Origin: Gammaproteobacteria bacterium HGW-Gammaproteobacteria-1
GTDB taxonomy: Bacteria; Pseudomonadota; Gammaproteobacteria; Thiohalomonadales; Thiohalomonadaceae
Length of the DNA stretch: 64,000 nucleotides
NCBI GenBank assembly: GCA_002840095.1
Contig: PGZL01000011.1
Coordinates: 1-64,000, forward strand
Direction: 5' to 3'
The translations under genes and the position numbers were made by a program. Below the pieces are notes generated by a model, which saw only the letters and a program-made list of their open reading frames with translations, had not been told where the DNA came from and did no database searches. This document shows, piece by piece, positions 1 to 64,000 of this stretch (its first letter is position 1; every line of letters starts with the position of its first letter).

Positions 1-225
1 CACCAGGGGCTCGCCGCCGGTGAGGCGCAGGCGCTGCACGCCCATCTCGGCGAAGGCGGCGACGACGCGTTCGATTTCGTCGAAGCTCAGCCAGTGCTCA
101 GGCACTTCGAAACCGGTGAACCCCTGCGGCAGGCAGTAGAAGCAGCGCAGGTCACAGCGGTCGGTGACCGACAGGCGCAGGTAGGTGATGTTTCTGCCGA
201 AGGGATCGGTGAGCGTGTTCATCAT
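1..225 (-). CDS. moaA: GTP 3',8-cyclase MoaA, N-terminal part (runs off the window edge)
   Basis: This is the first 75 codons of a radical SAM enzyme that makes the first intermediate of molybdopterin. Reading leftward, the product starts MMNTLTDPFGRNITYLRLSV and contains CDLRCFYC, the CX3CX2C triad that holds the SAM-binding [4Fe-4S] cluster, followed by LTGGEP, the conserved glycine-rich SAM motif. Two adjacent ATG codons (225 and 222) are possible starts; neither has a clear ribosome binding site. It diverges from the nap operon, which fits because NapA, and SoeA further along, need molybdenum cofactor. The identification rests on the N-terminal motif only, but that is very characteristic. 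Confidence 0.93.
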   Translation of the reverse strand, partial: MMNTLTDPFGRNITYLRLSVTDRCDLRCFYCLPQGFTGFEVPEHWLSFDEIERVVAAFAEMGVQRLRLTGGEPLV

Positions 226-436
226 GGGAACAGTGTTTAGCCTGTAGCGCGTAGCGATGCAAGCCTTGCGAGGCTGTGCGCGTGAAATATTCCATCTACC
301 ACCCTGTACCTCTGAAGGAGTACCACCACAGAGGGCATGGATGTCTCTTATGCCCGTATGCATTGGAAATATGGGCGTTTTTTCCGGTTTAAAGCGGTTT
401 TTGCACGTTTGCATCGCGGTGCCTGCTTCCCCTCGC

Positions 437-450
437 TTGACCTACATCAA
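437..450. promoter_or_regulatory. FNR/ANR-type box upstream of napF
   Basis: The sequence TTGACCTACATCAA matches the FNR-family consensus TTGAT-N4-ATCAA with one mismatch. It lies 71 bp before the likely napF start, inside the 296-bp moaA-napF gap, which otherwise shows nothing identifiable. Oxygen-responsive control of nap by FNR homologues is well known. TTGACC could instead be a sigma-70 -35 element, so this is a prediction. Confidence 0.5.
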
Positions 451-521
451 GGCCGCTGCATGGGTCAAAGCCATAGCGTTTGTACGCATATAGCGACAAA
501 GCGTTTTACCTGGGGTGCGGC

Positions 522-1037
522 ATGATGGAGACAGCGATCACTCGGACGCAATTCCTCCGCGGCGACATACGCGGTGAGCGGCGTGCAGTGCGTCCGCCCT
601 GGGCGCTGGAAGAGTGGCTGTTCGTCGATCGCTGCGACCGCTGCAGCAAGTGCATGAGTGCCTGTCCCCAGGGTTTGCTCATCGCCGGACGCGGCGGATT
701 CCCCAAGGTCAATTTTCAGCACGGCGAGTGTACCTTCTGCGGCGCCTGCCTGGAACAATGCTCGCGCGGTGCCCTGCGTGCTTACGAGCATGAGGCGCCC
801 TGGCAGTTGCAGGCCGTCATCGGCGACAACTGCCTCGCCCACCACGGTGTGGTGTGCCGCACCTGCGGCGAACAGTGCGAGACGCGCGCCATCCAGTTCC
901 GCCCCACCATCGGCCGCGTGCCCCAACCCGAAATGAACACGGCGCTGTGCAATGGCTGCGGCGCCTGCGTCCGCCCTTGTCCGGCGGCGGCCGTGACCAT
1001 GCATTACCACTCCCATCCCGTCGAGGTATCAGCATGA
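522..1037 (+). CDS. napF: Ferredoxin-type protein NapF
   Basis: This cytoplasmic iron-sulfur protein of about 171 residues helps mature the nitrate reductase NapA. Several [4Fe-4S] motifs are visible: CDRCSKCMSACP near residue 40, CTFCGACLEQC near residue 75, a central cysteine set (CRTCGEQCETR), and CNGCGACVRPCP near the C terminus. I start it at the ATG pair 522/525 rather than further upstream, because the product then begins MMETAITRTQFLRG like other NapF proteins. It is the first gene of napFDAGHBC, and its TGA overlaps the napD start by four bases (ATGA). Confidence 0.93.
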   Translation: MMETAITRTQFLRGDIRGERRAVRPPWALEEWLFVDRCDRCSKCMSACPQGLLIAGRGGFPKVNFQHGECTFCGACLEQCSRGALRAYEHEAPWQLQAVIGDNCLAHHGVVCRTCGEQCETRAIQFRPTIGRVPQPEMNTALCNGCGACVRPCPAAAVTMHYHSHPVEVSA

Positions 1038-1324
1038 ATGAGTCCGTGAACCAGGGATCGTCCGCCATCTCCATCGCAGGTGTGCTGGTGCATACGCGCC
1101 CCGAGCGCATCGACGCGGTGCGGACGCAGTTGACGCAGTTGCCGGGCGTCGAGATTCACGCCGTCACCCCGGAAGGCAAGCTGGTGGTGACGGTGGAGGA
1201 AGACGATGAACGCATGACCGGTGAAACGGTGATGCACATGTACGACATCGACGGCGTGCTGTCCGCCGCCATGATTTACCACCATTTCGAGAATGACGCT
1301 GCCGAACAGGAGGCCTCGCTATGA
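1034..1324 (+). CDS. napD: NapA maturation chaperone NapD
   Basis: This small cytoplasmic chaperone (96 residues) binds the twin-arginine signal peptide of NapA and holds it back from export until the cofactor is in place. It has the NapD core: [16 protein letters not shown] near the start, [20 protein letters not shown] in the middle and [18 protein letters not shown] near the end. The ATG at 1034 overlaps the napF stop, and its own stop overlaps the napA ATG at 1321, so the three genes are probably translationally coupled. Length and order are those of standard nap operons. Confidence 0.93.
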
Positions 1325-3894
1325 AACTGACCAGGCGTGATTTCATCAAGAACAATGCCATCGCAGCCACGGCTGCTGCTGCGGGTGTCACCCTGCCCGG
1401 CATCAAGTCGGCGCTGGCCTCGACGCAAACCAAGATCCGCTGGGACAAGGCGGCCTGCCGCTTCTGCGGTACCGGCTGCTCGGTACTGATCGGAACCAAG
1501 GACGGCCGCGTGGTGGCGACCCAGGGCGATCCGGATGCTCCGGTCAACCGCGGCCTCAACTGCATCAAGGGCTATTTCCTGTCCAAGATCATGTACGGCA
1601 AGGATCGTCTGACCACACCGCTGCTGCGCATGACCAACGGCAAGTACGACAAGGAAGGCGAGTTCACGCCCATCAGCTGGGATCAGGCCTTCGAAATCAT
1701 GGCCGAAAAGTGGAAGACCTCGCTGAAGAAGGACATGGCGGCCAATGCCGGCAAGCCGGCGAACCAGCTGACCTCCAGCATCTCCATGTTCGGTTCCGGC
1801 CAGTGGACGGTGTGGGAAGGCTATGCCGCGGCCAAGCTGTACAAGGCCGGCTTCCGTTCCAACAACATCGACCCCAATGCCCGTCACTGCATGGCCTCCG
1901 CCGTGGCCGGCTTCATCCGCACCTTCGGCGCCGACGAGCCCATGGGCTGCTATGACGACCTCGAACACGCCGACGCCTTTGTGCTGTGGGGCTCGAACAT
2001 GGCGGAGATGCATCCGATCCTGTGGTCGCGCCTCACCGATCGCCGCCTCACCGCCAATCACGTCAAGGTCGCCGTGCTGTCCACCTTCGAACATCGCAGC
2101 TTTGAACTGGCCGACATCCCCATGGTGTTCGCGCCGCAGACCGATCTGGCCATCCTCAACTTCATCGCCAACTACATCATCCAGAAGGGCGCGGTGAACA
2201 AGGACTTCGTCGCCAAGTACGTCAACTTCAAGAAGGGTGAGGGCGACATCGGCTATGGCCTGCGCCCGACCCATGCGCTGGAGCAGAAGGCCACCAGCAA
2301 CGGCTATCCCGGTGCCGACGGCAAGCCCAAGGGCAACGCGGGCAAGATGGATCCGAGCAGCTTCGACGAGTACAAGGCCTTTGTTGCCGAATACACGGTG
2401 GAGAAGGTTTCCAAGCTGTCCGGCGTGTCGAAGGAACACCTGATCGAACTGGCCGAGCTGTATGCCGATCCGAAGCGCAAGGTGGTGTCCTACTGGACCA
2501 TGGGTTTCAACCAGCATACCCGCGGCACCTGGGCCAACAACCTCGTCTACAACATTCATCTGCTCACCGGCAAGATCTCCGAGCCGGGCAACGGCCCGTT
2601 CTCCCTCACCGGCCAGCCTTCCGCCTGCGGCACCGCGCGTGAGGTCGGCACCTTTGCCCACCGCCTGCCGGCAGACCTGGTGGTGGCCAATGCCGATCAC
2701 CGCGCCTTCTCCGAGAAAGTGTGGAAGCTGCCGGAAGGCACGCTCAACGGCAAGGTCGGTGCCCATGCGGTGTTGATGGCGCGTCTGCTCAAGGACGGCA
2801 AGATCAATTGCTACTGGCAGATGTGCAACAACAACATGCAGGCCGGTCCGAACATCAACGAGGAGCTGTATCCCGGCTGGCGCAATCCCGCCAACTTCAT
2901 CGTGGTGTCCGATCCCTATCCCACAGTCTCTGCCATGGCGGCGGACCTGATCCTTCCGACCTCGATGTGGGTGGAGAAGGAAGGCGCCTACGGCAACGCC
3001 GAGCGTCGCACCCAGTTCTGGCGCCAGCAGGTGAAGGGGCCGGGCGAGTCGCGTTCCGACCTGTGGCAGGTGATGGAGTTCGCCAAGCGCTTCAAAGTGG
3101 AAGAGGTGTGGCCGGCGGAACTGATCGCCAAGAAGCCGGAGTACAAGGGCAAGACCCTGTACGAAGTCCTGTTCACCAACGGTTTCATCAACCAGTTCCC
3201 CAAGCAGAAGGTGACCGATTCCCAGGGCAACGTCTACGACAACGATGAGATGGAGCACTTCGGCTACTACGTGCACAAGGGCCTGTACGAGGAGTACCGC
3301 ATCTTCTCGCTGGAGGGTCCGAAGAAGGGCCACGAGCTGGCGGAGTTCGATCACTACCACAAGGTGCGCGGCCTGCGCTGGCCGGTGGTGGACGGCAAGG
3401 AAACCCTGTGGCGCTACCGCGAGGGCTACGATCCGCACGTTCCCGCCGGCGCCGGCTGGCAGTTCTACGGCCAGAAGGACGGCAAGGCCAACATCATCGC
3501 GCTGCCCTATCAGCCGGCGGCGGAAGAGCCGGACAAGGACTACGACCTGTGGCTGTGCACCGGCCGCGTGCTGGAGCACTGGCATTCCGGCTCGATGACG
3601 CGCCGCGTGCCGGAGCTGTATCGCGCCTTCCCCGACGCCCTGGTGTTCATGCATCCCGAGGATGCCCAGGCGCGCGGCCTCAAGCGCGGCATGATGGCCA
3701 AGCTGGTCACCCGCCGCGGCGAAGTGGTCGCCCAGGTGGAGACGCGCGGCCGCAACCGTCCGCCGAAGGGACTGATCTTCATTCCGTTCTTCGACGCGGG
3801 TCGCCTGGTCAACAAGCTCACCCTCGACGCCACCTGTCCGATCTCCAAGGAGACGGACTTCAAGAAGTGCGCGGTCAAGGTGGAGCGGGCGTAA
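1321..3894 (+). CDS. napA: Periplasmic nitrate reductase catalytic subunit NapA
   Basis: NapA reduces nitrate to nitrite in the periplasm with a Mo-bisMGD cofactor and one [4Fe-4S] cluster. The product (857 residues, slightly longer than the usual ~830) begins with a Tat signal, [12 protein letters not shown], plus an alanine-rich hydrophobic stretch. The cluster site follows: CRFCGTGC near residue 47 and a fourth cysteine in [16 protein letters not shown] near residue 186 supplies the cysteine molybdenum ligand. The C-terminal molybdopterin dinucleotide domain is complete. Electrons should come from NapB, fed by NapC and the NapGH quinol-oxidising module. A long antisense reading frame over this gene is a codon-bias shadow. 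Confidence 0.97.
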
Positions 3895-3912
3895 CCAGGG
3901 CGCAGGCAGGCG

Positions 3913-4770
3913 ATGAGCGACAGCAACGACAGCATGGGCGTCAGCCGGCGGCGGTTTCTTGGCGATATGGCCAAGACCGCCTGCGGCGTGGCCCTGCTCG
4001 GCCTCGGCGTGGGCCTGTACTCGCGCCAGGCCGCGTCGCTGCCCGCCACCGCATTGCGGCCGCCGGGCGCGCTGGCAGAAGAGGACTTTCTCGGTGCCTG
4101 TGTGCGTTGTGGCCTGTGCGTGCGTGACTGTCCGTTCGACACCCTGCGCCTGTCGCAATTGGGCGAGGAGGTGGCCAACGGCACGCCGTATTTCGTCGCC
4201 CGCGAGGTGCCGTGCGAGATGTGTCCGGACATTCCCTGCATCAAGGCCTGTCCCACCGGTGCGCTCGATCACGGCCTGACCGAGATCGACGACTCGCGCA
4301 TGGGCCTGGCGGTGGTGGTGGATCAGGAGAGCTGCATCGCCTTCCAGGGCCTGCGGTGCGAGGTCTGCTACAACATCTGCCCGATCCGCAACGAGGCCAT
4401 CACGCTGGAGCTGCAGCACAACACCCGTTCCGGCAAGCATGCGCTGTTCATCCCGGTGGTGCACTCCGAGGCCTGCACCGGCTGCGGCAAGTGCGAGAAG
4501 GCCTGCATCCTGGAGGAGGCGGCGATCAAGGTGCTGCCGCTGCACCTGGCCAAGGGCATGCTGGGCAAGCATTACCGGCTGGGCTGGAAGGAAAAGGAGA
4601 AGGCCGGCGGCAGCCTGGTGACGCCGGACCAGCAGCATGAGTACAACCTGCCGGAAGGCATGCGTTACGACTACGAAGGCCGCGGCCTGATCGTGGATGA
4701 AGCGGCGACGCCGACGCCGTTCGGCGACAACCCGCTGGACACGCTCAAGCGCGGCAGGGAGGGCTTGTGA
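3913..4770 (+). CDS. napG: Quinol dehydrogenase-associated ferredoxin NapG (MauM/NapG family)
   Basis: NapG is an exported iron-sulfur protein that, with NapH, passes electrons from quinol toward NapA. The product (285 residues) starts with a Tat signal ([12 protein letters not shown] plus a hydrophobic core). Four [4Fe-4S] motifs follow: [26 protein letters not shown], a mid-protein set around CEVCYNICP, and [12 protein letters not shown]. It lies 18 bp after napA and its stop overlaps the napH start by one base. The NapGH pair alongside NapC gives two possible quinol routes, as in enterobacterial operons. Confidence 0.93.
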
Positions 4771-5666
4771 TGCAGCCCGGTCAACGTCCAGGCAGTGAGG
4801 CAATCGCCGGCAAGGGCTGGTGGGCGGCCCATCGCTGGCTGTTGCTGCGCCGCGCCGCGCAGCTGTCGATCCTGGCGCTGTTCCTCGCCGGGCCGTGGTT
4901 CGGCCTGTGGATCGTCAAGGGCACCATCGCCTCCAGCCTGACCCTGGACGTGTTGCCGCTCACCGATCCCTATCTGCTGTTGCAGATGGTGCTGACCGGG
5001 CACAGTCCGGAGCAGGCCGCACTGATCGGCGCACTGATCGTGCTGGTGTTCTATCTGCTGGTCGGCGGCCGCGTCTACTGCTCCTGGGTCTGCCCGGTGA
5101 ATCTGGTGACCGATGCCGCGGCCTGGCTGCACCAGCGCCTGGGCATCAGGCACACCGCCCAGTTCCGGCGCAACACGCGCTACTGGATTCTGGGACTGAC
5201 GCTGCTGCTGGCGCTGGTCTCCGGGACTTTGCTGTGGGAACTGGTCAACCCGGTGTCCATTGTTTACCGCAGCCTGATCTTCGGCGTGGGCTTCGCCTGG
5301 CTGCTGGTGCTGGCGATCTTCCTGTTCGACCTGTTCGTCAGCCGCCGCGGATGGTGCAGTCATCTGTGCCCGGTCGGCGCGTTCTACAGCCTGTTGGGAC
5401 ATTTAAGTGTGTTGCGCGTATCCGCCGCTGCGCGCGAACGCTGCAACGATTGCATGGACTGCTACGCGGTTTGCCCGGAACCGCAGGTGATACGCCCGGC
5501 CCTGAAAGGGGCGGAGCAGAATACAGGACCGGTCATCATGTCGGGCAACTGCACCAATTGCGGCCGTTGCATCGACGTGTGCAGCAAGGATGTGTTTCAC
5601 GTCAGTACCAGATTCAACAATTCGACAACCAGCCAGTTTGCGCATAAGACGGAGGTAACGCCATGA
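4770..5666 (+). CDS. napH: Quinol dehydrogenase membrane component NapH
   Basis: NapH is an inner-membrane protein (about 298 residues) with four predicted hydrophobic helices: roughly LSILALFLAGPWFGLWIV, LIGALIVLVFYLLVGG, WILGLTLLLALVSGTLLW and LIFGVGFAWLLVLAIFLF. It carries the NapH-type cysteine motifs CSWVCPVN and CSHLCPVG next to helices. At the C terminus are two cytoplasmic [4Fe-4S] sites, CNDCMDCYAVCP and CTNCGRCIDVC. The ATG at 4770 overlaps the napG stop (TGATG); GTG at 4767 is an alternative. It is thought to oxidise quinol and pass electrons to NapG. Confidence 0.93.
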   Translation: MQPGQRPGSEAIAGKGWWAAHRWLLLRRAAQLSILALFLAGPWFGLWIVKGTIASSLTLDVLPLTDPYLLLQMVLTGHSPEQAALIGALIVLVFYLLVGGRVYCSWVCPVNLVTDAAAWLHQRLGIRHTAQFRRNTRYWILGLTLLLALVSGTLLWELVNPVSIVYRSLIFGVGFAWLLVLAIFLFDLFVSRRGWCSHLCPVGAFYSLLGHLSVLRVSAAARERCNDCMDCYAVCPEPQVIRPALKGAEQNTGPVIMSGNCTNCGRCIDVCSKDVFHVSTRFNNSTTSQFAHKTEVTP

Positions 5667-6109
5667 AAAGGTCGATGGTGTTGGGAGGAGTGCTGTTGCT
5701 TGGTGTTTTCGGCAGTACGTCGCTGATGGCGGCGGACAAGGTCGTTTCGCTGCGCGGCGATCAGGACATATCAGAAGCATCACAGTCAGCCGAGCTGAAG
5801 CACTGGCAGGACCGTGATCCCATTCCGCGCGATTACGTGCAGCAGCCGCCCTTGATTCCGCACACCAACGAGGGCTACGTCATCAACCTGAAATTCAACA
5901 AATGCCTGACCTGCCACAGTTGGGCCAATTACAAGCAGGCCAAGGCGACCAAGATCAGCCAGACTCACTTCAGCGATCGGGAAGGCAACGATCTGGCCAA
6001 TGTGTCGGCGCGGCGCTACTTCTGTACCCAGTGCCATGTGCCGCAGGCGGAGGCCAAGCCGCTGGTGGAAAACACGTTTGCGCCGCTGCCTGCCGTCAGT
6101 GGCAGGTAA
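5663..6109 (+). CDS. napB: Diheme cytochrome c subunit NapB
   Basis: NapB is the periplasmic electron-transfer partner of NapA. The product (148 residues) has a Sec signal peptide (MKRSMVLGGVLLLGVFGSTS, cleavage probably after SLMAA) and two heme c sites, CLTCH near residue 82 and CTQCH near residue 120. The histidine in PLIPHTNEGY is a likely distal heme ligand. Its ATG overlaps the end of napH by four bases. Size and motif spacing are standard for NapB. Confidence 0.94.
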   Translation: MKRSMVLGGVLLLGVFGSTSLMAADKVVSLRGDQDISEASQSAELKHWQDRDPIPRDYVQQPPLIPHTNEGYVINLKFNKCLTCHSWANYKQAKATKISQTHFSDREGNDLANVSARRYFCTQCHVPQAEAKPLVENTFAPLPAVSGR

Positions 6110-6191
6110 TCGCGCAGCGCCGGTTCGCTCGGGACCGTCGCAGGGTTGCGGCGGCCGTCGATGAGCACGAATTTGAGAGCGAGATACAGCC

Positions 6192-6800
6192 ATGTCCAAT
6201 GAAGACAAAAAAAGCTGGTGGGCCATGCTGAAACGGCCCAGTGCGCGGTACTCCATGGGCACCCTGCTGGTGGTGGGCATCGCCTCCGGCATCATCCTGT
6301 GGGGCGGCTTCAACACCGCCATGGAGGCCACCAACAACGAACAGTTCTGCATCTCATGCCATGAGATGAAGGAAAATGTCTACATGGAGTACCAGAACAC
6401 CATCCACTACAACAACCGTACCGGCGTGCGGGCGACCTGTCCCGACTGCCACGTACCGATGGAGTGGACGCACAAGATTGTGCGCAAGATCCAGGCGAGC
6501 AACGAACTGCTGCACAAGGCCTTGGGCACCATCGACACGCCGGAGAAGTTCGAGGCCAAGCGGCTGGAGCTGGCGCGCCATGTCTGGGCCTCCATGAAGA
6601 AGACGGACTCGCGTGAGTGCCGCAACTGCCATGACTACGAGTCGATGGATTACACCAAGCAGGGCCGGCGCGGCCGCGCGCAGCATGTGGAAGGTTTCGA
6701 TCAGGGCAAGACCTGTATCGATTGCCACAAGGGCATCGCCCATTCGCTGCCGGCCATGTACGAGGAAGACCCGTCCGCTGCGCTGGGTGGACCGAAGTAA
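6192..6800 (+). CDS. napC: Tetraheme cytochrome c quinol dehydrogenase NapC (NapC/NirT family)
   Basis: NapC is anchored in the inner membrane and oxidises quinol to feed NapB/NapA. The product (202 residues) has one N-terminal membrane helix (about YSMGTLLVVGIASGIILWGG) and four heme c sites: CISCH, CPDCH, CRNCH and CIDCH. This is exactly the NapC/NirT pattern. It follows napB after an 82-bp gap and is closed by a strong terminator at 6849, so it is the last gene of the operon. Confidence 0.95.
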   Translation: MSNEDKKSWWAMLKRPSARYSMGTLLVVGIASGIILWGGFNTAMEATNNEQFCISCHEMKENVYMEYQNTIHYNNRTGVRATCPDCHVPMEWTHKIVRKIQASNELLHKALGTIDTPEKFEAKRLELARHVWASMKKTDSRECRNCHDYESMDYTKQGRRGRAQHVEGFDQGKTCIDCHKGIAHSLPAMYEEDPSAALGGPK

Positions 6801-6848
6801 CCGGGGAGCAGTCCCGGCGCGACCGTCACGCGCCGGCTGGGAGTCGCA

Positions 6849-6876
6849 AGGGGCGCCGCAAGGCGCCCCTTTTTTT
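6849..6876 (+). terminator. Rho-independent terminator of the nap operon
   Basis: A perfect 9-bp stem AGGGGCGCC / GGCGCCCCT closes on a GCAA (GNRA-type) tetraloop and is followed by seven T residues. It sits 48 bp after the napC stop. Confidence 0.9.
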
Positions 6877-6975
6877 CATTCGAACTATTTCTGCTCTGAA
6901 AGTGATGGGTTTCACCTTGTTCCGCCCGCCCTGCGCGGGTTCCGGCACGGCGGGCGGTGGGACGACGGGAATGCG

Positions 6976-8790
6976 CTAAGCGGGAACGCGGGCCTCCGCT
7001 TCCTGTGCCTCGGGTTTTAGGGGATGCAGCGGCAGCACGATGCGGAAGGTGCTGCCCTTGCCCACCGCGCTGGTCACCTCGATGCGCCCGCCGTGCTTGG
7101 TGACGATGCCGTAGGCGATGGACAGCCCCAGGCCGGTGCCGTGGCCGACGGGCTTGGTGGTGAAAAAGGGATCGAAAATGCGGCCCAGGTGTTCCGGCGC
7201 TATGCCGTGCCCGGTGTCGCTGATTTCGATGCTGACGCCGTCGGCCACCGCCTGCGTGCGCACCGTGATGGTGCCCTGCTGATCTATGGCATGGGCGGCA
7301 TTGACCAGCAGGTTGACGAACACCTGATTGAGTTGCTGCGGCAGGCACTCGATCAAGGGGAGGGGGTGGAGGTCACGCACCACCACGGCCTTGTACTTGA
7401 GTTCGTTGTGCACGATGTTGAGCGTCGACTCCAGCCCGCTGTTGAGATCGGCCGGCTTCCATTCGGCCTGATCCACATGGGAGAAGTCCTTCAGATCCTG
7501 CACGATGTGCTTGACGCGCTCGACGCCGTCCTCCGACTCCAGCAGCAGCTTGCCGATGTCGTCGCGCAGGAAGGCGTAATCCACTTTCTGTTTCAATCCG
7601 GTGATCTCGTCCGTGTCCCTGCCCAGCTGATCATAGGCATCAACGACCTGCAGCAGCGATTCCACGTAGTCGTGCAGGGTATGGAGATTGGACGTGACGA
7701 AGCCGATGGGATTGTTGATCTCGTGCGCAACGCCGGCGGCGAGCTGGCCGACGGAGGCCATCTTCTCCGATTGCAGCAACTGGGCCTGCGTATCGGAAAG
7801 TTTGCGGTTGAGTTGCAGTTGCTCCTCCTTTTCCCGTTGCAGCCGCGTATTGGCCTCGGTGAGCTGGGCGGTTCTTAGCGCCACCTCCTTCTCCAGCTGG
7901 GCCCGGGAGTCGAGCAGCACCTGTTCGGCAGCCTTGCGCTCGGTGATGTCCAGGCCCGACCCGATAAGGCCGGAGTAGCGGCGGCCCTGGGCCGGGCGCA
8001 GCACCGTGCTTTCCAGGAACCAGCGATAGCTGCCGTCGTCCCGGCGCACGCGGAATTCGTGCGTGAACGCGGCATGGTCACGGCCCGCGACCTTCAGCGC
8101 GGCGAGATAATCCGCCCGATCGTCGGGATGGATGCATTCCTGCCAGCGGTCGCTGGCCAGTTCCTGCGGCGTGAGGCCGGTGAGCCGCTGCCAGGCGCTG
8201 TTGAAAAAGACCCGCCTGCCTGCGTCGTCGCCGATCCAGATGAGCAGCGGTACGCTGTCGGCCAGGGAACGAAAGCGCAGTTCACTTTCGTGCAGGGCGC
8301 CGAGCAGGTTGCGCTGAATGTCGTCGGGAGCCGCCGGCGGTTCGTTTGCGGCCGGCAGGTCCGGGGGAGTATCGCCCGGCTGGCTGCGTTCCAGCACCAG
8401 TCGTCCCATATCCTTGTCCGAACCCATGATGTGCTCGACCAGCCAGGTCACCAGATAATCAAGCACGGCGGCGTTGAGGTTGGTGGAGTCGAGGGGGGCG
8501 TTGTCGGCGAGGGGGCGTATCTTGCGCGTGAAATCGTCATGCTGCGTCTTGTGCAGCGCATAGTGCTGCGCCAGCGCCGGGCCGGCGGCACGCATGATCT
8601 CCTCTTCGGTGGTGAAGTGATAGTAGGTGTAGTCGTAGAGGCCGCGCAGGATGGCGCGCAGGGATTGTTCATCGCTGCCGGTGGAGACGGCATCGTCCAG
8701 CTGGTTGACCATCTCCACAAGCCGGCGGTGTTGGTAGTCGACGCTGGCGAGTCCAACGCTCAGGCTGTCGTTCCAGGCGAATATGGCCAT
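6976..8790 (-). CDS. Bacteriohemerythrin-PAS sensor histidine kinase
   Basis: The product (604 residues) has an N-terminal hemerythrin domain (start MAIFAWNDSLSVGL, then DYQHRRLVEMVNQL, HFTTEEEIM and a final H..D region), which binds a di-iron centre and senses oxygen or NO. A PAS/PAC domain follows at about residues 165-290, then a coiled coil, a HisKA domain with the phospho-acceptor in GVAHEINNP near residue 355, and a HATPase domain ending with GHGTGLGLSIAYGIV. No membrane helix is seen, so it should be cytoplasmic. I chose ATG 8790 because the hemerythrin motif begins there; the frame is open further upstream. It runs toward the nap operon and could sense the respiratory state. No partner regulator is adjacent on the same strand. 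Confidence 0.88.
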   Translation of the reverse strand: MAIFAWNDSLSVGLASVDYQHRRLVEMVNQLDDAVSTGSDEQSLRAILRGLYDYTYYHFTTEEEIMRAAGPALAQHYALHKTQHDDFTRKIRPLADNAPLDSTNLNAAVLDYLVTWLVEHIMGSDKDMGRLVLERSQPGDTPPDLPAANEPPAAPDDIQRNLLGALHESELRFRSLADSVPLLIWIGDDAGRRVFFNSAWQRLTGLTPQELASDRWQECIHPDDRADYLAALKVAGRDHAAFTHEFRVRRDDGSYRWFLESTVLRPAQGRRYSGLIGSGLDITERKAAEQVLLDSRAQLEKEVALRTAQLTEANTRLQREKEEQLQLNRKLSDTQAQLLQSEKMASVGQLAAGVAHEINNPIGFVTSNLHTLHDYVESLLQVVDAYDQLGRDTDEITGLKQKVDYAFLRDDIGKLLLESEDGVERVKHIVQDLKDFSHVDQAEWKPADLNSGLESTLNIVHNELKYKAVVVRDLHPLPLIECLPQQLNQVFVNLLVNAAHAIDQQGTITVRTQAVADGVSIEISDTGHGIAPEHLGRIFDPFFTTKPVGHGTGLGLSIAYGIVTKHGGRIEVTSAVGKGSTFRIVLPLHPLKPEAQEAEARVPA

Positions 8791-8999
8791 GGTGTTACCG
8801 AAATCAATATCGTCGCTAAAAGATAGCAGATCGATACCCGAATGGGGCGGTCCTTGAATTTTGGGTAGAACGGCCTTTACTAAGGACGGTGCCGTTGCAT
8901 CAGCGCACATGCCAGTGCGCAATCTCGACGTAGGTAAATGAATTACACGTGGCCGGACCTCCACTCCCGGTCCGCCACCCCTTTAGGGAGACGCTGAAG

Positions 9000-9392
9000 A
9001 TGAACGAGCAATTCATGCAGCACGGGGCGTTCAGCTGGTGCGAACTGATGACCACGGACGTCGCCGCGGCCAAGGCCTTTTACAGTGGCCTGTTCGGCTG
9101 GGAAACCGAAGACATGTCGATGCCGGGCATGACCTATACCGTGGTCAAGGTCGGCGGCAACGATATGGGTGTCGGCGGCATCATGGCCACGCCCCCGGAA
9201 GCCCAGGGCATGCCGCCGATGTGGGGCGCCTACGTCACCGTCGACGATGTCGATGCGACGGCGAAAACGGCGGAGAAGCTGGGCGGGAAAGTGCTGGTGC
9301 CGCCGCGGGACATACCCAAGGTCGGCCGCTTCTGCGTGATCCAGGATCCGCAGGGCGCCGTCATCAGCGCCATTACCTATATAAAGATGTGA
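9000..9392 (+). CDS. VOC (glyoxalase/bleomycin-resistance fold) family protein
   Basis: A 130-residue single-module protein of the vicinal oxygen chelate superfamily. Typical features are FSWCELMTTDVAAAKAFYSG at the start, FYSGLFGWE, and the closing IQDPQGAVISAIT motif. It resembles the CFP32/YaeR-like 'VOC family, DUF-type' members that often occur as tandem modules, but only one module is present here. An AGGGAG ribosome binding site precedes ATG 9000. It lies alone between the divergent hemerythrin kinase and the HD-GYP gene. The substrate cannot be deduced. Confidence 0.8.
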   Translation: MNEQFMQHGAFSWCELMTTDVAAAKAFYSGLFGWETEDMSMPGMTYTVVKVGGNDMGVGGIMATPPEAQGMPPMWGAYVTVDDVDATAKTAEKLGGKVLVPPRDIPKVGRFCVIQDPQGAVISAITYIKM

Positions 9393-9519
9393 CTGGGTGG
9401 CGTCGATGGGCTATGCCTTGCCCTGCCGATCCTAAAAGGGAAGTCGGTGGCGTTTGCTGACGTGACTGCCGTAAGAACAGGATGGGTGGAACGCAGCCTG
9501 TTCGCCCCATCGACGCTCC

Positions 9520-10551
9520 CTACTGTTCGAGCTGGAATCCCTTCTCCCGAAACAGGCGCAGGGCTGCGTCGACGACGGCGGGATCAAATTGAGTGACGCG
9601 TTTCGAGCTAACCTCCTCCAACGCCGCGTCGATGCCGAGTCCGGGACGATAAGGGCGATGCGAGGCCATGGCCTCGATAACATCGGCCACCGCCAGGATG
9701 CGCGCTTCGAGCAGGATTTCATCGCCGTGCAGGCCTTGCGGATAGCCGGAACCATCGAGGCGTTCGTGGTGCTGCTGCACGATTTTGGCGATCGGCCAGG
9801 GAAAGTCTATGCCCTTGAGGATATCGTGGCCCGTGCCAGGGTGATTCTTGATCAACGTATACTCCGGTTTGGTGAGATGGCCGGGCTTGCTGAGAATTTC
9901 AGATGGAATATAGATCTTGCCGACATCGTGTACGACAGCAGCCACGCGCAGTCCTTCGACAACAGGCTCCGGCAGTCCAAGTTCACCGGCAATGGCATTG
10001 GCGATGTGTTCTACGCGCCGCTGATGTCCCGCGGTATAGGGATCGCGCAACTCAAGCATGGCAGCTATGGCGCCGACAGTCTCCAGCAGACTTGCCTTCA
10101 GTCGGGTCTCACTTTCGCGTAGCGAGCGGGTGCGTTCGTCCACCGTCTCTTCCAAGTGGAAGCGCAATTGGTGTAATTCGATATGCGTATGCACCCGCGC
10201 CAACAATTCCTCCCGCTGAAACGGCTTGGTGACATAGTCCACTGCCCCCACATCAAATCCTTTTAGTATTTCCTGGGTTTCCGACAGGGCGCTGACGAAG
10301 ATCACCGGCACGTTGCGCAGTTGCGGTTCCTCCTTCAACAGTCGGCAGACCTCGAATCCGTCCATGTCCGGCATGTTGATGTCGAGCAGAATGAGCTGGG
10401 GCGGTTCGAGCCTGGCGGCGCGCAACGCCAGCGCGCCGCTGATGGCGGAGCGGACCGTATAGCCGGCGCCGTTGAGCAGGTCGGTGAGCAGTCGCAAGGA
10501 TGCCGGCGTATCGTCGACGGCCAGGATATACCCTGTATAAGCTGTGGTCAT
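9520..10551 (-). CDS. Response regulator with HD-GYP domain (RpfG-like c-di-GMP phosphodiesterase)
   Basis: The 343-residue product has an N-terminal receiver (ILAVDDTPAS, phospho-acceptor in LILLDINMPDMDG, conserved K in YVTKPF), a short coiled linker, and an HD-GYP phosphodiesterase domain. The domain shows HDVGKI, H.....TGHDIL, HHERLDGSGYP and the metal-binding ADVIEAM. HD-GYP enzymes hydrolyse cyclic di-GMP, so phosphorylation should change motility, biofilm or polysaccharide output. It starts 19 bp after the stop of the large hybrid kinase on the same strand, so the two probably form one operon and one signalling pathway. Confidence 0.92.
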   Translation of the reverse strand: MTTAYTGYILAVDDTPASLRLLTDLLNGAGYTVRSAISGALALRAARLEPPQLILLDINMPDMDGFEVCRLLKEEPQLRNVPVIFVSALSETQEILKGFDVGAVDYVTKPFQREELLARVHTHIELHQLRFHLEETVDERTRSLRESETRLKASLLETVGAIAAMLELRDPYTAGHQRRVEHIANAIAGELGLPEPVVEGLRVAAVVHDVGKIYIPSEILSKPGHLTKPEYTLIKNHPGTGHDILKGIDFPWPIAKIVQQHHERLDGSGYPQGLHGDEILLEARILAVADVIEAMASHRPYRPGLGIDAALEEVSSKRVTQFDPAVVDAALRLFREKGFQLEQ

Positions 10552-10570
10552 AAAGGCTCTCTGCCAAACG

Positions 10571-13500
10571 TCACGGTGCGTCGAGGGGGCGCGACGTCCC
10601 TGCCACAGTCTGAATCACGTCCAGCACGTGAGGATAATTGAATTCATCGACCAGTTGCCAGAGGGTGCCGGCGAGTTCGGGGTCGGTATCGTGGATACGG
10701 GCGATTGCGGCGTCGATTCGCACCCGATCCAAAGACTCGAGCGCGCCGCGCAGATCCTCGCGCAGCCCCGGCGCCAACGCCGACAGCTGCCCCGCCGACA
10801 GAATCTGCGCCTGGTGTTCGACTGGGGGCGTCGTATCCGTTTGGTAGATAAACTTCAGCCCTAACTGGCGGCCAAGGCTGTCGTAGATTTCGTGAAAGCG
10901 ATACGGCTTGCGCACGTTTTCGTCGATACCGGCGGCACGAAGTTCCGGTTCCTGCTCCTTGAATACCGAAGCCGTAACCGCGACGATTTTTACCCGGTCG
11001 CCGCCGGGCAGGCTGCGGATGCGGCGGGTGGCTTCGATTCCGTCCATGATCGGCATGCGCCGGTCCATCCAAATAAGGTCCGGCTGCCAGGTCTCGAACA
11101 GCGCAACGCATTCCGCGCCGTCATTGGCGATCTTTGTCTCCAGCCCAAGGTCGGTCATCAGCCGGGCGAGCAGAAGCTGGTTGTCGCGCTGGTCTTCGGC
11201 GATGAGGATGCGATAGGCGGGCTGTCCGGGGGCAAGGGCCGCCACCTCGCTGCGCACCTTGCCGTCCAGCCGGTTGATGTCCGTTTCGTCACCAATTTCC
11301 AGGGGCAAATCAACGAGAAACAGCGAGCCCCTGCCGGGTGTGCTGTCCACCGTGATGGTGCCGCCCATCAATTGGACATATTGGCGCACGATGGACAGGC
11401 CCAGGCCGGTGCCGCCGTGGGTCATACCCTCGGTCAGCTGGACGAAAGGCGTGAACAGGTGCTTTTGGTCCGATGCGCTGATCCCTGGGCCGGAATCCTC
11501 GACCTCGATCAGCAGGTGCTGCCGCGTATTGGCGCGGACGCCGAGCCGGACCGTGATACCGCCTTCATCGGTAAACTTAACCGCATTGCCGACCAGGTTG
11601 ATAAGGACCTGGCGCAGGCGCGCCTCGTCGCCCCTGATGTAGCGTGGAAATTCCGATGCCTGATCGAGCAACAGTCGCAGCCCCTTCTGTTGCGCCCGCT
11701 GCCGCATCATGTCGGTCACGTCCCGCACCAGGCCATGCAGATCAAAGGTGGATGATTCCAGCTGCAGTTTGCCGGCCTCGATCTTGGCGATTTCCAGCAC
11801 GTCGTTGATCAGCTTGAGCAGGTGCTCGCCGCTGTTATTGATGATGTCGATGTTCTCCCGCTGTGTGGCATTCAAATCCGATTCCTGACGCAGCATCTGG
11901 GAGAAACCCAGGATGGCGTTGAGCGGCGTGCGCAGTTCGTGACTCATATTGGCGAGGAATGCGCTCTTTGCCTTATTGGCGGCTTCGGCCGCATCGCGGG
12001 CCAGACGCAATTCCTCGGTGCGTTGCGTGATCTCTTCTTCCAGGTGTTCCTTGTGACTGCGCAGTGCTTCCTCCGCCCGGGTACGTTCCGCCAGCAGCAC
12101 CATGCGGTCTAGGGTGACGGCCATGTGGCTGGCCATCGCCGTCAGGTATTCCCGTTCGGCGGGAGTAGGATTGCGCACCTCCTGATCGCCGATGGTGCCG
12201 GTGGCAATGGTGCCCAGGTGCCGGCCGGAGAGGAAGACCGGCACGTTGATCAGCGTCAGCAGTTTCATCTGCTCGACGATGGCCTTGTTGGTGCGAGGGT
12301 CGGTACGGGCGTCTTCGACCACCACGATGTCCTGCGCCGTCGCGATCTCCTCCAGCATCGGGTCTCCGGCGATGTGCAGGGTGGCGGAGAACTTGTCGAT
12401 CAGGTCGTTCAGCGATCCTTCCTTGACCAGCACCTTGAAGCAACTGCGGTCGTCACTCAGCAGATATACCACCAGATAGTGGTAGTCGAGCATGGCTACC
12501 ACTTCGTCTTGTGCCGCGATGATCGCGTCGCCAGGTGATTGCGCCTGTTCCAGGCGGCGAGAGAGGCGCAGTAGGGACTGGGAATATTTTTCACGCAGGC
12601 GCAACTGCAGCTCCGCTTCCTTGAGTGCCGTTATATCGGTGACCATGGCGAGAGCGCCACGATAGTGCCCCTCATCGAAAATGGGCGTGGCGGAAACCAA
12701 TGCCCACATGAGCGTCTGATCGCTCTTGCGTAGGCGGCGTTCGTAGGTCTCGGCGCGGTTCTTCTCGCGGTTGGCCAGCTTTAGCTGGTGATCATTCAGA
12801 TCCTCTTCCAGCATGACGTCGGTGACCAGGCGATCCTGCAGCTGCTCGGGTGTATAGCCGAGCATTTCGCCCAGATGAGCGTTGGCGAAGGTCACCCGGC
12901 CATGCTCATCTACGGCCAGGACGCCCTCGCGGGCAGTATCGACGATGCGGCGATATCGCAACTCGCTGGCGCGCAGGTCACGCAGTATGAGCAGGCTGGT
13001 TAGCCCATCGGTCAGACGTCGGCCAATCTCTTCGAGTAGATGTTCTTCATCCGCCGTCCAGTGGCGTTCGTATGAACACTGCTGAATGCCGAATTCCCAG
13101 GGCTTGGCGACTTTTGGAGTGATGGCGGTCGACATCAACGATTTGATGCCGAAGCGCTCTGCGAGGTCCGTCGGCACGGCGTGATCCATTCCCGCACCGA
13201 ACTTGACGACTCCGGGCGCGTCCAGGAGCAGCCGCATCTTCATGGCTGTTCCGGAGGCCATGGGAATCTCGGCTCCCATGGCCCGAGCCCCGGGGTATTC
13301 CGGCCGGGTCCGCTCCATCGGGACCGACCATGTGGGTGACTCAGGATCGCAAGGGTAGAGCAGGAAAGCGCGATCGCAGTCAAGAATATCCAGTACTTCG
13401 TCGAGCACGCTGGCCGTCATGGCATCCAGATCATTGGTGCCCTGGATAGCACGGTTGACGCGGTCCATATTGGCGAGGAATTGGGCGTGGTGCTGCCGGT

Positions 13501-14929
13501 CCTGCTCGGCCTGTTTAAGCGCGGTAATGTCGCGTCCGATTGCGAGTACGCCGATTATCTCGCCCTGGTCATCGTACTCGGCGGAGAAACGGACGAGATG
13601 ATTGCGCAAGGTGCCGTCGGGATGTGGAACGGTCAGTTCCATATCATCGGCTTTACCGCTTTCCAGCACGCGACGGATGTGTCCTTCGTAATCGGCGCTG
13701 ATCTCACTGCCGCCGTAGCCAAGTTCGGTGGGCGTCCGGCCGAGTATCCTTGTGTGGTCGACGGCCAGCGTCTGCGTGACCCTTGGGTTGTAATAGATGG
13801 TGCGGCACTGCCGATCGTAACGGATGATGTTGTCAGGGGAGTTCTCCGACAGGCTGCGGAATTGCCGTTCACTGGCCGCCAGTGCAGTCGCCGCATGCTT
13901 GCGTTCGGTGATGTCGTGTCCTTCGGGAATAAGTTGAATGATCCGGCCGTCGGAGTCGGTGACCGGCTTGAGCGAGAAATCGACATAACGAATATTGCCG
14001 TTGCTATCCGGGTGCGCGGCCTCGAAGTTGACGACGTGACCGGTCGCCGCCTCACGGATGGCCTCGCGCACCCGCTGCTGCAATTCGGCAGAATGGCTCC
14101 ACCAGGGTGCTTCCCAAAACGGTTTGCCCAGAACCGCAGCCGCGTCGACCCCCGCCAGTTTGAGTGAGGCTGGGTTCGCCTCCAGCAGGGTGCCGTCGGC
14201 CGACAACAGGCCGATGAGTTCGACGCTCTGATTGAAAATTGCATGAAAGCGTTGCTCGCTGGAACGCAGCGCTTCCTCCATCTGCTTGCGTTCGGTGACA
14301 TCGCGGCTGATAGCCAGCGCGCCCGTGACTACTCCATGTTCGTCACGCTCGGCGATTATGCGCAAGGCATGGATGCGCGGACTATCGCGTTTGAGCGGCG
14401 GGACGAACTCGAATTCCAGGTCTTCGCCGGTTGCAAGAACCTTGTCTATGGCCTGGGCATAGGTTTCGTAACTGCCGTCGGCATGAAATTCACGTACGCG
14501 TTTGCCGATGCGGTCTCTGGCGGTTACGCCCAACTGCTGTGCGAGCGTCGGATTGAGATAGGTGACGCGCCCGTCCCGGTCGTAGCGGATGATGTTGTCC
14601 GGCATGCTTTCCGCCAGACTGCGGAATGGCTGGGCGCATTGCTCCTGTCGCCGTTCGGCATCGGTGCGCAGTGCGGCGATGATGCCGACCACCAGCAGGA
14701 CGGATATGGCCAGGGCGACCAATTCGACGAAAAGATCGGGCGATGTGACCGGGCCGGTACCGAACAACGGCATCAGGTTGATGCCGTGATGCAGCGCCAT
14801 CAAGGCGAGCGCCGCGGCGATGAAAATCCAGGCCGGCATCCTGCCTGTCACCTTGATCAGGCGCAGGGCGAAGTAAACGGCCAGCAACTGCAGCAGGAGA
14901 GAGATGATCAGTACTGAAACGCTCAACAT
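10571..14929 (-). CDS. Multi-PAS/GAF membrane hybrid histidine kinase with receiver domain
   Basis: A very long sensor (1452 residues). Two or three hydrophobic helices fill the first ~90 residues. Then come repeated PAS/PAC modules (each with a SFR/QF.SL.ES.PD.IIRYD signature or DITERK junction), a GAF-like domain (DILDCDRAFLLYPCDP), another PAS, a second GAF (LSRRLEQAQSPGDAI on), a coiled coil, HisKA (SHELRTPLNAILGFSQM, His near residue 995), HATPase (GTGLGLSIVRQYVQLM) and a receiver with Asp near residue 1287 (DLIWMDRRMPIMDG). About 90 C-terminal residues look like an HPt fold but lack a clear HPt histidine motif. GGGGAG precedes ATG 14929. It probably passes phosphate to the HD-GYP regulator downstream. 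Confidence 0.9.
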   Translation of the reverse strand: MLSVSVLIISLLLQLLAVYFALRLIKVTGRMPAWIFIAAALALMALHHGINLMPLFGTGPVTSPDLFVELVALAISVLLVVGIIAALRTDAERRQEQCAQPFRSLAESMPDNIIRYDRDGRVTYLNPTLAQQLGVTARDRIGKRVREFHADGSYETYAQAIDKVLATGEDLEFEFVPPLKRDSPRIHALRIIAERDEHGVVTGALAISRDVTERKQMEEALRSSEQRFHAIFNQSVELIGLLSADGTLLEANPASLKLAGVDAAAVLGKPFWEAPWWSHSAELQQRVREAIREAATGHVVNFEAAHPDSNGNIRYVDFSLKPVTDSDGRIIQLIPEGHDITERKHAATALAASERQFRSLSENSPDNIIRYDRQCRTIYYNPRVTQTLAVDHTRILGRTPTELGYGGSEISADYEGHIRRVLESGKADDMELTVPHPDGTLRNHLVRFSAEYDDQGEIIGVLAIGRDITALKQAEQDRQHHAQFLANMDRVNRAIQGTNDLDAMTASVLDEVLDILDCDRAFLLYPCDPESPTWSVPMERTRPEYPGARAMGAEIPMASGTAMKMRLLLDAPGVVKFGAGMDHAVPTDLAERFGIKSLMSTAITPKVAKPWEFGIQQCSYERHWTADEEHLLEEIGRRLTDGLTSLLILRDLRASELRYRRIVDTAREGVLAVDEHGRVTFANAHLGEMLGYTPEQLQDRLVTDVMLEEDLNDHQLKLANREKNRAETYERRLRKSDQTLMWALVSATPIFDEGHYRGALAMVTDITALKEAELQLRLREKYSQSLLRLSRRLEQAQSPGDAIIAAQDEVVAMLDYHYLVVYLLSDDRSCFKVLVKEGSLNDLIDKFSATLHIAGDPMLEEIATAQDIVVVEDARTDPRTNKAIVEQMKLLTLINVPVFLSGRHLGTIATGTIGDQEVRNPTPAEREYLTAMASHMAVTLDRMVLLAERTRAEEALRSHKEHLEEEITQRTEELRLARDAAEAANKAKSAFLANMSHELRTPLNAILGFSQMLRQESDLNATQRENIDIINNSGEHLLKLINDVLEIAKIEAGKLQLESSTFDLHGLVRDVTDMMRQRAQQKGLRLLLDQASEFPRYIRGDEARLRQVLINLVGNAVKFTDEGGITVRLGVRANTRQHLLIEVEDSGPGISASDQKHLFTPFVQLTEGMTHGGTGLGLSIVRQYVQLMGGTITVDSTPGRGSLFLVDLPLEIGDETDINRLDGKVRSEVAALAPGQPAYRILIAEDQRDNQLLLARLMTDLGLETKIANDGAECVALFETWQPDLIWMDRRMPIMDGIEATRRIRSLPGGDRVKIVAVTASVFKEQEPELRAAGIDENVRKPYRFHEIYDSLGRQLGLKFIYQTDTTPPVEHQAQILSAGQLSALAPGLREDLRGALESLDRVRIDAAIARIHDTDPELAGTLWQLVDEFNYPHVLDVIQTVAGTSRPLDAP

Positions 14930-15089
14930 TGTTCACGCTCCCCTGCAGTGCCGAGTTACTCAGGCTACGGATTATCGTTGCCATAATAGATGAGTCATGC
15001 CCGGGATGGGGAAACGAAATCGCTGTTTAAGGCGGGGCAATGACGGCTGACGGGATAAGCGGCCTGTATCCGGCCGGATTCGCGCCAAC

Positions 15090-15118
15090 AAAAAAAGGGG
15101 CGCCGAGGCGCCCCTTCT
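15090..15118 (-). terminator. Rho-independent terminator of sat
   Basis: An inverted repeat GGGGCGCC / GGCGCCCC (15097-15114) is followed on the minus strand by a run of seven or eight T residues (seen as A on the plus strand from 15090). It lies 22 bp past the sat stop. Confidence 0.88.
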
Positions 15119-15139
15119 TTATTCCAGCGACGGTAACGC

Positions 15140-16336
15140 TTACGCGTCCAGGCTCTGGTAGTACTCCATCAGGATCTTGGCCACTTCTGGACGGGAGAAC
15201 TCGGCCGGGGGCGCTTCGCCGCGGCCCAGCATCTCGCGCACCTTGGTGCCGGACAGGGTGATGAAGTCTTCCTTGGTGTGGCCCGGGGCCTCGCGCATCA
15301 TCACCACCTTGTTCAGCTTCTTCGACCAGGCGGTGTTGTCGGCCATGAACATCTCGATTTCCAGGGCGCCCTTCGGCACCTCTTCCTCGAAGATGGTCTG
15401 GGCGTCGAACGGGCCGTAGTAGTCGCCCACGCCGGCATGGTCACGGCCGATGATGAAGTGGGTGGCGCCCATGTTCTGGCGGAAGTAGGCATGCAGCACG
15501 GCTTCGCGCGGGCCGGCGTAGAGCATGTCGAAGCCGTAGCCGGTGACCATGGCGGAGTTGGGCTTGAAGTACAGCTCCACCATCTTGCGGATGCAGCCGT
15601 CGCGCACCGGGGCGGGGATGTCGCCCTTCTTCAGCTTGCCGAGCAGCATGTGGATCACCAGGCCGTCGACGCCCAGGCGGTCCATGGCCATGTGGCACAG
15701 TTCTTCGTGGGCACGGTGCATGGGGTTGCGGGTCTGGAAGGCAACGACCTTCTTCCAGCCGCGCTCCTTGATCTCGTTGCGGATTTCCACGGCGGTGCGG
15801 AAGGTGTCGGGGAAGTCTTCGGAGAAGTAGGAGAAGTTCAGCACCTGGATGGGGCCGGACAGGGCGATGCGGCCCTGGCCGTTGAAGGCGGCGACGCCGG
15901 GATGCTCGGGGTCGGTGGTGCGGTAGACCTTCTGGGTCATCGCGGTCATCTGGGCGTCGGTGACTTCCTCGATGCTCTCCACGTCCATCACGGCCAGCAC
16001 CGGGTTGCCCTCGACGTTGGGGTCGCGCAGAGCGATGCGCTTGGCACCCTTGAGGCCGTCGACCTGATCCTTGGTGGTCAGGTTCATCACCGGCACCGGG
16101 AAGAACTTGCCGTTGGTCAGGGTCAGCTTCTCGGCGGCGCCCATGGCATCGGCCACGGTCATGTAGCCCGGCAGCGGGCTGAAGTAGCCGGAACCCATCA
16201 TCACCGCATTGGCGGCGGCCTGGGAGGTGAGCAGCATGGAGGGCAGACTTTCAGCCTCGTGCTTGAGGGCGTCGTGCTTGGACGGGTCGTAGACAAATAG
16301 CGGCTTCAGTTCATCGGAACCAACGGGCTTGATCAT
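15140..16336 (-). CDS. sat: Dissimilatory ATP sulfurylase (sulfate adenylyltransferase) Sat
   Basis: Sat interconverts APS plus pyrophosphate with ATP plus sulfate. In sulfur oxidisers it runs toward ATP, taking the APS made by AprBA. The product (398 residues from ATG 16336) has the family motifs: QTRNPMHRAHEEL (substrate loop), IIGRDHAGVGD (nucleotide site) and the C-terminal SGTKVREML. It is a single-domain enzyme without a fused APS kinase, as expected for dissimilatory Sat. I prefer ATG 16336 over GTG 16345 because AAGAGGTG is well placed in front of it. It is monocistronic, with a terminator downstream and a possible FNR box 78 bp upstream. Confidence 0.96.
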   Translation of the reverse strand: MIKPVGSDELKPLFVYDPSKHDALKHEAESLPSMLLTSQAAANAVMMGSGYFSPLPGYMTVADAMGAAEKLTLTNGKFFPVPVMNLTTKDQVDGLKGAKRIALRDPNVEGNPVLAVMDVESIEEVTDAQMTAMTQKVYRTTDPEHPGVAAFNGQGRIALSGPIQVLNFSYFSEDFPDTFRTAVEIRNEIKERGWKKVVAFQTRNPMHRAHEELCHMAMDRLGVDGLVIHMLLGKLKKGDIPAPVRDGCIRKMVELYFKPNSAMVTGYGFDMLYAGPREAVLHAYFRQNMGATHFIIGRDHAGVGDYYGPFDAQTIFEEEVPKGALEIEMFMADNTAWSKKLNKVVMMREAPGHTKEDFITLSGTKVREMLGRGEAPPAEFSRPEVAKILMEYYQSLDA

Positions 16337-16413
16337 CGGTGTCACCTCTTGTTTGTGTTTTGCTCCCGCCTGGGCGGATCAGTGTTGTAAACCGGCGCCA
16401 CCATTGAATTTTA

Positions 16414-16427
16414 TTGATTTATGTCAA
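16414..16427. promoter_or_regulatory. FNR/ANR-type box (or -35 element) upstream of sat
   Basis: On the sat strand this reads TTGACATAAATCAA, the FNR consensus TTGAT-N4-ATCAA with one mismatch, at the same half-site position as in the napF box. It lies 78 bp before the sat ATG. TTGACA is also a perfect sigma-70 -35 hexamer, so either reading or both may apply. The rest of the 334-bp sat-antitoxin gap shows no gene. Confidence 0.45.
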
Positions 16428-16619
16428 GGCGCGCGGCGGTACTCCGCCCGGCGCGCCGGTGGCGAGGCAAACACCATACACCAGCGCCGGAAAGGGGAAA
16501 AATAGGTTGCAGTAATGGGGGTATTAATCGGTCGGAAGGGGTTCGAACAGGGGGTGGCATGGCCAACCGTACCTGCAAGGGCAGCTCCCAGTCGCGCCGA
16601 TGGGCGTGTTTGTATGAAG

Positions 16620-16638
16620 TTATAATTACGGTTATAAT
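16620..16638. promoter_or_regulatory. Direct repeat with overlapping -10 elements in front of the AbrB/Doc operon
   Basis: TTATAAT occurs twice 12 bp apart (16620 and 16632), each containing the -10 consensus TATAAT. It lies 33 bp upstream of the antitoxin ATG. AbrB/MazE-type antitoxins often repress their own promoter, so the repeat may serve as both promoter and operator. This is inferred from position and sequence only. Confidence 0.5.
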
Positions 16639-16670
16639 CCACCCCAGTAACCGTAGCAGAGGCCAAAATT

Positions 16671-16895
16671 ATGCATACCCTGAAACTCCGCAAGGTCGGC
16701 AGCTCCATCGGGGTAATCCTCCCGAAAGAACTGCTGGAACGACTGCACCTGCAAGAAGGGGATCAACTGTTCGCTGAGGAAAACAGTACGGGGTTACACC
16801 TGACTCCGTTGGATCCCGATTTTGAGGCAACGATGGCCGCCTTTGAGCGTACCCGCCGGAAATACCGCAACGCACTTCACCAGTTGGCAAAGTAA
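16671..16895 (+). CDS. AbrB/MazE-type antitoxin
   Basis: A 74-residue protein with an N-terminal SpoVT-AbrB swapped-hairpin DNA-binding fold, seen in LRKVGSSIGVILPKELLERL followed by EGDQL. The C-terminal half (FEATMAAFERTRRKYRNAL) is the likely toxin-neutralising helix. AGAGG stands before the ATG. The toxin gene begins 2 bp after its stop codon. The role is inferred from family and from the Doc-like partner. Confidence 0.85.
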   Translation: MHTLKLRKVGSSIGVILPKELLERLHLQEGDQLFAEENSTGLHLTPLDPDFEATMAAFERTRRKYRNALHQLAK

Positions 16896-16897
16896 CA

Positions 16898-17290
16898 ATG
16901 CATCCGCGGTGGATATCCGAACGCGCCATCAGCGCGATACATTCAGAACTCCTGCGGGAACATGGCGGCTTGGAAGGCCCGGTGAACGACGACATGCTAG
17001 GGGCAACCCTGGCACGTCCTCAGCAACTCCAAAGCTATAGCAACCCTCCCGCAACCCTTTACCAACTCGCCGCAGCTTATGGCTTCGGTTTTGCGAGAAA
17101 TCACTGCTTCAAGGATGGCAATAAGCGTGTCGCCCTGGCCGCAATCGATGTGTTCCTTCAACTGAACGGCCATGAGTTGATCGCCTCAGAAGCGGAAGCC
17201 GTCTTCACGATACAGGAACTCGCTGCCGGCACTATCGATGCCGACACGCTAGCTATCTGGGTCGAGGCCAATTCGCGACCTCTCGGGTAG
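16898..17290 (+). CDS. Doc-type (Fic fold) toxin
   Basis: A 130-residue protein of the death-on-curing family. The core motif HCFKDGNKR (near residue 68) matches the Doc/Fic signature HxFx(D/E)(A/G)NKR, and the N terminus (WISERAISAIHSELLREHGG) is typical of Doc. Classic Doc phosphorylates elongation factor Tu and arrests translation; by homology this protein should use a nucleotide in a similar way. It is coupled to an AbrB-type antitoxin instead of the Phd of phage P1, a pairing known in chromosomal modules. Confidence 0.88.
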   Translation: MHPRWISERAISAIHSELLREHGGLEGPVNDDMLGATLARPQQLQSYSNPPATLYQLAAAYGFGFARNHCFKDGNKRVALAAIDVFLQLNGHELIASEAEAVFTIQELAAGTIDADTLAIWVEANSRPLG

Positions 17291-17372
17291 TGGTGCCGCA
17301 TTGAAGGAGCATGGAGACAGGGCACTCAACTCCGGCTAAGCTCGTTTGAGTATTAGGCATCAGGCCCCGACG

Positions 17373-17599
17373 CTTGAAGGCCGCGCGCCGATGGGCGTAT
17401 AAACCAGACTACAGGCACGCCCCCCACGCCTCCCGCCGGCGCAGCCCACAAGGAGGTCAGGGTGCAGATCAAGGCGACACTCAGTCCGGGAGAGAACGGC
17501 ACCAAGCGCTACGCCGCGCAATATGGCGTCCAGCTCATATGCGTGCGCTACCGCTGGAGAGCGCATCGCTTCTTCATGCCGCAGCAGCGGCGGGGCTAG
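17373..17599 (+). repeat. Leader-plus-microprotein cassette, copy 1
   Basis: About 90 bp of leader (beginning CTTGAA, containing CGATGGGCGTATAAACCAG and ACAGGCACG, ending in CAGCCCACAAGGAGGTCA) precede a small reading frame. A second, decayed copy lies at 19947-20107 in the same orientation. The first 15 bases of the core, CGCGCCGATGGGCGT, also occur alone at 16593 in front of the toxin-antitoxin promoter. It fills most of the 331-bp gap between the Doc gene and the acetyltransferase. Confidence 0.65.
17462..17599 (+). CDS. Small protein of the QIKATLxPGxNGTKR type (45 residues), possibly truncated
   Basis: The frame starts with GTG after a strong ribosome binding site (AAGGAGG at 17450) and begins VQIKATLSPGENGTKRYAAQ, then GVQLICVRYRW. 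I recall similar short proteins with a 'PGQNGTK...LVCVRYRYD' core from proteobacterial genomes, usually a little longer, but no function is known to me. After CVRYRW the product becomes basic and unlike that pattern, so the 3' end may be damaged. The related frame at 20048 is cut short. Treat it as a plausible but unproven gene. Confidence 0.5.
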   Translation: MQIKATLSPGENGTKRYAAQYGVQLICVRYRWRAHRFFMPQQRRG

Positions 17600-17621
17600 C
17601 TAAGCGTTATGTTTCGAAGCA

Positions 17622-18068
17622 ATGAAACTCGTACCGATAAATAAGAAGGATTTTCCTAAATGGAAAGAGATGCGAAGTGATCTCTATTGCTCACTTAGCA
17701 GTGAGTTTCATGAAGAAGAGATGGAGAAAATATTCAATAGCAATGAGTGGCATTGCCAATTTGTAGAAGATGGAAACGGTCAGGTGATAGGGTTTTTGGA
17801 ACTTTCCTCCAGAAATATTGTTGATGGCTGCCTAAGTAGCCCCGTTGCCTATCTTGAAGGTGTGTATTTAATTTCAGCTTTTCGTGGGAAAGGTCTGGGC
17901 AGGGAAATTATCAATGCCCTTCTCAATTGGTGCAAGGAAAATGGATTCTCAGAATTGGCGGCAGATACAGAGTTGACAAATGTGGAGGCCCAAGGATTCT
18001 TTCAGGCCATTGGGTTTCAAGAAACTTATCGAATAGTTGAGTACCGAATTGATGTTAATAAAGCATAA
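17622..18068 (+). CDS. GNAT N-acetyltransferase, AAC(6')-I-like
   Basis: A 148-residue single-domain GNAT enzyme that transfers acetyl from acetyl-CoA. It follows the AAC(6')-I pattern: an N-terminal W.E.R..L region, NIVDGCLSSPVAYLEGVYL, the acetyl-CoA loop FRGKGLGRE, and the closing N.EAQGFFQAIGFQETYRIVEYR. Aminoglycoside 6'-acetylation is therefore possible, but substrates of chromosomal homologues vary. The gene is clearly more AT-rich than the surrounding metabolic genes and has no obvious ribosome binding site, which suggests recent transfer. Confidence 0.82.
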   Translation: MKLVPINKKDFPKWKEMRSDLYCSLSSEFHEEEMEKIFNSNEWHCQFVEDGNGQVIGFLELSSRNIVDGCLSSPVAYLEGVYLISAFRGKGLGREIINALLNWCKENGFSELAADTELTNVEAQGFFQAIGFQETYRIVEYRIDVNKA

Positions 18069-18155
18069 AGGCCCTTAAATTCTATCCCTGCAGTAGTTCG
18101 ACGCCCGCAAGCTCGCGCGGACAGACCTGTCCCTTGCCCATGACCCCTGCCCATC

Positions 18156-18506
18156 ATGATGAAGATGCTGATTTCGGCAGTCATTTTGATAGTGGTCATT
18201 GCCATGATAGGGTTTTCTATTCTCCTTGCTCTCGTATGGTGGAATTCTTTAAGGAACCCTCCCGCTTATGCTCTTATCGTAGAAAAGTTCTATGTCTGTC
18301 GGAGCCATAAGGCTCTGCATGGCGGAATATTTGGTAAGGGCTCCACGAAGATGTACTTTGCCTCTGGTGCCCAGCAATGGTGTTGGCGGTGGGAATGGGA
18401 GGAGATCAATTTGGGAGAATTTAGAAGGCTTGCGTCAGATTGGTACGGTGTAGACTGGGAAGAGGAATCACATTTTTTGGAGTCCGCGGAGAGAGAAGAA
18501 AATTGA
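18156..18506 (+). CDS. Hypothetical single-pass membrane protein
   Basis: A 116-residue protein with one N-terminal hydrophobic helix (about residues 4-28, rich in I, V and L) followed by a soluble part with several aromatic residues (WCWRWEWEE) and an acidic tail. I do not recognise a family. Like the acetyltransferase before it, it is less GC-rich than the chromosomal core. An ATG cluster (18156, 18159, 18165) leaves the exact start open. A long inverted repeat begins 15 bp after its stop. Confidence 0.6.
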   Translation: MMKMLISAVILIVVIAMIGFSILLALVWWNSLRNPPAYALIVEKFYVCRSHKALHGGIFGKGSTKMYFASGAQQWCWRWEWEEINLGEFRRLASDWYGVDWEEESHFLESAEREEN

Positions 18507-18520
18507 TCCCCCGTGACCTT

Positions 18521-18592
18521 GGATATTTGGGCTCAGATGAAAAACTCGTGACCCCAAATATAGGGTAGTTTTTCATCTGGCCCAAAATATCC
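18521..18592. repeat. Long inverted repeat between convergent genes
   Basis: Two 26-base arms (18521-18546 and 18567-18592) pair almost perfectly, with only one-base bulges, around a 20-base loop; the inner part is CAGATGAAAAACT against AGTTTTTCATCTG. It lies between the stops of two converging genes. It may act as a bidirectional terminator, although there is no clear U tract outside the stem, or it may be a small mobile palindrome. Confidence 0.75.
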
Positions 18593-18613
18593 CGACACTA
18601 CCTTCTCCGCCGA

Positions 18614-19336
18614 TTACTCAGCCTCGCTGATGGTGTAGGCGATGGTAACACCGCGGATAAGCAAGTTAGCCGAACCCAATGTCCACGTTGATCCGCTGGC
18701 TGGACCTACCGATATCACGATAGACCCGGTGTTGTTGTTGACCTGACGGGCTGGGCTCACGACGGCAGGCAGGGCCTGTGTGGTGGTCGAGGCGCTGGTC
18801 GAGGTGACGGTGTTGCCGAGCTGCATATAGCCAGTGGAGAAGAACTGCTGAAAGATATAGGCGTCCAGGTCGTTACTGGAGTCGTTGTCGTAGAGGTGGA
18901 TCGTGAAGCCGGTGATGAGTGACCCATGCGGCAGATTGGCCGTGGCTGTCAGGCGTTCCACAGTGGTCATATTGATGCGACAACCACCGTTTCCGTAACC
19001 GCAGGCATAATCGACGGTGTTCACCCGGGGCAGGAATGAGTCACCGGATATTGCAAAGTAATGGGTGCGCGGCGACGAGTAGGCGATACTGGGCACGGTG
19101 AGAACGCCGGTCATGGTGTCACCGCTGATGCTCACCTTGCCCGACCCAAGGGCGGTGATGCGGCTGTCGTTGTCATCCACCGCACTCTCAACCGCAGTGA
19201 AGTTGGCGTTGACCTCTGCGGCTACAGCCGGTGTTCCCGCGGTGAAACTGTTTGGAATGGTGAGATCGCTGGCGATGGCAGGTGCCGCTATTACCAACGA
19301 CAGGACAAAAAAAGAGCTCCACAAGACTCTGTTCAT
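18614..19336 (-). CDS. Exported protein with signal peptide, function unknown
   Basis: A 240-residue protein with a Sec signal peptide (MNRVLWSSFFVLSLVIAAPA, cleavage probably after AIAS). Next comes IPNSFTAGTPAVAAEVNANF, a stretch I know from many secreted proteobacterial proteins of unknown role, often followed by coiled or tail-fibre-like segments. The remainder is rich in S, T and N and probably a beta structure. A GGGGA site precedes ATG 19336; the open frame extends upstream only through low-complexity sequence. A small lipoprotein gene lies just upstream on the same strand. Confidence 0.7.
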   Translation of the reverse strand: MNRVLWSSFFVLSLVIAAPAIASDLTIPNSFTAGTPAVAAEVNANFTAVESAVDDNDSRITALGSGKVSISGDTMTGVLTVPSIAYSSPRTHYFAISGDSFLPRVNTVDYACGYGNGGCRINMTTVERLTATANLPHGSLITGFTIHLYDNDSSNDLDAYIFQQFFSTGYMQLGNTVTSTSASTTTQALPAVVSPARQVNNNTGSIVISVGPASGSTWTLGSANLLIRGVTIAYTISEAE

Positions 19337-19367
19337 GATCTTTCCCCTTGGAAGGTAAAAACGGCGT

Positions 19368-19523
19368 TTATTGCCAATTGTTTTGATCCCATACCAGTTG
19401 ATCCCAGTTGCTGCTGGTGTCGCTGGTGCTGCTGCTGCCGCCGCCACCGCTGCTGCAACCGGAAAAGCACAACAGCGTCGTCGCGATCAACAGGCCGCCG
19501 AATATTCGCATGTACGGTTTCAT
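19368..19523 (-). CDS. Small lipoprotein (51 residues)
   Basis: The product has a basic start and hydrophobic core (MKPYMRIFGGLLIATTLLCF) followed by a lipobox ending in SGC near residue 20, then a run of G and S and a short Trp/Asn-rich tail (WDQLVWDQNNWQ). It should be a membrane-anchored lipoprotein. It is 31 bp upstream of the exported protein gene, in the same direction, so the two are probably co-transcribed. A small frame such as this could be spurious, but the lipobox and spacing argue for a gene. Confidence 0.6.
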   Translation of the reverse strand: MKPYMRIFGGLLIATTLLCFSGCSSGGGGSSSTSDTSSNWDQLVWDQNNWQ

Positions 19524-19946
19524 AGGATTTACCTTTGGAGGTGATAGAAAGCACCTCATATGTAGTTGGACTCAATACATCTCGTATTGCGGTTGCTCGG
19601 TAATAGCAGTGAAATCGTCAAGAATGGGGAAAAGCGGTCAGTACCCTTAAACCAAATTTAGGGTTAGTTACCACTAAATTTAAGCACGGAGTTGGTTACA
19701 TTGCTTGAGACCGAACAACGACGTCGTCAGGGAATGGATATGCCCCCGAAAAACGCTAACCGTAAATTAGGAAATGGAGTGGACTGAAACAGTTGGTTAT
19801 TAAAAAAAGTAAAGGTGCTGAGGTACTGATCGCATTAATGTTCGACAGGGGCAGACACAGGTCTTTGGGCGGCCCTTGCGGGCCATGAGGCGCGGCGATA
19901 GGGAGGCCCACGGCGCAACACCTTACATATAAGGGGCAGGTCCGGC

Positions 19947-20107
19947 CTTGAACGCCCCGCTCCGATGGGCGTATAAACCAGGACACAGGCACGGATTGTT
20001 TTCCCGCAGACGCCGTTCTGCCGGGCAGCCCACATGGAGGTCAAGGCGTGCAAATCAATGTAATCCTCAGGCCGGGGCAGAACGACCCCCGCTGCTATAC
20101 CTCTTAG
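19947..20107 (+). pseudogene. Leader-plus-microprotein cassette, copy 2 (decayed)
   Basis: The leader is well conserved against copy 1 (CGATGGGCGTATAAACCAG, ACAGGCACG, CAGCCCACATGGAGGTCA). The reading frame from GTG 20048 begins VQINVILRPGQND but stops after 19 codons. It sits in the 664-bp stretch between the lipoprotein and the DUF1232 gene; the rest of that stretch (19524-19946) is AT-rich and I see no gene or clear promoter in it. Confidence 0.6.
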
Positions 20108-20187
20108 TATGGATGTGGTGCTCCCCGCGTAGGCGTAGGAAGGCTTTAATCTGAGTCCGAGTATCGAACTTGAATAAGGAGGTTCAT

Positions 20188-20961
20188 ATGCTGTTCAAAC
20201 TGCTGGATGAAGTGAGCGCACGGATCAATGAGATCGACGTCGTGGCGGAGGCGCCAAAATTCGCAGCCCAGCTGCGGGAGATGAGGCCAACTATTGAGGC
20301 TGAGCTAAAGGCTAATGGTATAGCGCCCGATCAACTCGAGAAGACGATCCTGGCACTGAGTCTTACCCAGATGCGGATCATCAAGGATATTCCGGCCATT
20401 GCGGCTGAAATGAGGCAGATGCTCCAGGAAGGTTCGGGCGAGCCCGCATTTCGCTGTGTGCTCGCCGCCAGCCTGGCGTACTTGGTGCAGCCGCATGATC
20501 TGATGTCGGATAACCTTCCGGCAGGTTACGGCTTCGTTGACGATGCACTGTTGTTGCACGAAGCCTCCGCACTGTCCTGGGAAATTGCGGGAGACATGGC
20601 GCGTGCCGAGGAGAAACGGAAGTTGTTTCAGTTCATCTTCATTTTCGTGCCAGACAGGAATCACGTAGAGTTCAGGAACGCGATAAGCGGATTAGCGACG
20701 ACGCTGGGTATGATGCGTTCCTTTGATCCCGCTCTGGCAGAGACGACAACGCAGATGCTTATTGCCAACCCCCTTCAGCCGATTATGTCCCAAGGCACCG
20801 GCGGCGCGCCGGCAGGAACATCCACGTTCGGATCGCAATTCAAGAATTACCCAGAAAGTTCCAGGCCGCAATACACATGGAAATCCGGCAACTCCATGGG
20901 AGTCAACTTTCCGGATGGCGGCGGCGTTGCGACAGACGGTCGAGACGTATTCGTTTTTTAG
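20188..20961 (+). CDS. DUF1232 (YkvA-like) domain protein
   Basis: A 257-residue protein. The centre (AASLAYLVQPHDLMSDNL, then GYGFVDDALLL) matches the DUF1232/YkvA motif, a short membrane-associated segment of unknown function. The N-terminal 90 residues are helical and charged; the C-terminal 60 are rich in G, S and P. The start at ATG 20188 is fixed by a consensus AAGGAGG site at 20176; the frame is open upstream but lacks such a site. The next gene starts 27 bp after its stop and may be co-transcribed. Confidence 0.7.
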   Translation: MLFKLLDEVSARINEIDVVAEAPKFAAQLREMRPTIEAELKANGIAPDQLEKTILALSLTQMRIIKDIPAIAAEMRQMLQEGSGEPAFRCVLAASLAYLVQPHDLMSDNLPAGYGFVDDALLLHEASALSWEIAGDMARAEEKRKLFQFIFIFVPDRNHVEFRNAISGLATTLGMMRSFDPALAETTTQMLIANPLQPIMSQGTGGAPAGTSTFGSQFKNYPESSRPQYTWKSGNSMGVNFPDGGGVATDGRDVFVF

Positions 20962-20988
20962 GCTAGGCCGGTTACATCCACGTTCTGT

Positions 20989-21456
20989 ATGAAAGAACTG
21001 AAAATCATTGGTGCCAGTCCACGAAGCACTCCGGATGCGAGACGGAGGATGATTGTTCTTCTCGCGAGTCTATGGATCGGGGGCTTAATCATATTTTTTG
21101 CGACTGCTGCGAAAAACTGGGGGGCGATCGCCGTGGCGGCTTCGTTCAGCCTGTTTCAGTGGTTGTTTAGCCCAGCGGCAGAAAACACATTCAAGATTGA
21201 TTTTGGTCCGGGTGGGCTCTCCGTTGGTTGTGGCCGGGACTTTCTGTGGGGTGCCTCGGTTGATGAGTTGGCTGGCGTTGAGGTGTTTGAAGAGTCGAAA
21301 AGATGGGGGATTGTTCACTCGCCAAGGAGGTTGGTGTTCTATAAATATGGCGGAGATCAATTTTCAATCGGGACCGATTTTTTCGCGCCAGAACAAGTGT
21401 CTGAACTCCTTTACGAAGTCCAACGTACCATTACGTTGAGGAAGGGCGCTTCGTGA
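20989..21456 (+). CDS. Hypothetical membrane protein with two helices
   Basis: A 155-residue protein. Residues about 21-38 and 43-58 are hydrophobic and form a helical hairpin; the rest (FKIDFGPGGLSVGC through LVFYKYGGDQFSIGTDFF) looks like a beta-rich cytoplasmic domain of PH-like type. I do not recognise a family. It has no clear ribosome binding site and follows the DUF1232 gene closely. A terminator stands 28 bp after it. Confidence 0.6.
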   Translation: MKELKIIGASPRSTPDARRRMIVLLASLWIGGLIIFFATAAKNWGAIAVAASFSLFQWLFSPAAENTFKIDFGPGGLSVGCGRDFLWGASVDELAGVEVFEESKRWGIVHSPRRLVFYKYGGDQFSIGTDFFAPEQVSELLYEVQRTITLRKGAS

Positions 21457-21483
21457 GGTGTTGTTCAAGCGGTAACTAGATAA

Positions 21484-21509
21484 AAAAAGGCGCCTTCCGG
21501 CGCCTTTTT
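21484..21509. terminator. Bidirectional rho-independent terminator
   Basis: AAAAAGGCGCC, a TTCC loop, then GGCGCCTTTTT form a perfect 11-bp inverted repeat with T tracts on both strands. It lies between two convergent genes and can serve both. Confidence 0.9.
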
Positions 21510-21530
21510 CATTGCGGCCTTCCGATCTTC

Positions 21531-21866
21531 CTAGAGTTCAAGCTCCATTTGCTCGATGGTGATGATCCGTCCGGTGGACGGGGTGTAGCTGAATGTACCG
21601 ACCACGCGTACCGTGCGGCCCACCAGCGCGGGCAATTGGTCCTCCGGCTGGAGGGCGACGCGATTCAGCTTGTCGTCCTCGATCCAGTAATGGCGTGGCT
21701 TCTCGAAGGTGCGCACCACGCCGCGTGTGGCCACACGCTCGCCGTGGTATTCGTTCTGCATATCAACCAGGGTCTCCAGGGTGACAACGCCGGAATTCGT
21801 GCCGCACGCGGTCAGAAGGAGGGTGCACAGTGCTGCGGCGAGCAGTGGTTTCATCAAGGTCTTCAT
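21531..21866 (-). CDS. Small lipoprotein with OB-fold-like domain
   Basis: A 111-residue product with a lipoprotein signal (MKTLMKPLLAAALCTLLLTA, lipobox cysteine right after) and a compact beta-rich body (VDMQNEYHGERVATRGVVRT, ALVGRTVRVVGTFSY). The pattern 'GERVATRGVVR...W.EDD...R' resembles periplasmic OB-fold proteins, but I cannot name the family. I start it at ATG 21866, where the signal begins; the open frame runs on upstream into a repeat. No partner gene is obvious. Confidence 0.65.
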   Translation of the reverse strand: MKTLMKPLLAAALCTLLLTACGTNSGVVTLETLVDMQNEYHGERVATRGVVRTFEKPRHYWIEDDKLNRVALQPEDQLPALVGRTVRVVGTFSYTPSTGRIITIEQMELEL

Positions 21867-21985
21867 TGCATTACCTGTGGTATCGGTGGGGCCGGCAGGC
21901 GTGCCGGAAGGGCTGGTGCCATTATTGCCGAAGCGTGCGCCAATGCAAACACGACCCCATTCAGCTAAATAAGTGGTCCAGGCGT

Positions 21986-22076
21986 GGGGCGCCCTATGGG
22001 CGCCGTGCTGCGGCGGGCCCGCCCTATGGTGTGCCCGGTATGAGGTGGATGCCAATTCGGAACGGTTGTCTAGTTA
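21986..22076 (+). repeat. REP-like repeat, copy A (partner at 48712)
   Basis: About 90 bp with two small hairpins (GGCGCCCTATGGGCGCC and GCGGGCCCGCCC) followed by a conserved tail (CCCGGTATGAGGTGGAT, then ATTCGGAAC and TTGTCTAG). A clearly homologous copy lies at 48712-48810 in the same orientation. The tail reaches into the last codons and stop of the phosphatase gene on the other strand. Confidence 0.75.
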
Positions 22077-23308
22077 CCCTCCGCCAGGCGTTCCGCCATC
22101 TGGGCTTTGCGTGCGACCATCTTGTCGGCCAGCGCGTCGCTGCCGCCGCTATCGATGATAACCTGGCGGACCTGTTCGTCGGGAATTCGTGTCACTACCA
22201 TAACCGCCTGTCTGACGTCGTCGGGACTCATGTCGGCAAAGAGCGCGACCGCGTGCGTATTGCCCTTGTCGCTGCGCAGTGAATCGAGTTCGTTCACGCA
22301 GCTGCCGAACGCCGGCCCTTTGGGATCGCCGTGGGCCCGGAATGAAAGCGCTCCACCCACATCCAGGGTCAGCACCTTGCCGTTGACCACGCCCTGGTTG
22401 TCGCCGTCGAAGCCGGCGGCATCCCAATTGGCCGTCCAGGCATGCACGCCGAACCATTGCTGCGCCTGTCTGCGTTCCTCTGCACTGAGATGGGCGACGC
22501 ACTTCTTGTCGAGTTCGACCCACTCGGTGGCGATCTGGTTCGGCGCCTTTGTTTCCACGTAGGTCAGCGTCGGCGCGCCGGCCAGTTGGTAGAGCCTGGC
22601 CGCGATGAGCTCGTTGCGGGCATGCGCTGAAGATTCCAGCGTCTTCACGTAGTAACGCCGCCCGCTGTCGTCCCGGAAAACGCCGGCGGGGTTGCTGCCC
22701 AGTTGGCCGCCGACCCGCTGCATGGCAGCGGTATCAAGAAGAGTCTGGTCCGCGTCTTCAATGGGCAGGGTTCGCCGCACCAGGGCCAGTTGCGACGGCG
22801 TTTCGATGGCGCCCTTGCGCTCGCGGCGCACGGCGCGGATTGCCTCGGTGGGAGCCATGCCCAATTCCACCAGCAGCCGCGCTGCGATCATGCCGGCGCG
22901 GCCCAGGCCGCCTTTGCAGTGCACCAGCACGTCGTCGCCGTTGCGCAGCATCGCGCGGATCTCGCGGCCCTGCGTGACCCACTGCTGCTCGAAGGTCTCG
23001 GTGGGAACGGAGTAGTCGGCGATGGGCAGATGACGCCAGTCGATGCCCCGTCGCCGTATTTCATGCCCGAGTTGCGGCACCTTGAGTTCCTTGAGTTCTG
23101 CGGGTTCGACCAGCGTGAGTACCAGCTTCGCCCCCCATGCAGCGATGGCATCCAGGTCGATGTCGAGATCGCGTTCCCAGGCGCCCGTATGGGCGAAGCG
23201 ATCATGCTTGCCGGGGCAGAAGGTGATCCCGATCCGTCCATGCGATGGAGTCGCGCGTACTTCGGCGATCTGCAGAGGGTGTGTGTGACTGGTCCGCGCA
23301 ACTGCCAT
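22070..23308 (-). CDS. CDKN3-like tyrosine phosphatase fused to a kinase-like domain
   Basis: A 412-residue fusion protein. Residues about 25-180 are a dual-specificity phosphatase of the CDKN3/KAP type: general acid in LPIADYS (Asp98) and the active-site loop HCKGGLGR (Cys131, Arg137). Residues about 195-390 carry motifs that look like a minimal protein or lipid kinase fold: GGQLGSNPAG (glycine-rich loop), YYVK (Lys222), NELIAARLY (Glu233), NWDAAGFDGDN (Asp296, Asn304) and LDVGG (Asp316). No signal peptide or membrane helix. The phosphatase call is firm; the kinase-like call is inference from motif order. It is not in an operon; its stop codon lies inside a repeat. Confidence 0.8.
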   Translation of the reverse strand: MAVARTSHTHPLQIAEVRATPSHGRIGITFCPGKHDRFAHTGAWERDLDIDLDAIAAWGAKLVLTLVEPAELKELKVPQLGHEIRRRGIDWRHLPIADYSVPTETFEQQWVTQGREIRAMLRNGDDVLVHCKGGLGRAGMIAARLLVELGMAPTEAIRAVRRERKGAIETPSQLALVRRTLPIEDADQTLLDTAAMQRVGGQLGSNPAGVFRDDSGRRYYVKTLESSAHARNELIAARLYQLAGAPTLTYVETKAPNQIATEWVELDKKCVAHLSAEERRQAQQWFGVHAWTANWDAAGFDGDNQGVVNGKVLTLDVGGALSFRAHGDPKGPAFGSCVNELDSLRSDKGNTHAVALFADMSPDDVRQAVMVVTRIPDEQVRQVIIDSGGSDALADKMVARKAQMAERLAEGN

Positions 23309-23434
23309 ATTGCCATCCCGGGGCGGCGCTAGGGGGCGGCTGGACCGGGGTGTGGCCGGTACCGCCAGATGAATTCGGGGATGATATTACACCAGAACTT
23401 GGGCCTCCTGATGAGCGGAGCCCCGGGGACGGAG

Positions 23435-23470
23435 CAAACAAAAAGGCGCCTTGCGGCGCCTTTTTGTTTG
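23435..23470. terminator. Strong bidirectional terminator after soeC
   Basis: A perfect 16-bp inverted repeat (CAAACAAAAAGGCGCC and its complement) around a TTGC loop, with T tracts on both strands. It lies 13 bp past the soeC stop. Confidence 0.9.
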
Positions 23471-23483
23471 CGCAGCTCCGACC

Positions 23484-24479
23484 TCAAATGGTCTGGTAGT
23501 ACAGGTTCTGCGGATGGTTGGCCTGGGCGAAGAAGAACCAGCGCTCGAACAGCAGGCCGACGTACTGGGTCATGAAGGCCAGCAGCAGCAGGTTGCCGTC
23601 GGTGTTGGCGACACCGATGGACAGCAGGATGGCGGGGACCACGAAGGCCAGCAGCAGGAAGATCCATTTCACCGACTTGAGGAAGGAGAAGCTCTTGCCG
23701 TGGTTGTAATCGCGGGTGTTGTAGGAGCCGCCCATGAAGCCCATGGCCTTCTGCTGCACCTTGGTGTGGCGTACGCCGATGGCGGTCTGCACGGTGGACT
23801 TGTACTTGATGCGGGCGTTGCGCAGCAGCGAGGCGGCGCGAGTCAGCAGGCCCACCACGGTGAGGGCGATGGCCCAGCCGCCGAAGAAGTGGGTCAGTTC
23901 CGGCGCGCGGTAGGCGGCGTAGACGGCGGCGCAGCTGAAGCCGGAGGCGGTGCCTAGGACGAAGTAGTTGACCACGGTGAGCGGGCTGGACCATTCCTGC
24001 AGGAACTTGATGGCGGCGTAGATCATGCCGGTGCAGACGAACAGGCCCAGGGCGCCGACGACGCCGAGGATGCCGACGGTGAGCGACAGCTGGCCGCTGA
24101 CCAGGGCGCCGTTCACTTCCCAGCCGTACAGGTTGGCGTCCCAGCCGAACCAGTGGAACACACCATAAAGAAAGGTCAGGCCCATCATGGCGGGCATGGC
24201 GATCAGCTCACGCGACAGCCAGGAGGTGCGCCACTGGGTCATGCCGCGCCAGGCGCGGGTGAACATGTAGCTGGGCTTGCCCAGATGGAACACTGCGGCG
24301 AACAGGCCGCCGAGCAGGAACAGCAGGGCGATGAAGCTGCCGACGGCGAAGAAGCTGCCGTCCTGTTGCGGCAGCAGCTTGGCCATGCCGTAGGCCTGGG
24401 CGCTGAACAGGGCCAGGAACAGGCCCTGGCCGACGCCGATGAGGGTGGTCAGAAAGATAACCGAGAATGTCGGGTGCAT
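23484..24479 (-). CDS. soeC: Membrane anchor of sulfite dehydrogenase, SoeC (DmsC family)
   Basis: A 331-residue protein with eight or so hydrophobic helices (for example SVIFLTTLIGVGQGLFLALF, SFIALLFLLGGLFAAVFHLG, IFLLLAFVVPAILLSIGVA). HLGKPSYMFTRAWRGM and WRTSWLSREL are DmsC-family signatures. It anchors the SoeAB dimer to the cytoplasmic face and passes electrons to quinone. It is the third gene of soeABC, the order of the cytoplasmic sulfite-oxidising enzyme described in Allochromatium vinosum. DMSO or polysulfide reductase membrane subunits are related, but the context next to aprBA favours Soe. Confidence 0.88.
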   Translation of the reverse strand: MHPTFSVIFLTTLIGVGQGLFLALFSAQAYGMAKLLPQQDGSFFAVGSFIALLFLLGGLFAAVFHLGKPSYMFTRAWRGMTQWRTSWLSRELIAMPAMMGLTFLYGVFHWFGWDANLYGWEVNGALVSGQLSLTVGILGVVGALGLFVCTGMIYAAIKFLQEWSSPLTVVNYFVLGTASGFSCAAVYAAYRAPELTHFFGGWAIALTVVGLLTRAASLLRNARIKYKSTVQTAIGVRHTKVQQKAMGFMGGSYNTRDYNHGKSFSFLKSVKWIFLLLAFVVPAILLSIGVANTDGNLLLLAFMTQYVGLLFERWFFFAQANHPQNLYYQTI

Positions 24480-24490
24480 CGTTTAACTCC

Positions 24491-24568
24491 AGTTTCGAGT
24501 TTCTAGTTTCGAGTTCCGAACTGCGGTTCCGGGTTTCCTTCGAAACCCGAAACCCGCAACTCGAAACT
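24491..24568. repeat. Inverted GTTTCGAGTT repeat filling the soeB-soeC gap
   Basis: Arms of 25 bp (24491-24515 and 24544-24568) built from the units GTTTCGAGTT and CGAAACCCGAAACCCG pair with about five mismatches. The element takes up nearly all of the 93-bp gap, ending 5 bp from the soeB stop and just outside the soeC ribosome binding site. Confidence 0.7.
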
Positions 24569-24572
24569 TTCT

Positions 24573-25301
24573 TTACATTAGCCAATCGTCCAGCGTGACG
24601 TCGTCGCTGGTGCCGTGGCGGATGTCTTCCTTTTTGAGCGGGTTGTCGGTGCGCACCAGCTCATCCTCGTGGATGTGCATGCGCGTCTTGCGCCGCGGCA
24701 GGTAGTGGTTGGCCGGCTTGGTGCCCCATTCGGGCATCAGCTGGTAACCGCCCTGTTCGCGGATCGCCACCGAGACTTCGGAGTCCGGGTTGTGCACGTC
24801 GCCGAACAGGCGTGCCGAGGTCGGGCAGGCCAGCACGCAGGCAGGCTTGCGCTCGGCTTCCGGCAGGGCCTGGTCATAGATGCGGTCGACGCAGAGGGTG
24901 CACTTCTTCATCACCTTCTGGTGTTCGTCGAATTCGCGCATGCCGTAGGGGCAGGCCCAGGAGCAGTACTTGCAGCCGATGCACTTGTCGTAGTCCACCA
25001 GCACGATGCCGTCCTCGGCGCGCTTGTGGCTGGCGCCGGTGGGGCACACCGGGACGCAGGGGGCGTCTTCGCAGTGCAGGCAGCTCTTGGGGAAGTGCAG
25101 CGTCTCCGTCGTCGGAAAGGTGCCGATCTCGAAGGTCTGCACGCGGTTGAAGAAGGTACCGGTCGGGTCCTGCCCGTACGGCCGATCATCGAACAGCGGG
25201 CCGGACTTCTCCGACGAGGTGTTCCACTGCTTGCACGAGGTCACGCAGGCATGGCAGCCGACGCAGACGTTCAAATCGATTACGAGTGCTAATTGAGTCA
25301 T
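24573..25301 (-). CDS. soeB: Iron-sulfur subunit of sulfite dehydrogenase, SoeB
   Basis: A 242-residue ferredoxin-type subunit with four [4Fe-4S] motifs: CVGCHACVTSCKQWN at the start, CLHCEDAPCVPVCP, CIGCKYCSWACP, and a split C-terminal set (CTLCVDRIYD ... CVLACP). It relays electrons from the molybdenum site in SoeA to SoeC. No signal peptide, so cytoplasmic. The spacing is that of the DmsB/PsrB/SoeB family; the Soe assignment comes from the operon and from aprBA next door. Confidence 0.9.
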   Translation of the reverse strand: MTQLALVIDLNVCVGCHACVTSCKQWNTSSEKSGPLFDDRPYGQDPTGTFFNRVQTFEIGTFPTTETLHFPKSCLHCEDAPCVPVCPTGASHKRAEDGIVLVDYDKCIGCKYCSWACPYGMREFDEHQKVMKKCTLCVDRIYDQALPEAERKPACVLACPTSARLFGDVHNPDSEVSVAIREQGGYQLMPEWGTKPANHYLPRRKTRMHIHEDELVRTDNPLKKEDIRHGTSDDVTLDDWLM

Positions 25302-25329
25302 GGTTGAAACCTGTCAATTAATTACAAGA

Positions 25330-25432
25330 CTGCCGCAGAGACGCGGAGGCGCAGAGCGATTTTGGTGCGGGCTGAGAGCCGGGGCACGAATCACGATCTC
25401 TTCATCTCTGTGTCTCTGCGTCTCCGCGGCAG
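25330..25432. repeat. GCAGAGACGC inverted repeat in the soeA-soeB gap
   Basis: Arms of 27 bp (25330-25356 and 25406-25432) built on CTGCCGCAGAGACGCGGAG pair with about four mismatches. The outer end lies 3 bp from the soeA stop. A shorter relative with the same core (TCGCAGAGACGCAGAGG) lies at 33485. Confidence 0.75.
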
Positions 25433-25435
25433 GTG

Positions 25436-28336
25436 TTAGCCGTTCGACTTCTTCTGGAACTTGCCCGCGAAATAGTTCTGCCACGGCCGGCGCGGCGGGG
25501 TGCCCGGCGCGGACGGCATGGTGGCGAACTGCGGGAAGGTTTCCTTCGGTTCGTCGTCGCCGGCCTTGTAGACGCGCACGCGCACGTCGTACCAGGCGGC
25601 CTGGCCGGTGACCGGGTCGGAGTTGGAGACGTGGTCGCCGGCGTCGTGGGCGGGCAGTTCCTCGCTGATCACGTGGTTGAGCAGGAAGCCCTGCTTGGAC
25701 TCGTTGGCCATGGGATCCAGGTTCCAGGCGCCGGAGGCCTTGCCGATGGCGTTCCAGGTCCACACGGTGCCCGGCTCCACGGCCTCGGAGTAGCGCGCCA
25801 TGCAGCGCACCTTGCCCCACTGCGATTCCACCCATACCCAGTCGCCGTCGTTGAAGCCGCCGGCGGCGCCGACGTCCGGATGGACGTAGAGGTAGTTATA
25901 GGTGTGGATCTGGCGCAGCCAGGCGTTCTGGCTGTCCCACGAGTGGTACATGGCCATGGGGCGCTGGGTCACCGCGTTGAGCGGGTACTTGTGCTTGTCG
26001 GTGAGCTGCGATTCCAGCGGCTCGTAATAGAACGGCAGCGGATCGAAGAAGGCCTCGACGCGCTTGCGCAGGTGCTCCGGCGGCTGGCGGCCAGTGGTCT
26101 TGCCCTGGGCGGCGAGGCGGAACTTCTGCAGCACCTCGGAATAGATGTGGCAGTTGATGGGCTCGGCGTAGCGGGTCATGCCGTTGGACTGCGCCCACTG
26201 CAGATAACCCTGGTTCCAGTTGCGCATGTACTGGTAGGACTTGGGCATCTCGTAGTGGAACACGCAGTTGTTCTTCTCGTACATCTTCCACTGGTTGGGG
26301 TTGGGCTCGCCGCGGATCGCCTTTTCGCCGCCCTTGCCGCGCCAGCCGGCCAGGAAGCCGATGCCGGAGCCGGGGGCGGTCTCGAAGTTGGTGATGAAGT
26401 CCGGGTAGTCGCGGTACTTGCGCTTGCCGTTGGCGTCGGTGAAGGCCGGCAGGCCCAGGCGCGAACCCACTTCGATGAGCACTTCCTGGAACGGCTTGCA
26501 CTGGCCGGTGGGCGGCAGCACCGGAATGCGCACCGAGTCCACCGGGCCGTCGAACTCGGAGATGGGGCGGTCCAGCATGGACATCACGTCGTGGCGCTCC
26601 AGATAGGTGGTATCCGGCAGCACCAGGTCGGCGAAGGCCACCATCTCCGACTGGAAGGCGTCGGCGACGATGAGGAAGGGGATCTTGTGCTCGCCGTTCT
26701 CGTCCTTGTCGTTGAGCATCTTGCGCACCTGCTCGGCGTTCATGGTGGAGTTCCACGACATGTTGGCCATGAAGATGAGCAGGGTGTCGATCTTGTAGGG
26801 GTCGCCGCGCCAGGCATTGGTGATGGCGTTGTGCATCAGGCCGTGCACCGACAGCGGGTATTCCCAGGAGAAGCCCTTGTCCAGGCGCACCGGGCCGCCC
26901 TTGTCGTCCACGAACAGGTCGTCCGGGTCCGCCGGCCAGCCCAGGGGCATGCCGTTCAGCGGGGTGTTGGGCTGCACGTCCTCGGGCTTGGTCGGGGTCT
27001 TGGGGCAGGGCGGGATCGGGCGCGGGAAGGGCGCCTTGTGGCGGAAGCCGCCCGGCCGGTCGATGGTGCCCAGGATGGTCATCAGGATGCCGAGGGCACG
27101 GATGGTCTGGAAGCCGTTGGAGTGGGCGGCCAGGCCGCGCATGGCGTGGAAGGCCACCGGGTTGCCGGTGACGGTCTTGTGCTCGTTCTCCCACACGTCG
27201 GTCCAGGCGATGGGCAGCTCGATCTTCTCGTCACGGGCGGTGATGCCCATTTCATGGGCCAGGCGGCGGATGGTGGCGGCCGGGATACCGGTGATGTCGG
27301 CGGCCCATTCCGGGGTGTACTGCTCCACGCGCTCCTTCAGCATCTGGAACGAGGGCTTGACCGGGGTGCCGTCGGACAGCTTGAACTCGCCCAGCAGGCG
27401 CGGATCGGCGCCGGGGGTGTGGGTGGAGATGGGCTTGTTCAGCTCGCGGTCCCACCACAGCTTGTTCTGCGGGTCGAAGCAGCCCTCCTCGGGCGGGACC
27501 TCGAAGCGCACGAACATGCCGTATTCCGGGTCGTTCGGGTTCAGGTTCACCAGCTCGGCGGCGTTGGAGTACTGGGTGATGAAGTCGCGGTCGTACAGGC
27601 CCTGCTTGATGATTTCGTGGATCAGGGCCAGCAGCAGGGCGCCGTCGGTACCCGGCTTGATGGGCACCCACTCGTCGGCGATGGCCGAGTAGCCGGTGCG
27701 CACCGGGTTGATGGAGATGAAGCGGCCGCCGTTGCGCTTGAACTTGGCCAGCTCGATCTTCATGGGGTTGGAGTGGTGGTCCTCGGCGGTGCCGATCATC
27801 ACGAACAGCTTGGCGCGCTCCAGGTCCGGGCCGCCGAACTCCCAGAAGGAGCCGCCGATGGTGTAGATCATGCCGGCGGCCATGTTGACCGAGCAGAAGC
27901 CGCCGTGGGCGGCGTAGTTGGGGGTGCCGAACTGCTTGGCGAACAGGCCGGTGAGGGCCTGCATCTGGTCGCGGCCGGTGAACAGGGCGAACTTCTTGGG
28001 GTCGGTGGCGCGGATGTGGGCCAGGCGCTCTTCTATAGTGGAGAAGGCCTCTTCCCAGGAGATGGGCTCGAACTCGCCGGCGCCGCGCTCGGAACCCGCC
28101 TTGCGGCGCAGGGGCTGGGTCAGGCGGGCCGGGGAGTACTGCTTCATGATGCCCGAGCTGCCCTTGGCGCAGATGACGCCCTTGTTCAGCGGATGGTCGG
28201 GGTTGCCCTGGATGAAGCGCACTTCGCCGTCACGCAGGGTGACGCGGATGCCGCAGCGACACGCACACATATAACAGGTGGTGTTTTTGACTTCGATGCG
28301 GCTAGCCGCCGCCTTGCTACTGGTGGACTCACTCAT
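25436..28336 (-). CDS. soeA: Molybdopterin catalytic subunit of sulfite dehydrogenase, SoeA
   Basis: SoeA oxidises sulfite to sulfate in the cytoplasm at a Mo-bisMGD centre. The 966-residue product begins without any Tat signal, which separates it from exported DMSO or polysulfide reductases and fits SoeA. The [4Fe-4S] site is CYMCACRCG near residue 21 with the fourth cysteine in GVICAKGSSG. A likely molybdenum cysteine lies in HGGFCSVNMAAG. The C-terminal dinucleotide-binding domain is present. It is divergent from aprBA, so both sulfite-oxidising routes share one intergenic control region. A 976-codon antisense frame over the gene is a shadow. Confidence 0.9.
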   Translation of the reverse strand: MSESTSSKAAASRIEVKNTTCYMCACRCGIRVTLRDGEVRFIQGNPDHPLNKGVICAKGSSGIMKQYSPARLTQPLRRKAGSERGAGEFEPISWEEAFSTIEERLAHIRATDPKKFALFTGRDQMQALTGLFAKQFGTPNYAAHGGFCSVNMAAGMIYTIGGSFWEFGGPDLERAKLFVMIGTAEDHHSNPMKIELAKFKRNGGRFISINPVRTGYSAIADEWVPIKPGTDGALLLALIHEIIKQGLYDRDFITQYSNAAELVNLNPNDPEYGMFVRFEVPPEEGCFDPQNKLWWDRELNKPISTHTPGADPRLLGEFKLSDGTPVKPSFQMLKERVEQYTPEWAADITGIPAATIRRLAHEMGITARDEKIELPIAWTDVWENEHKTVTGNPVAFHAMRGLAAHSNGFQTIRALGILMTILGTIDRPGGFRHKAPFPRPIPPCPKTPTKPEDVQPNTPLNGMPLGWPADPDDLFVDDKGGPVRLDKGFSWEYPLSVHGLMHNAITNAWRGDPYKIDTLLIFMANMSWNSTMNAEQVRKMLNDKDENGEHKIPFLIVADAFQSEMVAFADLVLPDTTYLERHDVMSMLDRPISEFDGPVDSVRIPVLPPTGQCKPFQEVLIEVGSRLGLPAFTDANGKRKYRDYPDFITNFETAPGSGIGFLAGWRGKGGEKAIRGEPNPNQWKMYEKNNCVFHYEMPKSYQYMRNWNQGYLQWAQSNGMTRYAEPINCHIYSEVLQKFRLAAQGKTTGRQPPEHLRKRVEAFFDPLPFYYEPLESQLTDKHKYPLNAVTQRPMAMYHSWDSQNAWLRQIHTYNYLYVHPDVGAAGGFNDGDWVWVESQWGKVRCMARYSEAVEPGTVWTWNAIGKASGAWNLDPMANESKQGFLLNHVISEELPAHDAGDHVSNSDPVTGQAAWYDVRVRVYKAGDDEPKETFPQFATMPSAPGTPPRRPWQNYFAGKFQKKSNG

Positions 28337-28378
28337 AGTGTCACTCGCGCTTTACTTAAATAGGTGCTTAGAAAACAA

Positions 28379-28406
28379 GAGGCCCGCGGTATACTGCGCG
28401 GACCTC
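28379..28406. promoter_or_regulatory. Inverted repeat in the soeA leader
   Basis: GAGGCCCGCG and CGCGGACCTC form 10-bp arms with one mismatch (a possible G-U pair) around an 8-base centre, 43 bp upstream of the soeA start. It may be an operator or an RNA leader hairpin. The rest of the 475-bp soeA-aprB gap shows no gene. Confidence 0.4.
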
Positions 28407-28778
28407 GTGCTTCGTCCTTCGCGGACTTATTAGAATGGGTCTAACAACATATCACTTTTTTCTAATATATCAAAACCTGAGCATCCCGTTATACCTCTCT
28501 TAATGTAGCCCCCGCCGCCCCGATCTATCTCTTTGTGAATAGAAAACCTGACATTTGCCAAACAATAAAGGCGGCTTATACCAGCTAAAGATAGTTCTGT
28601 TTGGCACCCCCCCGCTAGCCGAGTAAGGTAGCGGTCCCTAGGACTGGATGGCCCCGTTTGGGTGTCTCGGGGTTCGCGCCGCATGCGGCCGGATGGTGAC
28701 AGGGGCCAGCGCCAGCAGTTGCTTGCCGAGCGCTCATCAGCGCCACGACAACTGAATGCCGCGTCGCGGTGTGGATTC

Positions 28779-28792
28779 TTAACTGCAGTTAA
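28779..28792. promoter_or_regulatory. Perfect palindrome upstream of aprB
   Basis: TTAACTGCAGTTAA is a perfect 14-bp palindrome ending 19 bp before the aprB start and just before its ribosome binding site (AAGGAG). Its position suits a repressor site or an element of the mRNA leader. No known factor is assigned. Confidence 0.45.
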
Positions 28793-28811
28793 CACATAAG
28801 GAGCACAACAA

Positions 28812-29285
28812 ATGCCGACATTTGTACGTACCGACAAATGCGATGGCTGCAAGGGTCAGGACAAGACCGCTTGCATGTACATCTGCCCGCACGATCTGAT
28901 GAAGCTGGACAAGGACGGCTCCGAGACCGGCCACGCCATGCGCGCCTTCAACCAGGAGCCCGAGCAGTGCTGGGAGTGCTATTCCTGCGTGAAGATTTGC
29001 CCGCAGCAGGCCATCGAAGCCCGCCACTACGCCGACATCGTCCCGCTGGGCGGTTCCGTGCAGCCGCTGCGTGGTTCCGATTCCATCATGTGGACCATCA
29101 AGTTCCGCAACGGCACCATGAAGCGCTTCAAGTTCCCCATCCGTACCACCCCGGAAGGCTCCATCGATCCGTACGGCGGCAAGCCGGCTGCTGACATGGC
29201 CAAGATCGCTCAGGTTGGTTTCTTCAACCACGAAGAGCAGAAGGGCTACCGCGCCGGCAACCCGGCCGAGCTGATCCGTAAGTAA
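28812..29285 (+). CDS. aprB: Adenylylsulfate (APS) reductase beta subunit AprB
   Basis: AprB is the ferredoxin-like subunit that carries electrons from AprA. The product (157 residues) has two [4Fe-4S] motifs, CDGCKGQDKTACMYICP near residue 10 and CWECYSCVKICP near residue 55, followed by the long tail that wraps AprA. An AAGGAG site precedes the ATG. It is co-transcribed with aprA, 31 bp downstream. Confidence 0.96.
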   Translation: MPTFVRTDKCDGCKGQDKTACMYICPHDLMKLDKDGSETGHAMRAFNQEPEQCWECYSCVKICPQQAIEARHYADIVPLGGSVQPLRGSDSIMWTIKFRNGTMKRFKFPIRTTPEGSIDPYGGKPAADMAKIAQVGFFNHEEQKGYRAGNPAELIRK

Positions 29286-29316
29286 GCCACGGACCCAACG
29301 AATTTAGGAGTTAACA

Positions 29317-31329
29317 ATGGCTGGTGAATTTGGTAATCCGGAAGTAGTCCAGGAAGAAGTAGACATCCTCCTGATCGGTGGCGGTATGGCCTGCTGTGGC
29401 GCCGCTTATGAAATCATGCCGTGGGCCAAGGCTGCCGAAGCGCAGCTGGGCCGCGAATTCAAGATCAAGCTGGTCGACAAGGCCGCCATGGACCGTTCCG
29501 GTGCCGTGGCTCAGGGTCTGTCCGCCATCAACACCTACATCGGCGACGCGCAGGACCCGGCGGATTATGCCCGCATGGTCTCCAACGACCTGATGGGTAT
29601 CACCCGTGACGACCTGGCCTACGACCTGGGCCGCCACGTCGACGAGTCCGTGCACCTGTTCGAAGAATGGGGCCTGCCCATTTGGAAGACCGACGAGAAC
29701 GGCGAGCGTCACGACGGCTCCAAGGGCCTGCCCGCTCTGAAGGACGGCGGCAAGCCCGTGCGTTCCGGCAAGTGGCAGATCATGATCAACGGCGAGTCCT
29801 ACAAGTGGATCGTCGCTGAAGCCGCCAAGAAGGCCATCGGTTCCGACCGTATCGAAGAGCGCGTCTTCATCGTCAAGCTGGTCAACGACAAGAACGACAA
29901 GGGCCGCGTTGCCGGTGCCGTCGGTTTCTCCACCCGTGACCACAAGCTGATGGTGTACAAGGCCAAGGCCATCCTGCTGGCCGCCGGCGGTTGCGTGAAC
30001 ATCTTCCGTCCGCGTTCCGTGGGTGAAGGCACCGGCCGCGCCTGGTACCCGGTGTGGAACTCCGGTTCCACCTACTCGATGGCCGCTGAAGCCGGCGCCG
30101 AGCTGACCATGATGGAAAACCGCTTCGTTCCCGCCCGCTTCAAGGACGGTTACGGCCCGGTAGGCGCCTGGTTCCTGCTGTTCAAGTCCCAGGCCACCAA
30201 CGCCACCGGCGAAGTGTACATGGTCAAGAACAAGGAACTGCTGAACGACTACCCCCCGTATGGCCAGGCTGCCGTTCCGGCCTCCTGCCTGCGTAACCAC
30301 CTGATGCTGAAGGAAATGAAGGAAGGCCGTGGTCCGATCTGGATGGACACCGTGACCGCCCTCGCCAAGCTGAAGGAAACCCTGTCGCCGCGCGAAGTGA
30401 AGCACCTCGAAGCCGAAGCCTGGGAAGACTTCCTGGACATGTGCGTCGGCCAGTGCGGTATCTGGGTTGGTGAGAACGTCGAGCCGGAGAAGAAGAACTC
30501 CGAGCTGATGCCCACCGAGCCGTACCTGCTGGGTTCCCACTCCGGCTGCTGCGGTATCTGGACCTCCGGTCCGACCGACGTGGGTGCTCCCACCGACGAG
30601 GCCCTGCCGGGCGTGCCCGACCACCTGCCGAAGGGCTGGAACTGGGGCTACCGCGGCATGACCACCGTGAAGGGTCTGTTCACCGCCGGTGACGGCGTGG
30701 GCGCTTCCGGCCACAAGTTCTCCTCCGGCTCCCATGCCGAAGGCCGCATGGCCGCCAAGTCCATGGTCCAGTACGTGCTGGACAACAAGGACTGGACCCC
30801 CGAGCTCGACACCTCCGTGGAAGAGCTGGTGGAAGAGATCTACCGTCCGGTGCGTACCTTCCTGCAGTTCAAGGACTACTCCACCGCGATCGACGTCAAC
30901 CCCAACTACATCACTCCGAAGATGCTGCAGTTCCGTCTGCAGAAGATCATGGACGAGTACGTTGCGGGCGTGGCCACTTACTACACCACCAACGAGCACA
31001 TGCTGAAGGTGGCGTCCGAGAAGCTGGACATGCTGAAGGAAGACGCGCTGAAGATGCGTGCCAAGGACCTCCACGAACTGCTGCGTGCGTGGGAGAACTA
31101 TCACCGCATCCTGACCGCCGAAGCTCACATGAAGCACATCCAGTTCCGCGAAGAATCCCGTTACCCGGGCTTCTACTACCGCATGGACAAGAACTTTGTC
31201 GATGAGGAGAACTGGCACTGCTTCGTGAACTCCATCTATGACAAGAACACCAAGCAGTGGAACGTGTTCAAGCGCGCCCACGTGGACCTGGTGGACAAGT
31301 CCAAGCTGTTCAAGCCGGCCGCTCACTAA
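29317..31329 (+). CDS. aprA: Adenylylsulfate (APS) reductase alpha subunit AprA
   Basis: AprA is the flavoprotein that, in sulfur oxidisers, joins sulfite to AMP to make APS, giving two electrons to AprB. The 670-residue product has the N-terminal FAD-binding motif EEVDILLIGGGMACCGAAYE and the active-site region GSHSGCCGIWTSGP. The later segment GAGDGVGASGHKFSSGSHAEG is present as TAGDGVGASGHKF and SSGSHAEGR. Codon use is strongly biased, as expected of a highly expressed gene. With Sat it forms the indirect, ATP-yielding route. No aprM or qmo genes lie in the window, so the route to the quinone pool is not visible. Confidence 0.97.
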   Translation: MAGEFGNPEVVQEEVDILLIGGGMACCGAAYEIMPWAKAAEAQLGREFKIKLVDKAAMDRSGAVAQGLSAINTYIGDAQDPADYARMVSNDLMGITRDDLAYDLGRHVDESVHLFEEWGLPIWKTDENGERHDGSKGLPALKDGGKPVRSGKWQIMINGESYKWIVAEAAKKAIGSDRIEERVFIVKLVNDKNDKGRVAGAVGFSTRDHKLMVYKAKAILLAAGGCVNIFRPRSVGEGTGRAWYPVWNSGSTYSMAAEAGAELTMMENRFVPARFKDGYGPVGAWFLLFKSQATNATGEVYMVKNKELLNDYPPYGQAAVPASCLRNHLMLKEMKEGRGPIWMDTVTALAKLKETLSPREVKHLEAEAWEDFLDMCVGQCGIWVGENVEPEKKNSELMPTEPYLLGSHSGCCGIWTSGPTDVGAPTDEALPGVPDHLPKGWNWGYRGMTTVKGLFTAGDGVGASGHKFSSGSHAEGRMAAKSMVQYVLDNKDWTPELDTSVEELVEEIYRPVRTFLQFKDYSTAIDVNPNYITPKMLQFRLQKIMDEYVAGVATYYTTNEHMLKVASEKLDMLKEDALKMRAKDLHELLRAWENYHRILTAEAHMKHIQFREESRYPGFYYRMDKNFVDEENWHCFVNSIYDKNTKQWNVFKRAHVDLVDKSKLFKPAAH

Positions 31330-31357
31330 GAGCCGACTTGCAGTAGATGGCACAGGG

Positions 31358-31388
31358 ACCGGGCGCCGTAAGGCGCCCGGTTTCTTTT
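31358..31388 (+). terminator. Rho-independent terminator of aprBA
   Basis: A perfect 10-bp stem ACCGGGCGCC / GGCGCCCGGT with a GTAA loop, followed by TTTCTTTT, 28 bp after the aprA stop. Confidence 0.88.
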
Positions 31389-31439
31389 CTGGGGTAGAAT
31401 TTTGGTCGTGCCATAGCCCTGGAACGATAAAGACCATTG

Positions 31440-31537
31440 CTCTCGCCAAGACGCCAAGATCGCCAAGAAAGGCAAAATCTGACCGCACAGCCCATACGAC
31501 TTGGGTTTTCTTGGCGATCTTGGCGTCTTGGCGAGAG
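31440..31537. repeat. TTGGCG-family palindromic repeat (perfect 31-bp arms)
   Basis: The arms 31440-31470 and 31507-31537 are perfect reverse complements; the core is TTGGCGATCTTGGCGTCTTG on the right arm. The spacer is 36 bp. Other members lie at 60886-61685 and 63398-63640. It occupies the 335-bp gap between the aprBA terminator and the YkgJ-type gene, which otherwise shows nothing. Confidence 0.9.
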
Positions 31538-31664
31538 AATTGGTTATTTTTCTAAGCGAATTGACGGGAATCGAGGCGGAACCTCACCCTACCCAATCGG
31601 CAGGGTGGCGCCGGGGCCGCTGCATTAGTATCCTTTCCCGGCTGTTTTATCGAGGTAGAGATCC

Positions 31665-32552
31665 ATGGCTGATACCCCACATATCGAATCCCCCTTTCCG
31701 TCCAGCCCGGTGATGCCCAAGCTGTTCGACGGCGGCAAGACCATCAGCTTCAGCTGCCACAAGGGCATCGGCTGCTGGAATGCCTGCTGCGCCAACATCG
31801 ACATCACCCTGACGCCCTATGACGTGCTGCGCCTGAAAACGCGGCTGGAAATGACCTCCAGCGACTTCCTGCGCCAGTACACCGTGCCCTACGAGCTGGA
31901 AAAGGACGGCATCGCCGGCATCAAGTTCAAGCCGGTGGAAGGCGGCACCGCCTGCCAGTTCATGCGCCCCGAGGGCTGCTCAGTGTACGAGGACCGGCCC
32001 ACCGCCTGCCGCTACTATCCGGTGGCCCTGATCTCCATGCGCAGGCAGGACGAATACACCGACACCAGCTCCTACGCCCTGGTCAAGGAGCCCCACTGCA
32101 AGGGGCACGAGGTCGAGCGCCCGCTGACCATCGACGAATACCGTCAGGAGCAGGGCGTGGCCGAATACGACGACCAGTCGCGCGGCTGGCGTCAGCTGAT
32201 CCTGAAGAAGATGTCTTCCGGCCCGACCATCGGCAAGCCCTCGCTGCGCAGCCGCCAGATGTATTTCATGGCCTGCTACGACGTCGACCTGTTCCGCGAG
32301 TTCGTGCGCTCCGAGGGTTTCCAGAACGCCTTCGAGCTGGACGAGGAAACCAGCCGCCAGGTGATGGAAGACGACGTGGCGATGATGCAGTTCGGCTTCC
32401 GCTTCCTCAAGCAGGTGCTGTTCGGCGAAGTCACCATCCCGACGCGCGAGGATGCGGTCCGCGTCCGCGAGCAGCGCTTGCGTGAACTGCATGAATTGCA
32501 GATCAAGCGTCGGGTGTACGATCCGGCGGACGAGGCCCTGGAGTACATCTGA
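31665..32552 (+). CDS. YkgJ-type cysteine cluster protein
   Basis: A 295-residue protein with the zinc- or iron-chelating cysteine cluster of the YkgJ/UPF0153 family: FSCHKGIGCWNACC near residue 30, then CQFMRPEGCSVYEDRPTACR near residue 100, and a further cysteine at PHCKGHE. The family's role is unsettled; it is often linked to metal or cluster handling. GAGG precedes ATG 31665. Its place downstream of aprBA, and the next gene being a hemerythrin, suggest a link with iron or oxygen handling, which is inference. Confidence 0.82.
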   Translation: MADTPHIESPFPSSPVMPKLFDGGKTISFSCHKGIGCWNACCANIDITLTPYDVLRLKTRLEMTSSDFLRQYTVPYELEKDGIAGIKFKPVEGGTACQFMRPEGCSVYEDRPTACRYYPVALISMRRQDEYTDTSSYALVKEPHCKGHEVERPLTIDEYRQEQGVAEYDDQSRGWRQLILKKMSSGPTIGKPSLRSRQMYFMACYDVDLFREFVRSEGFQNAFELDEETSRQVMEDDVAMMQFGFRFLKQVLFGEVTIPTREDAVRVREQRLRELHELQIKRRVYDPADEALEYI

Positions 32553-32559
32553 CGGCCCG

Positions 32560-32997
32560 ATGAAGCGCCACGCCGCCCTGCACGGTCTTTCCGGCGAGCA
32601 CCACCGGGCACTGGTGCTGGCGCGGCGGCTGCGCAACCTGACGCAGGACGTGCAACCCGCTGCGGTGCAGGAACTGCTGGCGCTGTGGCGGGCCGAAGTG
32701 GGGCCTCACTTCATCGCCGAGGAAGAGCGGCTGCTGCCGCTCTTTGCGCGTTACAGCGCGCCGGATCATCCCCTGATCATCGAGACCCTGCGCCAGCACG
32801 TGCTGATGCGCAGCCTGCTCGATGAGATCGGGGAACTTGTGGATGCGCATGAGACGCCGCTGGCGCCGTTGCATGCCCTGGGTGACGCCCTGCGCGAGCA
32901 CGTGCGCTTCGAGGAAAATGAATTGTTCCCGGCAGTGGAGGCGGCGCTGCCGGAGGCACAGTTGCAGCGGCTGCAAATGTATTTCATGTCGTTGTAG
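32560..32997 (+). CDS. Hemerythrin HHE-domain protein
   Basis: A 145-residue all-helical protein with the HHE cation-binding pattern: LSGEHHRALVLARRLR, HFIAEEERLLP, LRQHVLMRSLL and LREHVRFEENELFP. It probably binds a di-iron site and handles oxygen, NO or iron. It begins 8 bp after the YkgJ-type gene, so the two are an operon. Its stop codon (TAG) is the first part of a GTAGGGTGCGC repeat. Confidence 0.85.
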   Translation: MKRHAALHGLSGEHHRALVLARRLRNLTQDVQPAAVQELLALWRAEVGPHFIAEEERLLPLFARYSAPDHPLIIETLRQHVLMRSLLDEIGELVDAHETPLAPLHALGDALREHVRFEENELFPAVEAALPEAQLQRLQMYFMSL

Positions 32998-33014
32998 GGT
33001 GCGCACTGCGCACC
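32994..33014. repeat. GTAGGGTGCGC repeat overlapping a stop codon
   Basis: GTAGGGTGCGCACTGCGCACC contains the small palindrome GGTGCGCACTGCGCACC. The TAG in it is the stop codon of the hemerythrin gene. The same repeat appears two and a half times inside a gene at 62908-63050. Confidence 0.75.
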
Positions 33015-33027
33015 GGCAGGAAAACAG

Positions 33028-33151
33028 AGATACAAGATACAAGTTACAAGATACAAGGGAATGAGCTCGCTGCGCTCGTGCTGCTTTAGGATTCAAACAG
33101 CCGTGCGTGCAGCACACGCCTTCCCTTGCATCTTTCCTCTTTGATCTTGTA
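33028..33151. repeat. TACAAGATACAAG repeat region
   Basis: Three or four copies of (A/G)ATACAAG on the left (33028-33060) face a partly complementary right arm (CCCTTGCATC ... GATCTTGTAC, 33122-33151), giving a loose inverted repeat. It fills the gap between the hemerythrin and ppnP genes. No gene is seen in it. Confidence 0.55.
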
Positions 33152-33189
33152 CCTGACTTATCCAACCACGTTTGTTTGAGGAGCCAAGA

Positions 33190-33471
33190 GTGTTCAAGGT
33201 CAACGAGTATTTCGACGGCAAGGTCAAATCCATTTCCTTTACCGAGTCCGAGGGTGATGCCACCGTCGGCGTGCTGGCGCAGGGCGAGTACGAATTCAAC
33301 ACCGGCAAGGCCGAAATCATGCACATCGTTTCCGGCAAGGTGTCGGTGTCGCTGCCCGGCGAGAACGGCTGGCGCGAGGTGAAGGCGGGCGAGGTGTTCA
33401 GTATCCCGGCCAACAGCAAGTTCGGCATCAAGGCCCTGGTGGAAAGCGCCTATCTGTGCCAGTTCCGCTAA
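33190..33471 (+). CDS. ppnP: Pyrimidine/purine nucleoside phosphorylase PpnP (cupin)
   Basis: A 93-residue cupin like E. coli YaiE/PpnP, which splits many nucleosides with phosphate. The product follows the family closely: FKVNEYFDGKVKSI, EGDATVGVLAQGEYEF, SVSLPGENGW, FSIPANSKF and the terminal SAYLCQF. GTG 33190 is chosen because it aligns with the usual N terminus and has GAGGAG 7 bp in front; a longer reading frame from TTG 33172 would take that site into the protein. Confidence 0.92.
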   Translation: MFKVNEYFDGKVKSISFTESEGDATVGVLAQGEYEFNTGKAEIMHIVSGKVSVSLPGENGWREVKAGEVFSIPANSKFGIKALVESAYLCQFR

Positions 33472-33484
33472 CGGCAACAACCCG

Positions 33485-33547
33485 TCGCAGAGACGCAGAG
33501 GATGATTTGTTTTGGCAACAGGAGTCTTTTCCTCCGCGTCTTTGCGA
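33485..33547. repeat. GCAGAGACGC inverted repeat (short member)
   Basis: Arms TCGCAGAGACGCAGAGG and CCTCCGCGTCTTTGCGA pair with two mismatches around about 29 bases. It lies between ppnP and trmO and is related to the repeat at 25330. Confidence 0.75.
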
Positions 33548-33563
33548 TAATTTGGTTTTCGCG

Positions 33564-34292
33564 GTGAGTGACATAGCACCCGCGCATCGGCAGTTCACCT
33601 TCGATGCCATCGGCGTCATCCGTTCGCCGTTCAAGGAAAAATTCGGCATTCCGCGCCAGAGCGGCCTGATGGACACGGCCGAGGCGGTGCTGGAGCTGCT
33701 GCCGCCCTATGACCGCGAGGAGGCCGTGCGCGGTCTCGACGGTTTTTCCCATCTCTGGATTACCTTTGTGTTTCACGGCGTGCGCCAGGGTGACTGGTCG
33801 CCCACCGTGCGGCCGCCGCGTCTGGGCGGCAACCAGCGCCTCGGCGTGTTCGCCACCCGCTCCACCCATCGCCCCAATCCCATCGGCCTGTCGCTGGTCG
33901 AGATCGCCGGTATCCGCCGCGAGCAGGGGCGGTTGCTGCTCGATGTGCGCGGCGCCGACCTGATGGACGGCACGCCGGTGCTGGATATCAAACCCTATCT
34001 GCCCTATGCGGACGCGCGGCCGGATGCCCGCGCCGGGTTTGCCGCTGCGGCACCCGATGCACAGATGCCGGTGGTGTTCGGGCCCGAGGCCGAAGCCGTC
34101 TGCACGGCGCGGGCGGCGGATCTGCCGCAGCTGCGCCGCTTCATCGAACAGATGCTGCGGCTGGACCCCAGGCCGGCCTACCAGGCGGCCAGCGAGGGCC
34201 GGGTGTACGGTACGGCCATCTTCGACCTCGACGTGCGCTGGACGGTCGCTGACGGCGCCGTGCAGGTGCTGACCATTTCCCCCGCCGCCTGA
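33564..34292 (+). CDS. trmO: tRNA (N6-threonylcarbamoyl-A37)-N6-methyltransferase TrmO (TsaA/YaeB)
   Basis: A 242-residue protein with the TsaA-type fold: FDAIGVIRSPFKEKFGIPRQ at the start, GLDGFSHLWITFVFH, RLGVFATRSTHRPNPIGLSL and DIKPYLPYAD. TrmO uses SAM to add a methyl to t6A37 of threonine tRNA. The start is uncertain: GTG 33564 gives the family N terminus but has a poor ribosome binding site; TTG 33552 is an option. The frame is open further upstream across a repeat, which I do not count as coding. Confidence 0.88.
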   Translation: MSDIAPAHRQFTFDAIGVIRSPFKEKFGIPRQSGLMDTAEAVLELLPPYDREEAVRGLDGFSHLWITFVFHGVRQGDWSPTVRPPRLGGNQRLGVFATRSTHRPNPIGLSLVEIAGIRREQGRLLLDVRGADLMDGTPVLDIKPYLPYADARPDARAGFAAAAPDAQMPVVFGPEAEAVCTARAADLPQLRRFIEQMLRLDPRPAYQAASEGRVYGTAIFDLDVRWTVADGAVQVLTISPAA

Positions 34293-34450
34293 CGCGGCGT
34301 TCCGACCCTGTCCCCGCCGGGGATATCCCCCTGTCGACGTCCCGGCTACGGCCATCAGGCCGCTGCACTACCGTGAATTACCCATTTTACGGCTACGGCC
34401 CAGCGGCTATTTGTATAGCTATGACGCCGGAAGGGAAAGGAAACACCGAC

Positions 34451-34534
34451 ATGCAGGGATCGGAGCCGATGATCACAGCCTCCGGGAGCGGCCCCGGCGG
34501 CCCTGCGACGGGTACGGAGGCTGACACCTCATGA
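34451..34534 (+). CDS. Possible 27-residue leader peptide coupled to kpsM
   Basis: A short frame (MQGSEPMITASGSGPGGPAT then GTEADTS) starts with ATG after AAAGGAAAC and ends in TGA that overlaps the kpsM ATG by three bases (ATGA). It could couple translation of the capsule operon or be chance. The rest of the 238-bp trmO-kpsM gap shows no clear promoter. Confidence 0.3.
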   Translation: MQGSEPMITASGSGPGGPATGTEADTS

Positions 34535-35313
34535 CGCGCAGCGCCTGGCACATACAGAAGGCCGTACTGTTCGCCTTGTACCTGCGCGAGCTGAAAACCC
34601 GTTTCGGCGCGCACCGCTTCGGCGCCTTGTGGCTGGTGCTGGAGCCGATGGCCCACGTCATGGTGATGGTCACCCTGTTCAGCTTCATCCGCGACCGTGT
34701 CGTGCCGGGAGTGGATTTCGCGGTCTTCCTGCTGGTCGGGCTGGTGCCGTTCTTCATGTTCAAGAGCATCGCCATCCGCATCATGGAAGGGGTGGAAGGC
34801 AACCGCGCCCTGTTTTCCTACCGCCACATCACGCCCATGGACGTATTCATCACCCGGGCCTTGCTCGAAGTGCTGCTTTACGCCCTGGTATACGCGCTGC
34901 TGCTCGTTGCCATGGGACTGTCCGGACTCGACGTCCGTATCGCCCATCCGATGGACGCCCTGCTGGCGTTCGCGCAGATGGCCCTGTTCGGCTTCGCGCT
35001 GGGCGTGGTGTTCAGCATCCTGGTGAGCTACCTGCCGGCGGCGAAGATCGTCATCCGCATCATGTTCATTCCCCTGTACCTGATGTCGGGGATCATCTTC
35101 CCCATCGCCCGCCTGCCCCATGATCTGCTGCCCTGGCTGTTGTGGAATCCGCTGCTGCATGCCACGGAGCTGTCGCGCGCCGCCATGTTTGCTGCCTATC
35201 CCCTGGTGCCGGGCATCGACATCGGCTATGTGCCGCTGTGGATCCTGTGCGCGCTGTTCGCGGGCCTGTGGTTCTACCGTTACCGACGTTTCGTCCTGGT
35301 GGCCAACCCATGA
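34531..35313 (+). CDS. kpsM: Capsule polysaccharide ABC transporter permease KpsM
   Basis: A 260-residue inner-membrane protein of the ABC-2 type with six helices (for example FALYLRELKTRFGAHRFGAL at the N terminus, VDFAVFLLVGLVPFFMF, LLYALVYALLLVAMG, IMFIPLYLMSGIIFPIA, VPLWILCALFAGLWFYRY). It forms the export channel for lipid-linked capsule chains together with KpsT. GGAGG lies 10 bp before the ATG. Its stop overlaps the kpsT start. Confidence 0.93.
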   Translation: MTRSAWHIQKAVLFALYLRELKTRFGAHRFGALWLVLEPMAHVMVMVTLFSFIRDRVVPGVDFAVFLLVGLVPFFMFKSIAIRIMEGVEGNRALFSYRHITPMDVFITRALLEVLLYALVYALLLVAMGLSGLDVRIAHPMDALLAFAQMALFGFALGVVFSILVSYLPAAKIVIRIMFIPLYLMSGIIFPIARLPHDLLPWLLWNPLLHATELSRAAMFAAYPLVPGIDIGYVPLWILCALFAGLWFYRYRRFVLVANP

Positions 35314-36038
35314 TCGAGCTGCGCGCCCTCACCAAGTCCTATGCCACCACCCATGGCAGGCATTACGTGTTCCGCGATCTGTCCTTCACCTTTCCGGCAG
35401 GCGCCAACATCGCGCTCATCGGGCGCAACGGTGCCGGCAAGTCGACCCTGCTGCGGCTGATCGGCGGCATCGAAACTCCGGATCGGGGCAGGGTGGTGAC
35501 CGAGCGGCGCATCTCCTGGCCGGTGGGTCTGGCCGGCGGATTCCAGGGCACGCTCACCGGGCGCGACAACGTCAAGTTCGTGTGCCGCGTATACGGCGCC
35601 GACCGGCACGACATGGCGGACAAGGTGCGTTTCGTCGAGGAGTTCGCCGAGATCGGGCACTACTTCGACCAGCCGGTGAAGAGCTACTCATCGGGCATGC
35701 GCTCACGCCTGGCCTTCGGCCTCAGCATGGCCTTCGATTTCGATTACTACCTCATCGACGAAGTGCTGTCGGTGGGTGACGCGCAGTTCCGCCAGAAGAG
35801 CAAGATGATGCTGGAAGAGAAGCTGGCGCGTGCCAACGTGATCCTGGTGTCGCACAACATGAACGACGTGAGCCGTCTGTGCGACATCGCGGTACTGGTG
35901 CAGGACGGCCAGGCCATTCTGTATCCGGACGTGGCGGAAGGCATCCGTGCCTATCAGGGCGGCGCGGTGACGTTGCCCGAAGGCGCGCGCGCGCAGGGTG
36001 ACGGCGCCAACCCGCGGCCGCGGCAGAGCGCGGCATGA
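35310..36038 (+). CDS. kpsT: Capsule polysaccharide ABC transporter ATPase KpsT
   Basis: A 242-residue ATPase with Walker A GRNGAGKST near residue 43, the signature YSSGMRSRLAF near residue 130, and the Walker B region YYLIDEVLSVGD. It powers KpsM. ATG 35310 overlaps the kpsM stop (ATGA), and its own stop overlaps kpsE, so translation is coupled through the operon. The C-terminal 25 residues are a variable basic and proline-rich tail. Confidence 0.94.
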   Translation: MIELRALTKSYATTHGRHYVFRDLSFTFPAGANIALIGRNGAGKSTLLRLIGGIETPDRGRVVTERRISWPVGLAGGFQGTLTGRDNVKFVCRVYGADRHDMADKVRFVEEFAEIGHYFDQPVKSYSSGMRSRLAFGLSMAFDFDYYLIDEVLSVGDAQFRQKSKMMLEEKLARANVILVSHNMNDVSRLCDIAVLVQDGQAILYPDVAEGIRAYQGGAVTLPEGARAQGDGANPRPRQSAA

Positions 36039-37126
36039 ACGCGCTGACCCCCGGACGCCTGGCCCTGTGGCTCATCGCACTGCCGATGGCCCTGCTGGCG
36101 TTCTATTACAGTTTCATCGCCGCCGATCGCTATGTGAGCGAGACGGTGGTTGCGGTACGCCAGTCCGGCGACAGCGGCAAGGCCGCCGCGGGACTGTCGC
36201 TGATGCTGGGCGGGATCAATCCGCCGGCGCGGGAGGACACGCTGTATCTGCGCGAATACATCCAGTCCCTGGACATGTTGCGCCATCTGGATCAGACGCT
36301 GGATCTGCGTGCCGCCTACGGTGCGGAGCCGATCGATGTGTTTTACCGCCTGTTTCCCGACACCAGCCAGGAATGGTTCCTGAAGTATTACCGCAACCGC
36401 GTCGAGGCCGGCTTCGACGACGTCACCGCCCTGCTGACTGTGCGCGTGCAGGGCTTTACGCCGGAGTTTGCCCACGCCATGGCGGAGGCGATCCTGGCCG
36501 AGAGCGAACGCTTCATCAATGAGGTGTCGCACCGCATGGCGCGCGAGCGCATGGCCTTCGCGGAAGGAGAGCTGGACAAGGCGAGCAAGCGTTACCGGCG
36601 CGCGACGACCGAACTGGTCGAGTTCCAGAACCGGTACAACGTGCTCGATCCGGTGGCCCATGCCCAGGCCCTGTCGGGCATCGCGGTGGAGCTGGAAACC
36701 ACGCTGGTGCGGCAGGAAGCGGAACTGAAGAACCTGCGCACCTATCTGCAGGACGAGGCCCATCAGGTGGTGGCGCTGAAGAACCAGGTGGGCGCCCTCA
36801 AGGCCCAGCTCAGCAAGGAACGCAACCGCGTGGCGGCGCCGGAGGGGCAGCAGCTCAACGTGCTGGCCGCGGAGTTTCAGGGGCTCACCCTGCAGGCCCG
36901 TTTTGCGGAGGACGGCTACAAACTGGCCCTGGCCGCGCTGGAGAATGCGCGCATCGACGCGACGCAGAACCTGAAAAGCCTGGCGGTGATCCAGACGCCC
37001 AGCCGGCCCGAGACGGCGGACTATCCGCGCCGCCTGCATAATCTGGCGACGGCGCTGTTGGCACTGTCGCTGTTGTACGGTGTGGTGCGGCTGTTGATCG
37101 CCACCATACAGGACCACGGGGATTGA
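36035..37126 (+). CDS. kpsE: Capsule export inner-membrane protein KpsE (PCP family)
   Basis: A 363-residue polysaccharide copolymerase-type protein: N-terminal membrane helix (LALWLIALPMALLAFYYSF), a periplasmic coiled coil (LDKASKRYRRATTELVEFQN; ETTLVRQEAELKNLRTYLQD) and a C-terminal helix (LHNLATALLALSLLYGVVRL). The P-rich motif TPSRPETADYPRR before the last helix is typical. It links KpsMT with the outer-membrane exporter KpsD. Confidence 0.92.
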   Translation: MNALTPGRLALWLIALPMALLAFYYSFIAADRYVSETVVAVRQSGDSGKAAAGLSLMLGGINPPAREDTLYLREYIQSLDMLRHLDQTLDLRAAYGAEPIDVFYRLFPDTSQEWFLKYYRNRVEAGFDDVTALLTVRVQGFTPEFAHAMAEAILAESERFINEVSHRMARERMAFAEGELDKASKRYRRATTELVEFQNRYNVLDPVAHAQALSGIAVELETTLVRQEAELKNLRTYLQDEAHQVVALKNQVGALKAQLSKERNRVAAPEGQQLNVLAAEFQGLTLQARFAEDGYKLALAALENARIDATQNLKSLAVIQTPSRPETADYPRRLHNLATALLALSLLYGVVRLLIATIQDHGD

Positions 37127-37128
37127 GC

Positions 37129-38796
37129 ATGAGAGCAGCGACCACATCGCCACGCCGCGGCCGCACCGTCGGTCTGCTCCTGCTGCTTGCTGCGCTCCTG
37201 TCGCCGGCGCTGCACGCAGCGGTGTCCGATCCGCTTTCGCTCAGCCCGCGTGGCCTCACCGAATCGACGCCGCTGACGCCGCCGCCACCGGCACCAGTAG
37301 CGCCGCCGGCCGTCATCTCGGAGGTGTTCGGCGCGCAGATATTCAGCGGCGCCTTCATGGCCGAGCAGTTCAGCGGCTTCAATCCGGACTATCAGGTCGC
37401 CATCGGCGATCACATCACCCTGCGCATGTGGGGCGCGTTCACCTACGAGGCCACCGCCACGGTCGATCCCCAGGGCAATATCTTCATCCCCAATGTGGGG
37501 CCGGTGCCGGTGGCCGGCGTGCGCAATGCCGAGCTCAACGAGCAGGTGGCCAATCGCATCAAGCGGGTGTACCGCTCCAATGTCGGGGTCTATGTCACCC
37601 TGGCCTCGGCACAGCCGGTGAAGGTGTACGTCACCGGCTATGTGCACAAGCCCGGCCTCTACGGCGGGCTGTCGTCCGATTCGGTGCTGTACTATCTCGA
37701 CCGTGCCGGCGGCATCGATGCGGAGCGCGGCAGTTTTCTCGACATCAGCGTGCTGCGCAGCGGCGAGACGCGGGCGCGGTTCAACCTCTACCACTTCCTG
37801 CTGGAGGGGAAGATCGCCCCCTTGCAGCTGCACGACGGCGATACGGTCGTGGTGGGGCCGCGCAAGCACACGGTGCGCATCGGCGGCGACGTGCTGAATC
37901 CCTACCAGTTCGAATTCGACAAGGATCGCATCTCGGCGCGCGAGCTGCTGGCGTTGGCCAAGCCGCGTCCCGCCGCCACCCACCTGTCCATCGTGCGCAA
38001 GGTGGGCACCGAGCGGCGCAGCGAATACCATCCGCTGGCCGAGGCGGGCGAGGTGATGATCGAGGACGGCGACGAAGTGGCGGTGACCGCCGACAAATAC
38101 CCGGGCACGATCCTGGTGCGCGTCGAGGGCGCCCATCTGGGCGAGCACGTGCTGGTGCTGCCTTACGGCGCGCGGCTGAAGGACGCGCTGGCCCGCGTCA
38201 AGCCGGCGCCGCAGGCCAACAACGAGGCGGTGCAGCTGTTCCGCAAGTCGGTGGCGCAACGGCAGCGCGACATGCTGGAGAGCACCCTGCGCAGCCTGGA
38301 GGCCTACGTACTTACCGCGCGCTCGGCCACCAGCGAGGAGGCGGCGCTGCGCACCAAGGAAGCCGATCTGGTATTGCAGTTCGTCGACCGCGCGCGCCGG
38401 GTCGAACCGCGCGGGCAGATCCTGCTCGGCGCCAAGCACGAGGCACAGGACGCGCTGCTGGAGGACGGCGACATCATCCGCATTCCGGAAACCAGTTCGC
38501 TGGTGCTGGTGCACGGCGAGGTGCTGTTCGCCAACGCCATCGTGTTCGACAGGGAGTCTTCGGTGGCCGACTACATCGCCCAGGCCGGCGGCTACACCCA
38601 GAATGCCGACAGTTCCCGCGTCGTGGTACTGCACCAGGACGGCAGTTTCTCCGAGGGACTGGATTTCGTGCCCCAGCCGGGCGATGAAATCATGGTGCTG
38701 CCGCGGGTCGATACCAAGAACATCGAGGTGACGCGCGGCATCACGCAAATCCTCTATCAAATCGCCGTCGCCGCAAAAATCGTCTTCGGCCTGTAG
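37129..38796 (+). CDS. kpsD: Outer-membrane capsule export protein KpsD (Wza/OPX family)
   Basis: A 555-residue exported protein with a signal peptide (GLLLLLAALLSPALHA), a polysaccharide export domain (FNPDYQVAIGDHITLRMWGA and DPQGNIFIPNVGPVPVAGV) and several SLBB-type domains (VYVTGYVHKPGLYGG; RIGGDVLNPYQFEFD; VLVHGEVLFANAIVF). ATG 37129 is preferred over TTG 37123, which would overlap kpsE. It is the last gene of kpsMTED. It lacks a lipobox, as in KpsD rather than Wza. Confidence 0.91.
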   Translation: MRAATTSPRRGRTVGLLLLLAALLSPALHAAVSDPLSLSPRGLTESTPLTPPPPAPVAPPAVISEVFGAQIFSGAFMAEQFSGFNPDYQVAIGDHITLRMWGAFTYEATATVDPQGNIFIPNVGPVPVAGVRNAELNEQVANRIKRVYRSNVGVYVTLASAQPVKVYVTGYVHKPGLYGGLSSDSVLYYLDRAGGIDAERGSFLDISVLRSGETRARFNLYHFLLEGKIAPLQLHDGDTVVVGPRKHTVRIGGDVLNPYQFEFDKDRISARELLALAKPRPAATHLSIVRKVGTERRSEYHPLAEAGEVMIEDGDEVAVTADKYPGTILVRVEGAHLGEHVLVLPYGARLKDALARVKPAPQANNEAVQLFRKSVAQRQRDMLESTLRSLEAYVLTARSATSEEAALRTKEADLVLQFVDRARRVEPRGQILLGAKHEAQDALLEDGDIIRIPETSSLVLVHGEVLFANAIVFDRESSVADYIAQAGGYTQNADSSRVVVLHQDGSFSEGLDFVPQPGDEIMVLPRVDTKNIEVTRGITQILYQIAVAAKIVFGL

Positions 38797-38825
38797 CGCC
38801 GTCCCCCTGAACCACCTGCACATCG

Positions 38826-38851
38826 CCCTCCCGTTGTGAACCGCGGGAGGG
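38826..38851 (+). terminator. Hairpin after kpsD (weak terminator or attenuator)
   Basis: CCCTCCCG and CGGGAGGG form a perfect 8-bp stem 29 bp after the kpsD stop, but no U tract follows. It may slow or partly end transcription before the biosynthetic genes. The remaining 270 bp to the next start show no gene. Confidence 0.4.
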
Positions 38852-39121
38852 AACCCAGACGTGCGGTAGGTGAAGGCCGTAACCCCCCCACTTCTTCAAC
38901 CCATCACCCTAGGCACGGACTTCTGACGCGCTAGCTTTGCCTTACCGGCATCGCTCACACCCGACGATATTCCGTACCTGCACAGCGGCATTGGGAGTCA
39001 CCACACATGCGACCAGGGCCGATGGCAGCAAGGGGTGCGATGAAGCCGGACCAATTCTGCGGTGGTCACGGACACACGGGTTACGACGGATGAGCAAGGG
39101 AACGCCAGGGGGATACGCCAC

Positions 39122-41743
39122 ATGCGCCTGAGAGTGCGCCTACAGATGTTTGCCGGAATGACGCTGCTTGCCGGCCTGCGGCTGGAGCATGCGGTGGCAC
39201 GACGCATCGGGCTGCTGACCGCATATCATCGCCACCTTGCCCGCCTCATCCGGCGGCTGAAACTGTTCGACGAGGCCTATTACCTGGAGTCCAATGCCGA
39301 CGTGGCCCAAGCCGCCGTGCCGGCGCTGCAGCACTATGTGGCCTGGGGCGACCGCGAGGGACGCGGACCGATGCCGCTGTTCGACGCGCCCTATTACCGA
39401 GCCCACGCCAAGGGCCGGCTCAAGAACGTCAACACCCTGCTGCACTACGCCTATGTCGGGCGTCACCTGCACCTGTCGCCCAGCGCCTGGTTCGACGTGG
39501 GCTACTACCTGGGACAGAACAAGGACGTGGCCCGCGCCCGCGTCGAGCCGCTGCGCCACTACCTCGACTTCGGCGGCAGGGAAGGGCGGGCACCCTGTCC
39601 GCAATTCGACAGCGGCTTTTACCTGCGCATGAATCCCGACGTAGTGGAAGCGGGCATCAATCCGCTGGTGCACTACCTGCGCAACGGCCGGGCCGAAGGG
39701 CGCTGCGTTCTGCCGGGGCCGGGCGAGCAGGCCATTGCGGCGCCGCTGCCGGGCGTGATCGACAGTGCCGAATGGGATGCCCTTCCGCAGCAGACCGGCG
39801 ACACGGCCGCGGTTGACGTCATCGTGCCGGTGTATCGCGGCCGTCTCGAAACCTTGCACTGCCTGTGCAACCTGTTGAAGTCCACGGCCCGTACCTCGTT
39901 CGAGGTGATTGTCATCGACGACGCCAGTCCGGAACCGGAACTGAGCGCCGATCTGAAACAACTGGCCGCGCGCGGCCTGTTCACCCTGCTGACCAATGAA
40001 CGGAATCTCGGTTTCGTCGCCACGGTGAACCGCGGCATGGCGCTGCACCCGGAACGGGACGTGGTGCTGCTCAATGCCGATACGGAAGTCTACGGCGACT
40101 GGCTGGATCGTCTGTACGCAGCCGCCTATGGCGCCGTCGACGTCGGCAGCGTCACGCCCTTGTCCAACAACGCCACCGTGTGCAGCTATCCGGTGTTCCT
40201 GCACGACAATCCCTATCCGCTGGAGCTGGGCTACGGTGAATTGGACCGGCTCACCGCCGAGGTCAACGCCGGTATTGCGGTGGAGACCCCCAGCGCCGTG
40301 GGCTTCTGCATGTACATCACCCGCCGCTGCCTCAAGGCCATCGGCCTGTTCGACGCGAAGACCTTTGGCCGCGGCTACGGCGAGGACAACGACTTCAGCC
40401 AGCGCGCCATCGCCCACGGCTGGAAGAACCTCATCGCCGCCGATGTATTCGTGCGCCATCTCGGTTCGGTATCGTTCCAGGGAGAACGGGCCAAGCGCAT
40501 CGACGCCGCGCTGACGGTGCTGGACGGCCGCTACCCCAACTACCGTTCCGACGTTGCGCGCTTCATCGCCGAGGACCCCCTGGCGGAGGCGCGCGGCCGT
40601 CTCGATCGGGCGCGCTTGCAGCGCCAGGTGCGGCGGGAAAATATCCTGGTGGTGAGCCACAATCGCGGCGGTGGTTCCGAGCGTCACGTGCAGGAGGACG
40701 TACAACGTTTCACCGCCGCTGGCCAGGGCGTGTTCCTGATGCGGCCGCAGTTCGGCCATCCGGAAAACGTCTGCCTGAGCCATCCTTCGCTCAAGCTGCT
40801 GCCCAACCTGCCGGTGTTCGCGTTGCAGGACGTGGAGCGGCTTGTGGGCGTGTTGCGCGAACTGGGTATTACCCAGGTGCACAGCCACGGACTGGTCGAC
40901 TACACGGCGCAGGCGCCGGCACAGCTGGCGGCCCTGGTCCAGGCCCTGGGCGCGCGGTTCGACGTCAATGTGCACGACTATTCGGTGATCTGTCCCCGCA
41001 TCAATCTGGCGGACCGCTCCGGCCTGTATTGCGGCGAACCGGACAGTCAGGGCTGCAACGCCTGCCTGTGGCGCGAGGGTTCGGAATTTGCGGTGAGCCG
41101 CATCGAGGACTGGCGCACCGTCCAGCACCAGATGCTGCGCGCCGCCGACAGCGTTCTGGTTCCCGATCAGGACGTGGCGCAACGCCTGCACCGTTACTAT
41201 CCCGACGTTGCACTTACGGTATCGCCCCACGAAGAAATCGATTACCGGCGGCTCCCGATGTTGTTGCCCGAGTTGATGCCGGACGAACCCTTGCGCGTGG
41301 TGGTGATCGGCGCCATCGGCCGCATCAAGGGTTACGACGTGCTGTTGGCCTGCGCACGCGACGCCGCCCGGCGCAAATTGCCCATTGAGTTCGTCCTGCT
41401 CGGCTACAGCCTGGATGACGGCCTGCTGGAAGACGCCGGCGTGCAGGTGACCGGGCGTTATCTGGAACATGAGGCGGAACAGCGCCTGCTCGGCCTTGGC
41501 CCGCATGTGGCCTGGCTGCCGTCGCTGTGGCCGGAAACCTACAGCTACACCCTGTCCATCGCCCTGCGTTGCGGGCGGCCCGCTTTCGCCTTCGACCTGG
41601 GCGCGATGGCCTCGCGTCTGCGCGACGCCGGACTGGACGCGATGCTGATGCCGTTGACCCACGCGGGTTCGGCTGCGGCCATCAATCACTGCTTTCTCGA
41701 GTACAGGAGTCTGTGGGCGCGCGCAATCGGGCAGGCGTCATAA
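39122..41743 (+). CDS. Large capsule glycosyltransferase: repeat domain + GT2 + GT4-like
   Basis: An 873-residue protein. Residues about 45-200 hold four repeats of a motif like FDxxYYLxxNxDVAxA..PLxHYxxxGxxEGR, an element known from the N termini of surface-polysaccharide glycosyltransferases. Residues about 230-480 are a family 2 domain (VDVIVPVYRG, VIVIDDASPEP, NADTEVYGDW, YGEDNDFSQRA). Residues about 505-865 look like a GT-B/family 4 domain (ILVVSHNRGGGSERHV, VVVIGAIGRIKGYDVLL, PSLWPETYSYTLSIAL). Two catalytic units suggest it adds two sugars or alternates. ATG 39122 has a GGGGG site; GTG 39062 would add 20 residues. Confidence 0.85.
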   Translation: MRLRVRLQMFAGMTLLAGLRLEHAVARRIGLLTAYHRHLARLIRRLKLFDEAYYLESNADVAQAAVPALQHYVAWGDREGRGPMPLFDAPYYRAHAKGRLKNVNTLLHYAYVGRHLHLSPSAWFDVGYYLGQNKDVARARVEPLRHYLDFGGREGRAPCPQFDSGFYLRMNPDVVEAGINPLVHYLRNGRAEGRCVLPGPGEQAIAAPLPGVIDSAEWDALPQQTGDTAAVDVIVPVYRGRLETLHCLCNLLKSTARTSFEVIVIDDASPEPELSADLKQLAARGLFTLLTNERNLGFVATVNRGMALHPERDVVLLNADTEVYGDWLDRLYAAAYGAVDVGSVTPLSNNATVCSYPVFLHDNPYPLELGYGELDRLTAEVNAGIAVETPSAVGFCMYITRRCLKAIGLFDAKTFGRGYGEDNDFSQRAIAHGWKNLIAADVFVRHLGSVSFQGERAKRIDAALTVLDGRYPNYRSDVARFIAEDPLAEARGRLDRARLQRQVRRENILVVSHNRGGGSERHVQEDVQRFTAAGQGVFLMRPQFGHPENVCLSHPSLKLLPNLPVFALQDVERLVGVLRELGITQVHSHGLVDYTAQAPAQLAALVQALGARFDVNVHDYSVICPRINLADRSGLYCGEPDSQGCNACLWREGSEFAVSRIEDWRTVQHQMLRAADSVLVPDQDVAQRLHRYYPDVALTVSPHEEIDYRRLPMLLPELMPDEPLRVVVIGAIGRIKGYDVLLACARDAARRKLPIEFVLLGYSLDDGLLEDAGVQVTGRYLEHEAEQRLLGLGPHVAWLPSLWPETYSYTLSIALRCGRPAFAFDLGAMASRLRDAGLDAMLMPLTHAGSAAAINHCFLEYRSLWARAIGQAS

Positions 41744-41766
41744 ATGGGCAGGGCGGTACGACAGCG

Positions 41767-44700
41767 ATGAACATGCTACTTACGGCGACACGGGCCTTCA
41801 GCAGGAAGCGGGCGGTGCATCCCGACAGCGAAGGGATCGTCGGCTATATCGAGCAGGTGACGCTGCGCGAGATACGCGGCTGGGCCATCAATCCCGCACT
41901 GGCTCCCATGCAAATGGCCGTGCGCGTCAACGGGACCACCCATCCCATTACGCCGCGCTGGGTGGAGCGTGCCGACATCGCCGAAAAATATGGCACGCAA
42001 TTCCTGGCATCGGGTTTCCGCTACGACACCACCGATGCGGTGCGCGACGAACTGGTGCGCGCCATGCAGCACGGCAGCCCGGTGGAGGTTCTGGCCAACC
42101 ATGTCGTCTTGCGCAACGTGGGTGTGACAGACAGCGCCCCGGACATGCCGCGCAGGGAGGCATTGCAGATACGCACCTGTGTCGACGGCTTCGAGGCCGA
42201 ATTGGAATCATGGGGGCGCTTTTCCATTACCGGCTGGGCCGTGAGCGGCGAACGCCCGGTCCAGTCGTTCGAAGTACTGTGCAACGGCCATACGATTGAA
42301 TGCACAGTGCTGCGCCGTGAGCGACGCGATGTGGCAGGCGCGCTGCAACTGGCAGTGCCCAACGCCGGATTCGAGATCGAGTTGCCGGGTCATATCTGGG
42401 ACGACGTCGGGGACGATCATGGCTGCGTGATCGAGGTTCATGCCGATGGGCACAGCATCACTCCGACTCCGCTGGAGCTGACCCGTGCCCGCGTCGCCGC
42501 CTGGACCGCCGAAGTGCTGCACATGGGCGAAGGCCAGGAACGCCAGTACCGTGCCCTGCTGGCGCTGGAGCACGCCCGTTACGCTGCGCTCATCACCCTG
42601 ATGGAATCCGATGACGCACGCCTGCTGCGGGAATTTGCCCAGCGCATGGGGCTGGAGGAGTACGCCGTGGCGCCGCAGCTGGCGCACCGCTACGTCGAGC
42701 GTCTGCCGGTGGACGGTGCCAGCACCCTGCTGCTGTGGGACGCCCTGCACGCACTCAACGAGCGGGTTCGCAGCGGAGGTTCGGCCTGTGCACACGTCAA
42801 GGCGGTGTTGCGCGACATGCGCCTCAAGGGTGAGGTGCGCGATGAATTCATGCGCTCCGCCGTGCCGCTGCTGTGCCGCAGCAACGAATTTCCCGCCCTG
42901 CGCGAGCTGGTCGATTTCAACCGGCTCAGCGGCCTGGAGCACGCGGACGAGTTGTGGAAGATGAGCCTGGCGTTGCCGTCGTTGGTGGCGGACGGGCACA
43001 TCGAGCGTGCCGCCGCCCTGTGCTACCGCCTGTCCAAGCACCTGTCCGGCGGCTGGCTGAATACGGAGTGCCTGCGTTTTGCCTCGGCGCAGGTGCAGGC
43101 CCAGAGCAAGGAGGGCGAGATCGACCAGGCACTGGCGGAGAAATTCCGTTATGCGGTGATCGCGGTCATCGACGGCTTCAACGGCGGATGGTTTTCGCGC
43201 CTGCACGATGTCGAGCTGGTGGACACCGTACTGACTCTGCTGGCGGACCTGGCGCTGTACACCGATTACCATCAGCGCGACATCGTCACGGCGGTGCTGC
43301 GCAACTACGGGCTCAATCCCACCTTCTGGGAACGCGCCGCCGCCTGCGGCGTGGCGGAGCTGACGCCGGAAATGCAGCGCGCGCAACGGCATTTCGGGCG
43401 CATCGCCGCTGCCGTGCGTGGCGGCGGCGCGGAGCTTGCCGCCGAACTGGAGGCGGTGGAAGAATCGCTGTCCTATTTCCGCAACCGGGACAACCGCGAG
43501 GCGGTAACCATGTTGCGGGAAGTGTGCATGAACGCCTTGCCGCACATTGCGGCCGCGCCGACGGCGGCGGGACGCACCCTGCTCAAGCAGTTGCTGGCGA
43601 CGGAGCCGGCCGAGGCCTTGCGCGTCGCGGCCGCACCGTTGCCTGGGGCCGCCGCACCGGTGACGGGGGATCCGGAAGCGTGCGAGCTGTTGTCGCGCGC
43701 CCTGCGTTACGAATCGGGCCGCCCGGCCAGCGTGGTGTACGAGCTGCAATGTGCGGCGGCGCGCGCCGTGCAGCTGGCACAGCAGGCGACGGACGGACGC
43801 GAGGCGGCGCGCGCCGTGGCCGATCTCGAGCAGCGCGCCATCGCCATCGCCGCGGCGCGCGATCAATACCTGGGCGTGGACATGCTCGCCGCTGCCTATG
43901 CCCTGGCGGACGGCGGGCCACAGGGCGGGGCCTCGGTCCTGATGCGGCTGGGCGAACTGATGCGCAAGGCCATCGAGGACACCGCGGAGGGCCGCTGGAT
44001 CCCGGCGCCGGTGCTGACGGCGCTGGGCCGCTTCATGGCCCTGCCCGGCGACGCGGTGTTGCGCGGCTTCTGCGCCGAGGTCGTCAGCCAGGTGCGCGCA
44101 CGTTTCGGCAGTCGCTACGATGCACTGCTGGCGCCGACGTCGCCGTCCATCGCCCTGGCCGCTGAAGGCTGGCCGCGCGACACCCTGGTGGTGATCTACT
44201 CCTGCCGCAAGAATCTCGACAGCCGGGTGGCCGCCATTCGCTCCACCTGGGTGCAGGATCTCGTCGCCCGCGGCATACCCTACGTCGTCCTGGTGGGCGA
44301 TGGCGACGACAGCCTGCAGGATGATGTGCTGGCGCTGAACGTGTCGGACCGCTACGAGGACCTGCCGCAGAAGACGCTCAAGCTGTTCGACTGGATCTAC
44401 CGCAACACCGACGCCCAGTACGTGATCAAGATCGACGATGACTGCTATCTCGACGTGGCGCGCTATTTCGACACGCTGAGCTACCGCAAGCATCACTATT
44501 ACGGCCGCGTCATCTGGCGCGACGTCGGCAGCATGGAGCGCGACTGGCACCAGTCCAAGTCCCATTCCCTGCGCGGCCGCCGCTGCATCGACAAATCGCC
44601 GGAACCGTCGGTCTATGCCGACGGCGGCGGCGCCTACTGCCTGTCGCGCCTGGCCATCAGCCGCCTGCTGGCGGCGAAGCGCACGGAGCAGGGGGCGCGG

Positions 44701-45918
44701 CTCCTGGCCTGCTCGTTCATGGAGGACAAGCTGGTGGGCGATTTGCTGTCCCTCAGCGACATCCGCCCGGTGGACGAGGACTACGAGTCCTACCAGCGCC
44801 GCCGTACCTTCGGCAATGCCACGCCGGTGGGCATGTGGGAGAACACCTTCTTCCCCAGCACGCTGACGCCCACCAAGGTGGTGCACATGGATACGGAGCG
44901 CGGGCTGGACCTGGTGCGCGAGCGCGCCCGCGGCGACGAAATCTGGCCCAAGAAGCTTTGGCCGACCTGCTGGCCGCCCAGCATCAAGCCGGACGGCAAC
45001 CAGCTGGAACTGATCGGCGATCCGCAGGCGGCGGCGCCGCTGTTGCAGCAGAGCCTGCTGGTGGTGACGGTGGTGCGCAACGAGATGATCATGCTGCCGC
45101 ACTTTCTCGCCCACTACCGTGCGCTCGGCGTGCGCTGCTTCGTGTTCGTCGACAACTGCTCCGACGACGGCACGCGCGAATATCTGCAGCAGCAGCCGGA
45201 CGTGGTGCTGTATTCCAGCGATACCGAATACAAAAAATCGCACTACGGCGTCGCCTGGCAGCAGGCGGTGCTGGGCAATCTGTGCCTGGGCAAGTGGGCG
45301 CTGCTGGTGGATGCCGACGAGCTGCTGGTGTTCGACGGCTGTGAGCAGCGTACTTTGCAGGAGTTCGTGGCGGAGGCCGAGGCCGAAGGGGCCGATGCGG
45401 TCTCCACCTACATGATCGACATGTATCCGTACGGCGATCTGGCGGAGGCGGACCTGGCCGCCATGACGCCGTTCGAGGCGGCGCCGTGGTTCGACGCCGC
45501 GCCGCTGATTTCGTGGCGGCTGGGCAGCGGCATGTACGGCAACGGCGCCACCTGGCTCAGCACCCTGCGCCACCGCCTGTCCAATCCCTCGGCGCCCAAT
45601 GCCTTCACCTCGCAGAAGACGACGCTGGTGCGCTACCAGCCGTGGATGCGCTTCTCCCAGGGACTGCACGACGCCAGCAACGTGCGCCGCTCGGCGCAGC
45701 CGGCCTGGCTCGCCCACTTCAAGTACCACGCCGGCTTCAAGGACAAGGTGCATACCGAGGTGCGGCGCGGACAGCACTACAACAACGCCGCCGAGTATCG
45801 CCGCTACATGGTGATGCTGGCCGAGGGACAGGGAGGTTTCGGCGCTGCCGATCTGTCGCAGCGTTACGAGGGAAGCGGCAGCTTTGCCGCCATCCAGAAT
45901 CATGTCAGCAAGAGGTAA
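41767..45918 (+). CDS. Giant glycosyltransferase: two sugar-binding-like modules, helical middle, GT31-like and GT92/GT2-like domains
   Basis: A 1383-residue protein. Two N-terminal beta modules (GYIEQVTLREIRGWAIN and GRFSITGWAVSGERPVQSFE) resemble domains near glycosyltransferases. Residues about 230-800 are helical with no family I recognise. From about residue 800 there is a beta-1,3-galactosyltransferase-like (GT31) domain: LVVIYSCRKN, AIRSTWVQD, and the metal site YVIKIDDDCYLD. From about residue 1095 there is a second domain (VVTVVRNEMIMLPHFLAHYR, FVDNCSDDGTRE, LLVDADELLVF), typical of GT2/GT92-like transferases. No signal peptide. It starts 23 bp after the previous gene. Confidence 0.83.
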   Translation: MNMLLTATRAFSRKRAVHPDSEGIVGYIEQVTLREIRGWAINPALAPMQMAVRVNGTTHPITPRWVERADIAEKYGTQFLASGFRYDTTDAVRDELVRAMQHGSPVEVLANHVVLRNVGVTDSAPDMPRREALQIRTCVDGFEAELESWGRFSITGWAVSGERPVQSFEVLCNGHTIECTVLRRERRDVAGALQLAVPNAGFEIELPGHIWDDVGDDHGCVIEVHADGHSITPTPLELTRARVAAWTAEVLHMGEGQERQYRALLALEHARYAALITLMESDDARLLREFAQRMGLEEYAVAPQLAHRYVERLPVDGASTLLLWDALHALNERVRSGGSACAHVKAVLRDMRLKGEVRDEFMRSAVPLLCRSNEFPALRELVDFNRLSGLEHADELWKMSLALPSLVADGHIERAAALCYRLSKHLSGGWLNTECLRFASAQVQAQSKEGEIDQALAEKFRYAVIAVIDGFNGGWFSRLHDVELVDTVLTLLADLALYTDYHQRDIVTAVLRNYGLNPTFWERAAACGVAELTPEMQRAQRHFGRIAAAVRGGGAELAAELEAVEESLSYFRNRDNREAVTMLREVCMNALPHIAAAPTAAGRTLLKQLLATEPAEALRVAAAPLPGAAAPVTGDPEACELLSRALRYESGRPASVVYELQCAAARAVQLAQQATDGREAARAVADLEQRAIAIAAARDQYLGVDMLAAAYALADGGPQGGASVLMRLGELMRKAIEDTAEGRWIPAPVLTALGRFMALPGDAVLRGFCAEVVSQVRARFGSRYDALLAPTSPSIALAAEGWPRDTLVVIYSCRKNLDSRVAAIRSTWVQDLVARGIPYVVLVGDGDDSLQDDVLALNVSDRYEDLPQKTLKLFDWIYRNTDAQYVIKIDDDCYLDVARYFDTLSYRKHHYYGRVIWRDVGSMERDWHQSKSHSLRGRRCIDKSPEPSVYADGGGAYCLSRLAISRLLAAKRTEQGARLLACSFMEDKLVGDLLSLSDIRPVDEDYESYQRRRTFGNATPVGMWENTFFPSTLTPTKVVHMDTERGLDLVRERARGDEIWPKKLWPTCWPPSIKPDGNQLELIGDPQAAAPLLQQSLLVVTVVRNEMIMLPHFLAHYRALGVRCFVFVDNCSDDGTREYLQQQPDVVLYSSDTEYKKSHYGVAWQQAVLGNLCLGKWALLVDADELLVFDGCEQRTLQEFVAEAEAEGADAVSTYMIDMYPYGDLAEADLAAMTPFEAAPWFDAAPLISWRLGSGMYGNGATWLSTLRHRLSNPSAPNAFTSQKTTLVRYQPWMRFSQGLHDASNVRRSAQPAWLAHFKYHAGFKDKVHTEVRRGQHYNNAAEYRRYMVMLAEGQGGFGAADLSQRYEGSGSFAAIQNHVSKR

Positions 45919-45922
45919 GGCC

Positions 45923-47878
45923 ATGAGTGTCTGCGCGAGCACCATTGAGGTGAAACCGATCATCATCTGGACGCTGCAACGGACCGGCGGTACCAACTTG
46001 GCGCGCCATCTGTTCGGCCGTACCGGACGCCCGGCGACGCAACACGAACCGTTCAACCGCGGCCGTATCTACGGTCCGGTGACCGAGCACTGGATCAGTG
46101 AACGGGATCGCGCGGCGCTCGACGTCGCCATGACGAAGATCTGCAACAGCGGCGCCCTCATCAAGCATTGCGTGGAAACGGTGCCATGGGAAATCTCCGA
46201 GGCGCTGGCCGCCGCCGCCAGCCGTGCCGGTTACGGTCACCTGTTCCTGTACCGCAATGCCTCGCTGGATCGGCTGCTGTCGCTGCACTACGCCAAACTC
46301 AGCGGCATCTGGGGGCCGGAGTTCCAGAACAACGCCGCACTGGACGAGAAGATATTTTCCCAGCCTCTGCCGGTGGAGGAACTGGTGAGCCATGAGCGGC
46401 GCGCCAACGGCATGCTGTCCATGGCATGGCGCTGCCTGGTGGAGCAGGGCGCCACGCCCATGGCGCTGGCCTATGAGGATATCTATCAGGCTGGTGACGG
46501 TAGCGAGGCGCGCCACAGGCTGGCGCCGGTGCTGCGTGCCCTGGGCCTGGCTAACGGCGAGGCCGACGACAGCGCATTCATCGAGCAGATCATCGGCAGC
46601 GGCGATCAGGGGACGCGCGAATCCTATCGCAGCTTTCCCGGCGTCGCCGAACTGAGGAAACGTCTCGGCGCCGTGCCGCGCTTCGCGCCCGAAGGCGGCG
46701 GCTGCATGCCTGTAGCGATGCTGCGCTGCGCTTCCCATCCCTGGGTGCTGCACGCCGCTGTCGACGTCGCGCCTGATCTGATCATCCCCGGCGAGACCTT
46801 CGACCTGGGCGGCGTGGTGGTGCTGACGCGTGAAGCGCCGGCAGGCTGCACGCTGGAGATCGACGGCAGCGCAAGTTCAGTGCACTGGGACATGCCCTCG
46901 CCGCGCATGGCGCGGGACTATCCCGCCGGAGCCAATGCGGCGGCGGCACGGTTCCAGGCCCGTATTGCGCTGGCGCCCGGACAGCCGGCGGCACGCGTGC
47001 TGCTGCGCGCACCGGACGGCACGACGGTCCCCTTGCTGGAACTGGTGCCGCAGCGTGCGCCCGATTACGGCGAGGTCAGCACCGAGACGGAGGACCGGTT
47101 GATCTTCGACGTGGGCGCCAACGACGGTTCCGACAGCTGGTACTACCTGAGCAAGGGCTTTCGCGTGGTGGCGGTGGAGGCGATCCCGGCCCTGGCCGAT
47201 GCGCTGGGCGGGACACTGGCGGCACAGATCGACGCAGGCCGTCTGGTGATCGAGCGCCAGGCCATCGCCGACGCCGATGGCGAGGTGGCCTTCACCATCA
47301 ACGAAGACTGGACCGAGTGGAGCTCGCTGTTCAGTGCGTCCAAGGCCAGCGCCGGCAAGGCCACGGAAATCACGGTACCGGCCTGCACCCTGGCCGGACT
47401 GATCGCGCGCCACGGCGTGCCGTATTACGTGAAGATCGATATCGAGGGCGGCGAGCTGGCGGCGGTGAGGTCGCTGGCGACGCTGGCGCCGGAGCAGTTG
47501 CCGCCGCTGATCTCGGTGGAGATAAATCCGTGGTGGCCGCAGGTGCTGGAGCGGCTGCGGGCCATGGGCTATGTGGGCTTTCAGATGTCGCGCCAGGGCG
47601 CCGCCCATCTGCCGGGCCTGCCGTCGCCGAGTCGCGAGGGACTGGATCGGCGCACGGTGTTCAATTCGAGCATGAGCGGGCCCTTCGGCCGTGATCTTCC
47701 CGTCGGCGGCTGGGTCGGCATCGTGGAAATGGTGCGGCAGGTGATGGCCGCGCAGGCGGAGATGGATGCGCGCCGCAAGGCAGGTGACGCACCGGGCTGG
47801 TACGACGTGCACGCCGCGCGCCAGGAATGGCTGGATGCCAGCGGTATCGCCGTCGCCAACACGGAGGGTCCGTCATGA
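45923..47878 (+). CDS. Sulfotransferase-like domain fused to FkbM methyltransferase
   Basis: A 651-residue fusion. The first ~240 residues begin with a P-loop-like PAPS motif (IIWTLQRTGGTNLARHLFG) and continue like a sulfotransferase (GHLFLYRNASLDRLLSLHYA). A linker of about 150 residues, probably a small beta domain, follows. The C-terminal part is an FkbM-type SAM methyltransferase: LIFDVGANDGSDSWYYLSKG near residue 392, then RVVAVEAIP, and YYVKIDIEGGELAAV. It could sulfate and O-methylate capsule sugars. It starts 4 bp after the giant glycosyltransferase gene and overlaps the next sulfotransferase by four bases. Confidence 0.8.
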   Translation: MSVCASTIEVKPIIIWTLQRTGGTNLARHLFGRTGRPATQHEPFNRGRIYGPVTEHWISERDRAALDVAMTKICNSGALIKHCVETVPWEISEALAAAASRAGYGHLFLYRNASLDRLLSLHYAKLSGIWGPEFQNNAALDEKIFSQPLPVEELVSHERRANGMLSMAWRCLVEQGATPMALAYEDIYQAGDGSEARHRLAPVLRALGLANGEADDSAFIEQIIGSGDQGTRESYRSFPGVAELRKRLGAVPRFAPEGGGCMPVAMLRCASHPWVLHAAVDVAPDLIIPGETFDLGGVVVLTREAPAGCTLEIDGSASSVHWDMPSPRMARDYPAGANAAAARFQARIALAPGQPAARVLLRAPDGTTVPLLELVPQRAPDYGEVSTETEDRLIFDVGANDGSDSWYYLSKGFRVVAVEAIPALADALGGTLAAQIDAGRLVIERQAIADADGEVAFTINEDWTEWSSLFSASKASAGKATEITVPACTLAGLIARHGVPYYVKIDIEGGELAAVRSLATLAPEQLPPLISVEINPWWPQVLERLRAMGYVGFQMSRQGAAHLPGLPSPSREGLDRRTVFNSSMSGPFGRDLPVGGWVGIVEMVRQVMAAQAEMDARRKAGDAPGWYDVHAARQEWLDASGIAVANTEGPS

Positions 47879-48684
47879 TCGCGCTGCCGGCACTGCAACT
47901 GGGCTACCAGTTCATACCCAAGGTGGGCACCACCTCGCTGTTCACTTTCTTCTATACCTGCGTGCACGGCGTCGACTACGATCCGCTACGCCACGGACGC
48001 AACGGTCGGGCGATGTTCGTGCATCGCTATTTCATCGGCGGCGACTGTCCCGATGCCCGCGACGTCGACAACAGAGCGGCGGCCATCGCCGACTACGACG
48101 GCTATTACCGCTTCGCGCTGACGCGCGATCCGATACGGCGCTTCCTGTCGATGTACGTCAATCGCGTGATCCAGAAACGGGAGCTCGCCGCGAACTCACC
48201 TTATGCCCAGGCGATTATGCATGCCGGCCTGCCCTTCGATCCCGACATCAATCTGCTGGTGCGCCATCTCGAAGCTTACCTGGACTGTCATTCCAGCCTG
48301 CTGCATCACGCCCGCCCCATGATGGATTTTCTGGGGCCGGACCTGTCCGTCTACGATCGCATCGCCGATCTCAGCGCCATGAATACGGTGGTGGAGGAGA
48401 TCAGGGCGCACTGGTGCCGGGTGGGCATGGCTGCGCGCGCCGCCACCGCCGCACTGCCGGGAAAGATGCAGCGCTGCGGCGTGCGTCTCGGTCTGGAGTG
48501 CCTGACGCCGCGCTCGTTTGAGCGACTGCTCGATTACTATCACGCCGACTACGCCGAACTGCCCACGGTCAGTCTGCCGGAGATCAAAGCGGCCTATACC
48601 AAGGTGGCCATGGGTGCGGCACAGATCCCGCCATCGTCCGCCGCGCGCCAGGCCGTACCGGCAGCGGTGACCATCGGCCGCTAA
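47875..48684 (+). CDS. Carbohydrate sulfotransferase (Sulfotransfer_2 family)
   Basis: A 269-residue protein of the family that includes animal HNK-1 and heparan sulfotransferases. The 5'-phosphosulfate loop is FIPKVGTTSLFTFFY near residue 13, and the 3'-phosphate site is YRFALTRDPIRRFLSMYVNR near residue 80. It should move sulfate from PAPS to a sugar hydroxyl in the cytoplasm. ATG 47875 overlaps the end of the FkbM fusion (ATGA), so the two are coupled. A repeat follows, after which the operon continues. Confidence 0.85.
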   Translation: MIALPALQLGYQFIPKVGTTSLFTFFYTCVHGVDYDPLRHGRNGRAMFVHRYFIGGDCPDARDVDNRAAAIADYDGYYRFALTRDPIRRFLSMYVNRVIQKRELAANSPYAQAIMHAGLPFDPDINLLVRHLEAYLDCHSSLLHHARPMMDFLGPDLSVYDRIADLSAMNTVVEEIRAHWCRVGMAARAATAALPGKMQRCGVRLGLECLTPRSFERLLDYYHADYAELPTVSLPEIKAAYTKVAMGAAQIPPSSAARQAVPAAVTIGR

Positions 48685-48711
48685 ATACATGTTCCGAAAC
48701 TGTACCCATGC

Positions 48712-48810
48712 ATAGGGCGTCCCATGGGCGCCGTGCTGCGGCGGGCAGGGCCCGCCCTTATGGAGTACCCGGTATGAAGTGGATACCCATTCGGAACACT
48801 TGTTTAGGTT
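48712..48810 (+). repeat. REP-like repeat, copy B (partner at 21986)
   Basis: Homologous to the copy at 21986: GGGCGCCGTGCTGCGGCGGGC, here with four more bases inside the second hairpin (GGGCAGGGCCCGCCC), then CCCGGTATGAAGTGGAT and CATTCGGAAC ... TTGTTTAG. It lies in the 137-bp gap before the glycoside hydrolase, whose open frame reads through it. Confidence 0.75.
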
Positions 48811-48821
48811 TCGGTCACACC

Positions 48822-50363
48822 ATGCGGTGCCGTGGCCTAGCCTGGCTGATGGGGGCTCTGCTTATGCCCACGCTCGTTGCCGTCGCCGGTGCAGCCCCAC
48901 CACCCTGTGTCGTGCCCGTCGCCCTGCCGGTGCTCACGCTGCCGGCAGTGCCTGTCTGGACCCGCGGCAACCACGGCGTCGCCGGTGCCTCCGTGCTCTT
49001 CCACTTCGATGACGACGCCTGGTGGTCGCAGGCGCAGGCCTATGCCGGGTTGCGCGCGGCGCAGCTCGGCGCGCTGCGTTTTCCCGGCGGCGAACTGGCG
49101 GACAACTACGACTGGGAGCAACACGCCGTGGAGCGGGCGGCGGACTGGCCCGGTGCGGCGGCGACGCCTGCAGCGCGCGAGGCGCGCACCGACTATCGCG
49201 AGTTTCTCGCCCATGCCGCGCAGGCCGGCGTCGGGCAGGTGTTCATGGTGGTCAACGTCGACGGTGCGTTCCGTGCCGCCGGTGATCGCCGCGCCAATCT
49301 GCAACGCTACGCGCAAAAGGCCGCCCGCTGGGTCGGCGAGGTCAAACGCGCCGCCGGCGGCATGACGGTGCATTGGGAAATAGGCAACGAGCCCTATCTC
49401 GGCGGCAGCTTTCCGCTCACGGCGCAGGAATATGCCCAGGCCTTGCAGGTGTTCTCCGCCGCCATGCGCGCGGCGGATCCATCCGTGCGCATCGGTGCCG
49501 CCGGACCGGGCACCCTGGCCGGCGTCGCCTTTGCCGACCGGCTCGGCCCGGCCGCCCTGGCGCGGCTGCGCGCCGGTGCCATCAACAGCCGGCGCGCCTG
49601 CCCCGGCCTCACGACGCCGGCCTGCATCGCCGCCGTGCAACAGGGCGAGCCGGCGCCCGCCCCACTGCCCTGGTGGCCCGAAGTCATGGCCCAGGCCGGC
49701 GACAGTTTCGATTTCGCCGTCATCCACCGTTATGCCCGCGCTACGCCGCTCACTCCCCCTGCGTTTCCGCTGTCGCAGCGCGTGCAGAGGCTCAAGGACG
49801 CTCTGCAACGCAGCACCGGGCGCCAGGTACCGCTGGCGTTGACCGAATGGAACACGCCCAGCGAGAAGCGGCACGGCGCCCTGTCGGAAATGGAACACCT
49901 GATGGAGATCGCCATCCAGCGCGGCAACGACGCGGTGGCCGGTGTGGACTACGTCCTGTACTGGCCGCTGCGCGCACCGGCGCCAGGCCACCGGCCGCTG
50001 CTGGAAACCGACGGCAGCCCCACCGCCGTCGCGCGGCTGCTGGCCCTGCTGCACTCGCTGGCCGATGCTGACCAACGGGCGCAGGTCATGCTGGCCGGCG
50101 GCATCTACCTGCTGCGCAGCCGTTCCGGGGAGTCCGAGCACTACCTGCTGGTCAACACCGGCACGGAGGCGCGCGTGATCGCGCTGGACACCGCAGGTGG
50201 GGGCGGCTGGACGGTGCAACAGATCACCGGCGACGAATCGGGAAAGGCAATGCCCGTGCATACCTGCCTTGCCGCGGGGATACACCCCAGTACCCCTGGG
50301 GTCCATGCTCCAGCGCGGTCAATTAGCTTGATCCACCGGGGGCCGGGGGCTATTGGTTTGTAA
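48822..50363 (+). CDS. Exported clan-A glycoside hydrolase (GH39/GH51-like)
   Basis: A 513-residue protein with a signal peptide (GLAWLMGALLMPTLVAVAGA). It has a TIM-barrel glycosidase pattern: LGALRFPGGELADNYDW, the acid/base motif HWEIGNEPYLGG and the nucleophile region LALTEWNTPSE, plus HRYAR, typical of arabinofuranosidase-like or glucuronidase-like enzymes. It probably trims or releases capsule in the periplasm. The start is taken at ATG 48822, where the signal peptide begins; the longer frame from 48708 only translates a repeat. Substrate unknown. Confidence 0.78.
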   Translation: MRCRGLAWLMGALLMPTLVAVAGAAPPPCVVPVALPVLTLPAVPVWTRGNHGVAGASVLFHFDDDAWWSQAQAYAGLRAAQLGALRFPGGELADNYDWEQHAVERAADWPGAAATPAAREARTDYREFLAHAAQAGVGQVFMVVNVDGAFRAAGDRRANLQRYAQKAARWVGEVKRAAGGMTVHWEIGNEPYLGGSFPLTAQEYAQALQVFSAAMRAADPSVRIGAAGPGTLAGVAFADRLGPAALARLRAGAINSRRACPGLTTPACIAAVQQGEPAPAPLPWWPEVMAQAGDSFDFAVIHRYARATPLTPPAFPLSQRVQRLKDALQRSTGRQVPLALTEWNTPSEKRHGALSEMEHLMEIAIQRGNDAVAGVDYVLYWPLRAPAPGHRPLLETDGSPTAVARLLALLHSLADADQRAQVMLAGGIYLLRSRSGESEHYLLVNTGTEARVIALDTAGGGGWTVQQITGDESGKAMPVHTCLAAGIHPSTPGVHAPARSISLIHRGPGAIGL

Positions 50364-50386
50364 ACACTACCCCGGCCAGGAACTGC

Positions 50387-51415
50387 GTGCCCATGGACAC
50401 TCCGACACTGTTTCTTCACATCGGTACCAACAAGACAGGCACCAGTGCGATACAGCGGTTCTTCAATCAGCAGCGCGATGCATTGCAGCAGCATGGCCTG
50501 CTGTACCCCGCCGCCGGTTGTGCCGGCGATGCCCATTACACGTTCAGCACGCTGCTGGGTTTCGATCACGGCAAGCCCAGGCGCGTCGACCTGTCGGCGC
50601 CGCCGCTGCGGGATTTGCGCAGCAGGCTGGAGCAGGAGATCGCCCGTTCGGCGTGCCGCCATGTCCTGATCAGTTCCGAAAACTTTGTCCTGCCCCGTGC
50701 GGTGGAACCCGTGCAGGAGCTTTTGCGGGATTTCGAGGTGCGCGTGGTGGTGTATCTGCGCCGCCACGACGGCTGGTGGGAGTCCGCCTACAACCAGGCG
50801 GTGAAGATGGTGGCGCAGCCCCCCTGGGGGCGCGGCTTCGAACGCTATCTGCGTTACCAGCGCATGCGCAATCCACAGTACGGTGGCTATCGCGCCTTGC
50901 TGGACCGGTGGGATGCGGTCTTCGGCACGGACAACGTCATCGTGCGCCCTTACGAAAAGCAGCAGAACGCGCCCAATGTGGCGGTGGACATATTGCATGC
51001 CATCGGCTGCGGCAACATCGCGCAGCAGCTGGACGTGCGCCCCGGGCATGTCAACGGTTCCCTGCACGGCGACACGGTACATCTCATCGATGCCTTTCAG
51101 CGCGCGCGCATCGAACCCGATCTGCGCCGCCGCCTGATAGAGCACGCCATCGCCACGGCGCCGGCCGGCCCCGCGCCGTCGCTGGTGGAACCGGCCCTGC
51201 GCCGCCGCCTGGTGGAGGAAAACATGCAGGACTACGCCCACATCGCGCGCAAATATCTCGGCCGCAAGGATGGCCGCCTGTTCCTGGATCCCCTGCCGGA
51301 TCCGGACGAGCCGTGGACGCCGCAGCCGCGGCCGCCGTTGTCCGCCGTGGTCGAAGCCACGGTGCAGGTGCTGTCCGGCACCGCGGCCGCCAAAGGCGAA
51401 CGCTCGGTGGCCTAG
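50387..51415 (+). CDS. Sulfotransferase-like protein
   Basis: A 342-residue protein starting PMDTPTLFLHIGTNKTGTSA, where HIGTNKTGTSAIQRF is the 5'-phosphosulfate loop of bacterial sulfotransferases. VVVYLRRHDGWWESAYNQAV is the usual 3'-phosphate region. It should use PAPS on a capsule sugar. GTG 50387 has AGGA six bases ahead; ATG 50393 is the alternative. It is followed by galE and cysC in the same direction. Confidence 0.82.
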   Translation: MPMDTPTLFLHIGTNKTGTSAIQRFFNQQRDALQQHGLLYPAAGCAGDAHYTFSTLLGFDHGKPRRVDLSAPPLRDLRSRLEQEIARSACRHVLISSENFVLPRAVEPVQELLRDFEVRVVVYLRRHDGWWESAYNQAVKMVAQPPWGRGFERYLRYQRMRNPQYGGYRALLDRWDAVFGTDNVIVRPYEKQQNAPNVAVDILHAIGCGNIAQQLDVRPGHVNGSLHGDTVHLIDAFQRARIEPDLRRRLIEHAIATAPAGPAPSLVEPALRRRLVEENMQDYAHIARKYLGRKDGRLFLDPLPDPDEPWTPQPRPPLSAVVEATVQVLSGTAAAKGERSVA

Positions 51416-51453
51416 GCCGTCCGCGCATCATGTCACGCAGAGGAGTCGCCAAC

Positions 51454-52506
51454 ATGATCAGCACCTTACCGATAACGCTCCGGCCACACCGTACATTGCT
51501 GGTGATCGGCGGCTGCGGCTACATCGGCTCGCACATGGTCAAATGCCTGCTCGACGCCGGGCACCGCGTGGTGGTGCTGGACGATCTGAGCGGCGGTTAT
51601 CGCGATGCCCTGCTGGGCGGCGAACTGGTGGTGGGCGATTTCGGCGAACGCACGGTACTGGAGGCACTGTTCGAGGGGCGCCGTTTCGACGGCGTCCTGC
51701 ACTTCGCCTCCCTGATCCAGGTGGGCGAGTCGGTGCGTGACCCGGCGCTGTATTACCGCAGCAACATGGCCAAGGTGCTCACCCTGCTGGAGGCCATGCG
51801 TGATCACCAGGTGCCGGCCCTGGTGTTTTCTTCCAGCGCCGCCGTGTACGGCGAGCCGCACTACGTCCCTATCGACGAGTCCCACCCGTGCACGCCGATC
51901 AATCCCTACGGCATGACCAAGCACGTGGTGGAGACAATGCTGCGCGACTTCGCCGTCGCCTATGGCCTGCGCGCGGTGGCGCTGCGCTACTTCAACGCCG
52001 CCGGCGCAGATCCCCTGGGCCGTCTGGGCGAACGGCACCAGCCGGAAACCCATCTCATCCCCCTGGCCATGCAGGCCGCACTGGGCACGCGTCCCGCACT
52101 CCAGGTGTTCGGCCGCGATTACGACACGCCGGACGGTACCTGCATCCGCGATTACGTGCATGTGGACGATCTGGCCGACGCCCACCTGCTGGCGTTGGAA
52201 TACCTGTGGAGCGCCGGGCCGAGCACGTCCTTCAATCTCGGCAACGGCGCCGGCTTCAGCGTGCAACAGGTGATCGATACGGTGGCGGCGGTGAGCGGCG
52301 TGCCGGTGCCGGTGGAGGAGGGGGCACGGCGCGCAGGCGATCCGGCGCGCCTGGTGGCTGACGCCGCGCGGGCGCGGCAGGTGTTGGGCTGGACGCCGCG
52401 CTACGGCGATCTGGAAACCATCGTGCGCCATGCGTGGCGCTGGGAACAACTGCGGCCCGATGCGCGGGCGGCAACGCGGAGGTACGGCAATGAGCAAGCC
52501 ACATGA
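51454..52506 (+). CDS. galE: UDP-glucose 4-epimerase GalE
   Basis: A 350-residue short-chain dehydrogenase-type epimerase. NAD binding: [13 protein letters not shown] near residue 18. Catalytic: SSSAAVYGE and the YxxxK pair in NPYGMTK. Sugar binding: [17 protein letters not shown]. It interconverts UDP-glucose and UDP-galactose (or the N-acetyl forms), supplying capsule precursors. AGAGGAG stands before ATG 51454. Its last 17 bases overlap the cysC start. Confidence 0.92.
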
Positions 52507-53143
52507 TTTGTATTGGCACCGCGGTACGGTAACCCGGCAGCGGCGCGAGGAGTTGAACGGCCATCGCAGCGTGCTGCTGTGGTTCACCGGCCTCTCCGGC
52601 GCGGGCAAGTCCACGCTGGCCCACGCGGTGGAAGAGCGTCTGCATCTCGCCGGCTGCCGCACCTCGGTGCTGGACGGCGACAACGTGCGCCACGGCCTGT
52701 GCCGCGATCTCGGCTTCACCGAAGCCGATCGGGTGGAGAACATCCGCCGGGTGGGCGAAACGGCGAAGCTGCTGGTGGAGGCCGGGGTCATTACGCTGAC
52801 GGCGTTCATCTCGCCGTTCTGCAACGACCGCGCGCGGGTGCGCAGCCTGTTCCAGCCCGGCGACTTCATGGAGATTTTTTGCGCCTGTCCGCTGGAGGTG
52901 TGCGAGACGCGCGACGTGAAGGGCTTGTACAAGCGCGCGCGTGCCGGCGAGATTCCGCACTTCACCGGCATCTCCTCACCCTACGAGGAACCGGAGCAGC
53001 CGGATCTGCGGGTCGATACCCACAGTCTCGGACTGGAGGATTCGGTGCAGGCGGTGCTGGATGCATTGCAGGAGCGCGGCATCGTGCGCGTGGAGCGTGC
53101 AGCGCTGCCCCAGGGCACGGCATTGTCAGACGTCCTGGGCTGA
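52490..53143 (+). CDS. cysC: Adenylylsulfate (APS) kinase CysC
   Basis: CysC phosphorylates APS to PAPS with ATP. The 217-residue product has the P-loop [13 protein letters not shown] near residue 35, [29 protein letters not shown] and [17 protein letters not shown], all diagnostic. Its position next to galE and several sulfotransferases, not with cysDN or cysH, suggests that its PAPS is meant for sulfating the capsule. It overlaps galE by 17 bp in another frame, so it is co-transcribed. Confidence 0.95.
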
Positions 53144-53186
53144 ATGGCGGTTGCAAAATCTTGACCACGACAAGGTGACGAATAAA

Positions 53187-53244
53187 CCCGTAGGAGCCCA
53201 GTCCCCTGGGCGAATGTTCGCCGAGAGGACCCGGCTCCTACGGG
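53187..53244. repeat. GTAGGAGC-family REP repeat
   Basis: Perfect 12-bp arms CCCGTAGGAGCC and GGCTCCTACGGG enclose an inner hairpin GGCGAATGTTCGCC. It separates cysC from the oppositely directed glycosyltransferase and may serve as a terminator for both. A second member is at 58969. Confidence 0.8.
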
Positions 53245-53267
53245 ATCACGAAGCGGTTAAAGCAGCA

Positions 53268-54323
53268 TCAGCTGCTCAGCAGCGGCCGCACCTCGGTGCC
53301 CAGTTGCGCCATGCGCCGCGAGGCGTTGCCGGCCAGCGCGGCGCGCAGCTGCGGCGAGGCGGCCAGATCCAGGATCGCGCGGCGCCAGGCGTCCTGATGA
53401 TTGGGAAGCAGCAGGCCGTCCTGGCCGTGGTGGATGACGTCGGCATAGGGAGCTACATCGGTATACACCCCGGCGGCGCCCAGGCGGGTGAAGTCGAAGA
53501 AGCGGGTGACGGAGCGCCCGGTGTTGAAGCGGCCCGGCAGCAGCGGCGCCAGGCCGATGTGATGATTGAGGGCGGGAAGGCTGTCGCGATAGGTCTCCCA
53601 CGCCATCGGATGCAGCACCAGGGTACGCGGCAGCGGTGCATAAAGGCGGCGCACGGCGTCGTCGCCGATGGCGATGAAGGTGAGGCGCGGTTCCTCTTCC
53701 TGCACGGCGGCGACGATGTCGCGCAGCCAGCGCAGTTCGGTCCGATGACTGGCGCTGCCGTGATAGAAGTACACCAGCGGCTGCGCCGTATCCGACGGCA
53801 GCAGCGGCGCCGGCGGAAGGAGCACGGGATGAACGACGGCATACTTCTCGGCAAGCGGACGGGTGGACACCCAGACCTCGCTGCACAACGCGCTCAGCGC
53901 GGCGCGCTGGCGGTGAAACAGGCGATGGATCTTGTAGCGGTAGCGCAGCGGCAGTTCCGCGGCGTTGCACGCGGCGGGGAGATCGTCGTCCATGAAGTAG
54001 GCCACACCGGCCAGTTGTCCCCGCAGACGGTGCAGCTGATCCGCCCAAGACGAGTTCAGGTAACGCACGATGACGACGAAGCTGCCGGCCGGTATCAGCT
54101 CATCCGCCGGTGCTGTGCGTTGGATGTCGATGCGTGTGCAGGGCAGTGCGTCGGGTTGCGCGCAGCGCGGCGCCAGATAGTAATCGGTGCTCGGATTGCG
54201 TCCGTGTTCGAGTATCACCACCTGCTGTGCTGCAACGGTGTAGTGCGCAGTGGGCATGAACAGACTTTCGTCCATGGTGCGCAGCAGGCCCAGCGCGCTC
54301 GCGAGTAATCCCATGTCAGCCAT
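53268..54323 (-). CDS. Family 1/4-type glycosyltransferase
   Basis: A 351-residue GT-B-like protein. The C-terminal part has LTFIAIGDDAVRRLYAP, HHIGLAPLLPGRFNTGRSVT, FFDFTRLGAAGVYTDVAPY and HHGQDGLLLPNHQDAWRRAI, the usual sugar-nucleotide-binding half of GT4-type enzymes (with GxAGVY in place of the more common GxPVV). It is the only gene of the capsule region on the minus strand. A GGAGGG site precedes ATG 54323. Its 5' end overlaps the putative kpsC start by 11 bp. Confidence 0.78.
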   Translation of the reverse strand: MADMGLLASALGLLRTMDESLFMPTAHYTVAAQQVVILEHGRNPSTDYYLAPRCAQPDALPCTRIDIQRTAPADELIPAGSFVVIVRYLNSSWADQLHRLRGQLAGVAYFMDDDLPAACNAAELPLRYRYKIHRLFHRQRAALSALCSEVWVSTRPLAEKYAVVHPVLLPPAPLLPSDTAQPLVYFYHGSASHRTELRWLRDIVAAVQEEEPRLTFIAIGDDAVRRLYAPLPRTLVLHPMAWETYRDSLPALNHHIGLAPLLPGRFNTGRSVTRFFDFTRLGAAGVYTDVAPYADVIHHGQDGLLLPNHQDAWRRAILDLAASPQLRAALAGNASRRMAQLGTEVRPLLSS

Positions 54324-56355
54324 TTTGCCCACCCTCCCATTTCTGTCCGGCGCTAGGCAAAGCGTAGCCCGGATACCGAGCTATGGTGTGTTCTCCTCAG
54401 GTATCGACCGTATACCGCATCTGGGGGTGCTGCTGGACGGCAAGGTGGTGCGCAGCGTGGGCGGCCGCCTGTGGCAACCGGTGGACGGCGTGATCGGATG
54501 GGGCCGCGGTGCGCGTGCGCGCAAGGCGCAGCGCTATGCGGAGCATCACGGCCTGCCGTATCTCACGCTGGAGGACGGCTTTCTGCGTTCGGTCTGTCTC
54601 GGCAGCGACGGACCGCCGCTGTCGGTGGTGGTCGACGATCTCGGCATCTATTTCGACGCCGGCCGTCCGTCGCGGCTGGAACACTTGATCGCCGCACCGC
54701 GCCGCGCCGACGAATTGCAGCGTGCCCGCGCGCTGCTGGCGGCATGGCGCGAAGGCGGCGTCTCCAAATACAACCATCAGCGCGATCCCGCCGCTCCGCT
54801 GCCGCAGCGTTACGTGCTGGTGGTCGATCAGACCGCCGGTGATGCGTCTATCCGCTACGGCAGCGCCGATGCGGAAAGTTTCCGGCGCATGCTCGATGCG
54901 GCGCTGGCGGAGAACCCGGACTGCACGGTGCTGCTCAAGCTGCACCCGGAGGTGGTGGCGGGGAACAAGCGCGGACACTACAGCGCTGTGGCCGCGGCGC
55001 AGCCGCGGGTGCAGCTGCTGACCGAGGACGTGCATCCGGCGCAGCTGCTGGCACAGGCCGAGACGGTGTATACGGTGACTTCGCAACTGGGCTTCGAGGC
55101 CTTGCTGTGGGGCAGGCGGGTGCGCACCTTCGGCATGCCGTTCTACGCCGGCTGGGGTCTGACGGCGGACGAGCTGCCGGCGCCCGTGCGCCGCACCCCC
55201 GTCACCCTGGAGCAGCTGGTGTACGGCACGCTGATCGACTATCCGCGTTACGTGGATCCGGAGAGCGGGCGCCGTTGCACGGTGGAGGAAACGCTCGCCT
55301 ATCTGGTCTTGCAGCGGCGCATGCGGCAACGCTTCGCCCCGGTGGTGCATGCCGTGGGGTTCTCGCCGATGAAGCTGGTCACGCTGCGCCGTTTCCTGCA
55401 AGGCAGCGAGGTGCACCGGGTACGGCACAGCGGCCAGGTGCCGCCCGGAGGCACGGTGCTGCTGTGGGGGAACCGTCATGCCGCCGGCAAGCGCTGCACC
55501 CATCACATACGCATCGAGGACGGCTTCCTGCGTTCGGTGGGACTGGGCGCGGATCTGGTGCGGCCCCTGTCCTGGGCGCTGGACGGCCGCGGCATCTACT
55601 ACGATGCCGGGGCGCCGTCCGATCTGGAACACCTGCTGCAACACGCCGGCTTCGACGCGGCGCTGCGCCGCCGCGCGGCCCTGCTGCGCCAGCGCATCAT
55701 CGCGGCGCAGCTGACCAAGTACAACGTCGGCGGCGGCCAGTGGCACAGGCCCATCGGCGGCCGGGTGATCCTGGTGCCGGGCCAGGTGGAGGGCGATGCC
55801 TCGCTCCATGCCGCCACCACCGATCTGTGCCGCAACATGGAACTGCTGCGCGCGGTGCGCGCCGCCAACCCGGACGCCTGGGTGGTGTACAAGCCGCATC
55901 CCGACGTAGCCGCCGGGCTGCGCAGCCAGGGCTATGACGATGGGCTCGCATGGCAATGGTGCAACGAGGTGGTGACCGACGTGGACATGGGCACGCTGCT
56001 CGACGGCGTGGACGAGGTGCACGTGCTCACCTCGCTGTGCGGCTTCGAGGCCCTGCTGCGCGGCAAGGCGGTGACCACCTACGGCATGCCGTTCTACGCC
56101 GGCTGGGGCCTGACCGAGGATCGCGGCATGCGCGATGCAGTGGCGCAGCGTCGCGGCCGTGCGCTGACTTTGGATGAACTCACCGCCGGCGTGCTGATTC
56201 TGTATCCGACCTACGTCAGCCGCCGCACCGGCAACTACATCACGCCGGAACAGGCGCTGGACCAGCTGCTGGCCTGGCGCGACGGCGAGGGCGGCGCCCT
56301 GCCGTGGTGGCGCCGCGCCCTGCGGCCGCTGCTGCGCCTGGCATTGGGGCAATGA
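54313..56355 (+). CDS. kpsC: Capsule poly-Kdo linker transferase KpsC (two modules)
   Basis: A 680-residue protein made of two similar halves. Each half carries EDGFLRSV(C/G)LG, a GIY(F/Y)DAG.PS.LEHL stretch, a YGMPFYAGWGLT or FGMPFYAGWGLT motif and a YPRYVDP/YPTYVSR region. KpsC makes the beta-linked Kdo linker on phosphatidylglycerol together with KpsS. ATG 54313 is tentative; GTG 54388 would start at the conserved VFSSGIDRIPHL. Its end overlaps kpsS by four bases. The presence of KpsC and KpsS argues for a group 2-like, Kdo-linked capsule. Confidence 0.92.
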   Translation: MSAILPTLPFLSGARQSVARIPSYGVFSSGIDRIPHLGVLLDGKVVRSVGGRLWQPVDGVIGWGRGARARKAQRYAEHHGLPYLTLEDGFLRSVCLGSDGPPLSVVVDDLGIYFDAGRPSRLEHLIAAPRRADELQRARALLAAWREGGVSKYNHQRDPAAPLPQRYVLVVDQTAGDASIRYGSADAESFRRMLDAALAENPDCTVLLKLHPEVVAGNKRGHYSAVAAAQPRVQLLTEDVHPAQLLAQAETVYTVTSQLGFEALLWGRRVRTFGMPFYAGWGLTADELPAPVRRTPVTLEQLVYGTLIDYPRYVDPESGRRCTVEETLAYLVLQRRMRQRFAPVVHAVGFSPMKLVTLRRFLQGSEVHRVRHSGQVPPGGTVLLWGNRHAAGKRCTHHIRIEDGFLRSVGLGADLVRPLSWALDGRGIYYDAGAPSDLEHLLQHAGFDAALRRRAALLRQRIIAAQLTKYNVGGGQWHRPIGGRVILVPGQVEGDASLHAATTDLCRNMELLRAVRAANPDAWVVYKPHPDVAAGLRSQGYDDGLAWQWCNEVVTDVDMGTLLDGVDEVHVLTSLCGFEALLRGKAVTTYGMPFYAGWGLTEDRGMRDAVAQRRGRALTLDELTAGVLILYPTYVSRRTGNYITPEQALDQLLAWRDGEGGALPWWRRALRPLLRLALGQ

Positions 56356-57707
56356 TCATGGCAACGCAACAGCAGGAAAATCGGTGCGAACAGAACGGCG
56401 GCGAATTTTTCGCCGCGCTGGCCAATCGCCACGTGCTGCTGTTGCAGGGCCCGATGGGGCCGTTCTTCTCCCGCCTGGCGCGGGACCTGGCGGCGGCCGG
56501 GGCCCTGGTGACCAAGGTGAATTTCTGTGCCGGTGACGCGCTGTTCCATCGTGCCGGCGGCGCGGTGCCCTATCGCGGCAGCCTGGCCGACTGGCCGGCG
56601 TTCTTCGCCGACCTGGTGTATCGCGGCCGGGTCGACGTGGTGATGCTGTTCGGCGATTGCCGGCCCTATCACGACGCCATCCGCAAGACTGCGCAGATGC
56701 TCAACGTGCCGGTCTACGTGTTCGAGGAAGGCTACCTGCGCCCCGACTACATCACCCTGGAGCGCGGCGGCGTCAACGCCCGCTCGCCCATGCGGCAGGG
56801 ACCGCAGGCCTTCCACGCGCCGGACTATCGCGCAGCACGGACGGCGGCGCCCTCGCATCCGGCGCACACCTTTGCGCGGGCGGCGTGGTTCGCCTCGGTC
56901 TACAGCCTGATCAACTGCCTCGCCGCCTGGCGCTATCCGCACTACCAGCACCACCGCAATCTGCATCCGCTGCGCGAGGGCGTGCAGTGGCTGTGGAGCG
57001 GGGTGCACAAACTGCTCAACCACGGGCGCGATCGCCGGCTCGGCGAACGCCTGGCCCGCGACCTGGCGGAACGTTACTTCCTGGTGCCGCTGCAGGTGCA
57101 CAACGATGCACAGGTGACGCAGCACTCGCGCTACGGCTCAGTGAACGAATTCATCATCGAGGTGATCGCGTCCTTCGCGCGCCACGCCGCGCCCCACCAT
57201 CATCTGGTGTTCAAGCATCATCCGCTGGACCGGCCCTACCGCAACTACCGGCGCCTGATCACCGAGACCGCGCGCGCCTATGGCGTGCGGGAGCGGGTGC
57301 ATTACGGCCACGACCTGCACCTGCCAACCCTGCTGGAGGCGGCGCTGGGAACGGTGGTGATCAACAGCACCGTTGGTATCTCGTCACTGTGCCACGCCAC
57401 GCCGGTGCACACCCTGGGCGAGGCCATCTACGCCATGCCCGGACTGACCCACCAGGGCACACTGCCTCAGTTCTGGCAGGAACCCGGTGCGGTCGACGCT
57501 GCGCTGTTCGCCCGCTTCCGCGCCTGGCTGGCGCTGCACAATCAGGCAAATGGCAGTTTCTACCGGCGCCTCCCCGACGGCAGCGGCCACACCGGCATGC
57601 GCTGGTTCAGCCAGTCGCCCTTTTCCGTTACCATCACCCCCGCCGGACTGCCGGATATGCCGCCGGTGCCGCACGTCGAACCGCTCAGTCATTCCCGCGT
57701 CGCCTAA
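56352..57707 (+). CDS. kpsS: Capsule poly-Kdo linker transferase KpsS
   Basis: A 451-residue protein with the KpsS pattern: HVLLLQGPMGPFFSRLARDL, GDCRPYHDAI, VFEEGYLRPDYITLE, VPLQVHNDAQVTQHS, HHPLDRPYRNY and INSTVGISSL. It adds the first Kdo residue to phosphatidylglycerol. ATG 56352 overlaps the kpsC stop (ATGA). No kdsA, kdsB or kpsF lies in the window, so Kdo supply must come from elsewhere. Confidence 0.93.
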   Translation: MIMATQQQENRCEQNGGEFFAALANRHVLLLQGPMGPFFSRLARDLAAAGALVTKVNFCAGDALFHRAGGAVPYRGSLADWPAFFADLVYRGRVDVVMLFGDCRPYHDAIRKTAQMLNVPVYVFEEGYLRPDYITLERGGVNARSPMRQGPQAFHAPDYRAARTAAPSHPAHTFARAAWFASVYSLINCLAAWRYPHYQHHRNLHPLREGVQWLWSGVHKLLNHGRDRRLGERLARDLAERYFLVPLQVHNDAQVTQHSRYGSVNEFIIEVIASFARHAAPHHHLVFKHHPLDRPYRNYRRLITETARAYGVRERVHYGHDLHLPTLLEAALGTVVINSTVGISSLCHATPVHTLGEAIYAMPGLTHQGTLPQFWQEPGAVDAALFARFRAWLALHNQANGSFYRRLPDGSGHTGMRWFSQSPFSVTITPAGLPDMPPVPHVEPLSHSRVA

Positions 57708-57776
57708 GCTCGAACTGTCGTCCGTGCCGGCAGCGTTGCGATGCGGGCCGCTGTTTTTCATGCAGGAGGATCAGCC

Positions 57777-58961
57777 ATGGCGTTTGTGAGTATCAGCGAA
57801 CCGTCACGCGCCGGCGCGCGCTGGGCGCCGTTTGCCCTCGGCTTCCGCCCGTTCTTCCTGCTCGCCGGTGTTGCGGCGGTAGTGCTCATCGCCATCTGGG
57901 CCGTGGCCTTCGCCCTCGGCACGACCATGGGCAGCTACTACGGCTTCATCGGCTGGCACAGCCACGAAATGCTGTTCGGCTACAGCGCCGCCGTGGTGGC
58001 GGGTTTCCTGCTCACGGCGGCGCGCAACTGGACCGGCGTGCAGACCGTGCGCGGCCTGCGCCTGGCGCTGCTCGCCGCTCTGTGGCTGGCCGCGCGCGTG
58101 CTGGCCTTGCTGCCCGTGCCGCCCTGGCTCAACGCCGCCGTCGATCTCGCCTTCCTGCCCCTGGTGATGCTGGCGCTGCTGTTTCCCGTGCTCAGGGCGC
58201 GGCACTACAAGAGCCTGCTGTTCGTCGCCCTGCTGCTGGCCCTGAGCGGCGCCAATCTCCTGGTGCACCTGGAACTGCTCGGCATCGCCGCGACGGCGGG
58301 GGCGGGCACCTATCTCGCCGTCGGACTGATCCTGCTCATCATCGTCATCATGGGCGGGCGCGTGATCCCCTTTTTCACGGAAAAGGGTGTCGACGGTTTC
58401 CAGCGCCGCGAATGGCCCTGGCTGGAGCGCATCGCGCCGCTGTCGGTGCTGCTGGTGGGCGTGGTGGATGCCGTCGTGCCGCAGCCCGTGCCGGTGGCCC
58501 TGAGCGCCGGCGCAGCTGCGCTCATCAACGGCGTGCGCCTTGCCGGCTGGTACACCCACGGCATCTGGCGCGTGCCGCTGCTGTGGGTGCTGCAGGTGGG
58601 CTATGCCTGGCTGGTGCTGGGGCTGGCCCTCAAGGCGCTGGCCGCGGCGGGTGGCTTCGGCACCCTGCTGGCGCTGCACGCCCTCACCATCGGCGCCATC
58701 GGCGGCATCACCCTGGGCATGATGGCGCGCGTGTCCCTGGGCCACACCGGGCGCATGCTGGCGCCGCCCGCCGTCATGGCCTGGGCCTTCGGCCTGCTCT
58801 ACGGCGCGGCGCTGGTGCGGGTGTTCCTGCCGCTGCTGAACGACTCCTATGCCGCCAGTGTGGTCCTCGCCGCCGCGTTCTGGACCGCGGCCTTCGCGCT
58901 GTTCCTGTTCAGCTACGCGCTCATCCTGCTCAAGCCCCGCGTCGACGGCCTGCCCGGCTGA
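57777..58961 (+). CDS. nnrS: NnrS family heme-copper membrane protein
   Basis: A 394-residue protein with about twelve hydrophobic helices. GFRPFFLLAG near the start and IGWHSHEMLFGYSAAVVAGF (with histidines for heme) are NnrS signatures, as are GGRVIPFFTEKG and LHALTIGAIGGITLGMMARV. NnrS proteins are linked to denitrification and relieve NO stress, fitting the nap genes. A CAGGAGGA site precedes ATG 57777. No NO reductase is in the window. Confidence 0.9.
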   Translation: MAFVSISEPSRAGARWAPFALGFRPFFLLAGVAAVVLIAIWAVAFALGTTMGSYYGFIGWHSHEMLFGYSAAVVAGFLLTAARNWTGVQTVRGLRLALLAALWLAARVLALLPVPPWLNAAVDLAFLPLVMLALLFPVLRARHYKSLLFVALLLALSGANLLVHLELLGIAATAGAGTYLAVGLILLIIVIMGGRVIPFFTEKGVDGFQRREWPWLERIAPLSVLLVGVVDAVVPQPVPVALSAGAAALINGVRLAGWYTHGIWRVPLLWVLQVGYAWLVLGLALKALAAAGGFGTLLALHALTIGAIGGITLGMMARVSLGHTGRMLAPPAVMAWAFGLLYGAALVRVFLPLLNDSYAASVVLAAAFWTAAFALFLFSYALILLKPRVDGLPG

Positions 58962-58968
58962 CGGACCG

Positions 58969-59039
58969 GTAGGAGCGAATCGCATTCGCGACCTGTGGCG
59001 CCCGGCTCGATCCCTATCGCGGATACGATCCGCTCCTAC
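58969..59039. repeat. GTAGGAGC-family REP repeat
   Basis: GTAGGAGCG and CGCTCCTAC are perfect outer arms, with an inner hairpin GCGAATCGCATTCGC. It lies between nnrS and the ThDP enzyme gene. It is a relative of the repeat at 53187. Confidence 0.75.
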
Positions 59040-59181
59040 AATACGGACTCCGATACCGTCGGCTTTCCGGGCCTATCGCCCCACCGCGATGTGATTATGC
59101 CGCGCCGTTTCGGGTACACTGCGGGTCTCGCTCCACAGGAAGAATCACGCCCCCGCCGCTGCGGGCAGATGACGCAACCCG

Positions 59182-60849
59182 ATGAAAATACCCGTCAGCG
59201 AATTGATCGTCCGCTATCTGGAACGCCTCGGTGTGCAATACATCTTCGGCATCCCCGGCGCCCACATCCTTCCCGTTTACGACAGCCTGTACGATTCCCC
59301 CATCGAGAGCGTGCTGGTCAAGCACGAACAGGGCGCGGCCTTCATGGCCGGCGGCTATGCCCGCGCCTCGGGCAACATCGGCGCCTGCATCACCACCGCC
59401 GGTCCCGGCGCCACCAACCTGGTCACCGGCATCGCCAACGCCTATGCCGACAAGCTGCCGGTGCTGGTGCTCACCGGCGAGACCTCCACTCACATCTTCG
59501 GCAAGGGCGGCCTGCAGGAAAGCTCGGGCGAGGGCGGCAGCATCGACCAGGTGTCGCTGTTCAAGGGCATCACGCGCTACAACAAAATCGTCGAACGCAC
59601 CGACTACCTGGAAAACGTGCTCAACCAGGCGGCCAAGATCCTGCTCTCCGACCAGCCCGGCCCGGTGCTGCTCAGCTTTCCCTATAACGTGCAGAAGGAG
59701 ATGGTGGACGCCGCCGTCCTCGACAACATCCACAGCTGCCGCCACGCCCGCTCGCAGCGCGACTGCGCCCAGCCGGCCCAGGCCCTGACCGAGCTGATCC
59801 TCGCCGCGCGGCACCCGGTGATCATCGCCGGCTACGGCTGCCTGCGCGCCCATGCGCAGGGTGAGGTGGAACAGCTGTCGGCGCTGCTCAACATCCCCGT
59901 CACCACCAGCCTCAAGGCCAAGGGCGTGATCAGCGAGCAGTCGCCCCTGGCCCTGGGCAGCCTGGGCGTCACCTCCAGCGGTCATGCCTACAAGTACATC
60001 GTCGACAATGCCGACCTGCTCATCTTCCTCGGCACCAGCTTCAACGAGCGCACCAGCTACCTGTGGGATCAGACCCTGCTCAACGGCAAGAAGGTGGTGC
60101 AGGTGGATCTGGACCCGGCGCAGCTGGAGAAGGTGTTTCCCGCCGACCTCGCCATCCACGGCGACATCAAGGTGGTGCTGGACGGCGTGCTGACCCAGCT
60201 CGACGGGCGCGAAGGGGAGGCGGCCAGCTTCGAGCGGCTGCGCGCCGAGATCGAACGCTCCAAGGCCGCGGTCACCAGCGACTACGTCATCTTCCAGTCC
60301 GGCTTCGCCCTGGTGGAACATTTCTACCGCGCACTGGAGCAGAACTTTCCGCGCGGCGCCATGATCTTCGACGACAACATCATCTTCGCGCAGAACTTCC
60401 TTAACGTCGGCAGCGGCAACCGCTACTACCCCAACTCCGGCATCTCCTCCCTCGGCCATGCCATCCCGGCCGCCATCGGCGCGCGCTTCGTCGAACACAA
60501 GCCCACCTTCGCCATCCTCGGCGACGGCGGCTTCCAGATGTGCGCCATGGAGATCATGACTGCGGTGAACTACAACATCCCGCTCAACATCGTGGTGTTC
60601 AACAACGCCACCATGGGACTGATCCGCAAGAACCAGCACCAGCAGTACGGCCGGCGCTTCATCAGCTGCGACTTCGCCAACCCCGACTTCGAACTGCTGG
60701 CCCGCTCCTACGGCATCGGCTACAAGCGGGTGGAGACCAGCGCCGACGTCGACGAACTGTTCGCCGGCCACGACCTGCGCGGCGCGATCAACCTGATCGA
60801 CATCGTCATCGACAAGAATCTGTTTCCCAATTACTCCTCGCGGCGGTAG
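59182..60849 (+). CDS. Thiamine diphosphate-dependent enzyme of the acetolactate synthase family
   Basis: A 555-residue three-domain ThDP enzyme. The catalytic glutamate is in VLVKHEQGAAFMAGGYAR (residue ~50), and the ThDP-magnesium motif runs from GDGGFQM to VVFNN about 27 residues later. Phosphate-binding or FAD-like residues occur in the middle domain. Catabolic or biosynthetic acetolactate synthase, an oxalyl- or sulfo-compound decarboxylase or another carboligase are all possible; there is no small regulatory subunit next to it, so I do not call it IlvB. It is flanked by repeats on both sides. Confidence 0.8.
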   Translation: MKIPVSELIVRYLERLGVQYIFGIPGAHILPVYDSLYDSPIESVLVKHEQGAAFMAGGYARASGNIGACITTAGPGATNLVTGIANAYADKLPVLVLTGETSTHIFGKGGLQESSGEGGSIDQVSLFKGITRYNKIVERTDYLENVLNQAAKILLSDQPGPVLLSFPYNVQKEMVDAAVLDNIHSCRHARSQRDCAQPAQALTELILAARHPVIIAGYGCLRAHAQGEVEQLSALLNIPVTTSLKAKGVISEQSPLALGSLGVTSSGHAYKYIVDNADLLIFLGTSFNERTSYLWDQTLLNGKKVVQVDLDPAQLEKVFPADLAIHGDIKVVLDGVLTQLDGREGEAASFERLRAEIERSKAAVTSDYVIFQSGFALVEHFYRALEQNFPRGAMIFDDNIIFAQNFLNVGSGNRYYPNSGISSLGHAIPAAIGARFVEHKPTFAILGDGGFQMCAMEIMTAVNYNIPLNIVVFNNATMGLIRKNQHQQYGRRFISCDFANPDFELLARSYGIGYKRVETSADVDELFAGHDLRGAINLIDIVIDKNLFPNYSSRR

Positions 60850-60885
60850 CGGCTTTGGGCTGCCTTTCGCTGAAAAGGAAGGTAT

Positions 60886-61235
60886 TCTCGCCAAGGCGCA
60901 AAGAGCGCCAAGAAAGCGATGGTGATTCTTGTTCCTTGGCGGGCGTCGCGGCCTTGGCGAGAGTTATCGGGTCTTTCTGAATAGGACAGGTGATCTCGCC
61001 AAGACGCCAAGAGCGCTAAGAAGGCCCTTGTGACTGCTGTTCCTTGGTGAGCTTTGCGGCCTTGGCGAGAGTTATTGGGTGTTTCTGCACAGGACAGGTG
61101 ATCTCGCCAAGACGCCAAGAGCGCCAAGAAGGCCCTTGTGACTGCTGTTCCTTGGTGAGCTTTGCGGCCTTGGCGAGAGCTATTGGGTCTTCCTGAGCAG
61201 GACAGGTGATCTCGGCAAGGCGCCAAGAGCACCAG
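60886..61235. repeat. Tandem array of the TTGGCG repeat (108-bp unit, three units plus a partial)
   Basis: Units start at 60886, 60994, 61102 and 61210, spaced exactly 108 bp. Each full unit has a left arm (TCTCGCCAAGACGCCAAGAG), a spacer and a right arm (GCGGCCTTGGCGAGAG). Units 2 and 3 are nearly identical. The fourth unit has only its left arm here; its right arm is at 61654, beyond the GxxExxY gene. The array fills the 408-bp gap after the ThDP gene. On the minus strand it yields a spurious 36-residue protein repeat. Confidence 0.92.
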
Positions 61236-61257
61236 GACAACCAAAGGATTGGTAACG

Positions 61258-61650
61258 ATGACAGAGGACGAAATTGGGCGAGCGATTGTTGACGTCGCAG
61301 TACAGATTCATCGTGAGATTGGGCCAGGCCTGCTGGAATCCGTATATGAGGTGCTTCTGGCCCACGAACTGCGACAACGCGGCTTGAGGGTGGAAAGACA
61401 GGTACCTATTCCAGTCATGTATAAAGGCCTGACTTTCGACGAGGGCTTTAGGGCAGATATCGTTGTTGAATCAAGAGTCATCATTGAGCTCAAATGTGTC
61501 GAGAAACTGCACAATGCACACAAGAAGCAGCTACTCACATACTTGCGTCTTGCTGACAAAAGGCTGGGATATCTTCTCAACTTCAGTGAGGCACTCATGA
61601 AGCAGGGAATCACCCGTACCGTCAATCGTTTCAACGAAGCTGAGTCTTAG
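61258..61650 (+). CDS. GxxExxY protein (PD-(D/E)XK nuclease-like)
   Basis: A 130-residue protein with the name-giving motif GPGLLESVY near residue 22 and IVDVAVQIHREIG before it. It continues VPIPVMYKGL, GFRADIVVE (Asp) and VIIELKCV (Glu-x-Lys), which together make a PD-(D/E)XK nuclease active-site pattern. The biochemical role of the family is not established to my knowledge. It lies between the left arm (61210) and right arm (61654) of a TTGGCG repeat unit. ATG 61258 is chosen; AAAGG lies upstream. Confidence 0.88.
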   Translation: MTEDEIGRAIVDVAVQIHREIGPGLLESVYEVLLAHELRQRGLRVERQVPIPVMYKGLTFDEGFRADIVVESRVIIELKCVEKLHNAHKKQLLTYLRLADKRLGYLLNFSEALMKQGITRTVNRFNEAES

Positions 61651-61653
61651 CTT

Positions 61654-61685
61654 ACTTGGCGATCTTGGCGTCTTGGCGAGAGAAA
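61654..61685. repeat. Right arm of the TTGGCG repeat after the GxxExxY gene
   Basis: ACTTGGCGATCTTGGCGTCT followed by TGGCGAGAG, the same right arm as at 31507-31537. It begins 3 bp after the stop of the GxxExxY gene and pairs with the left arm at 61210, with about five mismatches. Confidence 0.85.
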
Positions 61686-61725
61686 ACTGCCTTTCAAAGT
61701 TCATGAAGCTGAGAACGACTCATCA

Positions 61726-63396
61726 ATGACCGACCCGACACCCCACGACATCGTCATCGTCGTCCCGGTCGCTGACCGGCCGCGCCACCTGTCCGAGTGC
61801 CTGAACACTCTGCTGGAGCTCATCCGGCGCTATCCCTACGCCGGCAAGGTGTCGGTGCTGGTGGCCGAGGACAGCCTCGACACCGACAGCATCGACCGCC
61901 ATCGCGCCATCACCGCATCCGTCACGCAGCAGGGCATCGCGACGCACCACCTGGGACCGGACGAACAAAAGGCGCTGGTCGATGCCCTGCCGCAAGAGGC
62001 GCGCGCTGCACTGGCCGACATCATCGGCGACGGTACGACCTATGCCCACAAAGGCGCCTCCATCACCCGCAACATCGCCTACCTTTGGCTGAACCGCCTC
62101 CAGGCCGATGGCCGCAAGCGCCTGTTCTGGTTCATCGACAGCGACCAGGAATTCCGCGTCAACGTCGCCGCAGACAGCGGCGAGCAGCAGGTCTATGCCA
62201 TCGACTACTGCAACGCCCTCGACCGCATCTTCAACGAAACCCCGGCGAAGATACTTACCGGCAAGGTGGTCGGCGATCCGCCGGTGTCGCCCGCCGTCAT
62301 GGCCGGCAACTTCCTCGATGACGTCGCCGCCTTCCTCACCGACATGGCGCAATGCGCGCCGCAGCAGCCCTGCTCCTTCCACGGCGCCGGCCGCCACGCC
62401 GACGATGCCGCCTATCACGACATGGCCGGGCTGTTCGGCTTCAAGGCCGCCGAAGTCTTCCGTTATCAATGCACGCTGGACGGTGCCCACGACCACGCCG
62501 CCTGTTACACCGACTTCGCGAGGAAGCTGGCGCATTTCTTCGACGGCGAACACCCCACCCGCCGCAGCGTATACGAAGACGCCGATCTGATGGCCACGGT
62601 GAAACCCGCCCGCACCATCTACACCGGCAACTACGTTTTCACCGCGGACTGCCTCGACTGGTTCATCCCCTTCGCCGCCCTCAGGCTGCGCATGGCCGGT
62701 CCCACCCTGGGCCGCATCATCAAGGCCGAGCTGGGAGAGCAGTTCGTCTCAGCCAATTTGCCCATGCTGCACAAGCGCACCGTGGAAGAACTCGGCCAGT
62801 CGGAATTCCGTCCCGGCATCGAGCGTGCTGCGGCGAGGGTCGACCTCTCCGGCGAATTCGAACGGCAATACTTCGGCGACGTCATGCTGTTCAGCATGCA
62901 GCGCCTGACCGTAGGGTGCGCACCGCGCACCAACACCCTCGACACCGCCACCGTGGGGTGCGCACCGCGCACCAACACCCCCGACACCGCCACTGTAGGG
63001 TGCGCACCGCGCACCGAACCCCAAACGGTGCGCAATGCACACCCTACGCGCGACGAAATCGGCACCCTCGTCGCCGACGTCGAAACCGGGATGCACGAAA
63101 TGTACGCCACCAAGCACCGCGAGATCGCCGACAAGATCGACCGGCTACGCGCGCTGTTCGATGCCCCGGAACACTGGTGGCGGCAGGATGCCGGCCTGGA
63201 CCAGGCGCTTGCCCTGTTCAAAAACTTCATCGACAACATGCAAAACAACTTCGGCGATGACTCCCGTGCCTGGCAGATCGTAAACGGCGCGGCCCATCGC
63301 GCACGGCGTCTGTCCGCCATCGCAGAAGCCATCAGCCGTTACCGCGAAGACCGGGATACATGGCACAGTGCGCTTACTAAAGTTAAAACCGAGTGA
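61726..63396 (+). CDS. Glycosyltransferase-like protein with an in-frame repeat insertion
   Basis: A 556-residue protein. The N-terminal half looks like a GT-A fold: DIVIVVPVADRPRHLSECLN, VSVLVAEDSLDTDS and FWFIDSDQEFRV, which carries a DxD-like metal site. I do not recognise the exact family. Between residues about 395 and 442 lies a run of TVGCAPRTNT units encoded by an intergenic-type repeat (62908-63050). The C terminus is helical (MHEMYATKHREIADKIDRLR). It may act on surface polysaccharide, given the sulfotransferase next to it. Whether the insertion leaves it active is not known. Confidence 0.7.
   Translation: MTDPTPHDIVIVVPVADRPRHLSECLNTLLELIRRYPYAGKVSVLVAEDSLDTDSIDRHRAITASVTQQGIATHHLGPDEQKALVDALPQEARAALADIIGDGTTYAHKGASITRNIAYLWLNRLQADGRKRLFWFIDSDQEFRVNVAADSGEQQVYAIDYCNALDRIFNETPAKILTGKVVGDPPVSPAVMAGNFLDDVAAFLTDMAQCAPQQPCSFHGAGRHADDAAYHDMAGLFGFKAAEVFRYQCTLDGAHDHAACYTDFARKLAHFFDGEHPTRRSVYEDADLMATVKPARTIYTGNYVFTADCLDWFIPFAALRLRMAGPTLGRIIKAELGEQFVSANLPMLHKRTVEELGQSEFRPGIERAAARVDLSGEFERQYFGDVMLFSMQRLTVGCAPRTNTLDTATVGCAPRTNTPDTATVGCAPRTEPQTVRNAHPTRDEIGTLVADVETGMHEMYATKHREIADKIDRLRALFDAPEHWWRQDAGLDQALALFKNFIDNMQNNFGDDSRAWQIVNGAAHRARRLSAIAEAISRYREDRDTWHSALTKVKTE
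62908..63050 (+). repeat. 42-bp in-frame tandem repeat of the GTAGGGTGCGC family
   Basis: Two full 42-bp units (62908 and 62950) and a third partial unit (62992) each begin ACCGTAGGGTGCGCACCGCG or a one- or two-base variant. The third ends with an inverted copy (GGTGCGCAATGCACACCCTAC). The length is a multiple of three, so the host reading frame stays open. Confidence 0.88.
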
Positions 63397-63680
63397 TCTC
63401 GCCAAGGCGCCAAGATCGCCAAGGTAAAACAAAGGAAATGCAGTTCGTGTTTTCTTGGCGCGCTTGGCGTCTTGGCGAGAGCAACTTAGGGGTTATAAAT
63501 TGAACGTCTTCATCCTTAACACAGAACATTGGGGCTAATTAGGAGAAAACAGGTGATCTCGCCAAGGCGCCAAGATCGCCAAGGTAAAACAAAGGAAATG
63601 CAGTTCGTGTTTTCTTGGCGTGCTTGGCGTCTTGGCGAGAGCAACTTAGGGGTTATAAATTGAACGTCTTCATCCTAAAC
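63393..63680 (+). repeat. 160-bp-period duplication of a TTGGCG repeat plus a gene start
   Basis: Segments 63393-63520 and 63553-63680 are almost identical over 128 bp. Each has the TTGGCG repeat (arms around 63398-63478 and 63558-63638), a TTAGGGG ribosome binding site and the start TTGAACGTCTTCATCCT. The first copy runs into a stop after 12 codons (63500-63538); the second is the true start of the next gene. Confidence 0.92.
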
Positions 63681-64000
63681 ACCGGACGCTGCGGCTCGAC
63701 CACCTTCATCGAGGCCTGCCGCCACATCACCAACTACACCGCCGGCCACGAAACCCGTGTCCAGCTTTTAGGAGCTGACCGTCTCGCCTATCCGTCCAAT
63801 CACATCGAAGCCGACAACCGCCTCTCCTGGATGCTCGGTCGCCTTGATGCCGCCTACGGCGACAACGCCTGGTACGTCCACCTTACCCGCAACCGCGCCC
63901 AGGTCGCCGCCAGCTTCGCCCGCCGCACCGACTTCGGCATCATGAAGGCCTACCGTGAAGGGATACTGCTGCACGAAGGGCAAGGGCAGGCCTCCGCCGA
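63660..64000 (+). CDS. Sulfotransferase-like protein, N-terminal part (runs off the window edge)
   Basis: An open frame of 113 codons without a stop before the window ends. It begins with TTG after a TTAGGGG site and reads MNVFILNTGRCGSTTFIEAC, where NTGRCGSTTF is a PAPS-binding loop of the sulfotransferase superfamily. WYVHLTRNRAQVAASFARR is a likely 3'-phosphate region. It would add a fourth sulfotransferase to the neighbourhood of the capsule locus. The start codon and ribosome binding site both lie within a duplicated repeat. Confidence 0.8.
   Translation, partial: MNVFILNTGRCGSTTFIEACRHITNYTAGHETRVQLLGADRLAYPSNHIEADNRLSWMLGRLDAAYGDNAWYVHLTRNRAQVAASFARRTDFGIMKAYREGILLHEGQGQASA

Follow-up and report, generated by a model that had tools for sequence, protein, structure and literature searches.

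How does a nuclease gene come to lie between the arms of a short palindrome that belongs to a family of such repeats? The question is raised by a stretch of 64,000 nucleotides from Gammaproteobacteria bacterium HGW-Gammaproteobacteria-1 (contig PGZL01000011.1, positions 1 to 64,000), which was analysed as a whole and is called the window here. The genome to which it belongs is referred to as G000; other genomes and loci carry G and L numbers where they have to be told apart. The original prediction had placed seven units with TTGGCG arms in the window, six with short non-coding spacers and a seventh in which the spacer is a complete gene for a PD-(D/E)XK-like GxxExxY protein. All seven units were found at the expected places. 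The features of the region are as follows.

25334..25428, no strand: hairpin of the sister arm type CGCAGAG; site empty in G017, CGCAAAG-type hairpin at the site in G015
31441..31536, no strand: gene-less hairpin, DNA fold z −11.8; site empty in G015, same arm type with a different loop in G014
33486..33546, no strand: short hairpin of arm type CGCAGAG
60850..61725, no strand: inserted island of three hairpins and the gene unit, between a TPP-enzyme gene and the next gene; in G014, not in G015, G016 or G017
60886..60962, no strand: gene-less hairpin, tandem unit 1
60994..61070, no strand: gene-less hairpin, tandem unit 2
61102..61178, no strand: gene-less hairpin, tandem unit 3, DNA fold z −3.8
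61210..61236, plus strand: left arm of the unit that bears the gene, made of three degenerate heptads
61258..61650, plus strand: GxxExxY protein gene, 130 aa, PD-(D/E)XK nuclease family PDDEXK_3, from profile matches
61655..61681, minus strand: right arm of the unit that bears the gene, made of three CTTGGCG heptads, 96% complementary to the left arms of the units at 63397 and 63557
63397..63480, no strand: gene-less hairpin, first copy of a duplication spaced by 160 bp, DNA fold z −8.3
63557..63640, no strand: gene-less hairpin, second copy of that duplication

The gene in the seventh unit is intact and complete, as predicted. Its product matched TIGR04256 (GxxExxY) over the full profile with an E-value of 2.7e-42 (143.8 bits, cut-off 35) and PF13366 (PDDEXK_3) with an E-value of 8.9e-42. 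It is thus a full-length member of a family whose library entries give neither a function nor an association with repeats. The start is likely the ATG at 61258 rather than the alternative TTG at 61249. The left arm shares 22 of 27 bases with the right arm and is therefore degenerate; the top-scoring partner of the right arm lay outside the unit, in the left arm of the gene-less hairpin at 61102. In the three tandem hairpins upstream of the gene, the right arms have diverged. The spacers of the six gene-less units are short, as had been claimed, but measure 22 to 42 bp between heptad cores and not 26 to 45 bp. At several loci (L041, L045 and others) the left arm often stops at or near the start codon and gives an AAGGA-like stretch, so that it may double as a ribosome-binding region and allow autoregulation.

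Three gene-less hairpins of the window fold as single-stranded DNA (z −8.3, −11.8 and −3.8). A known RNA family was rejected, since an Rfam search of 60800-63700 up to an E-value of 1 returned two matches (0.23 and 0.33) that lay far under the gathering scores. Nearby, inside the gene at 61726-63396, there are three 42-bp direct repeats with GTAGGGTGCGCACC palindromes (62908-63048). Between the anchors of these repeats G014 has 44 bp and the window about 150, and we ask whether they could be another mobile palindrome family inside coding sequence.

The arms are abundant in the genome. Allowing up to 2 mismatches, the arm CTTGGCGTCTTGGCG had 106 + 105 = 211 matches in the 4.23-Mb genome, compared with 12 + 8 = 20 for the reversed control. 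Among 100 exact CTTGGCGTCTTGGCG places listed there were 30 pairs of inward-facing neighbours. The spacing was 53 to 156 bp in 27 pairs; one of the remaining three spans 559 bp over the GxxExxY gene and the other two exceed 20 kb. G000 carries three GxxExxY genes. Their inverted arms are of three different types, one per gene (CGCCAAG, CGCAAAG and ACAAGAT), and all three types are multi-copy: 211 matches for CTTGGCG, 142 for CTYTGCG and 93 for ATCYTGT, with 20, 0 and 4, respectively, for the reversed controls.

An arm consists of about three heptads with linkers of 1 to 3 bp, here CGCCAAG-A-CGCCAAG-NN-CGCCAAG. The general form of the heptad is C-R-C-N-R-A-G, with variants, and it differs between loci (CGCAAAG, CGCAGAG, CACGAAG, CACAGAG, CGCAAAT, CACGGGG, ACAAGAT and others). 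The layout, two inverted arms enclosing something, stays constant despite these changes. In 48 hairpins from several genomes the loops were 13 to 157 bp long within a search window of 10 to 160 bp, and in all searches loops were sought between 10 and 160-260 bp. Extra pairing outside the arms or at the ends of the loops was not evident, a locus's own sides pairing barely better than mispaired ones.

The original prediction described an autonomous element and its non-autonomous offspring. It does not hold literally, because the gene-less units have loops without relation to the gene unit or, for the most part, to one another, and because copies with the gene occur mostly once per arm type. Among the loops of 19 hairpins of G000, 8 of 171 pairs were alike, with about 8 expected by chance, and four of these are clear recent copies. 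A loop resembled the interior of the gene unit more than all 20 shuffles did in 1 of the 19 hairpins, again about the number expected by chance. At the site in G014 that is orthologous to 31441-31536, the left arm is identical at 26 of 27 positions and the loop is different. Gene-less hairpins as deletion offspring of the gene unit were thereby ruled out.

Other arrangements were also seen. At L058, L083 and L097 the gene sits between two complete small hairpins, not within one. At the trpE-trpG junction of G009 (L175), a second palindrome, GTAGGATGGGCAAAG...CTTTGCCCATCCTAC, lies in the loop of the heptad hairpin, giving nested repeats. G015 has a gene for a 412-aa transposase, presumably of the ISL3 kind by its look, inside a CGCAAAT-type hairpin (L299, about 10400-12020), with the 8-bp direct repeat ATTTGCGT on both sides; hairpins thus serve as IS targets.

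The pairing of gene and arms is general. We scored the inverted repeats formed between the left and right flanks of GxxExxY genes. With 150-bp flanks, a score of at least 16 was reached at 33 of 47 loci of the class sample (mispaired flanks, 164 of 2162), at 16 of 21 loci of the family (48 of 420) and at 50 of 73 loci from many phyla (670 of 5256). Dinucleotide-shuffled right flanks reached 16 once in 730 cases. The class set derives from 56 matches listed in 36 genomes, three of them G000's own; of the others 48 were taken, four fragments or edge copies being left out, and 47 were used. The family set comprises 24 loci, of which 22 were scored with 200-bp flanks and 21 with 150-bp flanks. At the longer length 19 of the 22 reached 16, and mispaired pairs sometimes scored equally high because arms are shared between loci. 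The many-phyla loci are the best 80 of at least 586 confirmed ones, minus 7 dropped for short flanks, and are therefore biased to proteins near that of the window. The loci with a score below 16 (14 of 47 in the class set and 23 of 73 in the many-phyla set) include some fragments.

Other genes lacked this arrangement. The arm motif was present on both flanks of 53 of 73 GxxExxY genes, compared with 8 of 200 neighbouring ORFs, and the nearest arms faced inward at 32 of these 53 genes and at none of the 8 ORFs; the other orientations (21 of 53) include loci with the gene between complete hairpins. In 19 genomes bearing both arms and gene, 23 of 31 GxxExxY genes scored at least 16, whereas none of 27 PIN-domain genes did, these being 30 of the matches listed, from 13 of the 19 genomes, minus 3 at contig edges. 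The enrichment of arms around GxxExxY genes that the original prediction proposed as a check was thus found, far above all four kinds of control.

Loci with arms (score of at least 14) span 14 named phyla. Eight plasmid records carry a GxxExxY gene, and 4 of the 7 that were compared scored at least 20. A search of a phage collection gave no match to the gene, and a phage origin was rejected on that ground. Both neighbours were co-directional with the gene at 64 of the 109 loci with usable neighbours (of 151); on a Sphingomonas plasmid these neighbours are fabD and fabG.

We searched 232 genomes of the class with a three-heptad pattern, allowing at most one mismatch, and called a genome arm-rich if it had at least 10 matches, a cut-off chosen after inspection of the table, with control matches of 4 or fewer in every genome. 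A GxxExxY gene was present in 19 of 27 arm-rich genomes and in 17 of 205 others (odds ratio 26, p 3e-12). Repeats equally common in genomes without the gene, which would have spoken against the original prediction, were therefore not what we found, the exceptions being eight arm-rich genomes (G012, G015, G070, G090, G116, G132, G133 and G138) with no GxxExxY or PF13366 match above the cut-off. Weak sub-threshold PF13366 matches occur in G012 and G138, and 3 of the 8 genomes are on one contig. These eight indicate that arms can persist, and perhaps spread, without the gene. Conversely, 17 of the 36 gene-bearing genomes are arm-poor by the pattern used.

G014, of the same genus, has 211 matches to CTYTGCG arms, among those listed mostly CTCTGCG, and its GxxExxY genes include two with CGCAGAG arms. 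ATCYTGT matches number 93 in G000, which has a gene with such arms, compared with 17, 16, 5 and 35 in G014 to G017, where a gene with ATCYTGT-type arms was not found. The 35 matches in G017 (control, 2) speak for arms without the gene.

Empty sites in relatives, another check proposed at the outset, were found both where the window has the island with the gene and at sites of hairpins. The island at 60850-61725 is present in G014 and absent from G015, G016 and G017, in which the aligned host genes are only 15 to 20 unaligned bases apart. In the family, seven of 18 trpG loci adjoin trpE. At this junction, G000 and G014 have gene-bearing units that differ in arm type, G009 has a gene-less hairpin, and G002, G005, G015 and G017 have no insert (19 to 22 bp). 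The junction at 63400 has CGCCAAG hairpins in the window. In G016 the hairpin there is of the CACGGGG type, and G014, G015 and G017 have none with heptads. In G017, the junction that is orthologous to that of the 31441 hairpin (L303, about 13510-13690) holds an unrelated palindrome, GGGGCGAATCGTATTCGCG..., so that the same junction accepts several repeat families. Comparison of filled and empty sites at four junctions gave no consistent target-site duplication, and among the compared sites we found no two hairpins that differ solely in whether the gene fills the loop.

We then asked whether the type of arm follows the protein. Arm similarity correlated with protein identity (rho 0.44, n = 55, and 0.37, n = 57; 0 of 500 permutations each) among loci scoring at least 14. 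The correlation remained when only pairs between phyla were used (rho 0.38, 0 of 1000 permutations) and was reached by none of 1000 shuffles of arms within phyla. On a protein tree of 88 rows the heptad label changed 38 times, compared with 47 in the lowest of 200 shuffles, which links heptad type to the protein tree, but with turnover. A comparison on the protein tree resolved no residues that would set arm specificity, there being too few independent pairs.

Paralogues were no more alike in their arms within a genome (mean similarity 0.39) than across genomes (0.40). Only 1 of 24 same-genome paralogue pairs from 13 genomes had an arm similarity of at least 0.7, with three more at 0.64 to 0.65. 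Paralogues in one genome thus mostly have different arms and are not fresh copies of one transposon. In 40 of 48 hairpins the gene-less arms were nearer to gene arms within the same genome than to those of other genomes (mean 0.69 versus 0.51). Most of these hairpins come from G000 and G014, which contribute 28 of 49 in this comparison and are favoured by it because the best of several genes was taken, and one 'gene arm' of G000 is the left arm of the adjoining tandem unit. No match between gene-less and gene arms was seen in G113, G194, G227 and G235. Taken together, the co-variation shows joint inheritance of arms and protein, and from it we infer that the protein may recognise its arms.

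What kind of enzyme is encoded? In alignments of 15 and 122 proteins the invariant or near-invariant residues are E27 (of GxxExxY), D67, E77-x-K79 and Q91-x3-Y95, and no cysteine is among these columns. The D-x9-E-x-K and Q-x3-Y motifs are presumably those of Cas4, RecB-type and Hjc nucleases. Cas4 has conserved cysteines of an Fe-S cluster, and columns of this kind are absent here. An AF2 model (pLDDT 94.2, pTM 0.88) predicts a restriction-endonuclease-like fold. Foldseek gave no match to the model at E ≤ 0.001 (best 4.2e-3). In a second structure comparison Cas4 SSO0001 came out on top of the folds listed (Z 9.1, rmsd 5.0 over 104 residues), followed by a restriction-like protein (Z 8.2), and, at the middling values below 8, Wolbachia CinB domains (7.4), Hjc (6.7) and AddAB/AdnAB (5.8 to 6.3); the likeness to an Hjc-type resolvase is in fold only.

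By sequence, Cas4 models matched at E-values of 0.00095 to 0.045. We rejected a known defence gene (PADLOC gave only weak matches to Cas4 and similar models, and the PHROG matches were a CRISPR-associated one at E 0.0002 and a RusA-like one at E 0.07) and, by sequence, a relative of solved structure (a single match, E 0.098). The gene is under purifying selection: between the G000 and G014 orthologues dN/dS was 0.017/0.24 = 0.07, which indicates that its function is kept.

The closest known parallel is the REPIN/RAYT system, as described in PMC3116915 and PMC2817692. There, abundant extragenic inverted doublets with spacers form hairpins, the enzyme gene lies between two inverted repeats, enzyme and repeats co-vary, repeat abundance goes with presence of the enzyme, and RAYTs are proposed to cut the structure and let it be copied, by other chemistry. 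The GxxExxY system also has high-copy inverted palindromic doublets with spacers. Most of its loci (33 of 47 and 50 of 73) have the gene flanked by two inverted copies, the enzyme co-varies with the repeats, and its presence follows their abundance (19 of 27 versus 17 of 205), with the 8 exceptions. An arm type mostly has a single copy with the gene, as in RAYT/REPIN and unlike a transposon with MITEs. The differences are that the arms are tandem heptads, that 14 named phyla were seen here, and that the RAYT enzyme is an HUH (Y1) tyrosine transposase, whereas GxxExxY proteins are PD-(D/E)XK in family and predicted fold. Since the class of enzyme is the defining feature of REPIN/RAYT, the GxxExxY system is not a RAYT but would work like one. 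A RAYT/REP-like layout with a different enzyme class, as originally predicted, is thus supported by pairing and co-occurrence; the nuclease may also move the repeats.

MITEs and their parent transposons are alike in that short non-coding elements with inverted ends have a gene-bearing relative in the genome. They differ in that the hairpin loops here are not remnants of the gene unit, no consistent target-site duplication was seen at the four junctions compared, and gene-bearing copies are mostly single and divergent. In Geobacter metallireducens, the accessible text of PMC2700814 describes many copies of the tandem repeats GTTGCTYN (x4) and TCTCCGTS[Y] (x3), mostly in opposite-strand pairs at variable distance, as possible IHF/HU sites; TCTCCGTS is close to our CACGGAG arm type, and that text links no nuclease gene to the pairs. 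Among the best-ranked literature matches, mostly open-access papers, none tied such repeats to a nuclease, and the link was not found in the accessible parts of PMC2996986, PMC3543383, PMC2923632 and PMC3733652.

The pairing, the arm-protein co-variation, the co-occurrence of gene and arms, the hairpin-forming potential, the empty sites and the purifying selection on the gene are established directly. The recurrence of the nuclease family with matching repeats suggests an unrecognised repeat-spreading system that resembles REP/RAYT but is unrelated to it. We consider it probable, with some reserve, that gene and arms form one unit of a widespread, REPIN/RAYT-like two-part system, composed of a small PD-(D/E)XK nuclease and its cognate palindrome population. 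Two inverted arms enclose a variable loop or, usually once per arm type, the nuclease gene. The nuclease would bind the tandem heptads of its own arm type. Once the palindrome has been extruded or has become single-stranded, as at replication, the enzyme would cut or nick the resulting hairpin or cruciform. Host repair or recombination of the cut end would then copy the segment between and including the arms into other intergenic places. Persistence of the gene would come about because it maintains its own arm population and travels between genomes inside arms. For a nuclease tied to hairpin- or cruciform-forming palindromes, the simplest role may be to cut the structure, with repair copying it.

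Several observations weigh against this explanation: the co-variation can come from joint inheritance without recognition, 8 of 27 arm-rich genomes have no gene above the cut-off, the pattern used finds few arms in 17 of 36 genomes with the gene, the loci under score 16 amount to 14 of 47 and 23 of 73, no consistent target-site duplication was seen at the four junctions, and gene-less and gene arms are mismatched in the four genomes named above. The main rival draws on some of the same facts. Here the hairpins spread by other means and are landing sites for a homing parasite, the nuclease cutting hairpins of its own type so that the gene is copied into the loop. Mostly single gene-bearing copies beside many gene-less hairpins would fit this, as would arm-rich genomes without the gene and the trpE-trpG junction with its gene-less hairpin, its gene units of two arm types and its four empty counterparts, a site comparison that is compatible with a homing endonuclease but not decisive. 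Homing by itself leaves unexplained both the association of gene presence with arm abundance and the own-genome match of gene-less and gene arms, and the otherwise identical filled and unfilled hairpins were not found; we regard it as rather unlikely.

Clearly less probable is a host function, in which nucleoid or regulatory proteins bind to the paired sites, or the sites work as RNA hairpins, with the nuclease processing or regulating them or autoregulating through the arm next to its start codon. The IHF/HU proposal for similar paired sites in Geobacter (PMC2700814, accessible text), the left arms that often finish at or near the start codon and the co-directional neighbours at 64 of 109 loci are in keeping with such a function, but presence and absence in related genomes, the occurrence of several arm families at one junction and co-variation between phyla all better fit a mobile system. 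It is more doubtful still that a RAYT/REP or another transposase system owns the arms, with GxxExxY as a frequent passenger: the REPIN-like anatomy of inverted doublets with variable loops and the arm-rich genomes lacking GxxExxY would agree with this, whereas a passenger should not have an arm type that tracks its own protein across phyla, nor should it alone provide gene-sized content in the 30 listed inward exact-arm pairs of G000 (two spans exceed 20 kb). The alternative named in the original prediction, chance insertion of the gene in repeat-rich DNA, has a negligible likelihood and was dismissed; the genome is indeed repeat-rich, but the strong enrichment over mispaired and shuffled flanks, neighbouring ORFs and PIN genes (0 of 27) argues against it.

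The two-part nuclease and palindrome system thus remains our preferred reading. In its fullest form, GxxExxY proteins would be the founding enzymes of another class of systems that spread repeats in bacteria, independent of RAYTs and found in at least 14 phyla. Each nuclease would read its own heptad code, with orthogonal pairs coexisting (three in G000), and would seed large populations of intergenic hairpins by a PD-(D/E)XK cut-and-repair route that is not known from any repeat family. We propose this form tentatively and lean slightly against it. Since there are many arm types with matching proteins, recognition is directly testable by swaps of enzymes and arms. If true, the system would give a role to a large protein family that is annotated but functionless, would explain a common class of bacterial intergenic hairpins and would be an independent evolutionary counterpart to RAYT/REPIN.
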